Shown one piece after another: positions 1 through 64,000 of a DNA stretch of 64,000 nucleotides (its first letter is position 1; every line of letters begins with the position of its first letter). The position numbers were made by a program, and so were the translations under genes. Below the pieces are notes generated by a model. It was not told where the DNA came from, made no database searches, and saw nothing but the letters and a program-made list of their open reading frames with translations. The stretch is from Methyloferula stellata AR4 (GTDB lineage Bacteria > Pseudomonadota > Alphaproteobacteria > Rhizobiales > Beijerinckiaceae), in NCBI RefSeq assembly GCF_000385335.1, contig NZ_ARWA01000001.1:574081-638080 (forward strand). Reading direction: 5' to 3'.

Positions 1-2414
1 CCGCGCAATTGCAGCGGATCGGTGAGGCGGCGCGTTATATCCACGCCCTGACCGCCGCGCACCATGCCTTCGATCTGCGTAAAGCCGCGGCCGTCCGGCT
101 GCAAAGTAAGCCGCATGAAGCCCGACGACAGTTCGAATTGGCCGCGAGGTTGCAAAACGGCTTCCGGCACGAAGGGCAGCGCTGGCGCAATCGCCGCGCC
201 GCGATGGCCCCAGTGACGCACGATAAGGCTCGCCACAAGACCGGCGACGAGACCGGCGCCCGCATAGAAGCCGATGAGCTGGAGCACCGGAAGCGGAAAG
301 GGCACATCGGCGGCGCGCAGCCGCTCGGCGCCGGTCCAGGCCGTATCCCATGCGGCGCCGCGCGGAATGTAGAAGGGGATCAGAAGCGGCGTCCAAGTCG
401 CAAAACGCCTTATACCTTCCGGGATGAATCGCGCGCGGGCCGAATGGCCGACGAAACGGGCCGCCGCTTCGTCGGCGCGATCGCCGCCGACGAAGGTGAG
501 GTTCACCAGCGTCGCGACGCGCAGGCCCATATGATCGAACCAGATCAGAACCCTCAGCCAATCATAGGCGAGAAGTCCGGTGAAGATCGAAAGGCTCCAG
601 CTCCGGAAATCGGTCGGCGTCTCGACGATATTCATCGTGGTGGCGGCAATCGTACGCACCGCGCCATCCTGATTGTACCAGGAGGGCACGGGCGATTGCC
701 GCAGGAAGGAATTGATGATCGGGGCCATCCAAAGGCCCCAGCGCAGCACCCGGACCGTCTGCTCGACAAGGCCGATGAAGCCTTCGCCGCTCGCGAGCCG
801 TTTCAAGGGCGAGAGGCTGCGCCTGAAGGCGGCCTCGAGCACGAAGAAATTAATGCCGAAGAGCGGCGCCGCGATCGACCAATTGATGACGCCCGACAGC
901 GATTCATCGAAGAAAAGGCGCACGCCGCCGCCGACCTGGCCGAGATTGAGCATGCCCCATTTGCTGAACCAGGGATAGACCGTGAAATCATTCACCGGCC
1001 GTCCGGCAGCACTGTAGGAAAGATCAGTATAGGCCCAGAATTTCGCAACGACCACGTCGATTTGCGGGGCGTCGAAATACCAGCCGAGCGCACCGGCGAC
1101 GAAGCCGCCGAGCGCAAGTCCCAGGACATAGGGCTGCCAGCCTTCCAAGACCTTGCGGCGGCGGGTGACCAGCATGGCAAGATCGTAGAAGAAATCGACC
1201 CCGCCATAGGCGAGCGCGCCGATCACGAACGCGGCGAGAAACCGCATACCGCCATCTTCATGGCTCAGATTCGATGCGAAGGCGAGCGCGACGCCAAGCC
1301 CAGCGACAAGGCCGCGCCAATAGGCGCGCGGACTGCGATAGCTGACCGCGAGCCGTCCGAAGAAGGGCGGCGTCCCATCGGCGCTCGCAACGAGCGTCTG
1401 GATCAGCGGATAGAGCAGCATGCCGCCGACGGCGGCGACAAGGAAAGGCTGCTGCGACACGAGCCCGGTGAAGCCTGGCTGGCGCAGGGTCAAGGCCGCG
1501 ACCAGCAGCAGGAACATGAAGGTGCCGCCGTAGATCGCGCCTTTCAGAAAGCCGTCCTTGGCGTGAAAATAGGCTTTGATGAAAGTCGGCGGCGCGCCGC
1601 GCAAGGCATCCATGGCAACGCCCGTCAAAACAAAGGTAAGACACCAAAGGCCCGCCTGCGCCAAAGCCGCGGCCGCGACGGCGACGAGGATCTGCGTTGA
1701 GCCAAAGCCCGGCATGGCTTGCGGCAGATTGGCGATGATCGGCGTCAAGGCCGCGAGCACGGCGGTGCCAACCAATAAGGCATGAAGCCGTGGCGTCCGC
1801 GCCACGCGTCCCATGATGATCAATCCGAAAAGACCGACCATCGTTTCGATCAAGACAACGAGAGCCAGGATGCGGCCGAGCGCGATGCAGATGGAGTTCG
1901 AGGCCATATGCAAGGTCGCGGCATAGCCGATCTCGCGCATCAGTGCGGCGGTTTTCAGCGACAGGACGAGGTTGAAAAGAATTGGGGTGAGGAGGATCGC
2001 GAGACTTTCGCGCCACGACAAATGCCGGCGTGCCCGCAACTCCACATGGATCGATGCGAGGAAATAGAAAAGGCACACAACCGCGAAACCGGCCGGAGTC
2101 AGGCCGAGTAAGTCGTGCCATTGCGTCGGGATTTGCCAGATCGCCAATCTGTCGTCGCGCATCGCGGCCAGAAAGCCGATGATGACGACATCAAACAGAC
2201 TCTCCATCGGAGCTGGCCGGCGTCCGGTGGCGGCGATATGCAAAACCGCGAGCCCCGCCGCGCCGAAAAGCGCCGCGGCGAAGGCGCTCGCGGGAAGCGG
2301 CGCGGCAAAACCGGCGCCAGCAGCCACGACAAGCGCCAGAGTCGCAACGGCCATGAGGCCATCCACTCGAACCGGTTTCGACACGTTTAAGTTCGCTGCA
2401 TCTGTTAAAGCCAT
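1..2414 (-). CDS. Large polytopic membrane protein with GH94/GT36-like C-terminal segment (partial)
   Basis: The gene runs off the left edge, so about 804 N-terminal residues are visible and the C-terminus is missing. I chose the ATG at 2414 because an AGGAG lies five bases upstream; ATGs at 2474 and 2477 are in frame but lack a ribosome site. The first ~450 residues hold many hydrophobic segments typical of a polytopic inner-membrane protein. The last visible ~50 residues (for example ELSSGFMRLTLQPDGRGF and a following VDITRRLTDPLQLR) resemble the start of glycosyltransferase-36/GH94 beta-sandwich domains found in cyclic glucan synthases and related phosphorylases. A role in periplasmic glucan or cell-surface glycan metabolism is inference. 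The continuous reading frame over 2.4 kb makes the gene itself secure; the family is less so. Confidence 0.6.
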   Translation of the reverse strand, partial: MALTDAANLNVSKPVRVDGLMAVATLALVVAAGAGFAAPLPASAFAAALFGAAGLAVLHIAATGRRPAPMESLFDVVIIGFLAAMRDDRLAIWQIPTQWHDLLGLTPAGFAVVCLFYFLASIHVELRARRHLSWRESLAILLTPILFNLVLSLKTAALMREIGYAATLHMASNSICIALGRILALVVLIETMVGLFGLIIMGRVARTPRLHALLVGTAVLAALTPIIANLPQAMPGFGSTQILVAVAAAALAQAGLWCLTFVLTGVAMDALRGAPPTFIKAYFHAKDGFLKGAIYGGTFMFLLLVAALTLRQPGFTGLVSQQPFLVAAVGGMLLYPLIQTLVASADGTPPFFGRLAVSYRSPRAYWRGLVAGLGVALAFASNLSHEDGGMRFLAAFVIGALAYGGVDFFYDLAMLVTRRRKVLEGWQPYVLGLALGGFVAGALGWYFDAPQIDVVVAKFWAYTDLSYSAAGRPVNDFTVYPWFSKWGMLNLGQVGGGVRLFFDESLSGVINWSIAAPLFGINFFVLEAAFRRSLSPLKRLASGEGFIGLVEQTVRVLRWGLWMAPIINSFLRQSPVPSWYNQDGAVRTIAATTMNIVETPTDFRSWSLSIFTGLLAYDWLRVLIWFDHMGLRVATLVNLTFVGGDRADEAAARFVGHSARARFIPEGIRRFATWTPLLIPFYIPRGAAWDTAWTGAERLRAADVPFPLPVLQLIGFYAGAGLVAGLVASLIVRHWGHRGAAIAPALPFVPEAVLQPRGQFELSSGFMRLTLQPDGRGFTQIEGMVRGGQGVDITRRLTDPLQLR

Positions 2415-2666
2415 GCCCGCTCCTGGCTCGCCACAACGAGAGGCACTCGTCCCGGCATTGAGATTTCGCGCCATCATGTCCAAAGGTTTTTGAACAGCAC
2501 GATGACAGAGGCCGGACGCAATCGCGCATTACGCAGGATCTTGCACCTATTTCGGCAAGATCGACCGTCCGGCAAGCCTAAGACCTTTCAAACGGAACTA
2601 GGCTGTGATCACCTTGAATAGGCAATTGTACTTCGATCGCTGGGGTTTACGCGCGATCCCAAAGGT

Positions 2667-3833
2667 TTAACGCCCTTGCAAGGCTGCGAGAACGGATGCG
2701 CTTGCCCTGCCATGCGCGGGCAGGCCCGCTCTAGTCTGGAAATCGATGATGGCCGCGCGGGTCTTGGTGCCGATCACGCCATCCATTTTGCCGTCGAGAT
2801 CATAGCCGCGCTTGATCAAAAGCGCCTGCAATTCCCGTCTTTGCGCGCGCGACAGGCCCGGATCATTCGTCGGCCAAGGAGTGCGCACGCCCGGCAGTCC
2901 CTTCAGCCTGTCCGAAAGAAGAGAAACGGCCAAGACGTAAGACTCGGAAGCATTGTAGGCGAAGATCGCGTTGAAATTGCGCGTCACGAGAAAGGCCGGG
3001 CCTTCCGGACCGGCCGGCAGCAATAGTCCGGCGGCCCCTTCGCCGAGAGGCGATCCGTCGATGCGCGTAATGCCGCGCGCGGCCCAGGCCGACATGGGCT
3101 CTTTATGCTTGAACCCGGATGGCCCGGCATAATGCTCCGGCAGGCGCACTTCATAGCCCCAGGGCAGGCCTGCAACCCAGCCGGCCTTATGCAGATAATT
3201 GGCTGTGGAGCCCAAAGCATCCGGCACGGAACCGATCAGATCGCGGCGGCCATCGCCATCGAGATCGACCGCGATGCGCAGAAAGGTCGAGGGCATGAAT
3301 TGCGTATGGCCGAAGGCGCCGGCCCATGAGCCCATGAATTTATTCGGATCGACATCGCCAGCATCGAGAATTTTCAAGGCCGAAATGAATTCGCCGCGAA
3401 AATAGGACTGCCGCCGGCCTTCGCAAGACAAAGTCGCGAGCGACTGGATGATGGGCCGCTTGCCGAAGTTCTGGCCGAAATTGGATTCGACGCCCCAGAC
3501 CGCCGCTATGACGGCGGCATCGACGCCGTAGCGGCTGCTTGCAACGGAAAGTGCATGCGCCCATTGATGCATCTGAGCCCGGCCGTCATTGACGCGCTCG
3601 TCATCGACGAGGCCTGCCAGATAATCCCAAATCTTCGTCTGGAATTCGGGCTGCGCCGTCTCGAAGGCAAGCAGATCGGGATCGAAGGTCAGATCGCGCG
3701 TCGCCGACTCGATCGTCCTGGCCGAGACGCCCGCGCTCGCAGCCTTCGCCCGCAATTCGCCAAGGCATTCCTGAAACCCGGCGAAGGCGGGAACGGTCGA
3801 GAGCAACAAAGCCCAGGCGGCAAAGCGAATCAT
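2667..3833 (-). CDS. Lytic murein transglycosylase, MltB type, with peptidoglycan-binding domain
   Basis: A periplasmic enzyme of 388 residues that cleaves the MurNAc-GlcNAc glycosidic bond of peptidoglycan with formation of an anhydro end. The N-terminus from the ATG at 3833 is a signal peptide ending near AFA-GF; an upstream in-frame start at 3860 and longer versions add residues without secretion character. The SLT/MltB domain covers about residues 20-310, with the catalytic glutamate in AVWGVESNFG (Glu115) and the conserved GAFGHTQFMPSTF stretch. The C-terminal ~55 residues form a PG_binding_1 domain (IKRGYDLDGKMDGVIG). No cysteine lipobox is present, so the enzyme is probably soluble in the periplasm. 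It lies between the ftsEX pair and a membrane protein, all on the minus strand, separated from ftsX by repeats. Confidence 0.9.
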   Translation of the reverse strand: MIRFAAWALLLSTVPAFAGFQECLGELRAKAASAGVSARTIESATRDLTFDPDLLAFETAQPEFQTKIWDYLAGLVDDERVNDGRAQMHQWAHALSVASSRYGVDAAVIAAVWGVESNFGQNFGKRPIIQSLATLSCEGRRQSYFRGEFISALKILDAGDVDPNKFMGSWAGAFGHTQFMPSTFLRIAVDLDGDGRRDLIGSVPDALGSTANYLHKAGWVAGLPWGYEVRLPEHYAGPSGFKHKEPMSAWAARGITRIDGSPLGEGAAGLLLPAGPEGPAFLVTRNFNAIFAYNASESYVLAVSLLSDRLKGLPGVRTPWPTNDPGLSRAQRRELQALLIKRGYDLDGKMDGVIGTKTRAAIIDFQTRAGLPAHGRASASVLAALQGR

Positions 3834-3950
3834 GATGTCACCAAACCTCTTGAGACGCATTCCTGCACCATAGCCGAAACCTTGTGAGTCGTGAATCCGA
3901 CCAAGATGTGGCGCTTCGCGCGTTAACCTAAGCGTCCACGTGAAAACGGC

Positions 3951-4078
3951 CGATCCCTCATCCTGAGGACCACGCGCAGCGTGCGTCTCGAAGGACGAGG
4001 GATCGGCATCGTTTCTATCGTCCAAAAACCCCTCAATCCTTCGAGACGGCTCCTTCGGACCCTCCTCAGGATGAGGGG
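3951..4078. repeat. Two inverted copies of palindromic intergenic repeat (family R1)
   Basis: A copy at about 3951-4005 folds as a long hairpin whose arms read CGATCCCTCATCCT and GAAGGACGAGGGATCG. A second copy at about 4028-4078 carries the same CCTTCGAGACGG...CCTCAGGATGAGGGG core. The same core recurs twice at 53204-53320. The elements sit between the transglycosylase and ftsX, both transcribed leftward, and contain no gene. Confidence 0.75.
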
Positions 4079-4092
4079 TTTTAGGGTTGCCC

Positions 4093-5079
4093 CTAAGACA
4101 GCCGCCGCAAATGCCGGAACACGATGACCCGCGATACGAAACCTGTCGTCACCGCGATGCCCGCTGCGATGAGCGCGATCAAAACATAGCCTTTCAACTC
4201 CAACCCGAAACTGCCGAACATGGCTTCGATCTGGTCGCCGCCCGGCGTCGCCCGCCACCAGGACGATAGAGTGCCGAGCACCAGAAAGACCAGAATGGCC
4301 GAGCCCCCGCCGATGCCGCCGCCGCGCAATCCGAGCCGGAAAAAATGGCTCTGGAATTGCCGCGAGATGAATTGGTCCGCGGCGCCGACGAAATGCAGAA
4401 CTTCGATGATTTCGCGATTGCCCGCCATGGCACCGCGGGTCGCAAAGCCGACGGCGAGCATCATCGCGACAAGCACAAGCAGGAAGATCAGCACGGCGGC
4501 GACGACCACGGTCTTCGCCATAACTGCGAGACGGCTCAGCCACAGACGGTGATCATCGAGAGTCGCGCCTGCCACCTTGTCGGCCAAAGCCTGACGCAAG
4601 GCACTTGTGTCAAGCAGCGCACCGGAATTGAGTTTCAAAACGATGAGGCGCGGCACCGGCAGTTCGGAAAGATCGAGCCCGGCGCCGAGCCAGGGTTGCA
4701 GAAGCGCTTCGGACTCGGCCTTCGTATAGGCGCGCACATCGGCGATCGCCGGAAACGATCGTGCAACCTCGACAGCCTTGGCGGTCTCGGCTTCGAGGTC
4801 GCGGCCGACGATCGGGCGCACTTGAATCGTCATCTCGCGCGAGATGGATTGCCGCCAATCCTGCGACTGTTCGGCGATCAGCATCGCGGCACCCGCGGTG
4901 AGCGACGCCAGAAATGTCATGATGGCGATGACGGTCACGAGCGCGCGGCCAGCGATAGAGGTCGCCGGCACCAAAGGCATGTCGCGCTTCAAGCCATTGC
5001 GCACCTGCGCCGCGTCGTCGGCGTCATCCAGCATTTTTTCGAGACTGAGCTTGCGAATGCTCATGCGGCCATCATTCAT
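4093..5079 (-). CDS. ftsX: Cell division ABC transporter permease FtsX
   Basis: The membrane subunit of the FtsEX complex, which couples ATP hydrolysis by FtsE to activation of periplasmic peptidoglycan hydrolases at the division site. The 328-residue product has a cytoplasmic N-terminus, a first membrane helix near residue 50, a periplasmic domain of about 110 residues and three C-terminal helices, the standard FtsX topology. The ATG at 5079 overlaps the end of ftsE by 8 bases, suggesting translational coupling; an ATG at 5064 is a possible alternative. Gene order ftsE-ftsX is the usual one, and a peptidoglycan lytic enzyme is encoded just downstream. Confidence 0.9.
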   Translation of the reverse strand: MNDGRMSIRKLSLEKMLDDADDAAQVRNGLKRDMPLVPATSIAGRALVTVIAIMTFLASLTAGAAMLIAEQSQDWRQSISREMTIQVRPIVGRDLEAETAKAVEVARSFPAIADVRAYTKAESEALLQPWLGAGLDLSELPVPRLIVLKLNSGALLDTSALRQALADKVAGATLDDHRLWLSRLAVMAKTVVVAAVLIFLLVLVAMMLAVGFATRGAMAGNREIIEVLHFVGAADQFISRQFQSHFFRLGLRGGGIGGGSAILVFLVLGTLSSWWRATPGGDQIEAMFGSFGLELKGYVLIALIAAGIAVTTGFVSRVIVFRHLRRLS

Positions 5080-5734
5080 AGATGTGCAGGCGGCTGTCGC
5101 CGAGGACGAGCCTCCGTGCACCTTCGAACTGATCCATCAAAGCCAAATCATGCGTGGCGATGACAACCGACGTGCCGGACTTATGCAGCTCGGTGAAGAG
5201 CCGCAACAGGCGGCGCGCCAAAGTCGGATCGACGTTGCCGGTCGGCTCGTCGGCCAGAAGAAGTTCCGGCCGCACGATCAAAGCCCGCGCGATCGCCGCG
5301 CGCTGCTTTTCGCCGCCCGACAAAACCGCCGGCAGAATATGCATGCGATCGCCGAGCCCGACCCACCGCAGAAGCTCGATCACCTCGGCGCGATAGGTCG
5401 CTTCCTCGCGGCCCTGCACGCGCAAAGGCAGAGCGACATTTTCGTAAGTCGTCAAATGGTCGAGCAGGCGGAAATCCTGAAACACGACGCCGATACGGCG
5501 GCGCAGACTCGTGATCGTGTCCTTGTCGAGCTGGGCGGCATCATGTCCGAACAGATTGATCAGGCCGCGCGTCGGCCGAAGCGACAGGAGAATGAGGCGC
5601 AGCAAGGTCGTCTTGCCGGCGCCTGAAGGCCCGGTCAGGAACTGGAACGTCTGCCGCTCGATGGAGAAGCTGATATCCTTGAGGATCTCAGCGCCCATCC
5701 CATAGCGAAGGCCAACATTTTCGAATCGGACCAC
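5072..5734 (-). CDS. ftsE: Cell division ATP-binding protein FtsE
   Basis: The 220-residue ABC ATPase partner of FtsX. Visible motifs are Walker A GPSGAGKTT (residues 35-43), the Q-loop, the signature LSGGEKQR, Walker B LLLADEPTGN and the switch histidine in VVIATHD. The reading frame begins with GTG at 5734. The length matches the family (about 220-230 residues) and ftsX follows with an 8-base overlap. It is the first gene of a minus-strand ftsEX unit; the upstream gap to the divergent zinc-ribbon gene is about 180 bases and should hold both promoters. Confidence 0.95.
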   Translation of the reverse strand: MVRFENVGLRYGMGAEILKDISFSIERQTFQFLTGPSGAGKTTLLRLILLSLRPTRGLINLFGHDAAQLDKDTITSLRRRIGVVFQDFRLLDHLTTYENVALPLRVQGREEATYRAEVIELLRWVGLGDRMHILPAVLSGGEKQRAAIARALIVRPELLLADEPTGNVDPTLARRLLRLFTELHKSGTSVVIATHDLALMDQFEGARRLVLGDSRLHIYE

Positions 5735-5914
5735 GGAGGACCTTTGCCGGTTGGTTCCAAGATCTAATAAGCGGCGTCCGAGATCGCCTTAGGCCGCCCG
5801 CGGCAGCATCGATTCGGGCCTCTTAAGGCCGCATTAACCATAACAGCACAGGATCGGTCGGAGCCAACGAAGGCTTTCCCTAAACCCACGTTTTCCCACG
5901 CCGAATCAGCCAAG

Positions 5915-6637
5915 ATGTTGATCGATTGTCCCGGTTGCGCAAAATCCTACCACATCGGCCGTGCCGCGCTTGGCCCGCGCGGCAGAAATGTGGCCTGCCC
6001 GCAATGCCTGACAAGCTGGTTTGTCACGCCTGACGCTAAAGGCATCGCCGATCGCGGGCTCAATGAGGCCGAAGATGACTTCGGCGCGCTGGAAATCAAT
6101 GCGGAAGCGATCAGCGAACGCGCCAGAGAGCCGACCTATGAAGAGCTCTACGGACCAACGGTCAAATCGGAAGAACGCATCGTGCCGATGCCGCAAAGGC
6201 GCATGCCGCGGCCATCGCACGGGGCCATGACGATCTTCGCGGTTTTGGCCCTGGCCGTGGGTGTGATCGGCTTGCGTGCCACAATCGTCAGGTTTTGGCC
6301 GCAGGCGGCCGGGATTTATGCCGCTGCCGGTCTGCCGGTCAATGAACGCGGGCTCGATCTCAAGCATTTGCAGGTCAATCTCGTCCATAACGGAACCCAG
6401 GCGCTTCTCGTGGTCGATGGCGAGATCGCCAATAAGCGGAGCGGCGACACCCCCGTCCCGAAGATCAAGCTCGCCGTGCGCGACGCCGCGGGTCATGAAA
6501 TCTACACATGGGACGAGGCCTCGCCGAAGCCCAGGCTCCGGAGCGGCGAGACCATCGCCTTCCGGGCGAGACTCGTGGCGCCGCCGGCGGAAGGTCATGA
6601 TATTTTCGTCCGTTTCGCAGCGGCGGAGCCGCGCTAG
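5915..6637 (+). CDS. MJ0042-type zinc-ribbon membrane protein (DUF3426-like)
   Basis: A 240-residue protein of unknown cellular role. The N-terminus carries a zinc ribbon with two CxxC pairs, Cys5/Cys8 (CPGC) and Cys28/Cys31 (CPQC). A charged, glutamate-rich linker follows, then one membrane helix at about residues 105-122 and a C-terminal domain of about 115 residues of the DUF3426 type. The zinc ribbon would be cytoplasmic and the C-terminal domain periplasmic. It lies ten bases upstream of the first possible start of ftsY and probably shares its transcript. Confidence 0.85.
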   Translation: MLIDCPGCAKSYHIGRAALGPRGRNVACPQCLTSWFVTPDAKGIADRGLNEAEDDFGALEINAEAISERAREPTYEELYGPTVKSEERIVPMPQRRMPRPSHGAMTIFAVLALAVGVIGLRATIVRFWPQAAGIYAAAGLPVNERGLDLKHLQVNLVHNGTQALLVVDGEIANKRSGDTPVPKIKLAVRDAAGHEIYTWDEASPKPRLRSGETIAFRARLVAPPAEGHDIFVRFAAAEPR

Positions 6638-6772
6638 AGGAGCGCGGTGGCGGCGGCGCGCTATAAACCCCATCTTACGGCTGGTCTTCCGCCCTCCCGG
6701 CGGTTTAGAACACGCGCGCGGCCCGATGCCGACCATGATCGCACCTTTCCGGTGCCGACAGGGATTTTGAAT

Positions 6773-7897
6773 TTGAGCGACGAATCCCCGGACGAAAACC
6801 GGGATAGACCGAAGCCCGGCCTGTTCAAACGGCTTTTCGGCCGCGCCGAGCCGCAAATACCGCAAGAAGAGCCTGCTCCCGGTGCCGAACCGCCGGCGGC
6901 CGACGCTGGGTCCCGCGAAGCCGAGCCCGCCGATACTCCGCCGTTACAGGCCGAAGCTGCCGCGCCCGCGCCGCAAAAGCGCAATTGGTGGACGCGTCTG
7001 CGCGAAGGGCTTGCCCGTTCCTCCGGCTCGATCGGCACCGGTCTCGTCGAGATCTTCACCAAGCGCAAGCTCGACGACGCCATGCTGGAGGATCTCGAAG
7101 ATATCCTGATCCGCGCCGATCTCGGCACGGCGACCGCGACAAAGATCACCAAAGCCGTTGCCAAGGGCCGCTACGACAAGACGGTCGATGTCGATGACGT
7201 AAAGGCCATTTTGGCGAGCGAAGTCGAACAGGTCTTGGCGCCCGTCGCGCTGCCGCTTATCGTCGCTCCGGACAAAAAGCCTTTCGTCATTCTGATTGTC
7301 GGCGTGAACGGCTCGGGCAAGACGACGACCATCGGCAAGCTTGCGTTGAAATTTCGCCAGGAAGGCAAAAACGTGATGCTCGCGGCGGGCGATACGTTTC
7401 GCGCCGCGGCGATCGAGCAATTGCGCATCTGGGGCGAGCGGCTCGGCTGTAGCATCATCGCGCGCGATCAAGGCAGCGACGCGGCCGGCCTTGCCTTCGA
7501 TGCGATCAAGGCGGCGCAGGACCAACAGGCCGACGTGCTTTTGATGGACACCGCAGGCCGTCTGCAAAACCGCACCGAACTGATGGCGGAACTCGAAAAG
7601 ATCATCCGTGTCATGAAAAAGGTCGATGCCACGGCGCCGCATGCCGTGCTGCTCGTGCTCGATGCGACCGTCGGGCAAAATGCCATGACCCAGGTCGAGA
7701 TTTTCGGACGCGTCGCAGGCGTGACTGGCCTCGTCATGACCAAGCTCGACGGAACCGCGCGCGGCGGCATTTTGGTCGCCGTCGCGGAGAAATTTCAATT
7801 GCCGGTGCATTTCATCGGCGTCGGCGAGACGGCGGAGGACCTCGAACCGTTCGAAGCCCGCGATTTCGCCCGCGCCATTGCCGGAATCGAAGATTAA
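6773..7897 (+). CDS. ftsY: Signal recognition particle receptor FtsY
   Basis: The SRP GTPase receptor that docks ribosome-nascent chain complexes at the inner membrane. From the TTG start at 6773 the product has 374 residues, with an acidic, proline-rich N-terminal A region, then the NG domain. Motifs are the P-loop GVNGSGKTTT (about 177-186), DTFRAAAIEQL, DTAGRLQNRTELM and TKLDGTARGG. The start is a judgement: AGGGA lies eight bases before TTG 6773 and the sequence from there (LSDESPDENRDRPKPGLF) looks like a normal FtsY start. A GTG at 6647 also has a good AGGAG, but would add 42 residues of unusual composition. The gene follows the zinc-ribbon gene closely. Confidence 0.93.
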   Translation: MSDESPDENRDRPKPGLFKRLFGRAEPQIPQEEPAPGAEPPAADAGSREAEPADTPPLQAEAAAPAPQKRNWWTRLREGLARSSGSIGTGLVEIFTKRKLDDAMLEDLEDILIRADLGTATATKITKAVAKGRYDKTVDVDDVKAILASEVEQVLAPVALPLIVAPDKKPFVILIVGVNGSGKTTTIGKLALKFRQEGKNVMLAAGDTFRAAAIEQLRIWGERLGCSIIARDQGSDAAGLAFDAIKAAQDQQADVLLMDTAGRLQNRTELMAELEKIIRVMKKVDATAPHAVLLVLDATVGQNAMTQVEIFGRVAGVTGLVMTKLDGTARGGILVAVAEKFQLPVHFIGVGETAEDLEPFEARDFARAIAGIED

Positions 7898-7923
7898 GAC
7901 GTCGTGGCGATGACAAGACTGGA

Positions 7924-8379
7924 GTGTGCGTTGTGGCGACCAGAGACGAACCGGCTTGCTATCTCGAACCGACGCAAGAGGCCGGACGCGCATTTTTCAT
8001 GCGCGGGATCAAAGGCGAGGTCGTCATGTTGAATCTCCTCCGCTTTCGCGACGTCGCGGACTATTCCGCAAATCCGGAGCTGGCGCCGCCGACGCCGATC
8101 AGCGGCGCCGAAGCCTATGATCGATACATCGCCCATACATTGCCCTATCTCAAGAAGAGCGGCGGCGATCTCCTGTTCATGGGGACCGGCGGCCAATTCC
8201 TCATAGGCCCGGATGACGAAAGCTGGGACCTGGCGTTGCTGGTCCGTCAAAGAAGCGTGGAGTCCTTCATGGCTTTCGCGGCGGACGAAGCTTATCTTGC
8301 AGGGCTTGGTCATCGCACCGCCGCTGTGGCAGACACAAGACTTCTTCCCCTTGTCGCTCAGTCTCCGAGCTTTCTCTGA
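7924..8379 (+). CDS. DUF1330-like dimeric alpha/beta-barrel protein
   Basis: A 151-residue cytosolic protein beginning with GTG (7924; a second in-frame GTG lies at 7933). The pattern VVMLNLLRFRDVADYS, followed by SGAEAYDRYIAH and a glycine-rich GGDLLFMGTG segment, resembles the DUF1330 / ferredoxin-like dimeric barrel family. No catalytic role is established for most members. It sits between ftsY and yciB on the same strand, which gives no functional hint. Confidence 0.7.
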   Translation: MCVVATRDEPACYLEPTQEAGRAFFMRGIKGEVVMLNLLRFRDVADYSANPELAPPTPISGAEAYDRYIAHTLPYLKKSGGDLLFMGTGGQFLIGPDDESWDLALLVRQRSVESFMAFAADEAYLAGLGHRTAAVADTRLLPLVAQSPSFL

Positions 8380-8476
8380 GCGGACATTACGCCTGCATGG
8401 AATGTCTCCATCAAGGATGCCAATGACGTCTTTCATGCTACCCATCGCTCGTTAGATTACGCCGACCGGATCTCAA

Positions 8477-9154
8477 ATGACCCAATGCAAACACCCTTAT
8501 GCCGCTCCCGTCCGCGCCAAGCCGAACCCTTGGGTCAAATTTCTTCTCGAAATGGGGCCGCTGCTTTTATTCTTTTTCGCCAATGCGAAGCCGAAACTTT
8601 TCGAGCCCTTGGTCGCGCCGCTTCTGCCGGAGGCGATTCTGAATGGCTCAAGCGCCGGGCTTTTCACCGCGACGGTTGTTTTGATGGTCGCCGTCGTCGC
8701 AGCGCTCATCGCCTCTTTCGTGACGACGAAGCGCCTGCCGATCATGCCGCTTGTGACAGCCATCCTGGTTTTGATCTTCGGCGCGCTCACGCTTTATCTG
8801 CAGGATGACCGCTTCATCAAAATGAAGCCCACCGTTCTTTATCTCGCTTTCGGTGGCGCCCTTTTCGGCGGGCTGCTTTTCAACAAGCCCTTGCTGCCGA
8901 TCGTTCTCGATAATGCGATGAACCTCACCGAACGCGGCTGGAGGCTCTTGACGATCCGCTGGGCAAGTTTCTTTTTCGTGCTCGCAATTTTAAACGAAAT
9001 CGTCTGGCGCACGCAAAGCAATGATGTCTGGGTGGCGTTCAAATTTCCCGGCACGGTGATTTTGATTTTCCTCTTCACTTTCGCGCAAGTGCCGCTCATC
9101 ATGAAACATGAGCTGACGGAAGAGGCGAAAAAAAACGCGCCGGAGCATTTTTGA
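8477..9154 (+). CDS. yciB: YciB / intracellular septation protein A family membrane protein
   Basis: A 225-residue inner-membrane protein with about five or six hydrophobic helices and the family hallmarks WVKFLLEMGPLLLFFFAN near the N-terminus, NLTERGWRLLTIRWA in the middle and NEIVWR before the last helices. YciB/IspA proteins affect envelope integrity and septation in enterobacteria and Shigella; the mechanism is unclear. The N-terminal start at the ATG 8477 adds about 15 residues before the conserved region. A palindromic repeat follows the stop. Confidence 0.92.
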   Translation: MTQCKHPYAAPVRAKPNPWVKFLLEMGPLLLFFFANAKPKLFEPLVAPLLPEAILNGSSAGLFTATVVLMVAVVAALIASFVTTKRLPIMPLVTAILVLIFGALTLYLQDDRFIKMKPTVLYLAFGGALFGGLLFNKPLLPIVLDNAMNLTERGWRLLTIRWASFFFVLAILNEIVWRTQSNDVWVAFKFPGTVILIFLFTFAQVPLIMKHELTEEAKKNAPEHF

Positions 9155-9166
9155 GCTTGGGCGCGA

Positions 9167-9294
9167 ACCTTCTCCCTGCGGGAGAAGGTGGCTTGCGGAG
9201 CAAGCCGGGTGAGGGGTTGCGGTCGTGCAATTGAGGGATTGTAACCCCTCATCCGCCTCGCATTCGCTCGGCACCTTCTCCCACAGGGAGAAGG
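9167..9294. repeat. Intergenic palindromic repeat (family R2)
   Basis: The left end ACCTTCTCCCTGCGGGAG and the right end CACCTTCTCCCACAGGGAG flank a centre with GGGTGAGGGGTT and AACCCCTCATCCG, which pair with each other. Similar elements occur at about 23305-23461, 45906-46098 and 50616-50741. It separates the convergent genes yciB and the DUF447 gene, where it may also act as a bidirectional terminator (inference). Confidence 0.75.
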
Positions 9295-9304
9295 CTGCGC
9301 GCTC

Positions 9305-9898
9305 TTAGCTTTGTATCCCTTTATAAAACCCCTCGACCTTTTCCATCAGCCAGCCGAAAGCCTCAAGCTCCTCGGGGCCGGCCGTCTTTTCGACGGCGAT
9401 TCTGATATAGGCGATTTCGGCCTCCACCTTATCGCGCGGCAGCATGGACAGACGGCTTGCAAGAATGGCGAGCTCAACCACCGCCGCCTTGGCCCGGTTC
9501 ATGCCCTCGAAGGGCTGATGCTGCGCAAGGTGCAAAACCTTGCAATGGAACCGGGGCCTTTGGTCATGCTCTTCGACATGCAGAACGGCGAGCCGTGCAT
9601 GCGCCAGGGCCGCCGCCAAACGCGACACCGGAAAATCGCCCGCTTGTATCAGCGGCCACGTGCTGCGCCCTGTGAGGCAACCCGCGAAGATGCGCACATC
9701 GTCGGTGTAATTGGCGGTCGCGAAAGGCACGGCGCGCAGATTGTCGAGCGTTTTCGACGGATGGAAAGGCGCGATGATCCAGCCCTCGCCATCTTGGATC
9801 AACCCAAGCGGCGCGAGATGTGACTGACCTGACGCATCGACCGTGGCAACGATCGTTTCGCGGATCATCGGCACGCAAATATCCTCATGGTTTTTCAC
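9305..9898 (-). CDS. DUF447 family protein (methanopterin-associated, flavin-binding split-barrel-like)
   Basis: A 197-residue protein of the DUF447 family, found in archaea and in bacteria that use tetrahydromethanopterin. The conserved start MIRETIVATVDASGQSHLAP, with a following GWIIAPFHPSKTLDNL, is typical of a flavoreductase-like split barrel. The frame opens with GTG 9898, which overlaps the preceding gene by 14 bases; the ATG at 9868 just before IRETIV is an alternative start. Position at the 3' end of the C1-cofactor operon suggests a role in methanopterin or methanofuran metabolism, but no reaction is established. Confidence 0.85.
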   Translation of the reverse strand: MKNHEDICVPMIRETIVATVDASGQSHLAPLGLIQDGEGWIIAPFHPSKTLDNLRAVPFATANYTDDVRIFAGCLTGRSTWPLIQAGDFPVSRLAAALAHARLAVLHVEEHDQRPRFHCKVLHLAQHQPFEGMNRAKAAVVELAILASRLSMLPRDKVEAEIAYIRIAVEKTAGPEELEAFGWLMEKVEGFYKGIQS

Positions 9899-11318
9899 CT
9901 TTCACGTCCGATGTTTTTGCGCGCAACGTATGGCCCGCCTCGCGCAGCTGCGAGAGATCCTCCTCCGCGGCCTTGTCCGTGGCGACGCCCCAATCGAGCG
10001 GTTCATCCTGCACGAATCTTTTGCCGAGCGCGAAGGCAATCTCGGCTTTCGTCAGTTCCGCGGCGAGATAAAATGCATGCGCGCCGTCTTTTTCGACGCC
10101 GAGGCGCGGATAGAGCTCCATCGCATGTGTCGCGACATGATGGCCGTCGCGATTGTAGATGTGGATGCCGTCTTCCGCGACCTCGATGCGGAAATTCGCA
10201 TCGCGCACCTCGGCGGCGCGCTCGGCGATCTCGGCGGGCATCGCGACGAAAGGCTTCTTGGCGTGCAGTTGCAAGAGCCCGGCGTCATAGCCTTTGGGCA
10301 AAGCCTGGTCTTCGCGCGCGGCGAACATGAGGCGGCGCGCCGCATCATGCTCTTCGATCGTACGGCGCGTATGCGGACTGACTTGCACGATGAGAAGATC
10401 GCGGATCGCAAGTTCCGAACATATGCCGAGCAGCATGGCGGTGACGCCGCCTGAATCGGCTTCCGTCAATTCGGTGAGATTGCCAGTGCCCATCATGATC
10501 TCGGCTACAGGGAAACGCCTCCGCGCTTCCCTGTAGCCTGCAAGCGACTCCATGAATCCGAAATGGATCGGATCGAGGATCGGATCGATCATGAAGGAAA
10601 GCTGTTTGGCCTGCGCCATCTCCGTCACGCGCCAGAGCGAGTCGAGATCGCGATGCACCTTGGGGATCAGCACGGGCGTGACCTTGTAGCGCTCGGCGAT
10701 CCACAAAGTCTCTTCGGTCAAACTTAGAAGAAAATCGGCGCCCGCTTTGGCGCCGCGCTCCAATTCTTCGGTTTGCGCCGAATCGACGCTGACCAGAAAG
10801 CCTTCCGCCTTGAGCGCGCGTACGGCATCTTCAAGAAGCGGGAAGGGCGTATCGGGCAGGCAGCCGAGATCGATGACATTGGCGCCCGCCTGCCGCATGG
10901 CTGAGGCGCGGCGCACGATCGCCTCGACCGTTTGCGCCGAAGCATCGACGATTTCGCTGAAAATGCGCATGTCGTAGCGCGAAAGATCGCGCATGGTTCC
11001 GCCGCGTCCGAGAAAAGCCGGCAGATCGACGAGCTCGTCCGGACCACGCACGACCGGCACGCCGAGTTCGGCGGACAGCGCGTCGAGATCGGCGCGGCAG
11101 CGTCCGGGCACCATGATCTTATCGGCCTCGACGGGGCGCGGCAGGCGGCGCAAAATAATGGAGCCGGTCATCAAGGCCGCGACCTGCACGCCGACATCGA
11201 AGACCGTCCAGACGAAAGGCGTCTCGCCGAGACCGTGAAGCACTTTTTCAAGGCGCGGGCGGGCGAGATGCCCGGTCAGGAACAGGATGCGTTCAGCCAC
11301 GGGTTCGATCTCAGCCAT
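9885..11318 (-). CDS. Dihydropteroate synthase-like protein (DUF6513; tetrahydromethanopterin biosynthesis)
   Basis: A 477-residue cytosolic protein. The first ~120 residues form an N-terminal DUF6513-type domain starting ILFLTGHLARPRLEKVL. A TIM-barrel pterin-binding region follows, with AGANVIDLG, the FLVSVDSAQ strand and the FMIDPILDPIHFGF segment, recalling DHPS. The C-terminal ~130 residues are a further conserved extension. Homologs are encoded in methylotroph H4MPT gene islands and in methanogens, and are believed to make or couple the pterin-arylamine precursor; the exact reaction is inference. It overlaps the DUF447 gene downstream and lies 26 bases after the kinase-like gene. Confidence 0.88.
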   Translation of the reverse strand: MAEIEPVAERILFLTGHLARPRLEKVLHGLGETPFVWTVFDVGVQVAALMTGSIILRRLPRPVEADKIMVPGRCRADLDALSAELGVPVVRGPDELVDLPAFLGRGGTMRDLSRYDMRIFSEIVDASAQTVEAIVRRASAMRQAGANVIDLGCLPDTPFPLLEDAVRALKAEGFLVSVDSAQTEELERGAKAGADFLLSLTEETLWIAERYKVTPVLIPKVHRDLDSLWRVTEMAQAKQLSFMIDPILDPIHFGFMESLAGYREARRRFPVAEIMMGTGNLTELTEADSGGVTAMLLGICSELAIRDLLIVQVSPHTRRTIEEHDAARRLMFAAREDQALPKGYDAGLLQLHAKKPFVAMPAEIAERAAEVRDANFRIEVAEDGIHIYNRDGHHVATHAMELYPRLGVEKDGAHAFYLAAELTKAEIAFALGKRFVQDEPLDWGVATDKAAEEDLSQLREAGHTLRAKTSDVKGEKP

Positions 11319-11344
11319 GCTCTCAATCTAATTCATTTCGCCCG

Positions 11345-11986
11345 TCAAGACAGAGCGACGCGCGTTCCAGGTACGCCGCCCGCGGCGAGAAGCGCGGCAG
11401 CCCCTTCTAAGGCCGAAGGTCCGGCAATGAAAACCTCGGCCCCGCTGGTGCCGGCAAAGCCTGCAAACAGGCGATCGACCACGCGCGAGGCCGAAAGATC
11501 GGCGAGCGTAGGCGCGGCGCCTGAAGGCAGATCGGTGCTTTTCACCAAAAGAAGCTTCGTCGCGCCGAGCTCATGCGCGAGCCACGCCGCGAGCGTGTCA
11601 GATGTCGCATCCCAGGAGGGCGGCACCGGCGTCGTCGCGGCAAGCATATGCGAAGGCGCCCAGATGGGGATTTGATTGAGGCGCCAGGCCCGGCGGATGG
11701 CCGCGGGCGTCGCGGCCATGACGAAGCGCGGCGCCAGGGCGGCAAGCACCAGCCCATATTGTTCCATGGCAAGAAGCGCCATGTGATGGGCGGCGAGATC
11801 ATCAAAGCCAATGTCCATTTGCGCCGCCCGCACGGCATCGGCAAAGGGACCGCCGCCCGGAACGACGATGGGCTGGCCAGGAATTTTATCGAGCGCCTGC
11901 AGCCATCGCGGCAGGAGCGCGGACGCAGCCAGACTGCCGCCGATCTTGATGACGAAGGGCCGCTGGCGCGTGATGGGCGCTGGCAA
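11345..11986 (-). CDS. Amino-acid-kinase-fold enzyme, MfnE-like (methanofuran biosynthesis)
   Basis: A 213-residue protein with the amino acid kinase N-terminal motif VIKIGGSLAAS followed by VVPGGGPFADAV, a late AWLAHELGATKLLLVKSTD and a glycine-rich C-terminus. In methanogens the MfnE kinase phosphorylates the aminomethylfuran phosphate intermediate of methanofuran synthesis; in methylotrophs the homologous gene lies near mfnB as here. I place the start at TTG 11986, one base after the stop of the upstream gene, because it begins just before the first beta strand. A longer frame (to 12061) overlaps the upstream gene and has no kinase-like sequence. Substrate assignment is inference from context. 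Confidence 0.8.
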   Translation of the reverse strand: MPAPITRQRPFVIKIGGSLAASALLPRWLQALDKIPGQPIVVPGGGPFADAVRAAQMDIGFDDLAAHHMALLAMEQYGLVLAALAPRFVMAATPAAIRRAWRLNQIPIWAPSHMLAATTPVPPSWDATSDTLAAWLAHELGATKLLLVKSTDLPSGAAPTLADLSASRVVDRLFAGFAGTSGAEVFIAGPSALEGAAALLAAGGVPGTRVALS

Positions 11987-11987
11987 T

Positions 11988-13151
11988 TTAGCCGCTCGAA
12001 AAGCCGGGGAAGATCTGATGCACGCGCGCCGCAGCAGCGGCGCGCTCGCGATGGATTTCAATGCCGACGCAGCCCTCGATCACATCGAGCTTTTCGACCC
12101 GCACTCTGATCGTGACGACGGAACGGTGCGCCAGCAGCGCCGCCGCGATCTGTTCCGCCAAGGTCTCGACCAGGGCGACATGACCGCGGCTCAGGATCAG
12201 TTTGATCGCATCGACGATGAGATCATAGGAGAAGACATCGCGCATATCCTCGGCTTGCGTATTTGTGCGGCGGATATCGACATCGATGTTGAAACGGACG
12301 CGCTGCGTGTGGCCGCGTTCGAAATCATAGGCCCCGATGGCGACCGGCATCACGAGGTCATGAACGAAGACGCGGTCGGTCTCGCCATCCTTTTCGCTTG
12401 GCGCGGCATAGCCTCGCGCCGCGAGCAGACGCCAATCGACTTTCGGCCCCATGCCGAATTCATTCGCCGCCATTTCGCGCGGAATGAGATCACGGACGAT
12501 CTTCACCGCTTCCGGATCGATCCCGGCAGTACGCCTGCCGGCCTGACAGAGCGCGCCCCTGAAGCCCAAAAAGCCCGGTTGCAGCAGGAGCAAACGCGCG
12601 ATGTCCGGCGTTTCGAGCGCTCCCGCGAGACCGCTGAGCAGCGAGGCTTCGCGGCAGGCTTCGACGAACCGGGCGAGATCCGCAATGCCGAGATGCGACA
12701 TCAGCCGGCCCGCGCCCTTTTCAGCCGTATCGAGCATGGCCGCCTTGAAACCATGCTGCGCGAGAAGACTGAGCGCCGTAAAATCGAGCGGGCCTTGATC
12801 GGCGAAGAAGGCCGCGACGAGATGGACCTTGGCCGCCAAGGGCGCCAGAGCCTCGATGCAAGCCGCGAAGGCTTCGCTCGGCAGCAAGCCGATCTTCACG
12901 TAATCGACGCCGGTTTCCGCCATGCGGCTCGCGGCCTCGAAAAGCGCGGCAGGCTGCATGGGAATGTCGCCGACAACCGCGCTGACGAGCCTGCGGCCAG
13001 CGATCATCTTGACGGTCTCGCTTACCACTGCGACCGGCAAAGCCCCGAAAGCGCCCTGCGACGGATCTTTCAGATCGATGAGATCGGCGCCGCCGGCAAT
13101 AGCGATTTCGGCCTCGGCCGGTCCGGTGACGCTGGCGAGCATGAGCGTCAT
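11988..13151 (-). CDS. mfnB: Fusion of (5-formylfuran-3-yl)methyl phosphate synthase (MfnB) and dihydroneopterin aldolase-like domain
   Basis: A 387-residue two-domain protein. Residues 1 to about 245 match MfnB, which makes the furan phosphate of methanofuran from two glyceraldehyde-3-phosphates through Schiff-base lysines; candidates are Lys28 (LIDLKDP), Lys86 (YVKIGL) and Lys145 (MLDTAEK). Residues from about 265 to the end resemble dihydroneopterin aldolase (FolB): PVAIGAYDFERGHTQRVRFN, the catalytic-type glutamate in VETLAEQIA and the lysine in VRVEKLDV. The FolB step yields the hydroxymethylpterin used for folate or H4MPT. The ATG overlaps the stop of the upstream DUF2380 gene (ATGA, 13148-13151). 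One polypeptide thus joins the two C1-cofactor pathways. Confidence 0.85.
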   Translation of the reverse strand: MTLMLASVTGPAEAEIAIAGGADLIDLKDPSQGAFGALPVAVVSETVKMIAGRRLVSAVVGDIPMQPAALFEAASRMAETGVDYVKIGLLPSEAFAACIEALAPLAAKVHLVAAFFADQGPLDFTALSLLAQHGFKAAMLDTAEKGAGRLMSHLGIADLARFVEACREASLLSGLAGALETPDIARLLLLQPGFLGFRGALCQAGRRTAGIDPEAVKIVRDLIPREMAANEFGMGPKVDWRLLAARGYAAPSEKDGETDRVFVHDLVMPVAIGAYDFERGHTQRVRFNIDVDIRRTNTQAEDMRDVFSYDLIVDAIKLILSRGHVALVETLAEQIAAALLAHRSVVTIRVRVEKLDVIEGCVGIEIHRERAAAAARVHQIFPGFSSG

Positions 13152-13669
13152 TGAGTGGCCTTCTCTGGCGCGGGCTTCTCCGACGACGTGAGGAGACGGT
13201 TGCGGATCAGATAATCGAGACCCCGCAGCCAGCTTTGATCCGTATTGTCGCGAATATCGACGCTATAGGCATCGGTCAATCTGCCGGTTTTCACGTCGCG
13301 CATATAAATATTGATATTGAGAATGAGCTCCGACACTTTCTGCACGGTACCGGTAATCGAAAGATCGGCATCGAGCTTCTTGGCGATCGCCACGTCGCAA
13401 CCGCCGCAGGCCTGCAAATTGGCGGCTTTAGCCGCGGCTTCCTCAGGGCCGAGATCGACGATTTCATAGCGGCCGGAAGCAGCAAGCTTTTCGCGCAGAA
13501 CCGGCGCCAGCTTGGCCAAACGGGCCGTCTCTTCCTTGTTGACGCCCCTCATCTCTCCAGTGAGGCTCGTATCGATCAATTCGAAATCGAAAACGACGGC
13601 GCGCGGCGGCGCGGCCATGACAGCCGTGGCGAAAACGCAAAGAAAAAGCAGCAGGGCTGAACGCAGCAT
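13148..13669 (-). CDS. DUF2380 exported protein
   Basis: A 173-residue protein with a signal peptide (cleavage near residue 19, VMA-AP) and a periplasmic domain of the DUF2380 family (VVFDFELIDTSLTGEM...). Two cysteines form ACGGCDVAIAKKL, and the C-terminus contains DQSWLRGLDYLIRNRL. The family is often encoded near methylotrophy or PQQ genes in alphaproteobacteria; a direct function is not known. The gene is first in the C1-cofactor operon and shares an ATGA overlap with the MfnB-FolB gene. Confidence 0.82.
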   Translation of the reverse strand: MLRSALLLFLCVFATAVMAAPPRAVVFDFELIDTSLTGEMRGVNKEETARLAKLAPVLREKLAASGRYEIVDLGPEEAAAKAANLQACGGCDVAIAKKLDADLSITGTVQKVSELILNINIYMRDVKTGRLTDAYSVDIRDNTDQSWLRGLDYLIRNRLLTSSEKPAPEKATQ

Positions 13670-13822
13670 TATCGATCCAATCGATCCATTTTAACGGCAA
13701 GCCGGAGATGGATCAGTTATAGGTGGCGGGGCGCAAACGGCAATTGCGGCGCATTGACGAGAATTCATGTTAAAAAGCTTGCAGTCCCAGGCTGACATCC
13801 TCATTTTGCGGCGCTGAGCTTT

Positions 13823-13975
13823 CTAGAGCGGGATGCGAAAAAGTGGATACCGGTTTTTCGGGCGCAATCAAGTTTACGCAGATTGCGCAAGCTTATCTGT
13901 GCTATCCCGCTCTAAATTATTGGAACCGATCACGTTTATGACTTTGGATCGATTCGATCCAAAGTCATCGTGATC
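13823..13975. repeat. Intergenic repeat (family R6)
   Basis: The stretch starting TAGAGCGGGATGCGAAAAAG and ending with inverted arms GACTTTGGATCGA and TCGATCCAAAGTC followed by ATCGTGATC closely resembles 59447-59555, upstream of tolB. A related copy without the second half lies at about 16358-16441. It fills most of the 319-base gap between the divergent DUF2380 gene and the exported-protein gene at 13989. Confidence 0.65.
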
Positions 13976-13988
13976 TCGGGAGGATGGA

Positions 13989-14654
13989 ATGGATCGATCG
14001 CTGCTCGCTGGCGGCCTTGCGGTTTTGACGCTTGCCTTTGCCATCCAACCGGGGCTCGCGCAAGGGGCCGGCAAAAAAGTCAATAGCGACTGGCCCTGCC
14101 AGCAGATCCTCGTCCGGACTATTTCCGTGCCCGCGGTCTGGACCGGCCCCGGCATTGAAGGCATCGACTGGCAGAGCGATTCCAAACTCGTCGATCTCAC
14201 GGACAAGCTCGCAGCCCGCCGCCTGCCGCTCGAACAAGCGCAGCAGCAGATTACGGATTTCGCCAAAACGCTCGGTGCCGACAAGACGAGCAAGCTGACC
14301 GCTTTATTCGCAGGGCTTTATCATAAGCTGAATAATGAGCGGACCCAGATCATCGACGGGCTCGACCGCTTCGGCCAAAAGCAGAAGGACCTCGGCGACA
14401 GGCTGCGCGAGGAAACCGCGGCCTTGCATGAGGCGCAGGATAAAGCCGGCGGCGCGCCCCTTCCCGACCTCAAGGACAAGAGCGGGCCTCAGACGGCACC
14501 CGGGCCGGAAGCCTCCATTTTGGAAAAACTGCAATGGGATCTGCGGATTTTCCAGGACCGGCATAATGCCGTGACCTTTGCCTGCGAGTCGCCTGTTCTG
14601 ATCGAACAGAGGCTGTTCGCGCTGGCGCGCACGATTCAGGAAAATCTGAATTAG
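13989..14654 (+). CDS. Exported protein of unknown function in the methanol oxidation cluster
   Basis: A 221-residue protein with a signal peptide ending near LAQ-GA (about residue 25). The mature part has a conserved-looking start with KVNSDWPCQQILVRTI and a following VPAVWTGPG, then long amphipathic helices and a second cysteine in FACESPV near residue 197. The two cysteines could form a disulfide. It is likely periplasmic. The gene is on the plus strand, between two minus-strand blocks, beside genes for XoxF function. I recognise no domain; an accessory role in periplasmic methanol oxidation is inference from position only. Confidence 0.8.
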   Translation: MDRSLLAGGLAVLTLAFAIQPGLAQGAGKKVNSDWPCQQILVRTISVPAVWTGPGIEGIDWQSDSKLVDLTDKLAARRLPLEQAQQQITDFAKTLGADKTSKLTALFAGLYHKLNNERTQIIDGLDRFGQKQKDLGDRLREETAALHEAQDKAGGAPLPDLKDKSGPQTAPGPEASILEKLQWDLRIFQDRHNAVTFACESPVLIEQRLFALARTIQENLN

Positions 14655-14655
14655 A

Positions 14656-14701
14656 GCATCATCCCCGAAGGCTGGCTCGACTTGCCGGATGGGATGATGC
14701 G
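14656..14701. repeat. Short palindromic intergenic element (family R7)
   Basis: AGCATCATCCC at the left pairs with GGGATGATGC at the right. It lies directly after the stop of the exported-protein gene and between convergent genes, so it may serve as a terminator, though no U-tract follows. Related elements lie at about 25151-25190 and 55273-55318. Confidence 0.5.
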
Positions 14702-14734
14702 CCAAAACAAAGACCGGCCCTGCGGGCCTATCGG

Positions 14735-15301
14735 TCAATTGCGTGGATAGGGCTTGCGATCTTCGAGCGGCAGGCCAGCTTCGGCCCAGCCTTCGGTGCC
14801 CCACGGATACCAGAACACTTTTGTATAGCCGAATGTCTTCGCCCGCTTGGCGGCATTCCAAGACATCCAGCAGTCCTTGAGGCAATAGAAGACGATTTTG
14901 CGGGTAAGTGCGCCGCCCGTCACCGCCGCGAGCCCCGCGCGCAAATAGGCTTCGGTTTCGGGCGCAAGGGCGCCATAGCCAGTATCGGGCAGCCAGATGC
15001 TTCCTGGAATGTCGTCGCGTGGCTTCTCCCGCCAGATCGTGCCTTCCGCGAGATTCGCCGGGCGCGGCACATGCGGCAGGACGTCGACGAAAACCGCGTC
15101 CTTGCTCTTCCAGAGCGCTTCGGCTTCCGCCGTGATGAGACCAGGCTGAGCGTCGAGCGTCGCAGGCGTCGGCGCCCGGTAATTGTCGAGCCGGTAGGTC
15201 TCTGGTTCTGGCGGCGGCGCGCTATCCGCCGCGCGAGCGCCGGCCGCAGCAAAGGAGATCGCGACCGCGAGCGAAAGCCAGAACGAAGACTTAACGCGCA
15301 T
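14735..15301 (-). CDS. PQQ-dependent catabolism-associated CXXCW-type rhodanese-like protein
   Basis: A periplasmic protein of 188 residues from ATG 15301 (a GTG at 15319 would overlap xoxJ). It has a signal peptide ending near ARA-AD, a rhodanese-like fold and the family hallmark FYCLKDCWMSWNAAKRA, followed by YPWGTEGW. Proteins of this family (TIGR03865) are encoded with PQQ-dependent alcohol dehydrogenases and are thought to act in quinoprotein maturation or a periplasmic redox relay. The two cysteines are candidates for redox chemistry. It follows xoxJ with almost no gap and should be co-transcribed with it. Confidence 0.9.
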   Translation of the reverse strand: MRVKSSFWLSLAVAISFAAAGARAADSAPPPEPETYRLDNYRAPTPATLDAQPGLITAEAEALWKSKDAVFVDVLPHVPRPANLAEGTIWREKPRDDIPGSIWLPDTGYGALAPETEAYLRAGLAAVTGGALTRKIVFYCLKDCWMSWNAAKRAKTFGYTKVFWYPWGTEGWAEAGLPLEDRKPYPRN

Positions 15302-15315
15302 CAGAGCGTCCAAGA

Positions 15316-16182
15316 TCACCGCGTCAGTGGCTGATTGTTTTCATCGAGCAAAGGCACGCCATAGTCGGTGAGAATTTTGTTAATCTCACCTTGGTTTTCG
15401 GCGATCAGCTTATTGAGGTCGCGCTTCCAATTCTGATCCGAATGGCGCACGCCCATGCCGATGCGATAGACCATTTTCGGCCCCGAAGTCTCCTTGATGA
15501 GAGGCACGACGACGAGCGGCGTCTCCGATTTCTTGGCGAGATAGCCGGCGATCGGTCCCCAGAGAACGGCGATATCGATCGTGCCCTTCTTCAAATCTTC
15601 GATCATGTCGAGCGTCGGCGCGTCATAGCGCGTATCAACGACGAGGGGATAGGGCTTGGCATTGGCGATGAGGCCATTGGTGGCAAGATTTGTCGACGGC
15701 GGCGTGCCTGCGATAATGCCTATATGCTTGCCCTTCAGCAGCGGATCCTCGAGCGTCTCGACCTTGTCGAGCCCCGAGCCCTTTTTCGATACCAGCGTGT
15801 AGGCCGTCCGGTAATAGGGGTTAGTGCCCTGGACGATATCGTCGCCCTGCGGAATGCCCATCACCACATCGCAGCGAAACGCATTGAGCGTGTTGCGCAC
15901 GAAGCCGGTCGTGTTCGGATAGAAAGTATAGGCGACGGGCTTCTGCAATTTACCGGCAAGCAAAGTGGCGATCTTATTTTCGAATCCCTCGCCGGCCTCA
16001 TTCGAGAAAGGCAGGTTGTGGGGATCGTCGCAGACCCTGAAGACTTTCGGATCGACCAGCTCGATCGCCGCGGCGTCGCCGTTTTCATTGCTTTGAGCCC
16101 GCGCAGTCCCGGCGCCGACATAGGCCGCGGAGACGCCTGAAACCACACTCATGATAACAAGAAGCGTTTGAGGGAGACGCAT
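15316..16182 (-). CDS. xoxJ: XoxJ/MoxJ-type periplasmic substrate-binding-like protein
   Basis: A 288-residue protein with a signal peptide ending near ARA-QS (residue 29) and a type-II periplasmic binding-protein fold. The motif VFRVCDDPHNLPFSNE and the later TPPSTNLA and DIAVLWGPIAGYLA are characteristic of XoxJ/MoxJ, which accompany XoxF or MxaF and are proposed to help activate the dehydrogenase. Unlike many xox loci, no cytochrome c gene (xoxG) lies between xoxF and xoxJ; a 522-base gap does. The CXXCW gene follows immediately. Confidence 0.92.
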   Translation of the reverse strand: MRLPQTLLVIMSVVSGVSAAYVGAGTARAQSNENGDAAAIELVDPKVFRVCDDPHNLPFSNEAGEGFENKIATLLAGKLQKPVAYTFYPNTTGFVRNTLNAFRCDVVMGIPQGDDIVQGTNPYYRTAYTLVSKKGSGLDKVETLEDPLLKGKHIGIIAGTPPSTNLATNGLIANAKPYPLVVDTRYDAPTLDMIEDLKKGTIDIAVLWGPIAGYLAKKSETPLVVVPLIKETSGPKMVYRIGMGVRHSDQNWKRDLNKLIAENQGEINKILTDYGVPLLDENNQPLTR

Positions 16183-16704
16183 CGAACATCAATCCTTTCC
16201 GGTGCCGAGACAGGCTTCAACCTGAACCCTCTCCGGTGGTTTACCTTTCCGTTTTTGCGGCTGCGCGCGCGGCGGAGCCGCATCGGCTTGCGCCCGGAGA
16301 AGATAAGCGAAGATGTTGTTCAAGTGGCACGTCACGGTCATGTCGCCGAAGCCAGAGCGGATGAGAAAACCCGTGCAGCGGTTTCCCGCCGCAATCAAAT
16401 TCATGCAGATTGCGTAAACCTATCTGCCTATCCCGCTCTCATCTATGAGAATCAATCCCTTATCGCTCACAGCGCCGACCATTTGCTGCGCCGCTCAAGC
16501 AATGAACAACCCCTCTCGTCCGAGAGGCCGTCTTTGCGAATTATGTCCTTGGACACATGCTCGATGCATGACGAATAGATTAAATTGCAGTCATGCTGTG
16601 CGGGACTATCCGACGACGTCGGGCCCGTTTCGGATCGCGTCTCAAAGAAAGCCCGGCGTAACCTGTAGGCACGCCGGGCTCTTTAGTCGCGTTGATGGAC
16701 TAGA
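16183..16704. other. Gene-free stretch between xoxF and xoxJ
   Basis: No convincing coding frame is seen on either strand, and no CxxCH haem motif that would mark a cytochrome c gene or its remnant. The stretch holds an R6-related repeat at about 16358-16441 (AGAGCGG ... ATCCCGCTCT) and the xoxF terminator at 16641-16680. The xoxJ promoter should also lie here. Confidence 0.6.
16641..16680 (-). terminator. Rho-independent terminator of xoxF
   Basis: On the minus strand a 10-bp perfect stem AGCCCGGCGT / ACGCCGGGCT with an 11-base loop is followed by TTCTTTGAG. It lies 25 bases after the xoxF stop, so xoxF is probably transcribed as a single gene separate from xoxJ. Confidence 0.85.
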
Positions 16705-18516
16705 TCATTCCGCGCCGGGAAGGGCGAAGACCGTCAGCTGTCCACCGAGAGCGGTGTAGTTCGAGAGGGCAGCGTAGCCGCCGACCGCGCCGAGGCCGTC
16801 GGTGGGCTTCGTCAAGCCAGCCGCGAGGCCGATGCCGGCCCAGCCGCCAACACCCGAGAGGATGCCGACATATTGCTTGCCGCCATGCTCGTAGGTCATG
16901 ACGTTGCCGATGATGCCCGACGGGGTCTTGAACTTATAGAGTTCCTTACCCGTCTTGGCGTCGACCGCCTTCAGGTAGCCTTCGAGCGTGCCGTAGAAGA
17001 CAAGACCGGAAGCCGTGGCGAGAGCGCCCGACCAAACCGAGAACTGCTCCTTATCGGACCAAACGATCTTACCCTTCTTGCCGTCCCAAGCGATGAAATT
17101 GCCCATGTTGGTTTCGCCGGGCGGCGGATACATGGACAGGGTGGCGCCGACATAAGGCTGACCGGCGGTATAGCTGACCACGAAGGGCTCGTAATCCATG
17201 CAGACATGGTTGGTCGGCACGTAGAAGAGTTCCGTGAGCGGCGAGTAGGCAGCCGGCTGTTCGTCCTTGGAACCAAGGGCGGCCGGGCAGATGCCCTTGT
17301 TGTTGAAGTCCGCCGGGTTATGGCCAGGCGCATATTTGGCGACGACTTCCGGGCGGCCGTAGGTCTTGGACGACTTGTCCATGTCGATCTTGGTCGCCCA
17401 GTTCACGGCCGGATCATACTTTTCGGCGACGAGGAGTTCGCCGTCGGTACGGTCGAGCGTATAGCCGAAGCCGTTACGGTCGAAGTGGGTCAGAAGCTTG
17501 CGCTCCTTGCCGTCGATCTTCTGATCCGTGAGGATCATTTCGTTGATGCCGTCATAATCCCACTCATCGTGGGGGGTCATCTGATAGACCCACTTGGCCT
17601 GGCCCGTGTCGACGTCACGCGCCCAAATGGTCATCGACCACTTGTTGTCGCCGGGACGCTGATTCGGGTTCCAGGTCGAAGGATTGCCCGACCCGTAATA
17701 GATCAGGTTGAGAGCCGGATCATAGGAATACCAGCCCCAGGTGGCGCCGCCACCGATCTTCCACTGATCGCCTTCCCAGGTCGAGAGCGAAGAGTCCTTG
17801 CCGACCGGCTTGCCGAGCGAGGTGGTCTTCTCGGGATCGATCAGCGTCTGGCTGTCTGGGCCCATGGAATAGCCACGCCAAGCGAGCTTGCCGTCCTTGA
17901 TGTTATAGGCCGAGACCCACGACTGGACGCCGAACTCACCACCGGACACGCCGATGAAGACCTTGTCCTTCATGACGAAGGGAGCGTCCGTACCGGTCGC
18001 GCCCTTGGACGGATCGCCGTCCTTGACCGACCAAACGACGGAGCCGGTCTTGGCGTCGAGCGCTACGAGGGTCGTATCGGCCTGATGCAAGAAGATCTTG
18101 CCGTCGCCGTAGGACAGACCGCGGTTAACGGTGTCGCAGCACATCACCGGAATGACGTTCGGATCCTGCTTCGGCTCATATTTCCAGAGGATCTTCTCCT
18201 CGTGATTAAGGTCAAGCGCATAGACGATGTTCGGGAATGGGGTATGCACGAACATCACGTCGCCGATGACCAGCGGCGCGCCTTCATGGCCGCGCAGAAC
18301 GCCGGTCGAGAAGGTCCAAGCCGGAGCAAGGGTCTTCACGTTCTCGGGTGTGATCTGCTTCAGTTGAGAAAAGGCGGTGCTGGCATAATTACCGCGCGGC
18401 ATCACCCAATCCTTGGGGTTCTGCGACAGTTTAATAAGTTCTTCGTTGGCGAAGGCCGCGCCGCCCGCCAACAGAGCAGCGGTTCCCACGCATGACATGA
18501 GCAGCAACTTACGCAT
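16705..18516 (-). CDS. xoxF: Lanthanide-dependent PQQ methanol dehydrogenase XoxF
   Basis: A periplasmic quinoprotein of 603 residues (precursor) that oxidises methanol, using PQQ and a lanthanide ion. It has a signal peptide ending at AFA-NE (residue 23), the vicinal cysteines Cys126-Cys127 ([11 protein letters not shown]) and an eight-bladed propeller. The decisive motif is [11 protein letters not shown]: catalytic Asp320 is followed two residues later by Asp322, the extra acidic ligand that marks XoxF; MxaF has a small residue there. The ATG 18516 is preceded by GGGAGGAAAACTG, a strong ribosome site. No mxaF-type small subunit gene is nearby. Terminator downstream and divergent relay genes upstream. 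Confidence 0.97.
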
Positions 18517-18831
18517 CAGTTTTCCTCCCGACACTTCGGTCGTGGACGCTTATGACGAGTTATCCCGTTTCAGCAGCGTCCTGGTTATGGGAACTTGTCT
18601 CCGGCAGCGTGTCACGTCCCGATTGAGTCAAGAAGGCATCTGGAAATGCCCATCAACCCGACCGATCCTACGAAGACGAGCGACGTTCCCATCGCCGACC
18701 GTCTTGAAGCCGGAACCATGTTTTCAATTCTATGATGACCTTTTCATTCGCGCAATAGAAGATTGCACTTGATTTGCGGGCTCCTTCATCAAATGACACT
18801 TTTTTGTGCAACACATGACTGGAGAAGGCTC
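18517..18831. other. Divergent regulatory region between xoxF and the metallohydrolase gene
   Basis: A 315-base region without a coding frame, holding the promoters of the leftward xoxF and the rightward quinoprotein relay genes. I could not recognise a known regulator box. A possible leftward promoter is listed separately. Confidence 0.5.
18727..18755 (-). promoter_or_regulatory. Possible sigma-70-like promoter of xoxF
   Basis: On the minus strand TTGCGC (18755-18750) and TAGAAT (18732-18727) are separated by 17 bases. The -10 element matches the consensus at 5 of 6 positions and the -35 at 3 of 6. It would leave an untranslated leader of about 200 bases. Weak evidence. Confidence 0.25.
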
Positions 18832-19785
18832 ATGCCGATCGACCGATGCTTTTGGCTGTTCCCGTTTTTCATCCCGATTTTTTTAAGCCTAGCGCCCGCG
18901 ATCGCACAGACGCTCGATCCTTTACCAGTCCGCGAAATCGCGCCGGGCGTCTACGCCTATGAAGGCGCTATCGCTTTGATGGATCACGCGAATGAAGGCG
19001 CCATCGCGAATATCGGTTTCATTGTCGGCGACGATGCGGTCGCCGTCGTCGATACTGGCGGAAGCGCGCTCGAAGGACAAAGACTGCGCGAAGCGATCCG
19101 CAAAATCACCGACAAACCGATCCGTTACGTTATCAATACGCACGAGCATCCGGATCATGTTTTCGGAAACGCCGCCTTCGAGGCGAAGGATGCGACTTTC
19201 GTCGGGCATAAGAATTTGCCGAGGGCGCTCGCGCAACGCAAGGAATTCTATCTCCAGGCTTTCAAGCCGATGATCGGCGACGATCTCATCAAAGACGTGA
19301 AGATCATTCCGCCGACCCTGCTCGTCGATATCGGCAAGGACAAGGAAACGCGCCTCGATCTCGGTCATCGCACGCTCGTCCTGCGCGCGTGGCCGGTGAT
19401 GCATACCGACTGTGACCTGACCGTTCTCGACGAAAAGACCGCGACGCTCTTCACCGGCGATCTCGTCTTCTTCCAGCATGTGCCGGTGGTCGACGGAAGC
19501 CTCAAGGGCTGGCTTGCCGCCATGGATGAACTCACGGCCATTCCTGCCAAGCTCGCCGTTCCCGGCCATGGCAAGATCGGGCTGGATTGGCCGCAGGCGC
19601 TCGCCGACGAGCGCGCCTATTTGACGAAATTGACGAAGGATCTCCGCGGTCTCATCGCCAAGGGCGACGACGTCGGACAAGCAGCCAAAGAGGCCGGGCA
19701 ATCGGAGGCCAAAAACTGGCAGCTTTTCAACGATTACAATCCGCGCAATGCGACCGCGGGCTTTGCCGAACTCGAATGGGAATGA
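18832..19785 (+). CDS. Quinoprotein relay system zinc metallohydrolase (beta-lactamase fold)
   Basis: A 317-residue exported protein of the metallo-beta-lactamase superfamily. The signal peptide ends near AIA-QT. The zinc motif reads NTHEHPDH (His104, His106, Asp108, His109), with further ligands in VMHTDCD, FTGDLVFF and PGHGK. Proteins of this type (TIGR04558/04559 group) are encoded with PQQ-dependent dehydrogenases and a SoxYZ-like carrier; the pair was proposed to form a periplasmic relay, but the substrate is unknown. ATG 18832 is preceded by GGAGAAGG. Transcribed divergently from xoxF, 102 bases before the SoxYZ-like gene. Confidence 0.9.
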   Translation: MPIDRCFWLFPFFIPIFLSLAPAIAQTLDPLPVREIAPGVYAYEGAIALMDHANEGAIANIGFIVGDDAVAVVDTGGSALEGQRLREAIRKITDKPIRYVINTHEHPDHVFGNAAFEAKDATFVGHKNLPRALAQRKEFYLQAFKPMIGDDLIKDVKIIPPTLLVDIGKDKETRLDLGHRTLVLRAWPVMHTDCDLTVLDEKTATLFTGDLVFFQHVPVVDGSLKGWLAAMDELTAIPAKLAVPGHGKIGLDWPQALADERAYLTKLTKDLRGLIAKGDDVGQAAKEAGQSEAKNWQLFNDYNPRNATAGFAELEWE

Positions 19786-19887
19786 ACCACGGCCTTACAT
19801 GATGCACTTGAGCGGTCTGCCCGGAAGGCATAGTTTGGTAGGCGGAGAGCGACGCGAGATCGGCTTATTCTTCCAGGGAGACGCAGG

Positions 19888-20715
19888 ATGATGGGACTTT
19901 GGCACAAGGGAACGGCCCTCGCCGCGACATGTATCCTCGCTACTGCGCTTTCGTGGCCGGCGCAGGCGCAAGACGCCCAGCCAGATCCCTGGCCGTCTCT
20001 CGTCTCGGACGTGTTTCACGACAAGCCGATCAAGGACGGCGTCGGCGTGATCGGCCTCGACGCGCCCGTTCGTGCCGAGGACGCGGCGCTGGTTCCGATG
20101 AAATTGTCGATCCTGCTGCCGCCGGACGATCCGCGCAAAGTGAAATCGATCACGCTCGTCATCGACGAAAATCCGGCGCCTGTCGCGGCGGTTTTCGAAA
20201 TCGGCCCGAAGGCGCGGATCAGCACGATTTCGACGCGCGTGCGCGTCAATCAATATACGAATGTCCATGCCGTGGCGGAGCTCTCCGACGGCTCACTCTA
20301 TGCGGTGATGCGCTATGTGAAGGCGGCTGGCGGCTGCTCAGCGCCCGCCGCCAAAAATCTCGACGAGGCCAATTCGAATCTCGGCCAGATGAAGTTCCGC
20401 GAGCTGGCGGATGCCGACGCCAATCTGGCGCCCCCCTTGAAGGAAGGCGTCTTCATGATGAAGCACCCGAATAATTCGGGACTCCAGATGGATCAGATCA
20501 CGCATCTTTACGTGCCGGCGCGCTATGTCGATTCGCTGCGGATCTCGCAAGGCGAGGATCTCATCCTCGCGGTCACCGGCGGCATTTCGATTTCCGAAGA
20601 TCCGAATTTCCGCTTCAGCTTCGCGCCCAATGGCGCGCGTGAGGTTCACGCCGAAGCGAAGGACACGAGCGGCGCGAGCTTCCGCGGCGAATGGCCGGTC
20701 CATCCGACGATGTGA
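19888..20715 (+). CDS. Quinoprotein dehydrogenase-associated SoxYZ-like carrier
   Basis: A 275-residue periplasmic protein with a signal peptide ending near AQA-QD. The N-terminal part resembles SoxY, ending in the swinging-arm-like motif AAGGCSAP with Cys150, and the C-terminal ~100 residues resemble SoxZ (FMMKHPNNSGLQMDQ and the later FSFAPNG). In the sulfur-oxidising Sox system, substrates are carried on such a cysteine. Here, linked to a metallohydrolase and XoxF (TIGR04557 group), it may carry an unknown ligand for the quinoprotein system. A clear pair with the preceding gene. Confidence 0.9.
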   Translation: MMGLWHKGTALAATCILATALSWPAQAQDAQPDPWPSLVSDVFHDKPIKDGVGVIGLDAPVRAEDAALVPMKLSILLPPDDPRKVKSITLVIDENPAPVAAVFEIGPKARISTISTRVRVNQYTNVHAVAELSDGSLYAVMRYVKAAGGCSAPAAKNLDEANSNLGQMKFRELADADANLAPPLKEGVFMMKHPNNSGLQMDQITHLYVPARYVDSLRISQGEDLILAVTGGISISEDPNFRFSFAPNGAREVHAEAKDTSGASFRGEWPVHPTM

Positions 20716-20770
20716 GCGGAGAGGCTGTTGTGACATGCCGACACGCGCCTGAGCCCAATCAAGTTAAGTC

Positions 20771-20915
20771 ATTCATCTGACGGCGGACATTTTCGGCGAG
20801 GCGGCGTCATACCTGTCAATGATGGCCCTTTGGGCCGCCGCCGAAGGCGGTCGCAAAGCGATCATTGACAGGTATGACTCGCCCGCCATGCTCGCCGCCA
20901 AGAGATGAATGGCGA
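20771..20915. repeat. Intergenic palindromic repeat (family R3)
   Basis: Inner arms ATACCTGTCAATGAT and ATCATTGACAGGTAT enclose GGCCGCCGCCGAAGGCGG. The same architecture occurs at 33431-33580 and 36532-36620. Together with the R4 repeat it occupies most of the 400-base gap after the SoxYZ-like gene; no gene is seen there. Confidence 0.7.
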
Positions 20916-20979
20916 AATCCGCGCTGTCTCGCATCCAAGTAAGAGCACCCTCCAGCGGGGATTGGCAATCCGTTCAACC

Positions 20980-21086
20980 GTCATGGCCGTGCTTGTCACG
21001 GCCATCCACGCCGATGCAGTGCTTCAATAATTGCGGAGCGGAGGTAGCCTCAAAACGTGGATGGCCGGGTCAAGCCCGGCCATGAC
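20980..21086. repeat. Intergenic palindromic repeat (family R4)
   Basis: GTCATGGCCGTGCTTGTCAC at the left pairs with GGGTCAAGCCCGGCCATGAC at the right. Related copies lie at 40565-40595 (half length) and 50832-50910. Confidence 0.7.
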
Positions 21087-21116
21087 GCAGTCGCAAGTCC
21101 GTGACCCTAACCCTTC

Positions 21117-21488
21117 TTAGAAGCACCGGACTTCCGCTTCCGCCTGGGCACGGTGCAGGTCGTTGAGGATGTCCTTCGCCTGAACGGTGGAGCGAAACAT
21201 CGTGCCGATCTGGCCCTGCTGCTGGGCCATACTGGCGACCGTCTCCGCCTCGACGTAATTGTCATAGCTTATGATCGAGGCGATGACATCGATCGAGCAG
21301 GAGCAGCGGGTGAGATTGTCCTGCGTTTCGCCATTCGATTTCATGCAGGCGAAGACATAATCGGCGCGCGCCGAGGTCGGGTAGTCATTGACCTCGGCTG
21401 AAAATGCCGGGCCGCTGCCCGCGGCAATCGCGAGGCAAAGCGATAGGACGATCACCGATCCGGATGTCTTCGATTGAGGCCAACGCAT
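21117..21488 (-). CDS. Small cysteine-containing exported protein of unknown function
   Basis: A 123-residue protein from ATG 21488, chosen because GGAGGAAG lies just upstream; a longer frame to 21560 adds basic residues with no ribosome site. A signal peptide is followed by a mature domain of about 90 residues with cysteines in VFACMKSNG, LTRCSCSIDVI and the C-terminal VRCF. The pattern (four cysteines) suggests disulfides or metal binding in the periplasm. No family is recognised. It lies at the end of the methanol oxidation block, on the strand opposite to the SoxYZ-like gene. Confidence 0.8.
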   Translation of the reverse strand: MRWPQSKTSGSVIVLSLCLAIAAGSGPAFSAEVNDYPTSARADYVFACMKSNGETQDNLTRCSCSIDVIASIISYDNYVEAETVASMAQQQGQIGTMFRSTVQAKDILNDLHRAQAEAEVRCF

Positions 21489-21659
21489 GCACTTCCTCCG
21501 GCAGGTCTTTGTTTTTGACGCATGATCTCGTCCAAAAAGTCTGCAACTTTTTGGGATCATGCTCTGGCCCGGAGCATAAACGCGGATCGTGGCGAGGAAA
21601 CAGAAAAAGCGAAAGGTGACTGGGATTTAATACGGGGTTACGCCGGAGTGGAGAAAGTC

Positions 21660-21947
21660 TCAGGCGTGATCGTGATGCGCGAGGTTCGCCACGAGGCGCG
21701 GCATGGCGAAAGTGCCCGCGGCGATCAGGAAGCTCGCAACCAGGAACGGCGCGTTGGTGAACAGGGCGAAGATATAAACGAAGAGGATCGACGAGGTCGC
21801 CGCGCCGCCCGCGAGATAGCTGAGGCCGAGCGCCGCCGTAGGCACCAGGATCAGGGTGAGAACAGCCGTCGCCGCGACGGTGAAGGCGAAATGCAAGCCG
21901 CCCGTATGGTTTCGCGTTTCCGTGTGGGTTTGTGCGCTCATCGTCAT
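21660..21947 (-). CDS. Small two-helix membrane protein
   Basis: A 95-residue protein from ATG 21947, preceded by CGGAGGACTGGAAAA. Two hydrophobic segments (about residues 22-47 and 52-80) are flanked by a histidine- and threonine-containing N-terminus (SAQTHTETRNH) and a C-terminus ending LAHHDHA. The histidines might bind metal, but this is speculation. No family recognised. The gap to the upstream monooxygenase gene is about 250 bases. Confidence 0.7.
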   Translation of the reverse strand: MTMSAQTHTETRNHTGGLHFAFTVAATAVLTLILVPTAALGLSYLAGGAATSSILFVYIFALFTNAPFLVASFLIAAGTFAMPRLVANLAHHDHA

Positions 21948-22197
21948 TTTTCCAGTCCTCCGGCCGAAAGGCTGCCCCGCAGTTCCGGTGTGGCCTTTGT
22001 GCCCGAGATCGCTGCGCACCTCTGTGCGCCAGCGCTCAGGCCATAGAACGGGCGAAAGCCGAAAAAGATCCCAGCTTTGCTGTAGCGGATCGATTTTATC
22101 GGGGACCGGGGGGACCGCGCGGCAGCCGGATCGCTGCGCCGCAATCTGCGATATAGAGCTAAGTGATTATATTATTTGTATTTTTAAAGCCTCAGTC

Positions 22198-23214
22198 TTA
22201 GCCGAGAGCAACCCGGAGCGGCGGCTCCTGCTTCGCCGCCACCGGCACCACTTCCGTCCGGAAGCGGCGAAGCATATCCTCGCCGCGTGCCGGATCGAGC
22301 CAGCATTGTTTGAGCACGATGCTCGCGACAGGTGCGGCCGCGCACAGCTCGGCGAGCTTGCGGCGGCAGGTTTCGGGCGAACCGATCAGCGCATGGGCAA
22401 GAAACCCGTCGATCGAGGCGGCGGGGATCGGCGCGTCGACCGGCGTTTGCGCGGCGAACATCGGCCGCATGCCCCGAATGAAGCGCTCGATCGCGGGCAG
22501 CGCGAGGTCGAGCGCTTCCTGATCGCTATCGGCGATGCAGGCATTGCGCAGAACCACGAAATTCGGGTCGGCACCGGCACAAGCTTCGGTCTTATAGGTT
22601 TGAATGAGTTCGGCGATTTTGGCCGGCGATGCGCCATGCCCGGCCATCAGGCCCCAGCCGCGCCGCCCGGCTTCGATAATCGTCTCCTTGGTGCTCGACG
22701 CCACCCAGACCGGCAAAGGGTTCTGCTGGATGCGGGGGAAGGTCGTGAGGCCTTCCGCCTTGTACCAGCGTCCGGCGAAGGCAACCTTCTCCTCGGTCAG
22801 AAGCCGCAACAGAAAATCGGTTGCCTCGTGGTTCTGGTCCGCCGCGTCGGCCGCTTCGACGCGGAAATGCTGATATTGGATCGGAAAGGGACCGCCGCGC
22901 GCGACGCCGAGATCGAGCCTTCCGTTGGAAAGAATATCGATCGTCGCCAGATCCTCGGCGACTCGGATCGGATCATGCAGCGGCAGCAGGATCGCCGCCG
23001 AACCGATGCGGATGCGCGAGGTGCGGGCCGCGAGCGCGGCCATCAAAGGCAGGGTCGAGGCGGATTGGCTGAAGCGATTGAAATGATGCTCGGAGACCCA
23101 GAGCTCGTCGAGGCCCAGCGCTTCGGCTTTGACCGCGAGATCCATCTGCGTGCGGATGGCCGAGGCGCCATCGTTAGGGCCGTGCTCGAAATTGAGGAAG
23201 AGACCGAGACGCAT
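22198..23214 (-). CDS. LLM class flavin-dependent oxidoreductase (luciferase-like)
   Basis: A 338-residue cytosolic protein with the bacterial-luciferase TIM barrel. Visible family features are MRLGLFLNFEHG at the start, ELWVSEHHFNRF (the EHH/EHF motif), RIRIGSAAILLPLHDPIRVAEDLA and LGVARGG near the substrate-binding end. Such proteins use FMNH2 or F420 and oxygen on diverse substrates, and the substrate here cannot be told. The gene stands alone on the minus strand, with a repeat downstream (23305-23461) separating it from the amine-oxidase-like gene. Confidence 0.9.
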   Translation of the reverse strand: MRLGLFLNFEHGPNDGASAIRTQMDLAVKAEALGLDELWVSEHHFNRFSQSASTLPLMAALAARTSRIRIGSAAILLPLHDPIRVAEDLATIDILSNGRLDLGVARGGPFPIQYQHFRVEAADAADQNHEATDFLLRLLTEEKVAFAGRWYKAEGLTTFPRIQQNPLPVWVASSTKETIIEAGRRGWGLMAGHGASPAKIAELIQTYKTEACAGADPNFVVLRNACIADSDQEALDLALPAIERFIRGMRPMFAAQTPVDAPIPAASIDGFLAHALIGSPETCRRKLAELCAAAPVASIVLKQCWLDPARGEDMLRRFRTEVVPVAAKQEPPLRVALG

Positions 23215-23304
23215 GGTGCACTCGTGGACGATGAAAGCGCGTCGCGCTCGTTGCCGCCCCTCATTCTATAGCTCAAGACCATAACGGGATAGAGGGCGAC
23301 ACGC

Positions 23305-23461
23305 TCTTCCTTCGCCTGCTTGCGGGAGAAGGTGGCCCCTGGCGTCAGCCGGGGTCGGATGAGGGGACATCAAGTCTGCCTCATCTAAAATCATGAAACT
23401 GTTGGAACAGCCCTCATCCGTCATGCTTCGCATGACACCTTCTCCCGCAAGCGGGAGAAGG
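23305..23461. repeat. Intergenic palindromic repeat (family R2)
   Basis: Contains GCTTGCGGGAGAAGGTGGCC on the left, CATCCGTCATGCTTCGCATG in the right half and CACCTTCTCCCGCAAGCGGG at the right end, which are complementary across the element. It fills the gap between two minus-strand genes. Confidence 0.7.
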
Positions 23462-23474
23462 GACACAACCAGCC

Positions 23475-25067
23475 TTAAGCCGCCGCGACTTCCGGCGTAT
23501 GCGCTACGAAATAGGCGTTCACCGAGAGGCAGAATTCCTTCCAGGCCGCCGCGATGTCGCGCAGGATCGCCTGCAAGTAATCCTTGCCGAGCTTGTCTTC
23601 GCCGGGGAAGTTCGACAAAGCGCAAGAGGTGCGGTTCGCCTCGATCACCGAATCGAGCAGGAACTCGATGAAGCCCTTGAACGAGCCCAAAATCTCCGGC
23701 GTGAGGTCGGAGCGGCCGTTCGTGATCGCGACCGAGCTCATGTCGAAGGAGAGATCCTCTAGCTTCAGTAGCGCGCTCGAGAAGACGCCCTCCATGGTCG
23801 CGACCATGGCGCGCTGGGTGAGGATTTCCTTGTCCGGGCTCGCCATCAGCTTGGCGAGGTTCTTCTTGTAGATGGCCAGAACCTCGGCCTGCGTGTCGCC
23901 GACCCAATGGGCGAAGGCGGCGACGCTTTCGGCGTTCGAAACCGCACCCTTGCCGGCGCCCGGCGCGGTGACGGTCGCTGACGGCGCATAACGGCCGACG
24001 TCGCGCATCAGGCGGCGGGCAGCATCGAGCGCACCTTCCATATAGCCGCCGGCGTAGCTCGCCGTCTCCGAAGCGCCGAAGAAGAGTTTCCCGTCCCACC
24101 AGGTCTGGCGCAGGATCGGATTGCCGTAATGGGGATGTTCCTCGGGCGGCACCATGTCGAGGCGGGCGCAGGTGAATTCGTCCGCCGCCCAATCCTTGTA
24201 ATGCTGCTCGCCGTGCTCGTAGTCGGGGCCGAAGACCTGGCCCATCTGATTGCCCATCAGCATGGGCATGCCGTCGATGAAGCTCGCCCGCAGTTCCGGC
24301 GTGAGGGCGATGAAGCCGCCGATCGCGGCGCGCGTGCCCGTCGCATCGCAGGCATCGAAAATTTCGCCGATCACGGCTTGTCCATGGGTGACGAAAGCAT
24401 TGCCGGACTTGCCCTCATCGCGCCAGCCGGGCTTGTCATAGGCCAGCACGGCCTTCGCCTGCCCCGCCATCCAGGTGTAGGACTCTTGCATCGCGGCGAC
24501 GAGTTCCGGCGACAGTTCCGGCTCGAAGCGGACGCGTTCCTCGATGAGACGCGGGGGCACCGCGAGAACGACGCGCTTCGCCTCGACGGTGACGAGCGCG
24601 TCGCCATGCCGGAAATGCAATTCGACATGCGTGCCGCGATCGAAGACGGCGGTGATCACATGCTCGAGGTGGATCGCGTCCGCCGGAATTTTTTGCGCAA
24701 TGGCCTCAATGACGGAAGCCATGCCGCCCTCGACGCGGCGGGCGCCCGCATGGACGCTTTCGTTCTCGGTCGGATGCGGTTTCTTGTCGTGATCGTGCAG
24801 GCGCAGCACCGTGCCCGTATCATGCTGCAGGAAGCTGATGAGGCCGAGATCGGCGACGAGGCGGACCATGCCCGGCTGGGTATCGGGCCAATACCAGGTC
24901 GGCCCGAGATCGACGCGCATATCCGCCTTTTCCGAGCGTTCGGACAAGATACGGCCGCCGATGCGGGACCTTGCTTCGTATATGGAAAAGGGGCGGCCTT
25001 GCGCCTGCAACCCCGCAGCGAGTGAAAGGCCGCAGAGGCCGGCGCCGACGATTACGGTTTCAAGCAT
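23475..25067 (-). CDS. FAD-dependent amine-oxidase-like protein with extra C-terminal domain
   Basis: A 530-residue flavoprotein. The N-terminus has the dinucleotide-binding motif VIVGAGLCGLSLAAGL followed by the GG-motif RIGGRILSE, both typical of flavin monoamine oxidases. The FAD-binding C-terminal motif of the core is LFFGASETASYAGGYMEGAL near residues 335-355. After this the protein continues for about 165 residues, mostly predicted helices, that I cannot assign to a family; amine oxidases usually end near here. No signal peptide. It precedes the ferredoxin-like gene in chromosome order but the 128-base gap has a repeat, so co-transcription is uncertain. Substrate unknown. Confidence 0.85.
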   Translation of the reverse strand: MLETVIVGAGLCGLSLAAGLQAQGRPFSIYEARSRIGGRILSERSEKADMRVDLGPTWYWPDTQPGMVRLVADLGLISFLQHDTGTVLRLHDHDKKPHPTENESVHAGARRVEGGMASVIEAIAQKIPADAIHLEHVITAVFDRGTHVELHFRHGDALVTVEAKRVVLAVPPRLIEERVRFEPELSPELVAAMQESYTWMAGQAKAVLAYDKPGWRDEGKSGNAFVTHGQAVIGEIFDACDATGTRAAIGGFIALTPELRASFIDGMPMLMGNQMGQVFGPDYEHGEQHYKDWAADEFTCARLDMVPPEEHPHYGNPILRQTWWDGKLFFGASETASYAGGYMEGALDAARRLMRDVGRYAPSATVTAPGAGKGAVSNAESVAAFAHWVGDTQAEVLAIYKKNLAKLMASPDKEILTQRAMVATMEGVFSSALLKLEDLSFDMSSVAITNGRSDLTPEILGSFKGFIEFLLDSVIEANRTSCALSNFPGEDKLGKDYLQAILRDIAAAWKEFCLSVNAYFVAHTPEVAAA

Positions 25068-25150
25068 AGCCCATCTCCAAGCTCATCCGCGGGGGCCCTT
25101 AGCGCAGCCAATCGGCCACCCGCCATTTCCTCGACTTTAATCTGCCGCAT

Positions 25151-25190
25151 CATCTCGGTCCGAAAAGTCTGCAACTTTTCGGGATGATGC
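25151..25190. repeat. Short palindromic intergenic element (family R7)
   Basis: CATCTCGGTCCGAAAAGT and ACTTTTCGGGATGATG form an imperfect hairpin around CTGCA. Similar elements lie near 21521-21562 (upstream of the small exported protein) and 55273-55318. Confidence 0.55.
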
Positions 25191-25195
25191 TTGAT

Positions 25196-25531
25196 TCATT
25201 TCTGCGGCACGATGATGAGCCGCTCGACCGGATTGCCTTCGACGAAATGCGATTGAATGATTTCATCAATGTCTTCCGGCTTTTCCGGGTGATACCAGAT
25301 GCCTTCCGGGTAGACGACCATCAAGGGGCCGGCGCGGCAGAAGGAAAGGCAGCCCGAACTCGTCATTTGGACATCGGCAAGCTGTTTGGCCTCAAGCTTT
25401 TGCGCCAGCCGGTTCCATAAAGGCTCCGCACCGTTCTCCATGCAGCTCCCGCGCGGATGCCCGGCGGGGCGCTTCGTAAAGCAGGCGAAGACATGGTATT
25501 TGAATACCGTAGGTAAATCGAGGGCCATCAT
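25196..25531 (-). CDS. Thioredoxin-like (2Fe-2S) ferredoxin
   Basis: A 111-residue protein of the thioredoxin-fold [2Fe-2S] ferredoxin family. Cysteine ligands are Cys17 (FACFTKRP), Cys30 (RGSCMENG), Cys61 and Cys65 (SSGCLSFCRAGP), the C-x12-C-x30-C-x3-C pattern of the family. The strand PLMVVYPEGIWY after the second pair is also typical. It would be a cytosolic one-electron carrier of unknown partner. Two adjacent ATGs (25531 and 25528) can start it. A flavoprotein gene lies 128 bases downstream. Confidence 0.92.
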   Translation of the reverse strand: MMALDLPTVFKYHVFACFTKRPAGHPRGSCMENGAEPLWNRLAQKLEAKQLADVQMTSSGCLSFCRAGPLMVVYPEGIWYHPEKPEDIDEIIQSHFVEGNPVERLIIVPQK

Positions 25532-25693
25532 TCATCCCAATTGAACATTCCGATTTCGCTTAGACCCATTCAATTCCCGTGCCGCGTTGCGCACAGGACA
25601 AAGGTTTTTCTTTTCAAGCTGATACCGCATTTGCGAGCGGCTTCGGCAGGCAGCCGGCCGCAGCTGATTGGAGCGGAGCAGACAAAAGGCGGA

Positions 25694-27547
25694 TCACGCC
25701 CCGTCGAGGACGTCGCGGACTTTGGCCGCCAATTGATCGAGGGTGAAGGGCTTGCCGATCAAATGAACGCCGGGGTCGAGCACGCCATTATGGACGATGG
25801 CATTGCGCGTATAGCCGGTCGTGAAGAGAACCTTGAGTTTGGGACGCCGCCGCAGCGCTTCATCCGCGAGTTTGCGGCCGTTGATCTCCGGCATCACAAT
25901 ATCCGTAAAGAGCAGATTGATCGCCGGATCGGCGTCGAGAATCCGTAAGGCCGCGGCGGCACCGTCGGCGTGGTGCACCGTATATCCCAGTTCGCGCAGG
26001 CAGCCGACCGTCAAGGACCGGACGCGGTCTTCATCCTCGACGACAAGGACCGATTCGCTCAGGTTCCCGGCCGCGCGGTTGGGGCGCGCACTTTCAACGG
26101 CGGCCTGTTCGCTGCCGAGAAACCGCGGCAGATAAAGTTTGACCGTCGTGCCTTGCCCGACTTCCGAATAGATTTTGATGTGGCCGCCCGATTGTTTGAC
26201 GAAGCCAAACACCTGACTGAGCCCAAGCCCGGTGCCCTTACCGATCTCCTTCGTCGTAAAGAAAGGATCGAAAGCCCGGCTCACGACGTCGGACGGCATG
26301 CCCATTCCGGTGTCGGTAATGGCGATCAAAACATATTGCCCGGCTGGCACCTCGACATGCTCGGCAGCGTAAGTCTCATCAAGATAGGCGTTGAGCGTTT
26401 CGATCGTCAGCTTACCGCCGTCGGGCATGGCATCGCGGGCATTGATGCAGAGATTGAGAATGGCGCTTTCCAACTGATTGGCGTCGGCATGCGTCTTCCA
26501 GAGTCCGCCGGCCAGCACGATCTCGATTTGAATCGCTTCTCCGAGCGTCCGGCGCAAAAGATCCGACAGGCCCGACACGAACTTGTTCGGATCGATGGGC
26601 TCGGGCGTCAGCGCCTGCTGGCGGGAAAAGGCCAAAAGCCGGTTCGTTAAACCAGCCGCGCGGGTCGCACCCTCCAAGGCGCTGTCCATGAGTTGCGCGG
26701 CATCGCTTGTCTCGCCGCGATCGAGCCGTCTTTTCAGGAGATTGAGGCTACCGATCACGATCGCGAGCATATTGTTGAAATCATGCGCGATCCCGCCGGT
26801 GAGCTGGCCCACGGCCTCCATCTTTTGAGCCTGCCGCAATTGATCGGACAGCCGCTCGCGTTCCTGAGCCTCGCGAACGAGATTGACATTGGCCGCCGAC
26901 AAAGCGTCCCGCGCCGCAAGCAGCGTCGCGACCTGCCGCTGATTGATCCAAAAACTCAACAGGCCGAGGACGACGACCAGCACAGCGGCGGAGAGAATGC
27001 CAATCCGCACATGGCTCGACGCCGCATCGGCCGCGGCCGAACGTTCGTCGATGAGGCGCGCCTCCTCCGCCCTGATTTCCGCGATGAGCTCCCGGGCGCG
27101 ATCCATGACGACCTTACCGCGATCGCTGTTTATGACGACCGCCAGCTTCCCGTCATCTTTTGCCTCAATTCCGGCCTGCGCAATTTCGAGTCTTTGCTGC
27201 GCGACGGAATGCAAAGTCGACAGAAGCGGGATCTCGCTTGCGTGGCCAGAAAGCTCTTTCGACAGGACTTCGAACTGTCTCTCGAGGTTTTCGCGGCCAT
27301 TGTTAAAGGGCTCGAGATATCTTTCTTGCCCGGTCAGCAGAAAACCCCGCTGCCCGGTTTCGACATCCTGCAAGGCCGAGAGGACCGCGGCGAGACTGCT
27401 TTCAGTGGCCACCGACGACCGGAGCGCCGCTGTGTCTTCCGCTTGACGCAGACTGAGCCAAAGGCTCGCGCCGACGATCAACCCAAGGGCCAGAAACCCG
27501 GCGATGAGCGAAAACATCCGCAAAAAGACATGGGTGAGAGCGGGCAT
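25694..27547 (-). CDS. Hybrid sensor histidine kinase with CHASE3 domain and C-terminal receiver
   Basis: A 617-residue membrane-bound kinase. It has a helix at about residues 11-32, a periplasmic CHASE3-type sensor domain (with GQRGFLLTGQERYLEPF) up to a second helix at about 183-200, a HisKA domain with His255 in GGIAHDFNNM, a HATPase domain (NLCINARDAMPDG, ITDTGMGMP, GKGTGLGLS) and a receiver domain whose phosphoacceptor aspartate is in LLFTDIVMPEING. No separate response regulator gene is adjacent, so output may pass through the receiver to a distant partner. The signal is unknown. Confidence 0.93.
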   Translation of the reverse strand: MPALTHVFLRMFSLIAGFLALGLIVGASLWLSLRQAEDTAALRSSVATESSLAAVLSALQDVETGQRGFLLTGQERYLEPFNNGRENLERQFEVLSKELSGHASEIPLLSTLHSVAQQRLEIAQAGIEAKDDGKLAVVINSDRGKVVMDRARELIAEIRAEEARLIDERSAAADAASSHVRIGILSAAVLVVVLGLLSFWINQRQVATLLAARDALSAANVNLVREAQERERLSDQLRQAQKMEAVGQLTGGIAHDFNNMLAIVIGSLNLLKRRLDRGETSDAAQLMDSALEGATRAAGLTNRLLAFSRQQALTPEPIDPNKFVSGLSDLLRRTLGEAIQIEIVLAGGLWKTHADANQLESAILNLCINARDAMPDGGKLTIETLNAYLDETYAAEHVEVPAGQYVLIAITDTGMGMPSDVVSRAFDPFFTTKEIGKGTGLGLSQVFGFVKQSGGHIKIYSEVGQGTTVKLYLPRFLGSEQAAVESARPNRAAGNLSESVLVVEDEDRVRSLTVGCLRELGYTVHHADGAAAALRILDADPAINLLFTDIVMPEINGRKLADEALRRRPKLKVLFTTGYTRNAIVHNGVLDPGVHLIGKPFTLDQLAAKVRDVLDGA

Positions 27548-27680
27548 AGCTTAGCTATTATGACGATCGCGGGATATACCGACCGATTCCGCAGACTAGG
27601 CAAACAAAGCCCAACCTTGTCAACTACAGCAAGCTGCGGAAAAGCCTGCAACCTTTCCGGCGCAACCAAATCATCGTGAT

Positions 27681-28694
27681 CTAGTGATAGCTCTCACCGG
27701 GTCCGAGTTTGCCGCGGAACGTCCAATAGACAAAACCCGTGTAGAGCAGAATGAGGGGCAGCAAGATAACGACGCCGGCCAGCATGAATTTCAGCGAGGC
27801 GGATGCCGCGGCGGCCTGCCAGACGTCGACCGATGGCGGCACGAGATAAGGATAGGAGGAAATCGCAAGTCCGAGGAAACATAAAAGGAAAATGCCTATG
27901 ACGCCGAAGAAGGGCTTCATCTCGGCGCCCCTTCCGATCCACCGCCAGACGAGAAAACCGAGACCGATCGTCGCCAGCGGCAAAGGCCAGAGGAAGAAAA
28001 TATTCGGCATCGAGAACCAGCGCTCCGCGATCCGCTCATAGCGGATCGGCGTCCACAGGCTGACAAGGCCGGCGAAAAGCGCGACGGCGATCAGGAAACG
28101 CGGCGCCAGCTTTCGCGCATATGAAGCGACCTCGCCATGCGTCTTCATCATCAGCCAGCAGGTCGCGAGCAACCCATAACCTGCGATAAGCCCGAAGCCG
28201 CACATGAGCGAGAACAGCGAAAGCCAGTCGAAAGGGCCGCCCGCAAAGCGGCCATTCACGACCGTCACGCCTTGCAGCATCCCGCCGAGCACAAGACCCT
28301 GCGCGAAGACCGCGACGATCGATCCGCCGGAAAAAGCCAGATCCCAATATTTCTGGTTTGGCTTCGCCGCCCAGCGGAATTCAAACGCGACGCCGCGCAG
28401 GATCAAGGCGAGCAGCATCAGGATGATCGGAATATAAAGCGCCGAAAACAGGATCGAATAGGCCAGCGGAAAGGCAGCCAGCATGCCGCCGCCGCCAAGC
28501 ACGAGCCATGTCTCGTTGCCATCCCAGAAGGGCGCGACGGAAGACATCATATCATCGCGAAAATGTTCTTCCCGCGCCAAGGGAAACAAGATGCCGAGGC
28601 CGAGATCGAACCCGTCAAGAATGACATACATGGCGACGGCGACGCCGATGATGACGGCCCAGATCACCGGGAGGTACCAATCCGCTATCGTCAT
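27681..28694 (-). CDS. cydB: Cytochrome bd-type ubiquinol oxidase subunit II
   Basis: A 337-residue subunit with about eight membrane helices, beginning MTIADWYLPVIWAV and containing the family motifs YVILDGFDLGLG, FWDGNETWLVLGGG and GPFDWLSLFS. It stabilises the haem subunit and takes part in the quinol oxidase of the inner membrane. ATG 28694 is supported by AGAGGG about nine bases upstream; a much longer in-frame extension upstream lies in cydA sequence and is not coding. It follows cydA by 20 bases. Confidence 0.95.
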   Translation of the reverse strand: MTIADWYLPVIWAVIIGVAVAMYVILDGFDLGLGILFPLAREEHFRDDMMSSVAPFWDGNETWLVLGGGGMLAAFPLAYSILFSALYIPIILMLLALILRGVAFEFRWAAKPNQKYWDLAFSGGSIVAVFAQGLVLGGMLQGVTVVNGRFAGGPFDWLSLFSLMCGFGLIAGYGLLATCWLMMKTHGEVASYARKLAPRFLIAVALFAGLVSLWTPIRYERIAERWFSMPNIFFLWPLPLATIGLGFLVWRWIGRGAEMKPFFGVIGIFLLCFLGLAISSYPYLVPPSVDVWQAAAASASLKFMLAGVVILLPLILLYTGFVYWTFRGKLGPGESYH

Positions 28695-28714
28695 CGCACT
28701 GCCCTCTGCGTTGA

Positions 28715-30124
28715 TTAACCCGTCGGTAACGTGCCGCCCTGAGCCGCCTGTTGCGCCGCGTGCGTCGCGCCCGACAGCGGCCGCGACGGCAGGGCCTCGT
28801 CGCCACGCACGATGGCCGGCGAAGGCCCGGCATTGATCAGCCGGTTGATGTAATAAATCCCTGTCGAGAAGACGATGCCATAAACAAGCACGAAGAGCGC
28901 AAGTGAAATTGCGACCTCGCCCCCTGTGACGGGCGAAGCCGCTTCCGCCGTGCGCAAGATGCCGGTCGCAATCCAGGGCTGGCGGCCGATCTCGGTCACC
29001 ATCCAGCCGGAGATGATCGCGAGAAAGCCCAGCGGCCACGACAAAGCCGCGACATTGAGAAACAGCCGGTCGGTCGAAAGCTTGCGCCTATACCAGAGAT
29101 AGGCGCCCCAAAGAACGAGACCCAAGAGCGCGAAACCGATCGCGACCATGATACGGAAGGCGAAAAACACCGGCACCACCGGCGGCCGGTCTTCCGGCGG
29201 AAATTGCTTCAAGCCCTCGAAATGCCCATCCCATTCATGCGTGACGATGAGGGCCGCGCCGTGAGGAATCGACAGGGCGTAATCGTTGCGCTCGGCTTTC
29301 TCGTCCGGCCAACCGAACAGGACGAGTCCAGGCACTTCGGCCGAATCCCAATGCGCCTCGATCGCGGCCAATTTGGCCGGCTGATATTTTGCCGTCGCAA
29401 GCCCGTGCTCGTCGCCCGCCCAAATCTGTACGGGCGCCAGAAAGAGCGCGAGGCCCAGTCCCATCTTCAGCATGATGCCGGCGTGACCCGGATAGCGCCC
29501 GGCGAGAATGAGCCTGGCGCCGACCGCCATCACGACCACCGCCGTCGTCAGATAGGCGGCAATCACCATATGGACGAAACGATAGGGAAAAGTCGGGTTG
29601 AAGATCAGCTTCAGCCAATCGTCCGGATAGGCGACACCGTCCTTGATCACATAGCCGGCCGGAACCTGCATCCAGGAATTGGCCGAGAGAATCCAGAAAG
29701 CCGAGGTCGCCGTTCCCACCGCGACCATGATGGATGCCAAAAAATGCAGCCAGGGCGGCACGCGATTATGGCCAAACAGCATGATGCCGAGAAAGGTCGC
29801 CTCGAGAAAAAAGGCGGTGAGAACTTCGTAGGCCAGCAAGGGGCCGATGACATTGCCCGCGACGACCGAGAAATGCGCCCAATTGGTGCCGAACTCATAG
29901 GACAGAACAAGCCCCGAGACGACGCCCATGGCAAAGGAGATCGCGAAGATCTTGGTCCAGAACCGCGCCAGATCGTGATAGCGCTCGTCACGCGTGAAGA
30001 GCCAGCATCCCGTCAAAGTCGCGATGAAGGCCGAAAGCCCGATCGTGAAGGCCGGGAAAATAATATGATAAGTCACCGTGAAGGCGAATTGCCATCGGCT
30101 GAGCACCGTGGGATCGAGCTGCAT
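28715..30124 (-). CDS. cydA: Cytochrome bd ubiquinol oxidase subunit I, cyanide-insensitive (CIO) type
   Basis: A 469-residue haem-binding subunit that oxidises ubiquinol and reduces oxygen to water without proton pumping. Features are the N-terminal DPTVLSRWQFAFTVTYHIIF with axial histidine, EGTFLG-like region EATFLGIMLFG, and the quinol loop, which is short, with SIPHGAALIVTHEWDG and PPEDRPPVVPVFFAFRIMV, typical of the CIO subgroup; then GWMVTEIGRQPWIATG. ATG 30124 has GGAGG at a good distance. No cydX or cydDC genes are next to it. An oxidase of this type suits growth at low oxygen or with respiratory inhibitors. Confidence 0.95.
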   Translation of the reverse strand: MQLDPTVLSRWQFAFTVTYHIIFPAFTIGLSAFIATLTGCWLFTRDERYHDLARFWTKIFAISFAMGVVSGLVLSYEFGTNWAHFSVVAGNVIGPLLAYEVLTAFFLEATFLGIMLFGHNRVPPWLHFLASIMVAVGTATSAFWILSANSWMQVPAGYVIKDGVAYPDDWLKLIFNPTFPYRFVHMVIAAYLTTAVVVMAVGARLILAGRYPGHAGIMLKMGLGLALFLAPVQIWAGDEHGLATAKYQPAKLAAIEAHWDSAEVPGLVLFGWPDEKAERNDYALSIPHGAALIVTHEWDGHFEGLKQFPPEDRPPVVPVFFAFRIMVAIGFALLGLVLWGAYLWYRRKLSTDRLFLNVAALSWPLGFLAIISGWMVTEIGRQPWIATGILRTAEAASPVTGGEVAISLALFVLVYGIVFSTGIYYINRLINAGPSPAIVRGDEALPSRPLSGATHAAQQAAQGGTLPTG

Positions 30125-30327
30125 CTTCGCCTCCGCCCTGTTGTGCCGTTCGGACTTGCGCCTCCGCAAGCTCGTTTGGCGCCGCTCATTGGCCCCAGCA
30201 AGCTTCGTCCGCCTGTTTTATTATAGGTCTCTCATCGACCATTGGTATTGTTTACCCAATTGTGGGGAAACGTGCCGCACCTATTTGCAACGATCCACGC
30301 CCAAATCGCAGCAAGGGCTGCCGCCGG

Positions 30328-31203
30328 TCAGTTCGGCAGCCAGCCCAAGGCTACCCCCGCCAAGAGAACGACGCCGAGAAGAGCCCGGTAGATCGCGAAA
30401 GGCCAAGCCGAAAAACGCTCCAAAATCCGCAGCAGGCTCCAGATCGCCACGAAGGCCGAGATCGAAGCGACGACGAGGCCCAAGGCTAAAATCGACCATC
30501 CCTGCGCATCGAGATGCGCCTTATGCAATTCCCACAGTTCCTTGAACCCGGCCGCGGCGATCGCCGGAAGTCCGAGAAGAAAGGAAAAGCGCGCGGCCTC
30601 GGCCCGTTCGAGATCGCGAAATAGAGCCGCCGTCAATGTCGAGCCGGAGCGCGAAACGCCGGGAATCAAAGCGCCGACCTGCGCGATGCCGATGACGAGC
30701 GCATCGACGATCGTCACATTGTCGAGCGTGCGCAAATGCAGCGAATAGACTTCGGCAAGACCGAGCAGCGCCGCCATCACGAGACAGGCGATGCCGATGA
30801 CCGTCAATGTTCGCAAGGGCGAATCGCAGGCATTGAGCCAGGGCGCAAGAAGAACGCCGGCAATGATGATCGGCAAGGTCGCGATCAGGATCCAGATCAC
30901 GAAGCGGAAATTCCAATTGGAAAAATCGCGCCGCCGCGCCGCCGCGATCGAGCCGAAGAAAATGCCGCGGACATCGGACCAGAAATAGCTGATGACGGCG
31001 GCGAGCGCGGCAAGCTGCATGGCCGCCGAGAAAGCGGAACCCGGATCGCGCCATCCGAGCAAAGCCGGAACGATCCGCATATGTGCCGTCGAGGAGATCG
31101 GCAGCAGCTCGGTCAGGCCCTGCACGACGCCAAGGACCGCCACCTTGGCATAGCCCAATGCGACGAAGCCCGTGTCGAGGCCCCCGGTACAGGCAGCCGC
31201 CAT
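30328..31203 (-). CDS. uppP: Undecaprenyl-diphosphate phosphatase
   Basis: A 291-residue inner-membrane enzyme that recycles undecaprenyl diphosphate to the monophosphate carrier lipid. The conserved motif VVQGLTELLPISSTAHMRI (the first active-site region with glutamates and serines) and the second, ALIPGVSRSGSTLTAALF, are both present. Seven or eight helices are visible. ATG 31203 is used. The N-terminus is about 20 residues longer than in E. coli UppP. It lies downstream of a gene-poor stretch and is transcribed toward cydA. Confidence 0.95.
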   Translation of the reverse strand: MAAACTGGLDTGFVALGYAKVAVLGVVQGLTELLPISSTAHMRIVPALLGWRDPGSAFSAAMQLAALAAVISYFWSDVRGIFFGSIAAARRRDFSNWNFRFVIWILIATLPIIIAGVLLAPWLNACDSPLRTLTVIGIACLVMAALLGLAEVYSLHLRTLDNVTIVDALVIGIAQVGALIPGVSRSGSTLTAALFRDLERAEAARFSFLLGLPAIAAAGFKELWELHKAHLDAQGWSILALGLVVASISAFVAIWSLLRILERFSAWPFAIYRALLGVVLLAGVALGWLPN

Positions 31204-31510
31204 GTTGCCCCAGGAAAGGAAGGAACCGAAGAATCACCAGGCGCCTATGACGCCCGCGGCCATTTCTTTCAGACTCCGCCTCCAAGATCAACAGGAGGGA
31301 CGCGGCAACACACAAAGCAGGTTTCAATTCCTCCCTTTACCTTGCGTGCCCGCTTTGCCTACCATGCGCTTCTTCTTTAGCGGGGCATAATCGATTATTC
31401 ATGGATAGCGTGAAACGCATTTCACAAAGAGATGCCTTAGCTCGTTCGCCTCGGTTCCGGCGCCCAGCCGGGCCGCCCTGCTTACGACCCAAGAACCGGA
31501 GATCTGGTGT
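31204..31510. other. Intergenic stretch between uppP and the DUF4384-like gene
   Basis: Divergent genes flank 307 bases with no coding frame. It contains the perfect dyad GTGAAACGCATTTCAC at 31410-31425 and an AT-rich ATAATCGATTATT just before it. Nothing else recognised. Confidence 0.5.
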
Positions 31511-32362
31511 ATGACGGTGGCCTGCCGTCGCTTTTCAGCGGGACCTGTCTTGCACCTTTTTACCACATCCGTGTTGGCGGCCTGCTGTCTCGCTGGTGGG
31601 ATGTTCGTCGTGCTGACGGCCGGAACAGCGTCTGAAAAGACCCGCGGCGTCCGCCTCCTCAATCCCGGTGAGGAAATGGCACCGATCGCGCCGACGCATC
31701 TGGAGCCGCCGCTTGTCGGACCGAACGGCGCGCCGGTCGCAGCCATTCGCGTCGCCGTCGCCGACGGGCAATCCGGCAAGCTCGATGGCATGACCGCGCG
31801 CGATGCGCCCTTTGAAATCGTCGCACCAGGTGCCAATCCCGATCTTGTGTGGGATCCCACCTCGCATGCCGCGAGCATAGGTCGGACGATCATTGCCTAT
31901 AAGGTCGAGCAAAGCGATCTTCCGGCTGTCATCGACCGCACGGCGGCGGTGCGGGGGCTGAAGGATCTGTCGGCCTCAAAGCCGCAAGTCATGCGCGTCA
32001 GCCCCGCCGCCGAGACGCGGCATCGCGGCGACAAGGTCGAGATCGACGTAGAGAATGTCGCGAACCGGTCTTTGGTTCTGTTCAACATAGCCGGCGACGG
32101 CACGGTCCAGGCGCTTTATCCTCTGGGTTCCGATGCGCGCATTCTCGATACGAGAACCTATCGTGTGACGGTTCAGATCAGGGAGCCTTTCGGCACGGAC
32201 GCTCTCGTCGCCGTCACCGCCGCTCAGCCGATGGACCAGTTCGAGCAGGGAATCAGGCAGATCAGCCGTTTTCACAGCGCCGGCCAGGCCTTGCGGCTGG
32301 TGATGGCGGCTTTGCCGTCGGATGCGCGCATCGGGCTCGTGACCTTATCGAGCGTGCCTTAG
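31511..32362 (+). CDS. Exported or membrane-anchored protein with DUF4384-like domain
   Basis: A 283-residue protein. The N-terminus has one hydrophobic segment (about residues 17-38, VLAACCLAGGMFVVLTAG), which may be a signal anchor. A variable middle region is followed by a C-terminal domain containing RGDKVEIDVEN, LFNIAGDGTVQALYPL and VQIREPFGTDALVAVTA, which resembles the DUF4384 domain usually found behind caspase-like or kinase domains. No such catalytic domain is present here, and upstream sequence does not encode one. Function unknown. ATG 31511 is preceded by GGAG nine bases upstream. Confidence 0.65.
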   Translation: MTVACRRFSAGPVLHLFTTSVLAACCLAGGMFVVLTAGTASEKTRGVRLLNPGEEMAPIAPTHLEPPLVGPNGAPVAAIRVAVADGQSGKLDGMTARDAPFEIVAPGANPDLVWDPTSHAASIGRTIIAYKVEQSDLPAVIDRTAAVRGLKDLSASKPQVMRVSPAAETRHRGDKVEIDVENVANRSLVLFNIAGDGTVQALYPLGSDARILDTRTYRVTVQIREPFGTDALVAVTAAQPMDQFEQGIRQISRFHSAGQALRLVMAALPSDARIGLVTLSSVP

Positions 32363-32394
32363 CATCCGGACTCGATGATTTCGTAATCAGAGGA

Positions 32395-32484
32395 CCGTCA
32401 TTGCGAGGAGCGGAGCGACGAAGCAATCCATGCTGTTGTGGGACCGATTGTCCCTGGATTGCTTCGCTTCGCTCGCAATGACGG
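32395..32484. repeat. Intergenic palindromic repeat (family R5)
   Basis: CCGTCATTGCGAGGAGCGGA and its inverted form TCGCTCGCAATGACGG bound the element, with GACGAAGCAATCCA and TGGATTGCTTCG inside. A second copy lies at 57967-58051. It ends next to the stop codon of the 83-residue gene at 32486. Confidence 0.75.
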
Positions 32485-32485
32485 C

Positions 32486-32737
32486 TTATCGACTGACGCC
32501 TGACTCCGCCTTACCTATCCCGCTCGCGCTCTGCTCGGCACCCGCACCCGAAAAAGCGCGCACAAAACGGCAGCCTTCGAATAAGTCGAGCCTGCGCCCG
32601 TCCAAAAGCGTGCGCGCCATGGAAATGGCTTCTTCATCGCTCGCGATCGCCTTCAGCTCCTTCGATTTCTTGATCTTGCCTTGATCGTCGAGGAAGAAGA
32701 CCTTGTATTCGGGGCCGTCCGGTGTGCAATCCGACAT
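32486..32737 (-). CDS. Small conserved hypothetical protein
   Basis: An 83-residue soluble protein beginning MSDCTPDGPEYKVFFLDDQG, with a mixed-charge helix KSKELKAIASDEEAISMA and then LLDGRRLDLFEGCRFVRAF. The sequence has the look of a small alpha/beta protein common in Hyphomicrobiales. The last ~15 residues differ in composition. The divergent membrane protein gene starts 70 bases away. No function known. Confidence 0.75.
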   Translation of the reverse strand: MSDCTPDGPEYKVFFLDDQGKIKKSKELKAIASDEEAISMARTLLDGRRLDLFEGCRFVRAFSGAGAEQSASGIGKAESGVSR

Positions 32738-32807
32738 CGCGAGCGCTCTATTATATTATGGCTGGATAAGTCGGCGCGGAAATTAGCGCTCTCGAAGGAC
32801 GGCGTCC

Positions 32808-33407
32808 ATGCGGGCGTCTCCGCCGCCAAATCAGGATCGCTTTTTCATGAAGCAGCTTACGAAATTCTTCTGGTTCACGCTTGCCGCGATCTTCCTCATC
32901 GAGGCTTGGCTCTGGGAATATGTCGGCGGCTTCCTCCGCTGGCTTTACGACATCATCCCGCTTGCCGCCCTCAAGGCGGCGCTGGCGCGCAGCCTCGACA
33001 AATTGCCTGCACCGCTCGCGCTGGTGATTTTCGTCATTCCGATCATCCTGCTCGAACCGTTGAAAGTCGTGGCCATCTGGCTTCTCGGGCATCATCATAT
33101 CGTCTGGGGCGTGCTCACCTTCTGCTTCGCCGAAGCCTTTACGGCGGGCATTATCGCCTTTCTCTTCGACGCGCTCCGCGACAAGCTCTTGTCGATGCCG
33201 TGGTTCTTCAAGCTTTACGAATGGGTCTTGCGGGTGAACGCCTGGGCGCACGAGTTGGTGCGGCCCTATAAGGAAAAGATCCTCGCGGCCATGGCCGAGT
33301 TCCGTCTTTGGGTGAAGGAAAAGCTCGCGGCGCACGGGCAGAGCCCGTTTATCCGCAAGCTGATCGCGCTGCGCGAGCTTGTGCGGCGAAGAAGCAAGAG
33401 CGCGTAA
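32808..33407 (+). CDS. Hypothetical multi-pass membrane protein
   Basis: A 199-residue protein. Hydrophobic helices lie at about residues 18-40, 69-95 and 99-125 (LVIFVIPIILLEPLKVVAIW and the following HHIVWGVLTFCFAEAF), then a basic C-terminal region of about 70 residues rich in Lys and Arg. Start at ATG 32808 is supported by AAGGA eight bases upstream; ATG 32847 (MKQLTKFF) would also give a sensible protein. I do not recognise the family. The gene is divergent from the 83-residue gene. Confidence 0.75.
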   Translation: MRASPPPNQDRFFMKQLTKFFWFTLAAIFLIEAWLWEYVGGFLRWLYDIIPLAALKAALARSLDKLPAPLALVIFVIPIILLEPLKVVAIWLLGHHHIVWGVLTFCFAEAFTAGIIAFLFDALRDKLLSMPWFFKLYEWVLRVNAWAHELVRPYKEKILAAMAEFRLWVKEKLAAHGQSPFIRKLIALRELVRRRSKSA

Positions 33408-33430
33408 TTGCGGGGTCCATCATCGGACTA

Positions 33431-33580
33431 CTGCATTCAGCTCTTGGCGGCGAGCGTGGCGAGCGGATCGCTTTAGTCAATGACGACCCATCAAAGATGG
33501 GTCGCCGCCGAAGGCGGTCTGCGATCATTGACAAAAGCGATACCGTCTCGCCGAAAATGCCAGCCAAGAGAAGAATGGCA
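33431..33580. repeat. Intergenic palindromic repeat (family R3)
   Basis: Contains GTCAATGACGACCC, CGCCGCCGAAGGCGGTC and GATCATTGACAAAAG, matching the elements at 20771-20915 and 36532-36620. It fills the gap between the convergent membrane-protein and xerC genes. Confidence 0.65.
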
Positions 33581-33606
33581 GATAATGAGGTGAGCCCGGT
33601 CAGGGC

Positions 33607-34581
33607 TCACCGCCCCCTTGGATGCGCCGAGCGATAGGCTTCGAGCAACCGCTTGCCGTCGACAGCCGTATAGATCTGCGTCGTCGACAGGGAGGCATGG
33701 CCCAATAATTCCTGGATGGCGCGCAGATCGCCGCCGCGGCTCAGAAGATGCGTCGCAAAGGAATGGCGCAGCGCATGCGGCGTAGCGCTGTCCGGCAGGC
33801 CGAGCGCACCGCGCAATTCGGCCACCGTGAACTGGATCATCCGCGGCGAAAGAGGACCGCCCTTGGCGCCGACGAAGAGCGGCCCTTCGGGTGGCAGATG
33901 GTAGGGGCAAAGCGACAGATAGGTCTCAAGCCCGCGTTTGACGGGCAGGATGATCGGCACGCCGCGGCGCTTGCCGCCCTTGCCGGTGACGGTCAGGGAA
34001 TCGCTCGTGCCAAGCGGCGCGTCGCATCGCTTGATCGACAGAGCCTCGGAAATACGCAACCCCGCGCCATAGAGGAGGCCCAGCACGGCGGCATCGCGCG
34101 CCAGCACCCAGGCGGGTTTTTCCGCGCCGGCGCGGGCTTCGACTCGCATCATCTCGCGGGCCTCCCTGATGGGTAGAGGCTTCGGCAGGGTCCGCGCCAC
34201 CTTTGGCGTGCGCACGGCCGAAAATGCCGCCGCCTCGGCTTTACCCTCGCGTTGCAGCATGCGGGCGAAGGAGCGCAGGCCCGAAAGCTGCCGCAGCAGC
34301 GACCGGCTGCCGACCCCTTCCTTGCGGCGGCGGGCCATGAAGGCGCGCAGATCCGCTGCGGTCAGATCGGCGAAGGTCGCGAATGTGACGGGTTGTCCGA
34401 AATGCTCGGATAGAAAGACGAGGAATTGCCGGAGATCCCGCGCATAAGCTTCGCAGGTCAGCGCCGCCAGCCGTTTTTCGCTCGCAAGCTCGGCGAGCCA
34501 GGCCGCCGCGGCCTCCGCAACCTCCGCATCAGCCGGACCGATATCGAAGGCGGCAGAACCATCCACCAAAATATGCTCCAT
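33607..34581 (-). CDS. xerC: Tyrosine recombinase, XerC/XerD type
   Basis: A 324-residue site-specific recombinase. The N-terminal SAM-like core-binding domain spans about residues 20-130. The catalytic domain has the first arginine in LLYGAGLRISEAL, the lysine-containing beta hairpin GKGGKRRGVPI, HALRHSFATHLL (His-x-x-Arg), the second histidine in LLGHASLSTTQIYT, and the nucleophile tyrosine in the same motif. The length and features fit chromosome-dimer-resolving XerC/D rather than a phage integrase. Which of the two paralogs it is cannot be settled from one sequence; the context (near DUF1476) does not tell. Confidence 0.92.
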   Translation of the reverse strand: MEHILVDGSAAFDIGPADAEVAEAAAAWLAELASEKRLAALTCEAYARDLRQFLVFLSEHFGQPVTFATFADLTAADLRAFMARRRKEGVGSRSLLRQLSGLRSFARMLQREGKAEAAAFSAVRTPKVARTLPKPLPIREAREMMRVEARAGAEKPAWVLARDAAVLGLLYGAGLRISEALSIKRCDAPLGTSDSLTVTGKGGKRRGVPIILPVKRGLETYLSLCPYHLPPEGPLFVGAKGGPLSPRMIQFTVAELRGALGLPDSATPHALRHSFATHLLSRGGDLRAIQELLGHASLSTTQIYTAVDGKRLLEAYRSAHPRGR

Positions 34582-34617
34582 GCGAAACGGAATACGCCGG
34601 AGAGCTAAAAATTCCGT

Positions 34618-35001
34618 TCAGGACTCTTCTTGATCTTGCTCCTGCGGCGGCGGCTTGAAGCCGAGCGCTTTGGCTTCGGCCGCAACTTCTTTGATCTCGA
34701 TGACGGCCGCGTCGTAGAGATTCGTCATGGCGTCGCGGATTTCCTCATCGGTCTTATCGACACGTTTGGTGTTGAAATCGGTGCGAATCATGCGGAAGAC
34801 TTCTTCATCGCCGTCTTCTTCGAGTTCCGCCGCGATCAGGGCCGAGGCATATTCCTCCGCGGCGGCGGGCTCCAGACCGAGCAATTCGGCCGCCCAGAAG
34901 CCGAGCCATTTATTGCGGCGCACCGTCGCCTTGAATTTCAACTCTTCCTCATGCCTGAACTTGGCTTCTTCGGCCCGTTCGCGCTCGTCGAAAGTCGTCA
35001 T
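34618..35001 (-). CDS. DUF1476 protein, F1-ATPase inhibitor subunit zeta
   Basis: A 127-residue acidic helical protein starting MTTFDERERAEEAKFRHEEE, which is the N-terminal inhibitory segment of the alphaproteobacterial zeta subunit. In Paracoccus it blocks the F1-ATPase in a unidirectional manner. The four-helix body continues with RNKWLGFWAAELLGL and EEVFRMIRTDF. The last ~15 residues are rich in Pro, Gln and Glu. The gene is 36 bases from xerC and reads in the same direction, but I see no functional link between them. Confidence 0.93.
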   Translation of the reverse strand: MTTFDERERAEEAKFRHEEELKFKATVRRNKWLGFWAAELLGLEPAAAEEYASALIAAELEEDGDEEVFRMIRTDFNTKRVDKTDEEIRDAMTNLYDAAVIEIKEVAAEAKALGFKPPPQEQDQEES

Positions 35002-35614
35002 TGCTCAACCTTTTAGGGCTTTTTGCATCGCACAATCGGCAGATGCCCGGGGTCCGCGCGCACCACGCCTCTGGGCATTGCGGTATTCGCCCTTATATTA
35101 GCGGCATCGCCTGGAAAGACCCAAGCGGGATTTCCGGCTGCGCCCGGGCACTAGACCAGCCATTGGCTGTATCCGCCAAGGGCGTGAGCCCTTAAGATTA
35201 TGGTTTTTCTTGCATTTCAGCGTCATCGGCGTGTCACCGCCCTGCTCTCTGATGCGATTCGGTAGAAAGTCCGGCCTGCGGCCAAGCGCCTCGCATTGTG
35301 CGGGCAGGGCCTTTCGGATAGGGTCCCATCGAACCGGGTTGTCTCGCGGTTCGTAACAAGCTAGGACCGCAGCGCGCTGCGGCACCATCACGCGGAAAGG
35401 CTGTTCACCAGCCTGACGCGCTAAAACGCGGACCGGTTCGGACGCGAAGCCCCAAAAGCAGGTTGCCCTTGCCCATAGCTCCTGATGGTCAAGGGCAACC
35501 TGCCGGATTCTTTAAGGATCTTACGGAATTTCTCCGATCCAATCCTGAAAGTTCAGGTGCGGGACTGGGTCAGAGACATTCCGTCAGGGACATTCAAAGG
35601 AGCCACGGCCACTA
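35002..35614. other. 613-base gene-free region upstream of purC
   Basis: No reading frame on either strand has plausible protein features. The region holds a strong hairpin (35458-35503, listed separately). A GTAGAAAGTCCGGCC at 35262-35276 recalls the conserved 5' element of RNase P RNA, but the matching 3' element is not seen. The promoters of the zeta-subunit gene (leftward) and purC (rightward) should lie here. Confidence 0.5.
35458..35503 (+). terminator. Strong 14-bp hairpin upstream of purC
   Basis: Perfect arms GCAGGTTGCCCTTG (35458-35471) and CAAGGGCAACCTGC (35490-35503) with an 18-base loop, followed by CGGATTCTTTAAGG. It could be an intrinsic terminator or attenuator in the purC leader, or part of a small RNA. 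The U-tract is weak, so terminator is only one reading. Confidence 0.45.
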
Positions 35615-36409
<795 letters not shown>

Positions 36410-36438
36410 GCTGAATAGGTTGCGACTTCAGACGATTC

Positions 36439-36469
36439 AAACGGAGGCTTCGGCCTCCGTTTTGTTTTT
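36439..36469 (+). terminator. Rho-independent terminator after purC
   Basis: Stem ACGGAGGC with tetraloop TTCG and GCCTCCGT, directly followed by TTTGTTTTT. The classic structure indicates that purC ends its own transcript, separate from purSQL. Confidence 0.92.
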
Positions 36470-36531
36470 GGTGAAGAGCGCATAAATGATGTGCAAAGCC
36501 TCACCGCCAAAAGACAGGCAGCATAGATTCT

Positions 36532-36620
36532 GCCATTCATCTCTTGGCGGCGGTCCGAAGGATCGTCATTGACAGAAACGAGACCGCCTCGCCAAAAATG
36601 TCCGCCATCGAATGAATGGC
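36532..36620. repeat. Intergenic palindromic repeat (family R3)
   Basis: Outer arms GCCATTCAT and ATGAATGGC bound the element, which contains CTCTTGGCGGCGGTCC and TCGTCATTGACAG. Similar to 20771-20915 and 33431-33580. It lies just upstream of purS. Confidence 0.65.
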
Positions 36621-36658
36621 TAGCTATCGGCTTCGCCGACTGAACTGAAGAGCCCATA

Positions 36659-36898
36659 ATGAAAGCCCGTGTCATCGTGACCTTGAAGGAAGGCATCTTG
36701 GATCCGCAAGGCAAGGCGATCGAAGGCGCGCTCAAATCCATGGATCTGCCGGGCGTCGCGAGCGTGCGGCAGGGCAAGATTTTCGATATCGAGCTTGCCG
36801 AGGCCGATGGCGCGAAAGCCGAGGCGCTTTTGAAAGATGCCTGCGAAAAGCTGCTTGCCAATCTCGTGGTGGAAGACTTCCGGATCGAGAGACTTTGA
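36659..36898 (+). CDS. purS: Phosphoribosylformylglycinamidine synthase subunit PurS
   Basis: A 79-residue subunit that bridges PurL and PurQ in the FGAM synthase complex. Start MKARVIVTLKEGILDPQGKA and the following SVRQGKIFDIELAE are diagnostic. Its stop TGA overlaps the ATG of purQ by one base (TGATG at 36896-36900), so translation of the two is probably coupled. The three-gene PurS/Q/L arrangement is the small-PurL type. Confidence 0.96.
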   Translation: MKARVIVTLKEGILDPQGKAIEGALKSMDLPGVASVRQGKIFDIELAEADGAKAEALLKDACEKLLANLVVEDFRIERL

Positions 36899-37599
36899 TG
36901 CAGGCTTGCGTCATCCAATTTCTCGGCTCCAACCGCGACGGCGACGTCATGCGCGCTCTGGCGCAGGCAAGCGGAAAGACCCCCGTGCGGCTTTGGCATA
37001 CAGAGACCGCGCTGCCACAAGGCACCGATCTCGTCGTGCTGCCCGGCGGATTTTCCTATGGCGATTATCTGCGCTGCGGCGCGATCGCAGCGCGCGCGCC
37101 GATCATGGATGCGGTTCGCGCCCATGCCGCGCGCGGTGGCCTCGTACTCGGCATTTGCAACGGGTTTCAGATCCTCGTCGAGAGCGGGCTTCTGCCCGGC
37201 GTGTTGATGCGCAACGCCAATCTGCGCTTCGTCTCAAAACTGCAGCATATCAGCGTCGAGCGCGACGACACGCCCTTCACCTCGCATTATCATAAGGGCC
37301 AAGCGATCAATGTCGCGATCGCGCATGGCGAAGGCAATTACACCGCGGACGCGGACACTATCGCGCGGCTCGAAGGCGAAGGTCTTGTGGCTTTCCGCTA
37401 TTGCGACTCCAATGGCAAAATTGGCGGCGCGGCCAATCCCAACGGCTCGATGAACGATATCGCCGGCATCTATTCGCCGGGCCTGAATGTGCTCGGCCTC
37501 ATGCCGCATCCCGAAAACCTCGTCGATCACATCGTCGGCGGCATCGATGGGCGCGGGTTGTTCGAGAGCCTTGCTGCCTTTGCCAAGGTCCCAGCGTGA
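36898..37599 (+). CDS. purQ: Phosphoribosylformylglycinamidine synthase subunit PurQ (glutaminase)
   Basis: A 233-residue class-I glutamine amidotransferase that supplies ammonia to PurL. Visible motifs are [19 protein letters not shown], the nucleophile cysteine in [13 protein letters not shown] and the His/Glu pair near the end in [10 protein letters not shown]. The ATG at 36898 is chosen rather than a TTG three bases earlier. The last bases GTGA overlap the GTG start of purL. Confidence 0.96.
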
Positions 37600-39830
37600 C
37601 ACCCGAACCCGCCATCACCCCCGATCTCGTCGCCTCGCATGGCCTGAAGCCCGACGAATATGAGCGGTTCAAAAAGCTCATCGGCCGCGAGCCGAGCTTT
37701 ACCGAACTCGGCATCGTCTCGGCCATGTGGAACGAGCATTGTTCGTATAAGTCGTCGCGCCTGCATTTGCGCAAATTGCCGACGAAGGCGCCCTGGGTGA
37801 TCCAGGGTCCCGGCGAGAATGCCGGCGTCATCGATATCGGTGGCGGATGGGCCTGCATCTTCAAGATGGAGAGCCATAACCACCCGTCCTATATCGAACC
37901 CTATCAAGGCGCAGCAACCGGCGTCGGCGGCATCTTGCGCGACGTGTTCACCATGGGCGCGCGGCCGGTCGCCTGTCTCAATCTTCTGCGCTTCGGCTCC
38001 CCGGATCATCCGAAGACGCGCCATCTCGTGGCGGGCGTCGTTGCCGGCATCGGCGGCTACGGCAATAGTTTCGGCGTGCCCACCGTCGGCGGCTCGACCA
38101 ATTTTCATCGCCGCTATGACGGCAATATCCTGGTCAATGCCATGGCCATCGGCATCGCCAAGACGGACGAGATTTTCTATGCGAAGGCGACCGGCGTCGG
38201 AAATCCGATCGTCTATTTGGGCTCGAAGACCGGCCGCGACGGCATTCACGGCGCGACCATGGCGTCGGCGTCTTTCTCGGCCGATGCCGAGGCCAAGCGC
38301 CCGACCGTGCAGGTCGGCGATCCCTTCTCGGAAAAGCTTTTGCTTGAGGCCTGCCTCGAATTGATGGCGTCCGGCTCGGTCGTCGCGATCCAGGACATGG
38401 GCGCCGCCGGTCTCACATCGTCAGCCGTGGAAATGGGCGCCAAGGGCGATCTCGGCGTCGAGCTCGATCTCGATTTCGTGCCCTGCCGTGAACCCAATAT
38501 GACGGCTTACGAGATGATGCTGTCGGAAAGCCAGGAGCGCATGCTCATGGTGCTGCATCCGGAAAAACGCGCCGAAGCGGAAGCGATCTTCCGCAAATGG
38601 GGTCTCGATTTCGCAATCATCGGCAAGACCACGGACGATCTGCGCTTCGTCGTGAAGCACAAGGGCGAGATCAAAGCCGATCTGCCGATCAAGGAGCTTG
38701 GCGACGAGGCGCCGCTCTACGATCGCCCGCATGTCGCGCCGAAGAAGCTGCCCGTCCTCGATGCGGCTTCCATCGTGCCACCGATCGATAATGGCGAGGC
38801 TTTGAAGCGGCTTCTCGCCACCCCCGATCTTTGCGCCAAGCGCTGGATCTGGGAGCAATATGACCAGTTCATTCTGAGCAACACAGTCGCTGGCCCCGGC
38901 GGCGATGCCGCCGTGATTCGCCTTGGCGATTCCTTCGACGAAGAGGCGGGCGCCATGGCTGCGCCTGGTCTTGCGTTTACGACCGATGTCACGCAGCGCT
39001 ATTGCGAGGCCGACCCTTACGAGGGCGGCAAACAGGCGGTCGCCGAAGCTTGGCGCAATCTCTCGGCGGTCGGCGCCTTGCCCCGCGCGGTGACGGATAA
39101 TCTCAACTTCGGCAATCCGGAAAAGCCCGAGATCATGGGGCAGCTCGTCGCCTGCCTCGACGGGATAGGCGAAGCCTGCCGCGCCCTCGATTTCCCGATC
39201 GTCTCGGGAAATGTCTCGCTTTATAACGAGAGTGCCGGGCAGGACATTCTGCCGACGCCCTCGATCGGCGGGGTCGGCACGCTCGAGGATGCGAGCCGGA
39301 CCCAGACCATCGCCTTTATGCGGCCGAATGATTCGATCCTGCTGATCGGCGAGACGAAGGGCTGGCTTGGCCAATCGCTTTACCTGCGCGACATCTGCGG
39401 GCGTGAAGACGGCGCTCCGCCGCCGGTCGATCTCGCCGCCGAGAAGAAGAATGGCGACTTCGTCCGTGGGCTGATTCGCAACCGGGCACTGACGGCCGCG
39501 CATGATATTTCAGACGGCGGCTTCGCCGTCGCCCTGGCCGAGATGGCGCTCGCCGGCAATATGGGCGCGACCGTCGACGTCGACGGCCAAGTCCCGCCCC
39601 ACGCTTATTTCTTTGGGGAAGACCAGGCGCGCTATATCGTCACAGCGGCTCCAGATAAGGCAAATGCGATCTTGATGGAATCGCAACAGGCAGGTGTTGC
39701 CTGCAAAATCATCGGTTTGACCGGGGGCAATGCGTTGACCATCGGGGACGCCACGGCCATATTATTGGATGACCTGAGGCGGGGCCATGAAGCGTGGCTT
39801 CCGGACTATATGGGACGTTTCCATACTTAA
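37596..39830 (+). CDS. purL: Phosphoribosylformylglycinamidine synthase subunit PurL
   Basis: The 744-residue synthetase subunit that converts FGAR to FGAM with ATP. Family motifs are [55 protein letters not shown] and [11 protein letters not shown]. Length is that of small PurL, needing separate PurS and PurQ, both encoded directly upstream. Translation starts at GTG 37596, overlapping the purQ stop; the frame remains open further upstream inside purQ but lacks family sequence there. bolA follows 57 bases later. Confidence 0.96.
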
Positions 39831-39886
39831 GGGTTTTCCGGCGGCAGCACCTTGCGCGCCCCAGCCCCACGACGAGGACTAAAGCT

Positions 39887-40123
39887 ATGCCTATGGAAGG
39901 ATCAGAAATCGAGCGGCTCATCAAGGAAGGTATTCCTGACGCCCGGGTTCAAACCACCGACCTCGTCGGCGACAAGGATCATTGGGCCGCCGTCGTGATC
40001 TCCTCGGAGTTCACCGGCAAGAGCAAGCTCCAGCAGCATCAGATCGTCTATAAAGCGCTCGGCGCTAATATGGGTGGCGTGCTCCATGCTTTGCAGCTCA
40101 CGACCTACGCACCGAAGGCCTAA
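39887..40123 (+). CDS. bolA: BolA family protein
   Basis: A 78-residue protein of the BolA/IbaG family, starting at ATG 39887 (GAGGA eight bases upstream; a second ATG at 39893). The conserved histidine in SKLQQHQIVYKAL and the C-terminal strand-helix GGVLHALQLTTYAP fit the fold. BolA proteins bind [2Fe-2S] clusters together with monothiol glutaredoxins, and the glutaredoxin gene is next, 53 bases downstream: a standard BolA-Grx4 pair. Confidence 0.94.
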   Translation: MPMEGSEIERLIKEGIPDARVQTTDLVGDKDHWAAVVISSEFTGKSKLQQHQIVYKALGANMGGVLHALQLTTYAPKA

Positions 40124-40176
40124 ACCATCAAACAAGCGGGCTGACCGCGCGCCACAACCACCGAAAGGACATAGAC

Positions 40177-40536
40177 ATGTCTGGAGTTTCTGATCTCATC
40201 CAGTCCATCATCGACAAGAACGACGTCGTCCTCTTCATGAAGGGCACCCCGAACTTCCCGCAATGCGGCTTTTCGGGCTCGATGGTCCAGATGCTTGGCT
40301 ACCTCGACGTGAACTACGAGCACGTCAACTGCCTCGAGAACGACGAAATCCGTCAGGGCATCAAGGACTTCTCCAGCTGGCCCACGATTCCCCAGCTCTA
40401 TATCAAGGGCGAGTTCGTCGGCGGCAACGACATCGTCAAGGAAATGTTCCAGTCGGGCGAGCTCGTCACGACCCTCAGCGCCAAGGGCATCGAATACAAG
40501 ATCCCGGCCCCGCCGAAGCAGCCCCAAAAGGCGTAA
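40177..40536 (+). CDS. grxD: Monothiol glutaredoxin, Grx4 type
   Basis: A 119-residue CGFS-type glutaredoxin with Cys30 in FPQCGFSGSMVQML, the WPTIPQLYIKGEFVGG cis-proline segment and the GGNDI glutathione-binding motif. It delivers or stores [2Fe-2S] clusters with BolA. It is preceded by AAAGGACATAGAC, a good ribosome site. The C-terminus has a short Pro/Lys-rich tail. A repeat of family R4 follows (40565-40595). Confidence 0.96.
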   Translation: MSGVSDLIQSIIDKNDVVLFMKGTPNFPQCGFSGSMVQMLGYLDVNYEHVNCLENDEIRQGIKDFSSWPTIPQLYIKGEFVGGNDIVKEMFQSGELVTTLSAKGIEYKIPAPPKQPQKA

Positions 40537-40564
40537 TCCCGCCTCGTCTTTTTTAGAAGAACGT

Positions 40565-40595
40565 CGTCATGGCCGGGCTTGTCCCGGCCATCTGC
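40565..40595. repeat. Intergenic palindrome (family R4, short copy)
   Basis: GTCATGGCCGGGCTTG pairs with the following CCCGGCCAT to form a hairpin after grxD. Related to 20980-21086 and 50832-50910. Confidence 0.6.
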
Positions 40596-40676
40596 GTTTC
40601 TGGCGCGCGCTACAGTCGTAACCTCTTTCCTGCATGCTGAAACGCCGCGGCAATGCGGGTGCGCCAGCATGGTCGC

Positions 40677-41855
40677 ATGACCAAAACAGCTCAGCACCTC
40701 CTCGCCAATATTCAGGACTTGGCCCCTGACATCGCCGCGCGCGCGGCCGACATGGAAGCCGCGCGCCGCATGCCCCTCGACCTCGTGGAAATGCTGAAAT
40801 TCATCGGCGTCTTCCGCGTCTTCGTGCCCGGGTCCCATGGCGGCCTGGAGTTCGACCTGCCGTCCGCTTTGGATGTCATTACGGCGCTCGGCCGAATTGA
40901 CGGGTCCGTCGGCTGGACCGCGATGATTGGTATCGGAGGTGGCATATTTGCGCCTTTGCTCACCCGGGAAATCTATACGCAGATCTATGATAAGGGCCCC
41001 GACGTGATCTTCGCCGGTTCCGTCCAGCCGGCCGGAACGGCCGAAGCCGTACAGGGCGGCTGGCGCGTCAATGGACGCTGGCCTTTCGCCAGCGGCTGCC
41101 AGCATGCCGATTGGATGGGCGGGTTCTGCATCATGACCCGGGACGGGAAGCCGCTTCCCGGACAGGACGAAGGCATGCCGCTTATCCGCGGCTGCTTCAT
41201 GCCGGCCGACCACTGGTCGATCGAAGACACTTGGCACGTGGCCGGGCTCAAGGCTACGGGCAGCCACCACATCGTGCTGAAGGACGTCACAGTCCCCGAC
41301 GCGAATTTCGTCGATATCGCGAACCCCGTACCGTGCGTGCAAGCACCGCTTGCCCGCGCCGTGCAGCAAGTGCTTCCCTTGCTGCACTGTGCCAATTCGA
41401 TCGGCGTCGCCGAAGGCGCCTTGGACGAACTCGTCGCACTTGCCAACACCGGACGTCAGCAATTCAGAGCCATGGCACCGCTACGCGAATCTGAAATGTT
41501 CCAAGCCGAACTCGGCCGCGCCGTCGCCGATCTGCGGGCAGCGCAGGGATTGCTGCAGATGCAGGCCGCAAGCCATTGGCGCCATGCTGTCGCCGGGACA
41601 TTGCAGGACGAAGCTTTTCTTACGCAAGCCTTGCAAACGGGGACGTGGATCGCAGCCACAGCCACGCGCATCGCCGAAACCTGCTACAGGCTCGCCGGCG
41701 GCATCGCGCTTTACGAAACCTCGCCATTGCAGCGTCGCCTGCGCGACATGCAGGCGGCATCGCAACATTATGCCGTGCAGCAACGTCATTATGTCACTGC
41801 CGGGAAGATGGTTTTGGGCGATCCCCAGATCAGCAGGAAAGCGCTTGCCGCGTAA
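40677..41855 (+). CDS. Acyl-CoA dehydrogenase-fold flavoprotein, tandem copy 1
   Basis: A 392-residue protein of the acyl-CoA dehydrogenase / flavin-dependent monooxygenase (DszC-like) superfamily. The N-terminal helical domain (IAARAADMEAARRMPLDLVE), the segment GRIDGSVGWTAMIG, the beta domain with GGWRVNGRWPFASGCQHADW and WHVAGLKATGSHHIV, and a C-terminal helical domain are visible. DszC-like members need a partner flavin reductase; none is next to it, and the electron donor is unknown. The catalytic glutamate of true acyl-CoA dehydrogenases is not obvious. A close paralog follows directly at 42037. Confidence 0.85.
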   Translation: MTKTAQHLLANIQDLAPDIAARAADMEAARRMPLDLVEMLKFIGVFRVFVPGSHGGLEFDLPSALDVITALGRIDGSVGWTAMIGIGGGIFAPLLTREIYTQIYDKGPDVIFAGSVQPAGTAEAVQGGWRVNGRWPFASGCQHADWMGGFCIMTRDGKPLPGQDEGMPLIRGCFMPADHWSIEDTWHVAGLKATGSHHIVLKDVTVPDANFVDIANPVPCVQAPLARAVQQVLPLLHCANSIGVAEGALDELVALANTGRQQFRAMAPLRESEMFQAELGRAVADLRAAQGLLQMQAASHWRHAVAGTLQDEAFLTQALQTGTWIAATATRIAETCYRLAGGIALYETSPLQRRLRDMQAASQHYAVQQRHYVTAGKMVLGDPQISRKALAA

Positions 41856-41879
41856 AACCCGGGCCGATTTTTGAGCCTG

Positions 41880-41908
41880 TTCGCCACGGCGATAAGCGTC
41901 GTGGCGAA
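41880..41908 (+). terminator. Possible terminator hairpin after tandem copy 1
   Basis: Arms TTCGCCACG and CGTGGCGAA with an 11-base loop lie 25 bases after the stop. The following bases are ATCCATTTCGG, so the U-tract is poor. Confidence 0.35.
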
Positions 41909-42036
41909 ATCCATTTCGGGCCAGCCCGTTGCGCCTTTTGAGGTGCCCACCCCTCAGAGCTGCCCGGCGCTACGATCGTAACTTTGTTTCCGGGCGTTGA
42001 AACGCACTCGCAACGCAAGTTTCGTAGCCTCGCTGC

Positions 42037-43218
42037 ATGACAAAAACAGTCCAACATCTCCTCTCCGACATTCAGGCATTAGCCCCTAGCATCGCCGCCC
42101 GCGCGGCCGAGATCGAAGCCGGACGGCGCATGCCGCTCGACATCGTGGAAAAGTTGAAATCGATTGGCGTCTTCCGCATGCTGGTATCGAAATCCAGCGG
42201 GGGGCTGGAATTCGATTTGTCCTCTGCCATGGAGGTCATCGCCGCTCTCGGCAGAATAGACGGCTCCGTCGGCTGGACCGCGATGATCGCCACCGGAGCC
42301 AGTATTTTCGTGCCTTTGGCGTCGAAGGAGACATATGCGCAGATTTATGCGAAGGGCCCGGACGTCGCTTTCGCCGGCTCCGCCCGTCCCGGCGGCACGG
42401 CCGAGGCCATCCCGGGCGGATGGCGCGTCAATGGCCGCTGGTCCTTCGCGAGCGGCTGCCTCCACGCCGACTGGATGGCCGCCTTCTGCATCGTCGTCAA
42501 AGACGGCAAACCGATCCCGGGGCCAGAACCCGGCATGCCCGTCATTCGCGGCTGCATCCTGCCCGCCAGCGATTGGCAGATTGAAGATACGTGGCATGTC
42601 GCTGGCCTCAAGGGCACCGGCAGCAACGACATCCTGCTCAAGGACATCATCGTCCCCGACGCCAATCTCATCGACTTTGCCAACGCCACGCCTTGCGTCC
42701 CGGCGCCGCTTTCCCACGGAGCGCAGCAAGTCCTGCCTCTTCTTCATAGCGCCAATGCCGTCGGCATGGCCGAAGGCGCCTTGGAGGCGCTTACCGCCAT
42801 GGCCAAAGGCGGCAGACAACAATTCAGCGCCGCCGTGCCCTTGCGCGATTCAGAGCTCTTTCAAGCCGGGCTCGGGCGCGCCGCCGCCGACCTTCATGCC
42901 GCCCAGGCCCTCCTCCAAAGTGAGGGCGGACGCTTTTGGCGCTATGCACTTGCCGGAACATTGGGGGACGAAGCGCTTCTTACGCAAGCGCGGCAAAGTA
43001 CGGCCTGGATCACCGGTACGTCCTTGAGCGTTGCCGAAGCCTGTTACGCGCTCGCCGGCGCCGCCGCGATTTATGAGGCTTCACCGCTCCAGCGCCGTCT
43101 GCGCGATCTTCAGACGGCAGCGCAGCATTATACGGGGCAGCAAAGGCACTATGCCCCCGCCGGCAAGCTGCTTTTGAGCGAGGACGTGTGCGTCGCGCCG
43201 AAAACGCTCGTCGCTTAA
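42037..43218 (+). CDS. Acyl-CoA dehydrogenase-fold flavoprotein, tandem copy 2
   Basis: A 393-residue paralog of the preceding gene, alignable along its whole length: copy 2 begins MTKTVQHLLSDIQALAPSIA against MTKTAQHLLANIQDLAPDIA, and shares GRIDGSVGWTAMI, GGWRVNGRWSFASGC and EDTWHVAGLKGTGS. The upstream sequences of both genes are also similar. The recent duplication with divergence suggests different substrates or regulation. Substrate and partner reductase unknown. The stop is 12 bases from the convergent stop of the TlpA-like gene. Confidence 0.85.
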   Translation: MTKTVQHLLSDIQALAPSIAARAAEIEAGRRMPLDIVEKLKSIGVFRMLVSKSSGGLEFDLSSAMEVIAALGRIDGSVGWTAMIATGASIFVPLASKETYAQIYAKGPDVAFAGSARPGGTAEAIPGGWRVNGRWSFASGCLHADWMAAFCIVVKDGKPIPGPEPGMPVIRGCILPASDWQIEDTWHVAGLKGTGSNDILLKDIIVPDANLIDFANATPCVPAPLSHGAQQVLPLLHSANAVGMAEGALEALTAMAKGGRQQFSAAVPLRDSELFQAGLGRAAADLHAAQALLQSEGGRFWRYALAGTLGDEALLTQARQSTAWITGTSLSVAEACYALAGAAAIYEASPLQRRLRDLQTAAQHYTGQQRHYAPAGKLLLSEDVCVAPKTLVA

Positions 43219-43229
43219 AGCGGCGATGC

Positions 43230-43907
43230 CTATTTCGCCGCCGCGGTGATCAGCGCCGCGGCCTCGGGCGAATCCCATTTGGCGGGACCCGCCATCGTGC
43301 CGATCTCGCAGCCATCCTTGCCGACCAGGATCGTCGTCGGCAGGCCCATGATCCCGCCCTTTTGCTTCAACACCTGAAAAACATCGGCCTTCGGATCGGC
43401 GTAGAAGCCGAGCTTCTCGACCCCGATCTCGCCGAAAAACGCCTTCGCCTTCTCGAGCCGCGACGTATCCATATTGACCGCCACGACCTCGAAGCCGTCG
43501 GAGCCGAGATTGGCCTCGAGCCGGTCGAGCGAAGGCATTTCCTGGCGGCAGGGCACGCACCAGGTCGCCCAGAGATTGAGGAGCACCAGCCGGCCCTTGA
43601 AGGCTGCGAGGCTGGTTTTTTCGCCGTCCGGCCCATTAAAGGTAAGATCCGGCAAGGATTTGGGGGCAGGATTAAGGCTCAGGGCGGCCACTTCGCCATG
43701 AACGAACGGTTTCAGCCGCAGGGCCACATCCCGTTCCGGCGCACATTTGGCCGCGTCGGCCGCGGCTTCCTTGCTGTCAGGCTTGCCAATCCCGTATAGG
43801 ACGGCACCCGAGGCGGCGATGACGAACGCCACCCCTGCCAAAATCGGCACGAGCCGCGATTTCCTCCGGGCGGTGGCTTCAACGGGTTTTTGAGGGTCTT
43901 CGGTCAT
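43230..43907 (-). CDS. TlpA/CcmG-like membrane-anchored thiol-disulfide oxidoreductase
   Basis: A 225-residue protein with one N-terminal membrane helix (about residues 19-40) and a periplasmic thioredoxin-like domain containing [15 protein letters not shown] (Cys117, Cys120) and the cis-proline loop GLPTTILVG. An extra cysteine at position 55 precedes the domain. It probably reduces periplasmic thiols, for example in cytochrome c or cytochrome oxidase maturation. Start at ATG 43907, with AAAGG five bases upstream. Divergent from argH, with a very short intergenic region. Confidence 0.9.
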
Positions 43908-43949
43908 GAGGCCTTTGTCAGAGCACGAGACGATAAAGAGCGCGAGACG

Positions 43950-45347
43950 ATGAGTAACAAGATGTGGGGCGGACGGTTCGCGGAAAAGCCCGCCGCCATC
44001 ATGCAAGAGATCAACGCCTCGGTCGGCTTCGATTACAAGCTCGCCGCGCAGGATATCGCAGGCTCGCTCGCCCATGTCGAAATGCTGGCGCAAACGGGTC
44101 TCGTGTCGCGCGAGGACGCCGAAGCGATTTCGCGGGGCTTAGCCGAAATTCGCGGCGAAATCGAGAGCGGCGCTTTCACCTTTTCGCCAGAACTCGAAGA
44201 TATTCATATGAATATCGAGTCCCGGCTCGCAGCCAAGATCGGCGCAGCCGCCGGCCGCCTGCATACGGCCCGCTCGCGCAACGATCAAGTCGCGGTTGAT
44301 TTCAGGCTCTGGGTCCGCGACACGATCGATCATCTCGATGCGCAATTGAGGGATCTGCAGCAGGCTTTGGCCGAAAAGGCGGTCGAGCACGCTGGAAGCC
44401 TGATGCCGGGCTTCACCCATCTTCAAACGGCCCAGCCCGTCACATTTGGGCATCATCTTCTGGCCTATGTGGAAATGTTTTCGCGCGACCGCTCGCGCTT
44501 TTGTGATGCGCGGGCAAGGCTCAACGAATGTCCGCTCGGCGCGGCGGCGCTTGCCGGAACCTCGTTTCCGATCGATCGCGAGGCGACGGCCAAGGCGCTC
44601 GGCTTCGACCGGCCGACCGCCAATTCGCTCGATTCGGTCGCCGACCGCGATTTCGTGCTGGAGCCGCTCGCCGATGCCGCGATCTGCGCCGTGCATCTGT
44701 CGCGTTTCGCCGAGGAAATCGTGCTTTGGACCACGGCGCAATTTGGCTTCGTGCGGCTCACCGATCAGTTTTCGACCGGCTCTTCCATCATGCCGCAAAA
44801 GCGCAACCCGGACGCGGCCGAACTGGTGCGCGGCAAATCGGGCCGCGTGATCGGCGCGCTCGCCGGTCTCCTGATCGTCATGAAGGGTCTGCCGCTCGCC
44901 TATTCGAAAGACATGCAGGAAGACAAGGAAGGTGCTTTCGATGCCTTGCAGACGCTCTCGCTGTCGATCGCGGCGATGGCCGGCATGGTCCGCGATCTCG
45001 AACCCGATCTGAAAAAGATGAAGGCCGCCGCGGGCGACGGCTATGCGACAGCGACCGATCTGGCCGATTGGCTCGTGCGCGAGCTGAAAATGCCGTTCCG
45101 CGAAGCGCATCATGTGACGGGCCGGCTTGTCGCTTTGGCGTCCGACCGCAAAATCGGGCTGCAAAAGCTGTCATTGAACGAGCTGCAATCGGTCGAGCCG
45201 CGGATCACGAAAGAGATTTATGACGTGCTCGGCGTCGAAAACTCGGTCAAAAGCCGGACGAGCTATGGCGGGACGGCGCCTAAAAACGTCCGCGCCCAGG
45301 CCAAGCGCTGGCTCAGCCGGCTTGCCAAGGAGAAGCCCGCCACTTAG
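43950..45347 (+). CDS. argH: Argininosuccinate lyase
   Basis: A 465-residue enzyme that splits argininosuccinate to arginine and fumarate, the last step of arginine synthesis. Start [20 protein letters not shown]; other motifs are [33 protein letters not shown] and the superfamily signature [17 protein letters not shown]. The ATG at 43950 begins at the conserved N-terminus. It is followed by a small lipoprotein and lysA, a gene order common in alphaproteobacteria. Confidence 0.97.
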
Positions 45348-45400
45348 AGCCGTGCGGGCAATCCCTCCGGCTGCGCCTGACGAACAGGTCTTTTTCGGCT

Positions 45401-45512
45401 AGAGCGTGTTCCGATTGGATGGAATCATCCAATCGATAAGGGCACGCTCCGATTCAAAAAGTTAGAGCATTTTCGGGCGCAAAACCGCGCACACTTTTGC
45501 TGAAAATGCTCT
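45401..45512. repeat. Intergenic palindromic elements (family R7-like)
   Basis: Two adjacent hairpins: AGAGCGTG...CACGCTC at about 45401-45450, with GATTGGAT/ATCCAATC inside, and AGAGCATTTTC...GAAAATGCTCT at about 45464-45512. They fill the gap between argH and the lipoprotein gene. Confidence 0.6.
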
Positions 45513-45541
45513 AGAGTGACCTTGGCTTTGGAGTCGATCGC

Positions 45542-45856
45542 TTGAATTTCAGCCTTCTCAAGAACCTAGGTATGGTGCTCTGTATCGCCGCGGCTGCGTT
45601 GGCACTCGCAGGCTGTGGCCGGCGCGGGCCCGTGCAGCCACCGCCGGGCGTCCCCGAAAGCCAAGCCGCGCCCATGATCAACCCAACCACGTCGGGGACT
45701 TTGGACGCCAATAATTCCTTGGCCTCGAAGGAATCAAACAGCCCCATTCCCGATGCGGGGACGCAGCAGCCCGCGACCGGCACGGCGGCCACGCAGCCCG
45801 CCACAACGCCCGCGCCCAAAATTAAAAAACCTTTCCTGCTCGATCCGCTGCTTTAG
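45542..45856 (+). CDS. Small lipoprotein, LptM/YifL-like
   Basis: A 104-residue lipoprotein. The N-terminal signal ends in the lipobox LAGC with the lipidated Cys25, followed by GRRGPVQPPPG, the hallmark of LptM (YifL), and a low-complexity Pro/Thr/Ala-rich tail. LptM helps the outer-membrane LPS translocon LptDE mature in E. coli; the same role here is inference. Translation starts at TTG 45542. It lies between argH and lysA as in many relatives. Confidence 0.8.
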   Translation: MNFSLLKNLGMVLCIAAAALALAGCGRRGPVQPPPGVPESQAAPMINPTTSGTLDANNSLASKESNSPIPDAGTQQPATGTAATQPATTPAPKIKKPFLLDPLL

Positions 45857-45905
45857 GGCAGTGTCACAATGGACGCAGGTAAAGCGTCTCCACGTAGTGC
45901 GCAAA

Positions 45906-46098
45906 CCCTCTCCCCCCAACTCGGGCTTGCCCGAGTTGGGTATTGCTAAAAAGACACAAGTCGGGCAGGCCCGACTTGTACGGGAGAGGGTGGTTGGCAG
46001 AGCCAACCGGGTGAGGGGTTACGACCGTGCAATTTGACAACGATGGTAACCCCTCATCCGTCATGCTGCGCATGCCACCTTCTCCCACAGGGAGAAGG
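45906..46098. repeat. Intergenic palindromic repeats (family R2)
   Basis: CTCGGGCTTGCCCGAG and the later AAGTCGGGCAGGCCCGACTT are hairpins, followed by GGAGAGGGTGG...GGGTGAGGGGTTAC and ACCCCTCATCCG...CTTCTCCCACAGGGAGAAG. It occupies the gap before lysA. Confidence 0.7.
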
Positions 46099-46148
46099 CA
46101 AGCTCCCGCCGGTTGTCCGGTTAAATCGTTTATGAAAATGTTCTAGCC

Positions 46149-47414
46149 ATGCATCATTTTACGATGAAGAACGGCGTGATGCATGCCGAAGACGTCGATC
46201 TCACGCGTCTTGCGGCAGAGGTCGGCACGCCGTTTTATTGTTATTCAGCGGCAACACTCGCGCGCCATTACGATGTCTTCAAGGCGGCCTTCGATCCGCT
46301 TCCGACGCTCGTCTGCTATGCGCTGAAGGCCAATTCCAATCAGGCGGTCTTGAAGATCCTCGCCGAGCGCGGCGCCGGCATGGATGTCGTCTCGGAAGGC
46401 GAATTGCGACGGGCGCGGGCAGCGGGTGTCCCAGGCAGCCGCATCACCTTCTCGGGCGTCGGCAAGACGCTTGGCGAAATGGCCTATGCGCTCGACGAGA
46501 AGATCCTCTGCTTCAACGTCGAGTCGGAGCCAGAGCTTCACGCGCTCTCGGCTCTTGCCGCAAGCCGCGGCCAGATCGCGCCCATCTCATTGCGCGTCAA
46601 TCCCGATGTCGACGCCAAGACCCACGCGAAGATCACCACCGGCAAGGCCGAAAACAAATTCGGCATTCCTTTCGCCCGCGCGTATGCGCTCTATCTCGAG
46701 GCGCAAAAGCTGCCGGGTATCCGCATCGAAGGCATAGATATTCATATAGGCTCGCAGATCACCGATCTCGCGCCTTTCGACGCGGCCTTCGCGCTCGTTG
46801 CCGAATTCGTGCAATCGCTGCGTGCCGCGGGCGTGACCATCAACCATATCGATCTCGGCGGCGGCCTCGGCATTCCCTATAATGCCCAGGAAGATCCCGA
46901 GAGCTATCACCCCGACCGCTATGCCGCGATCGTGAAGCGGCATTTCAACGCTTTCGGCTGCGAGATCATTCTGGAGCCGGGGCGGCTGATCGTCGGCAAT
47001 GCCGGCATTCTCGTGACTTCCGTACTCTATGTGAAACAAGGCGACGCGCGGACCTTCGTCATCGTCGACGCGGCTATGAACGACCTGGTGCGCCCCACGC
47101 TTTACGATGCGCATCACGACATTCTGCCGATCCGCGAGACGGATGCGCCCGAGACGATCGTCGATGTCGTCGGACCGGTATGCGAGACCGGCGATTATCT
47201 CGCGCTCGACCGCAAGATGCCGCTGCCTGAGCCGGGCGCGCTTCTCGCCGTCATGTCGGCCGGCGCTTATGGTGCCGTTCAAGCCGGGACCTATAATTCG
47301 CGGCTTTTGGCGCCGGAAGTTCTGGTTTCCGGCTCGAACTCTGCCGTCGTGCGGCCGCGCGGCACCTATGATGCTTTGATCGGGCTGGACAAAATTCCGG
47401 CTTGGTTGAAGTAG
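46149..47414 (+). CDS. lysA: Diaminopimelate decarboxylase
   Basis: A PLP enzyme of 421 residues that decarboxylates meso-diaminopimelate to lysine. The PLP lysine is in VCYALKANSNQAVL. Other motifs are IDIHIGSQI, INHIDLGGGLGIPY, LEPGRLIVGNAG and GPVCETGDYLA with the active-site cysteine. The start at ATG 46149 gives the usual N-terminus. It is downstream of the lipoprotein gene across a repeat, with the DUF4175 gene next. Confidence 0.97.
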   Translation: MHHFTMKNGVMHAEDVDLTRLAAEVGTPFYCYSAATLARHYDVFKAAFDPLPTLVCYALKANSNQAVLKILAERGAGMDVVSEGELRRARAAGVPGSRITFSGVGKTLGEMAYALDEKILCFNVESEPELHALSALAASRGQIAPISLRVNPDVDAKTHAKITTGKAENKFGIPFARAYALYLEAQKLPGIRIEGIDIHIGSQITDLAPFDAAFALVAEFVQSLRAAGVTINHIDLGGGLGIPYNAQEDPESYHPDRYAAIVKRHFNAFGCEIILEPGRLIVGNAGILVTSVLYVKQGDARTFVIVDAAMNDLVRPTLYDAHHDILPIRETDAPETIVDVVGPVCETGDYLALDRKMPLPEPGALLAVMSAGAYGAVQAGTYNSRLLAPEVLVSGSNSAVVRPRGTYDALIGLDKIPAWLK

Positions 47415-47518
47415 AATAAGGCCGGAATTGGCCACGCCCGGAATGTAATGGATCGCGGCCTTCCCAGATGGGCCTCAGGATCTCATATCATGGCGACCAT
47501 CGCAGGATCGATCGACGC

Positions 47519-50203
47519 GTGACAGGACAAGAGTCTCAAGACACAGGCTTAACGCCCGAGTCCGACCGCAAGTTGAAGCGGCTGGTGATTTACGCCTGGT
47601 CGGCGCTTTTCTTCGAACGGCTCTGGCGCGGGCTCGTCTTTCCTCTCTGCGTGGTCGGGCTTTTCTTAAGTCTCTCCTTTGCCGGGCTTTGGCTCGAAAT
47701 ACCGCATGGCGCCCGTATTGCGCTGGTGCTCGTCTTTGCCGGGCTTTTGGGGTTTTCTCTCCTGCGCTTGCTCCGCGTCGCGCTGCCGTCGCGCAAGGAT
47801 GCGCTCGACCGGATCGATCGCGCCTCGGGCTTCGCGCATCGGCCAGCCTCGGTACTCGACGATAGGCTCGCCAATGCGAGCGACGATCCGGTCACACGGA
47901 CGCTCTGGGCCTTACATAAGCGCCGCGCGGCGCGATTCATCTCGGCGTTGCGCGTGGGCTCTCCCTCGCCCCGCACAGTCGAGATCGACCGCTATGGGCT
48001 TCGCGCCGCCATTCTTGTCGGCTTGATCGCCACAGCCTTTCTGGCCGGGCCGGAAAAATATGCGCGGATCGCCGCGGCTTTCGACTGGCGTGGCACCGGC
48101 ATATCCGGAAGCGGCTACAGGCTCGATGCCTGGATCGATCCGCCAGCCTATACGGGCAAGGCGCCGCTTCTCTTAAATCTTGGCAGCGCCGAAGCGCGGC
48201 AGGCCGATCACCCGCAAGTGATCGAAGCTCCTGTCGGTTCGATCGTCATCGTGCGCTCTTTCGGCGGCGAGACCGCGATCGACACAAAGGGCGCTCTGGC
48301 CGACGCCGCGGCAGCGAAACCCGCTCTGCCTGCGGCCCAGCCGGTCAAACAGGTCGCGCCTGCCCCGGGTGAAAACGAACACCGGTTTCTGCTGAGCGGC
48401 GATGCGGATCTCACTCTGCATCATGCCGGCGCTCTGGCCGGCGCCTTCGAAATCCACGCGATCGCCGACCGGCCGCCGACGATCGCCTTGACCGAAGTCC
48501 CGAAAATCAATGCACGCGGCTCGCTCACGCTCGCCTATCGCCTCGGCGATGATTATGGCGTGACCAGGGCCACGGCCGATTTCGTCAATCCGAAACTGGC
48601 CGACGGCACGGGTTTCACCGGCCGCTCGCTCGCCACCCCGCCGCAAATCAATCTCACGCTGGCGCCCGGCACCGGCGGCCTCGGAGATGCCGAGACGACG
48701 GCCGATCTCTCCGACCATCCCTGGGCCGGATTGCGCGTGACCATGACCCTCACCGCCAAGGACGAAGGCGGCAATGAGGGCAAAAGCGCCCCCGCCGAAA
48801 TCACGCTGCCGCGCAAACCCTTCGCCAATCCTCTGGCGCGCGCGCTCGCCGAACAGAGGCGCGATCTCCTGCTCCAGCCGGACGATAGAGCCGGCGTCGA
48901 GACGGCGCTGAACGCTTTGATGATCGCGCCCGAAGCCTTCGACATGAAGGACTCGGTCTACCTCGGCCTCAAGGTCGCGGCGACCAGGCTCGCGGAGGTG
49001 AAGACCGACGAGGATATCGTCTCGCTCGCCGCTTATCTTTGGGACATGGCGCTTCGCATCGAAAATGGCGATCTTTCCGAAGCCGAACGCGAGATGCGCG
49101 ACGCCGAGCAGAAATTACGCGAAGCGCTGCAGCGCAATGCCTCGCCGGAAGAGATCCGCAAGCTCACCGAAAATCTGCGCGCGGCCATGGATAAATTCGT
49201 TCAGCAGCTCGCCCAGCAGAACCGCGAGCAAGGCAATGACCGCAACGCCGACCGTGGCCAAAGCCAATCGAAGAGCGTCACGCCGAAACAGCTCCAATCC
49301 ATGCTCGATCGCATGCAGGATCTGGCAAAGTCCGGCAATATGGCCGATGCGCAAAAGGCGCTCGATCAATTGCAGAATATTTTGGAAAACTTGAAGACTG
49401 CCAAGCAGCGCAGCACAGATCCGAAGTCGCGCGAGACGGCCCGCGCGCTCAACGATCTCGACCGCATGAGCAAAGAACAGCAGGAGCTGCGCGACGAAAC
49501 CTATCAGCAAGGTCAAAACAACCAGGGCAACCAGCCTCCGCGCAATGGTCAGCGGCGCCAGCAGCAACAGCAACAGTCCGGCCGCAATAGCCCGCAAAAC
49601 CAAGGCGCCCCCGGCCAGCAGGATTCGGAAGACGACGAAGACGCTCAGATGAATCCACAAGGGCAGGACGGCAAGCCCGGACGGCAGGGCCAGCAGAGCA
49701 GCGAGGACTTGCAGAAGCGCCAGCAGGCTTTGCGGCAGAGCCTCGATCAATTGCAAAAGCGCCTGAAGCAGATGGGCCAAGGCGAGCAGGGCCTCGATGA
49801 CGCGCAGGGCGCGATGGAGGACGCCGAAAAGGCGCTCGGCCAAGGCGAGAACGGCCAGGACGATGCCGTCGATGCGCAGGGACGCGCCCTCGACCAGCTG
49901 CGCAAAGGTTCGCAGAAGCTCGCCGAAAAGCTGAAGCAGCAGCAAGGCGAATCCGGAGAAGGCGGGGAGGGCGAGGAGGGTTCGTCTGAGCAATCCGAAG
50001 GATCGGGCGATACGGATCCGCTCGGCCGGCCGCGCGCAAGCGCCAACCATAATCCGGGCTCCAATACGCCTTTCGATCCTTTGGGGACACCCGCGGTGCA
50101 GCGTGCGCAGCGCGTACTCGAAGAATTGCGGCGCAGGCTCAGCGACCCGAGCCGCCCGCATGACGAGATGGACTATCTCGAACGGCTGTTGCGGCGGTAT
50201 TGA
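47519..50203 (+). CDS. DUF4175 (TIGR02302) membrane protein with long glutamine-rich segment
   Basis: An 894-residue protein (from GTG 47519, with AGGA eleven bases upstream; ATG 47468 gives 17 more residues). Two membrane helices lie near residues 35-65 and one near 165-185, followed by a periplasmic region and a long coiled and Gln/Asn/Gly-rich segment (about 510-840) with runs such as QRRQQQQQQSG, QGQDGKPGRQGQQ and GEGGEGEEG. The C-terminus VLEELRRRLSDPSRP with LERLLRRY is conserved. The family is widespread in alphaproteobacteria; function is not established. Confidence 0.85.
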   Translation: MTGQESQDTGLTPESDRKLKRLVIYAWSALFFERLWRGLVFPLCVVGLFLSLSFAGLWLEIPHGARIALVLVFAGLLGFSLLRLLRVALPSRKDALDRIDRASGFAHRPASVLDDRLANASDDPVTRTLWALHKRRAARFISALRVGSPSPRTVEIDRYGLRAAILVGLIATAFLAGPEKYARIAAAFDWRGTGISGSGYRLDAWIDPPAYTGKAPLLLNLGSAEARQADHPQVIEAPVGSIVIVRSFGGETAIDTKGALADAAAAKPALPAAQPVKQVAPAPGENEHRFLLSGDADLTLHHAGALAGAFEIHAIADRPPTIALTEVPKINARGSLTLAYRLGDDYGVTRATADFVNPKLADGTGFTGRSLATPPQINLTLAPGTGGLGDAETTADLSDHPWAGLRVTMTLTAKDEGGNEGKSAPAEITLPRKPFANPLARALAEQRRDLLLQPDDRAGVETALNALMIAPEAFDMKDSVYLGLKVAATRLAEVKTDEDIVSLAAYLWDMALRIENGDLSEAEREMRDAEQKLREALQRNASPEEIRKLTENLRAAMDKFVQQLAQQNREQGNDRNADRGQSQSKSVTPKQLQSMLDRMQDLAKSGNMADAQKALDQLQNILENLKTAKQRSTDPKSRETARALNDLDRMSKEQQELRDETYQQGQNNQGNQPPRNGQRRQQQQQQSGRNSPQNQGAPGQQDSEDDEDAQMNPQGQDGKPGRQGQQSSEDLQKRQQALRQSLDQLQKRLKQMGQGEQGLDDAQGAMEDAEKALGQGENGQDDAVDAQGRALDQLRKGSQKLAEKLKQQQGESGEGGEGEEGSSEQSEGSGDTDPLGRPRASANHNPGSNTPFDPLGTPAVQRAQRVLEELRRRLSDPSRPHDEMDYLERLLRRY

Positions 50204-50250
50204 GCATCATCCTGAAAAATCGGGAGGACTTTCCGCGAGGGGTGATGCAC
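50203..50250. repeat. Palindromic element after the DUF4175 gene (family R7-like)
   Basis: GCATCATCCTGAAAAATCGG and GGGGTGATGC form an imperfect hairpin directly at the stop codon. Confidence 0.4.
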
Positions 50251-50400
50251 CGCAATAAAGGCTGAGGGCATCGTCCGAAAGATCAGCTCGACATTTCGGG
50301 CCCGGTCTTTTTGTGTAAGCGCTGGAGCGTCCCAAAACAGTTCCCACTTCCGGGTTCTATGCTCTAGACTGCGTTTCCCGCTCATCACAGGCACGACCTC

Positions 50401-50589
50401 ATGCATATTTCCGGCAATTTCATCGTCGGCGTCGCGGTCTCCGTCGTGGCGCTCGTTCTCTTTGCCGGCCTCATCAACATGATGCGCGGCGGCAGCCCGG
50501 ATCTGTCGCAAAAACTGATGCGCTGGCGCGTCGGCCTGCAATTCGTCGCCGTCATCATCATCATGTGCGTGCTCTGGTTCCGGGGCTAG
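50401..50589 (+). CDS. HIG1-type twin transmembrane protein
   Basis: A 62-residue protein with two membrane helices (about residues 6-27 and 43-60) around a conserved loop MMRGGSPDLSQKLMRWRVG. This matches the HIG1 / twin-transmembrane family, members of which bind respiratory complexes in mitochondria and alphaproteobacteria. In many Hyphomicrobiales it precedes a cob(I)alamin adenosyltransferase gene and etfBA, as here. A functional link to electron transfer is inference. Confidence 0.88.
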   Translation: MHISGNFIVGVAVSVVALVLFAGLINMMRGGSPDLSQKLMRWRVGLQFVAVIIIMCVLWFRG

Positions 50590-50615
50590 AATATCACTTC
50601 GGTCCGCGAGCAGGG

Positions 50616-50741
50616 TAACCCTCTCCCAAAGGGAGAGGGTGGCACCGAAAGGCGCCGGGTGAGGGGTTACGGCCTCATCCGAATAGGTGGTAACCCCTCA
50701 TCTGGCTTGCCCGCAAGCCACCTTCTCCCTCTGGGAGAAGG
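50616..50741. repeat. Intergenic palindromic repeat (family R2)
   Basis: TAACCCTCTCCCAAAGGGAG at the left, GGGTGAGGGGTTACGG and GGTAACCCCTCATCTGG in the centre and CACCTTCTCCCTCTGGGAG at the right. With the R4 repeat it fills the 355-base gap; no gene is seen. Confidence 0.7.
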
Positions 50742-50831
50742 AAACGCGCTCAATCTTCGAGCATCAAATCGCACCCGCTCACGAGTCCATAACCTACAGA
50801 GCGGCGGACGGTCAGATAAATCGCAAAACGC

Positions 50832-50910
50832 CGTCATGCGCGGACTTGATCCGCGCATCCAAGCACAACAGCTTAGCGCCTGGATGGCCGGGTCAAGCCC
50901 GGCCATGACG
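50832..50910. repeat. Intergenic palindromic repeat (family R4)
   Basis: GTCATGCGCGGACTTGATCC at the left and CGGGTCAAGCCCGGCCATGA at the right end, with CGCGCATCCAAGCAC between. Related to 20980-21086. Confidence 0.65.
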
Positions 50911-50944
50911 CAGTTGAAAACCTGTTGCCTAAGGTGGAAGCCCC

Positions 50945-51532
50945 ATGGTCGTTTTGTCGAAAATCTATACACGCAGCGGCGATGATGGCACGACCGCTCT
51001 CGCCAGCGGCGAGCGACGGCCGAAGGACGATCTACGCATCGAGGCCTATGGCACCGTCGATGAGGCCAATAGCGCCATAGGTCTCGCGAGGCTCTCGACC
51101 GCAGATCTGGCGGAACATGCCAAAATCGACGCCATGTTGCTGCGCATCCAAAACGACATGTTCGATCTCGGCGCCGACCTCTCGACTCCCGAGACCCCGA
51201 TGACACCGCACCACGAGCCCTTGCGGATCTTGGCGTCGCAAGTCATCCGCCTCGAACAGGAGATCGACGAGCTGAACGCGGAATTGACGCCGCTGCGCTC
51301 CTTCGTTCTGCCGGGCGGAAGTCCGGCCGCCGCGGCACTGCATCTTGCGCGCACCATCACGCGGCGCGCCGAACGTCTTACGGTCGCACTCTCCGCCACG
51401 CCCGGCGAGGTCGTCAGCCCGGCGGCGCTTCAATATTTGAACCGCCTGTCGGATTTTCTCTTCGTTGCGGCGCGCTACAGCAATCGCAAGGGCGAAGCCG
51501 ACATTCTCTGGGTCCCCGGCGCGCATCGCTGA
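50945..51532 (+). CDS. Cob(I)yrinic acid a,c-diamide adenosyltransferase, PduO type
   Basis: A 195-residue trimeric adenosyltransferase that attaches the 5'-deoxyadenosyl group to cobalamin. The ATP-binding start KIYTRSGDDGTTALASGERR and AYGTVDEANSAIGLAR are diagnostic, as is the C-terminal LNRLSDFLFVAARYSNRKG. It follows the HIG1-type gene across a repeat-filled gap. Adenosylcobalamin is needed by mutases, consistent with the ETF and 3-hydroxybutyryl-CoA dehydrogenase genes further on. Confidence 0.95.
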   Translation: MVVLSKIYTRSGDDGTTALASGERRPKDDLRIEAYGTVDEANSAIGLARLSTADLAEHAKIDAMLLRIQNDMFDLGADLSTPETPMTPHHEPLRILASQVIRLEQEIDELNAELTPLRSFVLPGGSPAAAALHLARTITRRAERLTVALSATPGEVVSPAALQYLNRLSDFLFVAARYSNRKGEADILWVPGAHR

Positions 51533-51575
51533 CGGCGCACGGTGTTGTCTTGCCGATTGAGGCGCGTTTCCCGTC

Positions 51576-51608
51576 TTGACATAGGCTCGATAAGTTATGT
51601 TATATCAT
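51576..51608 (+). promoter_or_regulatory. Sigma-70-like promoter with an AT-rich palindrome over the -10 (Zur-like operator candidate)
   Basis: TTGACA (51576-51581) and GTTATA (51599-51604) are 17 bases apart. The near-perfect palindrome ATGTTATATCAT (51597-51608, arms differ at one pair) covers the -10 element. It differs by one base from ATGTTATAACAT, a sequence like those bound by zinc-responsive Zur in alphaproteobacteria. Assignment to Zur is inference; the promoter-operator arrangement is seen directly. It precedes the ferredoxin gene by about 70 bases. Confidence 0.55.
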
Positions 51609-51677
51609 TTCTAACAACTGAAGGTGATCCGCACGCCGCCTTCGGTTTTTGCGTGAAATCAAAAGACAGGACCAACC

Positions 51678-51980
51678 ATGCCGACCGTAACCATCAAGCC
51701 TTCCGGCAAGACCCAAACCGTCGAATCCGGAGCCAGCATTTTGGATGCTATTCTGGCCGCAGGCGAACCGATGGAAGTGAAATGCGACAGGGACGCGAAA
51801 TGCGAGTCCTGCCATATCTTCGTTCTCGAAGGCAGAAAGAGCCTCGCGAAAATGGGCCGGCCGGAAAGCGAAAAGCTTGATTCGATCATCGGCGTCGGCT
51901 CGAAATCGCGCCTCGCCTGCCAATGCATCCTAGGCACCGAGGATGTGACCATCGAATTGCTGGGCGCCCTGTCCGGCTGA
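51678..51980 (+). CDS. Adrenodoxin-like [2Fe-2S] ferredoxin
   Basis: A 100-residue electron carrier. Cysteines are at 36, 42, 45 (VKCDRDAKCESCHIFV) and 81/83 (RLACQCIL), fitting the C-x5-C-x2-C-x~36-C ligand spacing of adrenodoxin- and putidaredoxin-type ferredoxins. Start at ATG 51678 with AGGA six bases upstream. The next gene, 69 bases downstream, encodes an FAD/NAD(P) oxidoreductase that may be its reductase or partner. A promoter overlapped by a palindrome lies upstream, suggesting regulated expression. Confidence 0.93.
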   Translation: MPTVTIKPSGKTQTVESGASILDAILAAGEPMEVKCDRDAKCESCHIFVLEGRKSLAKMGRPESEKLDSIIGVGSKSRLACQCILGTEDVTIELLGALSG

Positions 51981-52049
51981 GGCCGGAGGCGCTTTCCCTC
52001 GAAGAACGATATCCGCACGGCAAGCCATCTCCAGCGGCAGGACCAAACG

Positions 52050-53189
52050 TTGAGCAGATCCTCTTCTTCCCTGCCGCCGCAGGCTCGCGTGACCGTCGCC
52101 ATCATCGGCGCCGGTCCCGCCGGTATCGGAATGGCGCGGGTTCTGCGCGATCTCGCCATTCCGCATGTCAGGATTTTCGAGCGCAAATCGATCGGGGCGT
52201 CGTTTAAGCTCTGGCCGGGGACCACGCATTTCATCACGCCATCGTTTCCGAGCAATGCCTTCGGTCTCACCGATCTCAATGCGGTGAGCTTCGACAGTTC
52301 GCCTGCGCATGTGCTGCGGCGCGAGCATATGACCGGAGCCGAATATGCCATCTATCTCGAAGAAGCGGTCGATGCGTTTGGCCTCGATGTTACGACCGGC
52401 ATCGACATTTTCGGTCTCGACCCGGACGGCTCCGACATTGTGCTTCATACGAGCCGAGGCGAGGTCCGCACCCGTTTCGTGATCTGGGCCGCCGGCCAGT
52501 TTCAATATCCGAATATGGCACTGCCCGGATCGGAGCATGGCATTCATTCGAGCCAGATCCGGCTCTGGTCCGACTATCCCGGCGGCGAAGCCATCGTCGT
52601 CGGAGGCTATGAGAGCGGCATCGATGCCGCGATCGGCCTTGCGGCAGCTGGCAAGAGCGTGACCTTGCTCAGCCGTTCGGCGCCCTGGGAAAGCGAGGAC
52701 GGCGATCCAGGGATCGCCCTCTCGCCCCTGACCTGCCAGCGTTTGAACATGGCGCTTCAGCAAAAGCGGCCGATCAAGCTCGTCGGCGATGCCGATATCG
52801 TCCGCATCGAGCGGCACGGCGAACAAGTCGCGCTCCGCACGGCCGACGGCCGGGTCTGGACGACGCAGTCCTTTCCGGTGCTCGCGACAGGCTTTACAGG
52901 CAGCACGAGCCTCATCGGCCATTGGCTCGAAAGAGATGGCGAAGGCCACGCAGCTCTCACCGGCCATGACGAATCGACGATCCTGTCCGGCCTGTTTCTG
53001 GTCGGGCCGGAGGTCTGCCATCAAGGCCATCCGCTCAGTTTCATCTATGAATTCCGCCAGCGTTTCGCAGCCGTCGGCCACGCCATCGCCGAACGTTTAG
53101 GCATCGATACGGCGCCGCTCGACGCCTATCGCGCCCGCAACATGTTTTTGGACGAAGCCGATTGCTGCGCGCATGAAAGCGCCTGCTGA
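52050..53189 (+). CDS. FAD/NAD(P)-dependent oxidoreductase with cysteine-rich C-terminal tail
   Basis: A 379-residue flavoprotein of the NAD(P)-binding / flavin monooxygenase-like superfamily. A first dinucleotide fold starts VAIIGAGPAGIGMARVL (GxGxxG at 20-25), a second contains IVVGGYESGIDAAIGLA near residue 190, and LATGFTGSTSLIG lies near 290. The last residues read DEADCCAHESAC: Cys372, Cys373, His375 and Cys379 could bind a metal or act in thiol chemistry, which is unusual for the family. Translation starts at TTG 52050 (CAGGA nine bases upstream). It is probably co-transcribed with the ferredoxin gene. Substrate unknown. Confidence 0.82.
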   Translation: MSRSSSSLPPQARVTVAIIGAGPAGIGMARVLRDLAIPHVRIFERKSIGASFKLWPGTTHFITPSFPSNAFGLTDLNAVSFDSSPAHVLRREHMTGAEYAIYLEEAVDAFGLDVTTGIDIFGLDPDGSDIVLHTSRGEVRTRFVIWAAGQFQYPNMALPGSEHGIHSSQIRLWSDYPGGEAIVVGGYESGIDAAIGLAAAGKSVTLLSRSAPWESEDGDPGIALSPLTCQRLNMALQQKRPIKLVGDADIVRIERHGEQVALRTADGRVWTTQSFPVLATGFTGSTSLIGHWLERDGEGHAALTGHDESTILSGLFLVGPEVCHQGHPLSFIYEFRQRFAAVGHAIAERLGIDTAPLDAYRARNMFLDEADCCAHESAC

Positions 53190-53203
53190 ATACCGATAAG
53201 ACG

Positions 53204-53320
53204 CCCTCGTCCTTCGAGACGGCCGCTACGCGGCCTCCTCAGGATGAGGGCTTTGAAAGCGCGCAGACCGAAGCCTTCATCCTGAGGAGCCGTTGAAAAC
53301 GGAGTCTCGAAGGACGAGGA
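53204..53320. repeat. Two copies of palindromic intergenic repeat (family R1)
   Basis: CCCTCGTCCTTCGAGACGGC...CTCCTCAGGATGAGGG at 53204-53250 and the inverted CATCCTGAGGAGCC...GTCTCGAAGGACGAGG at 53277-53320. Same family as 3951-4078. The rest of the 372-base gap before etfB shows no gene. Confidence 0.75.
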
Positions 53321-53561
53321 CGACTTTTCTCGGCAAAGCCGATGCACGCGCCCAGCGCCGCCGTCCGGCTTTTGCGCCGCGTTGACTCGCAGGGCCCCCG
53401 AGACTACCAAGCGCGGCAGCCCATTGCGCTGCAACCGAAGCTTTCAAGCGAGATCTGAAACCGCCCCGGTTTTTGCTGTGAAACCCAATCAAAACATGTG
53501 GGAAGAGCGCTTTTCAGACCGTCTGAAAAGCTAGAAGAGCTCTCGCCACCTGGAGCCCGCC

Positions 53562-54311
53562 ATGAAGATCCTGGTCCCCGTCAAAAGGGTGGTCGATTAC
53601 AACGTCAAGATCAGGGTGAAGCCGGACGGGTCGGGCGTCGATCTCGCCAATGTCAAAATGTCGATCAATCCTTTCGACGAGATCGCGGTCGAGGAAGCCG
53701 TCCGGCTGCGCACCAAAGGCGCGGCCACCGAAGTCGTGCTCGTCTCGATCGGTCCGGCGCAGGCCGCGGACACGCTGCGGCACGGCCTGTCGCTCAGCGC
53801 CGACCGCGCCATTCTCGTCAAGACCGACGCCCCCGTGGAGCCCTTGGCCGTCGCCAAGATCCTGAAGGCCGTCGCGGAGGCCGAGCAACCGGGCCTCATC
53901 ATTCTCGGCAAGCAGGCGATCGACGACGATTGCAATCAGACCGGACAGATGCTCGCCGCTTTGCTCGGCTGGGGGCAGGCGACATTCGCCTCGAAAGTCG
54001 TGGTCGAGGGCGGCAGCGTCGATGTCACGCGTGAGGTCGACGGCGGCTTGCAGACCCTCTCCCTCAAGCTGCCGGCGATCGTTACGACGGATTTGCGCCT
54101 CAACGAGCCGCGCTATCCGTCGCTGCCGAACATCATGAAGGCGCGCAAAGCGACGATCGAGGAAAAGACGCCCGCCGATCTCGGCGTCGATATCACGCCG
54201 CGCCTGACGATCTTGAAGACCGTAGAGCCGCCGGGCCGCAAGGCCGGTGTCAAGCTCGCCTCCGTGGCCGAGCTTGTCGACCGTCTCAAAAATGAAGCCG
54301 GAGTGCTTTAG
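53562..54311 (+). CDS. etfB: Electron transfer flavoprotein subunit beta
   Basis: A 249-residue AMP-binding subunit of ETF, which carries electrons from acyl-CoA and other flavin dehydrogenases to ETF-ubiquinone oxidoreductase. It starts [20 protein letters not shown], with [18 protein letters not shown]-like [12 protein letters not shown] and the beta-subunit signature region [20 protein letters not shown]. The stop is directly followed by the ATG of etfA. Confidence 0.96.
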
Positions 54312-55271
54312 ATGACCACGCTGCTCTTCGCTGACACCTGCGCCGGCAAGCTCGACGAATCCGCCGCCAAGGCGCTGACCGCGGCCAAGGCGCTGGGCGA
54401 ACCCGTCCATGTGCTGATCATAGGCACAGACGTCACGGAAGCCGCCGAGGCCGCGGCCAAGCTCGACGGCATCGAGAAAGTGTTGGTGGCGGACGATCCG
54501 GTCTACGCCCATGCGCTCGCCGAACCTGCGGCCAAGCTGATCGCCGATCTCGCCAAGGCCTATGGCGCCGTGGTCTCGGGTTCGACGGCGACGGCGAAAA
54601 ACATCATGCCGCGCGTCGCGGCGCTGCTCGATGTCATGCAGGTTTCCGAGATCGTCAAGGTTCTGTCGCAAGACACGTTCGAGCGGCCGATCTATGCCGG
54701 CAATGCGATCCAGACCGTGCAGTCGCACGATGCCAAAAAAGTCATCACCGTGCGCACGGCAGCCTTCCAGGCGAGCGGCGAAGGCAGTCCAGTGCCGATC
54801 GAAAAGATCGCAGCCGAGATGATCGCCGGCCTTGGCGATCCGGCGCTTTCCACCTTCAAGGAGGAGAGACTCGAGGTCTCGGCCAGGCCGCCGCTTTCGG
54901 GGGCGAGAATCGTCATTTCCGGCGGCCGCGCGATGGAAAGTGCCGATAATTTCAAGAGTTTAATCGAGCCCGTCGCCGATAAACTGGGTGCCGCGATCGG
55001 CGCCTCGCGCGCCGCCGTCGATGCCGGCTATGCGCCGAACGACTGGCAGGTCGGGCAAACCGGCAAGATCGTCGCGCCGGATCTCTATATCGCCGTCGGT
55101 ATCGCAGGCGCGATCCAGCATCTCGCCGGCATGAAGGATTCGAAAGTCATCGTCGCGATCAACAAGGATGCCGAGGCTCCGATCTTCCAGGTCGCCGATT
55201 ACGGGCTTGTCGACGATCTCTTCACCGTTTTGCCCGCGCTTCGCGACGAACTCGCCAAACTTGGGCGGTAA
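54312..55271 (+). CDS. etfA: Electron transfer flavoprotein subunit alpha
   Basis: A 319-residue FAD-binding subunit of ETF. The C-terminal FAD domain shows [52 protein letters not shown] and [20 protein letters not shown], the usual signature. It starts immediately after the etfB stop. A short palindrome follows the stop (55273-55318), then the 3-hydroxybutyryl-CoA dehydrogenase gene. Confidence 0.97.
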
Positions 55272-55272
55272 A

Positions 55273-55318
55273 GCATCGGACCGAAAAGTGCGAGGCGGTT
55301 TTCGGACGAATCCGATGC
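55273..55318. repeat. Short palindromic element after etfA (family R7)
   Basis: GCATCGGACCGAAAAGTGCG and GTTTTCGGACGAATCCGATGC form a near-perfect hairpin just after the etfA stop, without a U-tract. It may end the etfBA transcript. Confidence 0.55.
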
Positions 55319-55528
55319 GACTAAAAAGCCTTAAGGGCGCCGGACCAATTCGATATGAACGTCCGCTGCTCTCAGATCGCTTTCCTCCAAAGCCGTCGTG
55401 ATCTAAGTCATGGCGGCGAAATAAGACGTTCGGCCTATTTACTTTGCGGGTGAAATGGCTGCCAAAAGGCGTCGATCTAGTTCGAAATCCGCTTCGCCGA
55501 CAACGCGTTTATGAGATAGGTTCGGACG

Positions 55529-56413
55529 ATGGCCACATTGGATATTCATAAAGTCGGCGTCATCGGCGCCGGGCAGATGGGCTCAGGAATCGCCCAGGTC
55601 TGCGCTCAAGCGGGCATGGATGTCGTTCTCCAGGACATCAGCCAGGAGAAGGCGGACGCCGGTCTCGCCGCGGTTTCAAGCAGTCTCGCGAAGCAGGTCG
55701 AGCGTCAGCAGATCGACGAGGCGGCGCGCGCCGCCGCTCTGTCGCACATCAAAGCCGCGACCGATTATGCGAGCTTTGCCGATTGCGATCTCGTCATCGA
55801 GGCCGCGACGGAAAACGAAGAGCTTAAGCGCAAGATCTTTTCCGGCGTCTGCGCATCGCTGCGGCCCGATGCGATCCTCGCGACAAACACCTCGTCGATC
55901 TCGATCACCAGACTCGCCTCGGTGACCGACCGCGCCGAGCGGTTCATCGGCATTCACTTCATGAACCCCGTGCCGCGCATGCAGCTCGTCGAGCTGATCC
56001 GCGGGATCGCGACGGAGGATTCGACCTTCGAATCCGCCAAGGCACTCATCGCGCGGCTCGGCAAGGTGGTGACGGTCGCCGAGGATTTCCCGGCCTTCAT
56101 CGTCAACCGCATCCTGCTCACCATGATCAACGAGGCGGTCTATACGCTTTACGAGGGCGTCGGCTCGGTCGACGCGATCGATACGGCCATGCGGCTCGGC
56201 GCCAATCATCCGATGGGGCCCTTGCAGCTCGCCGATTTCATCGGCCTCGACACCGTGCTCTCCGTCATGCAGGTCCTTCACGAGGGCCTGGCTGATTCGA
56301 AATACAGGCCTTGCCCGCTGCTCGTAAAATATGTCGAGGCGGGCTGGCTCGGCCGCAAAGCCCAGCGCGGATTTTATGATTACCGCAGCGGGACCCCGGT
56401 TCCGACCCGCTGA
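55529..56413 (+). CDS. 3-hydroxybutyryl-CoA dehydrogenase
   Basis: A 294-residue NAD(P)-dependent enzyme interconverting 3-hydroxybutyryl-CoA and acetoacetyl-CoA. Motifs are KVGVIGAGQMGSGIAQVCA, SSISITRLASVTDRAERFIG, the catalytic histidine in FIGIHFMNPVPRMQLVELI and VVTVAEDFPAFIVNRIL. Length matches the single-function Hbd/PaaH type. It follows etfBA in the same direction, an arrangement known in alphaproteobacteria. Likely roles are in butyryl/poly-hydroxybutyrate or ethylmalonyl-CoA-type metabolism. Confidence 0.94.
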   Translation: MATLDIHKVGVIGAGQMGSGIAQVCAQAGMDVVLQDISQEKADAGLAAVSSSLAKQVERQQIDEAARAAALSHIKAATDYASFADCDLVIEAATENEELKRKIFSGVCASLRPDAILATNTSSISITRLASVTDRAERFIGIHFMNPVPRMQLVELIRGIATEDSTFESAKALIARLGKVVTVAEDFPAFIVNRILLTMINEAVYTLYEGVGSVDAIDTAMRLGANHPMGPLQLADFIGLDTVLSVMQVLHEGLADSKYRPCPLLVKYVEAGWLGRKAQRGFYDYRSGTPVPTR

Positions 56414-56532
56414 TTCGGGCATTTGCGCGGCCCGAGCCGCCCCGAGCCCCTTCCACGTCCTTGTTCCCCTGCGACAATCTGGCCTTCACAAGAGGGTCAC
56501 GAGATTCTATAGAATGGCGCCAGCAAGGTAAC

Positions 56533-56554
56533 CGGGCCCAATAGCTAGGGCCCG
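56533..56554 (+). promoter_or_regulatory. Hairpin directly before the HNH gene ribosome site
   Basis: Arms CGGGCCC (56533-56539) and GGGCCCG (56548-56554) with an 8-base loop end just before CAGGAACGGG and the GTG start at 56565. It could influence translation or be the end of the upstream transcript. Confidence 0.35.
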
Positions 56555-56564
56555 CAGGAACGGG

Positions 56565-57143
56565 GTGCCGGATTTGACGGTTCACTTCCAGCCTACGGTG
56601 TCGCCGGAAGCGTGTCCGGCACTCGTGCTCAACGCCGACTTCCGGCCTCTGAGCTACTATCCTCTGTCTCTATGGTCCTGGCAGGATGCGATCAAAGCGG
56701 TTTTCCTCGACCGTGTGAACATCGTGTCCCAATACGACAAGACGGTTCGAAGTCCGAGCTTCGAAATGCGGTTGCCGTCAGTCGTATCCTTGAAGACCTA
56801 CATAAAACCGTCCCGCCATCCCGCCTTCACGCGGTTCAACGTTTTCCTCCGGGATCGCTTCACCTGCCAATATTGCGGGGCGCGCGAGGAACTCACATTC
56901 GATCATGTCGTGCCGCGTTCGAAGGGCGGCACCACCACCTGGGAAAATGTCGTCGCAGCCTGTTCGTGCTGCAACCTGCGCAAAAGCGACCGGCTTCCCG
57001 ATGTGGCGCGCATGTGGCCGGCCAAAATGCCCTATCAGCCGACGATTAGCGATCTGCATCAAAACGGCCGCCACTTCCCGCCGAATTATCTGCACGAAAG
57101 CTGGATGGATTACCTTTATTGGGATTCCGTGCTGGAGCCGTAA
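56565..57143 (+). CDS. HNH endonuclease
   Basis: A 192-residue protein with an HNH nuclease domain near its centre: the zinc cysteines in FTCQYCGAREEL and CSCCNLRK and the catalytic LTFDHVVPRSKGGTTTWENV. The N-terminal part (VLNADFRPLSYYPLSLWSW) and C-terminal part (FPPNYLHESWMDYLYWD) are conserved in the large, non-mobile alphaproteobacterial family. GTG 56565 is used. No restriction-modification or mobile gene is nearby; the function, perhaps in DNA repair, is unknown. Confidence 0.92.
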   Translation: MPDLTVHFQPTVSPEACPALVLNADFRPLSYYPLSLWSWQDAIKAVFLDRVNIVSQYDKTVRSPSFEMRLPSVVSLKTYIKPSRHPAFTRFNVFLRDRFTCQYCGAREELTFDHVVPRSKGGTTTWENVVAACSCCNLRKSDRLPDVARMWPAKMPYQPTISDLHQNGRHFPPNYLHESWMDYLYWDSVLEP

Positions 57144-57267
57144 GACGGATGGAAGCAACCACCCGTCGCACTTTTGCGTGAAAGCATTTGCTTAGCTGGA
57201 CTTCATCTTCCGATTTCATCGCCGCGGCTTAAATAGACCGTAGCATCTGCGATTGCGGGAGAACGGC

Positions 57268-57954
57268 ATGATTGAACTCTATTATTGGACCACCCCCAAC
57301 GGCCACAAGATCACGATGTTTCTTGAAGAGGCAGGCCTCGATTACGAGATTCATCCGGTCAATATCGGCAGGGGCGAGCAGTTTACGCCGGAGTTTCTCG
57401 CGATCGCCCCCAACAATCGCATGCCCGCGATCATCGATCGCAATCCAGCCGACGGCGGCGAACCGATCCCGGTCTTCGAATCGGGCGCCATCCTGCTTTA
57501 TCTCGCCGACAAGACGCGCTCCTTCATTCCGCAGGACATACGCGGCCGTGTGGCGGCGCTCGAATGGCTCTTCTGGCAGATGGGCGGCCTTGGCCCCATG
57601 GCTGGCCAGAACCATCATTTCTCGCAATATGCGCCGGAAAAGATTCCCTATGCGATCAATCGCTATGTGAACGAGACGAACAGGCTCTATGGCGTGATGA
57701 ACAAGCGCCTCGCGAAAGAGAGTTTTCTCGCCGGCGATTATTCGATCGCGGATATGGCGGCCTATCCCTGGATCGTGCCTTACGAGAAACAGGGCCAGAA
57801 GTTAGAGGATTTTCCGCATTTGAAGCGCTGGTTCGAGGCAATTGCCGCGCGGCCCGCGACGCAGCGCGCCTATGCCAAGGCTGAAGAGATCAATCCGGCG
57901 CAGCCGCCGATGGACGACGAGGCAAAGAAGGTCCTGTTCGGGCAGAAAGCGTAA
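57268..57954 (+). CDS. Glutathione S-transferase family protein
   Basis: A 228-residue soluble protein. The N-terminal thioredoxin-like domain starts MIELYYWTTPNGHKITMFLE, with NNRMPAIIDRNP and FESGAILLYLADKT (glutathione-binding), and the C-terminal helical domain has FLAGDYSIADMAAYPWIV. The N-terminus resembles the GST/YghU (disulfide-bond reductase) subgroup. Start at ATG 57268, with GGGAGA upstream. Probably a detoxification or redox enzyme; substrate unknown. A repeat follows. Confidence 0.92.
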   Translation: MIELYYWTTPNGHKITMFLEEAGLDYEIHPVNIGRGEQFTPEFLAIAPNNRMPAIIDRNPADGGEPIPVFESGAILLYLADKTRSFIPQDIRGRVAALEWLFWQMGGLGPMAGQNHHFSQYAPEKIPYAINRYVNETNRLYGVMNKRLAKESFLAGDYSIADMAAYPWIVPYEKQGQKLEDFPHLKRWFEAIAARPATQRAYAKAEEINPAQPPMDDEAKKVLFGQKA

Positions 57955-57966
57955 CGCAATGATTGA

Positions 57967-58051
57967 CCGTCATTGCGAGGAGCACAGCGACGAAGCAATC
58001 CATATTATCCGAGTGACGATCTGGATTGCTTCGCTTTGCTCGCAATGACGG
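57967..58051. repeat. Intergenic palindromic repeat (family R5)
   Basis: CCGTCATTGCGAGGAGCACA on the left and TTTGCTCGCAATGACGG on the right pair with each other, with GACGAAGCAATCCA and TGGATTGCTTCG inside. Second copy at 32395-32484. Located between convergent genes. Confidence 0.75.
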
Positions 58052-58062
58052 TCCCCTGATTG

Positions 58063-59388
58063 CTAATTCAGCAGCGGGCTCCAGGCCGGATCCGACGCAT
58101 AGGACGGCGTCGGCACCTGAAATTCCTGGCGTCCGAAAATATCGCACATGAAAATCTTCGCCCCCGATTGGCCGCCGGGATCGCGGAAGAACATTAAGAA
58201 AAGCCCGTTCGGCGCCCAGGTCGGCCCTTCATTGTGAAAGCCTTCGGTCAGGATGCGCTCGCCCGAGCCATCCGGCTTCATCACGCCGATTGCAAAGGCA
58301 CCGGCCTTCTGCCGCGTGAAGGCGATGTAATCGCCTTTCGGCGACCACACCGGCGTCGAATAATGACCGTCGCCGAAGGAAAGGCGCTTCGCGCCACCGC
58401 CGCCGGCCGACATCACATAGACCTGCTGCGAGCCGCCGCGATCCGATTCGAAGACGATCTGCGACCCGTCGGGCGAATAGGACGGCGATGTGTCGATCGC
58501 CGAGGAATCCGAAATCCGCGTCGTCGTGCGCGAACGCAGATCCATCGTATAAAGATTCGACGACGAGCCCTGCGCGAGCGACATCACGATCTTTTGTCCA
58601 TCGGGGGAGAAGCGCGGCGAAAAGGTCATGCCCGGAAAATTGCCGACCACTTCGCGCTGGCCCGTCTCTATATTGAGAAGCAGCACTTTCGGGTCAGAGG
58701 TGCCGAAGGACATATAGGTTACGTCCTGCGACGACGGCGAGAAGCGCGGCGTCACCACGAGATCGTCGCCACGCGTCAGATAGCGCACATTGGCGCCGTC
58801 TTGATCCATAATGGCCAATCTCTTGCGGCGATGTTCGGCCGGCCCGGTCTCGTCGATGAAGACGACGCGCGAATCGAAAAAGCCCTTCTCCCCGGTGATG
58901 CGCGAGAAGATCGCATCGGCGATGATATGCGCCACGCGGCGCGAATTATTCGGATCCGTGACATATTGCTGGCCCGCGACCTGGGCGCCGGTCGAGACGT
59001 CCCAAAGCCGGAATTCGCTTTGCGAGCGTCCATCGCCGCTGCGCCCCGCCCGCCCCGTTACAACGAATTGCGCATTGATCCCGCGCCAGCCATCCATATG
59101 CGGCGGCTGATCGGGATTGCTGATCCGTTCCGGGAAACTGCCGGGGTCGAGCGGTACGAGAAAGACCGAGCGCTTGAAATTATCGGTGATGATCGATGTG
59201 AGTTGCGCCGCATTGCCCGACTCGCCGCCGAAATCCGTGACGGCGACCGAGACCGGCTTGAACTGGCTACCTGGCCGCACATCGAGATAGCGGTCCTGCG
59301 CATAGGCCGGAAAGCCCGGCGCGAGCGCCGTGCCAAGCAGCAATCCCGCAGCGGAACGGCGCGTAAGAGTAAAGACCATTTCGTTCAT
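58063..59388 (-). CDS. tolB: Tol-Pal system periplasmic beta-propeller protein TolB
   Basis: A 441-residue periplasmic protein linking TolA and Pal in the envelope-constricting Tol-Pal complex. A signal peptide (AYA-QD) precedes an N-terminal alpha/beta domain and a six-bladed propeller with repeated TPRFSPDG-like repeats such as [20 protein letters not shown] and [12 protein letters not shown]. The start at ATG 59388 is used; AAGGAC lies just upstream. It follows tolA by 204 bases, containing an R6 repeat, so a separate promoter is possible. No pal gene is seen downstream in the window. Confidence 0.95.
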
Positions 59389-59446
59389 GTCCTTGGCTCG
59401 GGAGCAGTTGAGATCAGGCCGAAGGGAGGGCGGTGGCAGCCAGCAG

Positions 59447-59555
59447 GGCGGGATGCGAAAAAGTGGATATTGGCTTTTCGCATAAATTCCGCTCTGAATT
59501 ATCGGACTCGATCACGATGATTTCGCATCGATTCGACCCGAAATCATCGTGATCT
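59447..59555. repeat. Intergenic repeat (family R6)
   Basis: The stretch GGCGGGATGCGAAAAAGTGG ... GATTTCGCATCGATTC and GACCCGAAATCATCGTGATC closely parallels 13823-13975. It lies between tolA and tolB. Confidence 0.65.
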
Positions 59556-59592
59556 AGCCTGCAAGGAAATCGGCCGGCACTATGCAATTGCA

Positions 59593-60627
59593 TCATGACA
59601 TTTCATCGGGGTCGAAGCGCACGATCCTGCCTTTCCACTGGTCGTAGAAAGGCTGATAGATCGCTGGAATATGCAGCGGATTGCAGCGCCTTATCGCCCG
59701 CAACGCGCTGTCGGCAAGATTGCGCATCGCCGGATCGGATGGCGGGTTCAACAGAGCCGGCTGGCCGATCAAAGTGCCGTCCTGAGCATATTGCACGCGC
59801 ACTTCCGGCACATATTTCTGCTGGCCGGCAAGGCCGATATAACTCCAGCATTGCTTATATTGATCCTGGAGAAGCGCATCCAGCTGACCCCAGAGCGACG
59901 GCGACATTTTGGCGGCGTTCGCATTGGCCGCGCCGAGCGACGCCACCTGTTGAAGCTGCGCACCCGTCGAAGCCTTGCGTTGCGCCGCCTCCTTGCTCAA
60001 CAAGCGGTTGATGTCGGCCACGTCGAACTTGTGCGCTTCCGCCTCCTCGCCCGATTTCGGCTTGGATTGCGCCTTGTCCGGCTGCTTCGGCTGCTCCTTC
60101 TGCTTTTGCTGTTCAAGAAGCTTGGCCAATTGATCCGGCTTGAACTCCGGCTTTTTCGGCTCTTCCTTCGGCGGCTCGGGCCGCGGCGGCGGCTTTGGCA
60201 CCACGGCTTCGGCATCCACCTCCGGCGGCTTCTCCTCCGGCCGCGGCGGCGGAACCGGCGCCGGCTTCACCGGCTCGGCTTTGGCCTCGGCTGGTTTCGG
60301 CGGCTCGCCCTCGCCGGGATCGGCCTCATGCTTCATGGGCGGCGGCGGGGTTGGAATGTCGCGCTTGGCTTCGGCAACCGGCGGCAGCGGCTTGGTCTCG
60401 GTGATCTCTGCGACCTTATCGGCCCGTGGCAGCGGTTTCACCTCCTTCGCCGTCTTGTCGCCCTTCATGACCTCATTGAATTGCTGGTCGCTCACCGTTT
60501 CGATCGAGACCGACTCCTGCGCATCGTCGAATTTCCGGGTCTGAGCGAAACTCAGCAAAGTCGCAACCAGCAGCGCCGCGTGGGCGGAGCCGGATAAGAC
60601 ATAGCCGGGACGATTCGATAGCGACAT
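59593..60627 (-). CDS. tolA: TolA-like protein of the Tol-Pal system
   Basis: A 344-residue protein with one N-terminal membrane helix (about 10-30), a long Pro/Lys/Glu-rich middle region (about 60-200; PPPRPEEKPPEV, KPPPRPEPPKEEP) and a C-terminal domain with CWSYIGLAGQQKYVPEVRVQ and LRAIRRCNPLHIP, typical of TolA/TonB C-terminal folds. It spans the periplasm and binds TolQR and TolB. Gene order tolQ-tolR-tolA-tolB is preserved. tolR ends six bases upstream. Confidence 0.9.
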   Translation of the reverse strand: MSLSNRPGYVLSGSAHAALLVATLLSFAQTRKFDDAQESVSIETVSDQQFNEVMKGDKTAKEVKPLPRADKVAEITETKPLPPVAEAKRDIPTPPPPMKHEADPGEGEPPKPAEAKAEPVKPAPVPPPRPEEKPPEVDAEAVVPKPPPRPEPPKEEPKKPEFKPDQLAKLLEQQKQKEQPKQPDKAQSKPKSGEEAEAHKFDVADINRLLSKEAAQRKASTGAQLQQVASLGAANANAAKMSPSLWGQLDALLQDQYKQCWSYIGLAGQQKYVPEVRVQYAQDGTLIGQPALLNPPSDPAMRNLADSALRAIRRCNPLHIPAIYQPFYDQWKGRIVRFDPDEMS

Positions 60628-60633
60628 GTCGGT

Positions 60634-61083
60634 TCAGTTCTTGCTCGGGTCCGTGACCAAAGCGACCTTCTTGTAGCCGGCACCCGTGATGATCGTCATG
60701 ACCTCGGCGACACGGCCGTAATTCACATTGCTGGCGCCGCGCACATAGATGCGTTCGTCGTATCCGTTCTTGGCGGCATCCTTCAATCTATCGGCCAGTT
60801 GTTCGACGGGGACGGGTTTGTCCATGAGATAGACCATGCCCTTGTCGTCAACGGCGACGGCCAGGGGCTGATGATCGACATTGAGTGCCGCCGCTTTGGT
60901 GTGCGGCAGATCGATCGGAACGCCGGTTGCGAGCAAAGGGGCCGCGACCATGAAAATGATGAGCAGGACGAGCATGACGTCGATGAAGGGCGTCATATTG
61001 ATATCGGCCATGGCGCCGTAGCGCGGGACGCCGCGGCGTCTGCGTCCCCCTTTGCGACCTCCGGCAGCTGCCGTCATGCCCAT
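60634..61083 (-). CDS. tolR: TolR, ExbD/TolR family protein
   Basis: A 149-residue protein with a basic N-terminus, one membrane helix (about 27-50, with the essential aspartate in DINMTPFIDVMLVLLIIFMV) and a periplasmic domain (GASNVNYGRVAEVMTIITGAGY). It forms the proton-driven motor with TolQ that energises TolA. Start ATG 61083. Close spacing to tolA (6 bases) and tolQ (24 bases). Confidence 0.96.
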   Translation of the reverse strand: MGMTAAAGGRKGGRRRRGVPRYGAMADINMTPFIDVMLVLLIIFMVAAPLLATGVPIDLPHTKAAALNVDHQPLAVAVDDKGMVYLMDKPVPVEQLADRLKDAAKNGYDERIYVRGASNVNYGRVAEVMTIITGAGYKKVALVTDPSKN

Positions 61084-61107
61084 ATGTATTACCCCCGAGC
61101 TATGAGA

Positions 61108-61836
61108 TCAGGCCGCTCTTTCGCGGACCGCGTGCTGATCGATCTGACGTGACAGGATCGACGAGAATTCATCGGCGAAGCCTTCGAGCCGCGCCTGCTT
61201 CTTTGCGACGTCGCCTTGCAGCTTGTTATAGGCGATCAAGGCCGGGATGGCCGCGAAAAGCCCGATGGCAGTTGCAAACAAAGCTTCTGCAATACCCGGC
61301 GCCACGACGGCGAGCGAGGTGTTGCGCGAGGCGGCGATCGAGCGGAAGGCCGTCATGATGCCCCAGACCGTTCCAAACAGGCCGACAAAGGGGCCGGCGG
61401 AAGCAACCGTCGCCAGAACCAGGAGGTTGGATTCAAGCTTTTCGACCTCGCGCGCGATCGAAACGTCGAGGACTTTTTCGATACGCGCCTGAAGCCCCAT
61501 GAAGGACGAGGCGGCAGTCTGGAACGAACGTTTCCATTCGCGCATCGCCGCGACGAACAAGGTCGCCATGCCGCTCGTCGGTTGCGAAGAGAGACTGGTG
61601 TAGAGCTCCTCGAGCGAGGTGCCCGACCAGAAGACCTGTTCGAACCGGTCCATCTCGCGCTGTGTCTTGGAAAAGAGGATCGCCTTATTGACGATGATCG
61701 CCCAGCACCAGACGGAGGCGCCGAGAAGGCCCAGCATCACCAGTTTGACGACGAAATGCGCCGACCAGAACATGCCAATCAGGGTGACCTCGGCGACCGG
61801 CGCGAGATCAGGCGAGGCTAAATCTGTGGGGTTCAT
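61108..61836 (-). CDS. tolQ: TolQ, MotA/TolQ/ExbB proton channel family protein
   Basis: A 242-residue inner-membrane protein with three helices. The family segment LVLATVASAGPFVGLFGTVW with GIMTAF, and GIAEALFATAIGLFAAIPALIAYN, form the channel with TolR. Start MNPTDLASPDLAPVAEVTLIG. First gene of the visible tolQRAB unit. ybgC, normally directly upstream, is instead about 1.3 kb away beyond two inserted units. Confidence 0.96.
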   Translation of the reverse strand: MNPTDLASPDLAPVAEVTLIGMFWSAHFVVKLVMLGLLGASVWCWAIIVNKAILFSKTQREMDRFEQVFWSGTSLEELYTSLSSQPTSGMATLFVAAMREWKRSFQTAASSFMGLQARIEKVLDVSIAREVEKLESNLLVLATVASAGPFVGLFGTVWGIMTAFRSIAASRNTSLAVVAPGIAEALFATAIGLFAAIPALIAYNKLQGDVAKKQARLEGFADEFSSILSRQIDQHAVRERAA

Positions 61837-62106
61837 CAGGATCGTCCTTCAGAAAATGGGCGCGGTTTTTCAGGCAAAAATTTCAGGATCAACTGTCCTT
61901 ACCTGGAAATCCGTCATTTGTGGGGCTCAGGCAGCGGTTCGACCGCTCAAACCCTCGCCATGAAGTTAAGCCTCCAGCAAGGTTAAGGAGAGGTTTAGAA
62001 TAGCATGGATTGGCTGCAAACACCTGCCTAGCTGGAGCGTCACAGTGACGGTTTATTCAGCCATCTGAGAGAAGATGATCGGGAGCGGGCGCGAAAAGGA
62101 GCCAAG

Positions 62107-62280
62107 GTGAGCCACGACCATCATCATCATCGCGAGAGGTCAAAGCCCGCCGCATCCTCCCCCGATTGGCGGCGCATTCATCATTCGCCGTTGTTTTGGG
62201 TCGGCGTGGTTTTATTTCTGGCCGCGATCTCGATCTATGTTCTGACCAACGATCTGTCGTGGCGGCCGCGGGCGCAATGA
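62107..62280 (+). CDS. Small single-pass membrane protein
   Basis: A 57-residue protein starting at GTG 62107, with an excellent AAGGAG five bases upstream. The N-terminus begins SHDHHHHRERSKPAASSPDW, with a histidine cluster, then RIHHSPLFW and a membrane helix VGVVLFLAAISIYVLTNDL, ending SWRPRAQ. Similar short membrane proteins occur in other Hyphomicrobiales near tol genes (recollection, not verified). The function is unknown; the histidines may bind metal ions. Confidence 0.75.
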   Translation: MSHDHHHHRERSKPAASSPDWRRIHHSPLFWVGVVLFLAAISIYVLTNDLSWRPRAQ

Positions 62281-62299
62281 AATGCCGATGGCCAAAGCC

Positions 62300-62803
62300 C
62301 TAATCCATTGAGCCCTTTTTGGCGGTGCCAAGCGATAAATACAAAGTATCGGGAGAACTCGTCAAAGACCTAAATCCTTCGTGCCGATAGAAAGCAACGG
62401 CCTTTTCTGTCTTGGCTTTGACAATGATCGCGAAGGCCTTCGTGTCGCGATTGAGAGCACGCAGCGCAGCGTCAGCAAGCAAAATGCTTCCGAGTCCGTT
62501 ACCATGAAAGCGCTGATCGACTGCGAGACGCCCGACAAGAGCTGCCGGCAAAATCGGATATCGCGGCAAACGTTTTAGAACTTCGAGCGGCAAATCACCC
62601 GCTAGCACGCTGGTTGCGGCAAGCGTGTAATAGCCCGCAACTGCGCGTGTCGCGGTTTCGACTGCAACGAAACAGCTCGCCATAAGGCGTTTGACATCCT
62701 GCGAGGCTAATTCGCGGAGGTACCGATCGAGTGGTTCGACTCCGCAAGAGAAGGCCGAACGATCATGAGCACCAAGGGGATCGATGACGAACTTGCCCGT
62801 CAC
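62300..62803 (-). CDS. GNAT-family N-acetyltransferase, TacT-like toxin
   Basis: A 167-residue GNAT acetyltransferase. FSCGVEPLDRYLRELASQD at the start and VAGYYTLAATSVLAGDLP are typical of TacT/AtaT-type toxins, which acetylate charged tRNAs; the acetyl-CoA site is in RFHGNGLGSILLADALR-like FHGNGLGSILLADAALRAL. The upstream gene encodes a DUF1778 antitoxin with a four-base overlap (ATGA at 62800-62803), the normal order for such a pair. Toxicity here is inference. Confidence 0.9.
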   Translation of the reverse strand: MTGKFVIDPLGAHDRSAFSCGVEPLDRYLRELASQDVKRLMASCFVAVETATRAVAGYYTLAATSVLAGDLPLEVLKRLPRYPILPAALVGRLAVDQRFHGNGLGSILLADAALRALNRDTKAFAIIVKAKTEKAVAFYRHEGFRSLTSSPDTLYLSLGTAKKGSMD

Positions 62804-63087
62804 CGCGCCCCTTTGATCAATTCACGGTGGCGCCGAAAAGCGCGGCGGAGCGCGGGGGTCGGTTCCGGCGGATTGAGGATCGCTTCGGCAAAGGCCCGCT
62901 GATCCTCGACCGAGAGACGGATGATCTGGGTCTCCTCGATCGTACGATTGGCGGCCTCCTGCGCGGCCGTGACAACGAAGTCGCTCACGCTGCGGCCCTG
63001 GATTTCAGCAGCGCGTTTGACGACTGCGAGCGCCTCGGGGGTGATGCGGGCTTCGATACGCGCCGTGCGGTTTTGTTCTTGAGCCAT
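62800..63087 (-). CDS. DUF1778 antitoxin, TacA-like
   Basis: A 95-residue DNA-binding antitoxin with a ribbon-helix-helix N-terminal domain (TARIEARITPEALAVVKRAA) and a C-terminal part that would neutralise the acetyltransferase (DQRAFAEAILNPPEPTPALR). AGGAGAAG lies before ATG 63087. Its promoter (63105-63133) has a dyad between the -35 and -10 elements, as expected for autorepression by the complex. The 3' end overlaps the toxin gene. Confidence 0.92.
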   Translation of the reverse strand: MAQEQNRTARIEARITPEALAVVKRAAEIQGRSVSDFVVTAAQEAANRTIEETQIIRLSVEDQRAFAEAILNPPEPTPALRRAFRRHRELIKGAR

Positions 63088-63104
63088 GGTCTTCTCCTGG
63101 CCAA

Positions 63105-63133
63105 AATGTACGGTAAATACCCTGACATTACAA
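63105..63133 (-). promoter_or_regulatory. Promoter and operator-like dyad of the toxin-antitoxin pair
   Basis: On the minus strand TTGTAA (63133-63128) and TACATT (63110-63105) are 17 bases apart. The spacer holds the dyad GGTATTTACC, flanked by ATGTCAG and GTACAT. An operator over the promoter fits antitoxin autorepression. Confidence 0.55.
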
Positions 63134-63138
63134 GGGCC

Positions 63139-63573
63139 TCAAACCGCGTGGCCGGCCAGTTTCGCTGTCAGATCCGCGGGCAGGCGCCGCGCCCGGCCCT
63201 CGGCCACCAGCGCGATTTTCACCTTGGCAGCCAGAAGGATGTCCTCCTTGCGCAAAATCCGCTGATCCATCTTGATCGAGGCGCCGCCCAAATCCGCGAT
63301 AATCGTCTCGACGATCAATTCGTCGTCCATTCGCGCCGGTTTTAGAAAATCGAGGCTCATCGCGCGGACGACGAAATAAGAGGCGACACCGGCCTCGCCT
63401 GCGAACAATACGCTTTGGTCGACGCCGCGCGCGCGCAAAAGCTCGGTCCGGCCGCGCTCCAAAAAACGCAGATAGGACGCATGATAGACGCTGCCGGAAA
63501 AATCCGTGTCCTCGTAATAGACGCGGAGCGGCAGCAACCCGGGTTTGGCGGCGGGCAAGACGGAAGAAGTCAT
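63139..63573 (-). CDS. ybgC: Tol-Pal-associated acyl-CoA thioesterase YbgC
   Basis: A 144-residue hot-dog-fold thioesterase. RVYYEDTDFSGSVYHASYLRF holds the active-site aspartate and LERGRTELLRARG follows, both diagnostic of YbgC. It is encoded with tolQ in most proteobacteria and acts on acyl-CoA or acyl-ACP. Here a toxin-antitoxin pair and a 57-aa membrane protein gene lie between it and tolQ, so it is probably not in the same transcript as the tol genes. Confidence 0.95.
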   Translation of the reverse strand: MTSSVLPAAKPGLLPLRVYYEDTDFSGSVYHASYLRFLERGRTELLRARGVDQSVLFAGEAGVASYFVVRAMSLDFLKPARMDDELIVETIIADLGGASIKMDQRILRKEDILLAAKVKIALVAEGRARRLPADLTAKLAGHAV

Positions 63574-63630
63574 CCCGCCTTTATGAGCATCGCCCCCTGA
63601 TGCGCAAGACCCTCGCGCATCCGGCCTTGC

Positions 63631-64000
63631 TCACTTGATGAAGACGTAAATATCGACTTCCAGCGCCTGATCGTCGGAGTTTTTCGTTTCGGTCAGATAT
63701 TCCTCGATGAAGAGGTTCTGCGCCTCGAGACCTTTTTCATCGAGATAGGCGGTGATGAGATCATAGGTCGAATCGATATCGTCATAGGCGCCGCGATGCT
63801 GGAATTTGATCGCCTTGCCCGCAGGAGAATCGCCGATCTTCACGTCGTTTGAGAGTTCGGTCTTGCCCTCGGGCTTTCCGGTTAGGGGGACCATGGCCTC
63901 ATAGCTGAAGCCATTGTCGTTCGTCTCGGTGAAGACGGCGATCGCTTTGCCGCCTTGCTTCAATCCGGCCTTGGCGATTTCCGCCTCGACCGTGGCGATC
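63631..64000 (-). CDS. GyrI-like effector-binding domain protein (partial)
   Basis: The gene continues beyond the right edge; at least 122 C-terminal residues are seen. A possible TTG at 63963 lies inside continuous coding sequence (the 37 bases further right read in frame), so the true start is outside. The pattern AGKAIKFQHRGAYDDIDSTY with DLITAYLDEKG and LFIEEYLTE fits the GyrI-like / AraC effector-binding domain. A full protein might carry a SRPBCC or DNA-binding part further upstream. Function unknown. Confidence 0.75.
   Translation of the reverse strand, partial: IATVEAEIAKAGLKQGGKAIAVFTETNDNGFSYEAMVPLTGKPEGKTELSNDVKIGDSPAGKAIKFQHRGAYDDIDSTYDLITAYLDEKGLEAQNLFIEEYLTETKNSDDQALEVDIYVFIK

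Follow-up and report, generated by a model that had tools for sequence, protein, structure and literature searches.

The window analysed here is a stretch of 64,000 nucleotides from Methyloferula stellata AR4 (contig NZ_ARWA01000001.1, positions 574,081 to 638,080 of the forward strand). On its minus strand, at 11988..13151, it carries a fused gene, mfnB-folB, which encodes 387 aa (ATG at 13151, stop codon at 11988-11990). The preliminary description had proposed a single polypeptide joining MfnB to a FolB-like aldolase, and the frame was found exactly there, with both domains above their curated Pfam cut-offs. The MfnB (4-HFC-P synthase) half, aa 1 to about 218, occupies 12498..13151 (-) as judged from the PF04476 match (E 2.1e-65), the HMM boundaries and the alignment with MJ1099. 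It is followed by an in-frame, stop-free linker of about 40 aa at 12378..12497 (-), the gap between the two HMM matches of the single ORF, and by the FolB (dihydroneopterin aldolase) half, aa 259 to about 370, at 12042..12377 (-), which was assigned from PF02152 (E 1.9e-19), PDB chains and residues.

The two halves have alike G+C contents at codon positions 1 and 3 (0.71/0.76 in the MfnB half, 0.70/0.76 in the FolB half) and unlike ones at position 2 (0.48 and 0.34). A full-length relative, 91% identical (L032), was found in an independent MAG, showing that the fusion is not a sequencing join. An artefact or chance overlap was also rejected on the strength of the two Pfam matches and of an architecture kept throughout a 13-row MfnB clade, which includes the window's row and L032.

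In the N-terminal half, the 4HFCP_synth profile (PF04476) matched aa 4-218 over profile positions 1-226 of 228 with 221.1 bits (cut-off 22.4). The NCBIfam equivalog cut-off was missed (best model PRK02227.1-5, 281.6 vs 297 bits), so that the name MfnB rests on Pfam, residues and neighbourhood instead. M. jannaschii MJ1099 (PDB 4rc1) aligned with residues 4-222 of the query (E 2.1e-24). Lys28, Lys86 and Lys145, the lysine motifs singled out in the preliminary description, all aligned with MJ1099 lysines. Counted from the 4rc1 alignment with a 7-residue tag assumed, they correspond to MJ Lys27, Lys85 and Lys155, of which we take Lys27 and Lys85 to be active-site lysines of MfnB. An AlphaFold2 model built from 15 rows, read for the TIM-barrel fold of MfnB, gave pLDDT 74-98 by block for aa 1-220, with strands alternating with helices. 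An excerpt of PMC11365854 terms Lys155 of the MJ enzyme catalytic and names glyceraldehyde-3-phosphate as the substrate of MfnB.

In the C-terminal half, the FolB profile (PF02152) matched aa 261-366 with 70.7 bits (cut-off 31.8) over positions 1-112 of 113. This half missed the NCBIfam folB equivalog TIGR00525 (52.6 vs 72.15), passed the broader NCBIfam folB_dom model (59.8 vs 45.05) and matched the bacterial dihydroneopterin aldolase PDB chains 3v9o, 3o1k, 2o90 and 3r2e. Glu278, Tyr309, Glu329 and Lys354, presumably the catalytic set of dihydroneopterin aldolases, are all present. The same set was found in 15 of 16 fused rows; the sixteenth has a gap at the Lys and is taken to be L033, where the FolB end consists of unknown bases. 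In the AlphaFold2 model, read here for the T-fold of FolB, the order is strand-strand-helix-helix-strand at low confidence (pLDDT blocks 26-50), and the low confidence begins at aa 227, linker included. The dihydroneopterin aldolase that had been placed in this half is thus supported by a complete-looking Pfam match and by the four residues, conserved Glu and Lys among them, with a fold modelled at low confidence. FolB converts 7,8-dihydroneopterin into 6-hydroxymethyl-7,8-dihydropterin and glycolaldehyde, according to the portion of PMC7993393 consulted.

The fused gene belongs to an island of minus-strand genes. Directly downstream lies an MfnE-like gene of the amino-acid-kinase family (11345..12061; Pfam AA_kinase, E 1.7e-13), which matched NCBIfam MfnE under its cut-off (E 2.3e-19). 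Its listed TTG start overlaps the fusion, and we consider a TTG just past the stop codon of the fusion to be the likelier start. Next come a gene of the DUF6513/dihydropteroate-synthase-like (orf20) type at 9885..11318 (Pfam DUF6513, E 3.8e-28; TIGR00284, E 9.5e-55, under its cut-off), probably a tetrahydromethanopterin biosynthesis gene, and a DUF447 (orf19-type) gene at 9305..9898 (Pfam DUF447_N/C). DUF447 also neighbours the fusion in L210 and L211. Upstream of the fusion we found a DUF3280 gene and, slightly farther away, CXXCW, MoxJ-like and PQQ methanol/ethanol dehydrogenase genes. A 221-aa plus-strand ORF (window 13989-14654), situated between the island and these dehydrogenase genes, matched nothing in Pfam or NCBIfam. 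In M. extorquens, Orf22, Orf21 and Orf9 are described as homologues of MfnB, MfnE and MfnF (excerpt of PMC8141765).

We surveyed 297 genomes of the order, and 66 had MfnB. According to ORF and HMM analysis, MfnB was fused to FolB in 12 of these, in 16 folB was the next gene, in 12 folP-folB-folK lay just upstream of mfnB, and in 26 the genes were apart. The fused count includes G042, whose MfnB is split between contigs and whose C-terminal MfnB piece shares one frame with FolB. A phylum-wide sample of 398 genomes, many of them shared with the order sample, contained 20 with MfnB and added the fusions of G591 and G649. A pattern-based scan of named genomes returned 54 loci, of which two, L032 and L033, have the FolB fusion; the source genomes are a Hyphomicrobiales MAG (91% identity) and Acidicaldus organivorans DX-1. 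Among plasmids, 49 records matched, and the 12 that cover at least 80% of the query come from Phyllobacterium, Rhizobium and Sinorhizobium. Whether such a fusion is common had been left aside in the preliminary description; it is a genuine, repeatedly observed variation on two known families. The two domains do lie on separate genes in 54 of the 66 MfnB genomes, as had been considered possible for relatives, but the genes adjoin in 28 of those 54.

The plasmid copies deserve separate mention. In Phyllobacterium zundukense (L210) the fusion belongs to a plasmid module that also holds mfnE, flavoprotein, DUF6513, DUF447, fae, mch, mtdB, beta-RFAP synthase and fhc genes and lies close to a PQQ methanol dehydrogenase. 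Of 19 proteins taken from this stretch, 18 (the fusion included) were matched in the 33-kb surroundings of the fusion in Rhizobium sp. CC1099 (L211); the missing one is the PQQ methanol dehydrogenase. These rhizobia thus bear a tetrahydromethanopterin/methylofuran module on large plasmids. The fused protein is annotated on plasmids for one half, as MfnB in some records and as FolB in another. An MfnE-type kinase is annotated by NCBI as 'dihydroneopterin aldolase' on two Phyllobacterium plasmids (L210:17194-17832 and L214:4167-4802), where the adjoining fusion bears an MfnB name only, and the L210 protein matched only AA_kinase in Pfam.

Other extensions of MfnB were seen. An open 621-aa frame in G209 (L005:328-2190, minus strand) spans MfnB, FolB and the MfnE-like kinase with no intervening stop and is a possible three-enzyme fusion. 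Methylobacter-type gammaproteobacterial methanotrophs have MfnB with a C-terminal CheY-like receiver domain (L034-L040, L044, L047, L054 and L060). Pfam was run on three of these 11 loci (L035, L040 and L054), with PF00072 at E 5e-23 in L040 (L040:6001-7041), and the others looked alike by eye. These ORFs of 333-406 aa had been candidates for FolB fusions, as tblastn reached residue 273, and were rejected when sensitive HMM and Pfam searches gave the receiver domain. Such a fusion might place a methylofuran enzyme under two-component control.

The trees bear on how the fusion arose. In the FolB tree (98 rows, 118 alignment columns, so that deep forks are weak), all 32 fused or next-gene FolB rows clustered in a single 45-row clade (95/90), separate from the canonical folK-linked FolBs. 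The other 13 rows of this clade come from MfnB-less genomes of families f29 and f31, which leaves the order of events, linkage first and MfnB loss later, unproven. Of the 15 fused rows of the MfnB tree, 13 formed one clade (97/96) and the other two stood among next-gene rows of family f32. The frame simply runs through in one of these f32 fusions (G284); in the other (G074) an indel relative to G191 merges the frames, and an assembly error in G074 is possible. Together with the f32 frames, the MfnB tree suggests that an old fusion was followed by one or two recent events.

We then compared the state of the MfnB lysines with the presence of FTR, the methylofuran-dependent formyltransferase (PF02741). 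The lysines could be scored in 66 genomes (64 of the order sample plus G591 and G649); G042 and G085, the latter with an MfnB match in two pieces, were left unscored, and both have FTR. Lys28, Lys86 and Lys145 were all kept in 58 genomes and not in eight. Every one of the 58 has FTR and none of the eight does (58/0/0/8; Fisher p 1.7e-10, uncorrected for kinship). The losses amount to four changes on the MfnB tree, and five of the eight genomes belong to one genus. This match of MfnB lysine loss with FTR absence is a new point, and the lysine state offers a simple way to recognise from a genome that methylofuran use has been lost. Among MfnB-less genomes tested for FTR, 11 of 12 lacked it and G167 had a weak match (4.6e-25), which speaks against a fully clean picture. 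The tested set includes eight of the 13 MfnB-less genomes of the linked clade, seven without FTR and G167 with its weak match.

Two of the FTR-less genomes carry the fusion. Lys28 is replaced by Thr in G255, and in G211 Lys28 is replaced by Glu and Lys86 by Arg. Both keep all four FolB residues and have no other FolB. No mfnE, DUF6513 or DUF447 gene was found in the stretches read around these two fusions, whereas mfnE stands beside 12 of the 13 other fused loci; in the thirteenth, L032, the contig ends just past the fusion. An intact FolB beside a decayed MfnB argues that FolB works independently of MfnB catalysis.

Decayed MfnB halves were also observed elsewhere. Plasmids of Phyllobacterium root-nodule strains carry a second MfnB-FolB paralogue between tdh and fae (L212:5692-6804 and L213:5884-6984), with a shortened MfnB half that keeps Lys86 and lacks the Lys28 and Lys145 motifs, and with a FolB half that has all four residues. 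Phyllobacterium T1293 holds both this decayed paralogue and, on another plasmid, a full-length fusion. In five FTR-less genomes of family f11 (L117-L121, from G243, G292, G180, G223 and G260), the gene directly after folP-folB-folK encodes an MfnB-like protein that lacks all three lysines and is likely a pseudoenzyme kept beside the folate genes.

What, then, is the role of the fused FolB in M. stellata? The genome (G000), a single contig of 4.24 Mb, contains one PF04476 match, one PF02152 match, which is the fused one, and one FolK, 0.7 Mb away. There, folP (L124:6737-7549) is directly followed by folK (from 7587), with no folB between them. That a fused FolB is the only one of its genome, with folP-folK elsewhere and without folB, is a second new point. 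The same folP-folK order without folB was found in five of nine folK stretches from genomes with an MfnB-linked FolB, this genome included, and the remaining four showed folK with no folP found in the stretch. Elsewhere, 26 genomes showed the order folP-folB-folK, and ten f35 genomes showed folB-folK in a stretch lacking folP. A displaced folB also occurs without MfnB linkage, since in G077 and four f50 genomes folB is unlinked and the stretch read contains no folK.

Across the order, an MfnB-linked FolB (fused or next gene) was the only FolB above cut-off in 27 of 28 genomes. G001 has a second match under cut-off, and the exception, G209, has a canonical FolB in folP-folB-folK plus the fused copy. 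In G591 and G649, too, the fused FolB is the sole FolB of the genome. A second route to the pterin, by MptD or PTPS, was looked for and rejected: MptD (PF04038) was absent from all 36 genomes searched, G000 included (in the control, three of 14 genomes matched, all archaea), and the single PTPS of the genome bears a Cys motif that we read as QueD-type, so no known bypass was seen. A FolB that is the only one of its genome likely has a duty in folate synthesis beyond the methylotrophy pterin, and the fused FolB half thus probably supplies folate as well as tetrahydromethanopterin.

Alternatively, the fused FolB may serve tetrahydromethanopterin only, the folate pterin coming from another, unrecognised aldolase, a bypass or uptake. 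The gene does sit within a tetrahydromethanopterin/methylofuran island, the fusion travels with a complete module on plasmids, and G209 holds both a canonical folP-folB-folK and a fused copy. Moreover, no PF02152 match was found in 41 of the 297 genomes of the order (27 of 254 of high quality), among them G040, G065 and G080, each a single contig of about 5 Mb. Some genomes thus get by with no recognisable FolB, and folate supply without it seems to exist, which weakens the sole-copy argument. However, M. stellata has folP and folK, yet no other FolB, no MptD and a QueD-like PTPS, and G255 and G211 still have an intact, sole FolB half in spite of a decayed MfnB and the lack of FTR. A methanopterin-only FolB lineage is further weakened by the FolBs of the 13 MfnB-less f29/f31 genomes, which fall inside the linked clade. 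We therefore regard exclusive service to tetrahydromethanopterin as unlikely.

The preliminary description had suggested that the fusion balances the two cofactors, be it by fixed stoichiometry, shared assembly or channelling. The reactions of MfnB and FolB share no substrate or product, which makes channelling unlikely. Linkage of mfnB and folB in three arrangements (fused, next gene, or folP-folB-folK upstream) suggests that coexpression has value, but operon structure alone can produce such linkage, and the genes are separate in 54 of the 66 MfnB genomes and wholly apart in 26. In addition, FolB can persist when the MfnB part of its chain decays, with MfnB residues lost and FolB intact in two genomes and two plasmid paralogues. 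Balancing is thus not supported, and we consider it quite improbable. That the FolB half has another activity of its superfamily (epimerase or triphosphate epimerase) or is structural would agree with its score under the NCBIfam folB equivalog cut-off and with the separation of linked from folK-linked FolBs, but is hardly credible given that the folB model outscores the triphosphate-epimerase model (52.6 vs 22.5 bits, both below cut-off), that the 15 fused rows in which all four catalytic residues are readable keep every one of them, and that this is the sole FolB-family match of a genome with folP and folK.

We consider it probable that mfnB-folB encodes a working two-enzyme protein whose sole FolB feeds both folate and dephospho-tetrahydromethanopterin, and that it arose by takeover followed by fusion, MfnB decaying when methylotrophy is lost. 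The N-terminal half would condense glyceraldehyde-3-phosphate into the furan precursor of methylofuran, and the C-terminal half would cleave 7,8-dihydroneopterin to 6-hydroxymethyl-7,8-dihydropterin and glycolaldehyde. Folate would receive the pterin by way of the distant folP-folK pair, and dephospho-tetrahydromethanopterin by way of the DUF6513 gene, which lies two genes downstream. We read the architecture, the residues, the single copy, the place in the operon, the trees and the pattern of decay directly from the sequences, and from these we infer both activities, the service of both cofactors and the direction of the history. The proposal in the preliminary description that one polypeptide makes early precursors of methanofuran and of a pterin cofactor therefore stands as to architecture and residues, and the activities are predicted.

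As for the history, a divergent folB may first have been the gene after mfnB in a methylofuran/tetrahydromethanopterin island. This linked folB would have taken over from the housekeeping folB, which was then lost from between folP and folK. A first fusion of mfnB with folB would have followed, and a more recent one in family f32. The simplest route would combine coexpression within an operon, a takeover of the folate step and a fusion by run-through. Fusion would tie the folate step to a methylotrophy gene, and on loss of methylotrophy the FolB half would be kept while the MfnB half decays in place. It is conceivable, if doubtful, that the folate half preserves the methylotrophy half once they are fused: the dead MfnB barrel would stay on at the N-terminus because FolB has come to depend on it for folding, assembly or regulation, and would be a pseudoenzyme derived from a cofactor enzyme.

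In the literature searched, we found no paper naming the aldolase for the pterin of bacterial tetrahydromethanopterin. The architecture points to a specific answer in this alphaproteobacterial clade: a single FolB, either joined to MfnB or encoded just after it, would serve folate and tetrahydromethanopterin alike. If the fused gene were plasmid-borne and the sole FolB of a strain, a methylotrophy plasmid might conceivably become indispensable. Our observations also call for caution with automatic annotation, which names the fused protein for one half only and misnames the neighbouring kinase on two Phyllobacterium plasmids.

No description of an MfnB–FolB fusion was found in a literature search confined to open-licence papers, and comparison is with the separate families and related arrangements. 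The gene island resembles the orf19-orf20-orf21-orf22 type of Methylosinus trichosporium OB3b, which differs in having afpA between orf20 and orf21 (excerpt of PMC3615186); no afpA-like flavoprotein was found within the window. MJ1099 aligns with the N-terminal half over its length, lysines included, but is a stand-alone chain (242 residues in 4rc1), whereas here the chain runs on into FolB, and the usual MfnB of the order likewise lacks the fusion. The Methylobacter-type protein (L040 and others) also has an extra domain C-terminal to MfnB, but this is a receiver (PF00072) and not FolB. The fused FolB shares with its family (PF02152) the full-length domain match and the four catalytic residues. 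It differs from folK-linked FolBs in belonging to another lineage and in lying outside a folP-folB-folK operon, C-terminal to MfnB. The eukaryotic folB-folK-folP fusions likewise hold FolB inside a multi-enzyme chain; as described in the part of PMC4224340 consulted, they join consecutive folate steps, whereas in M. stellata the partner of FolB belongs to the pathway of another cofactor.
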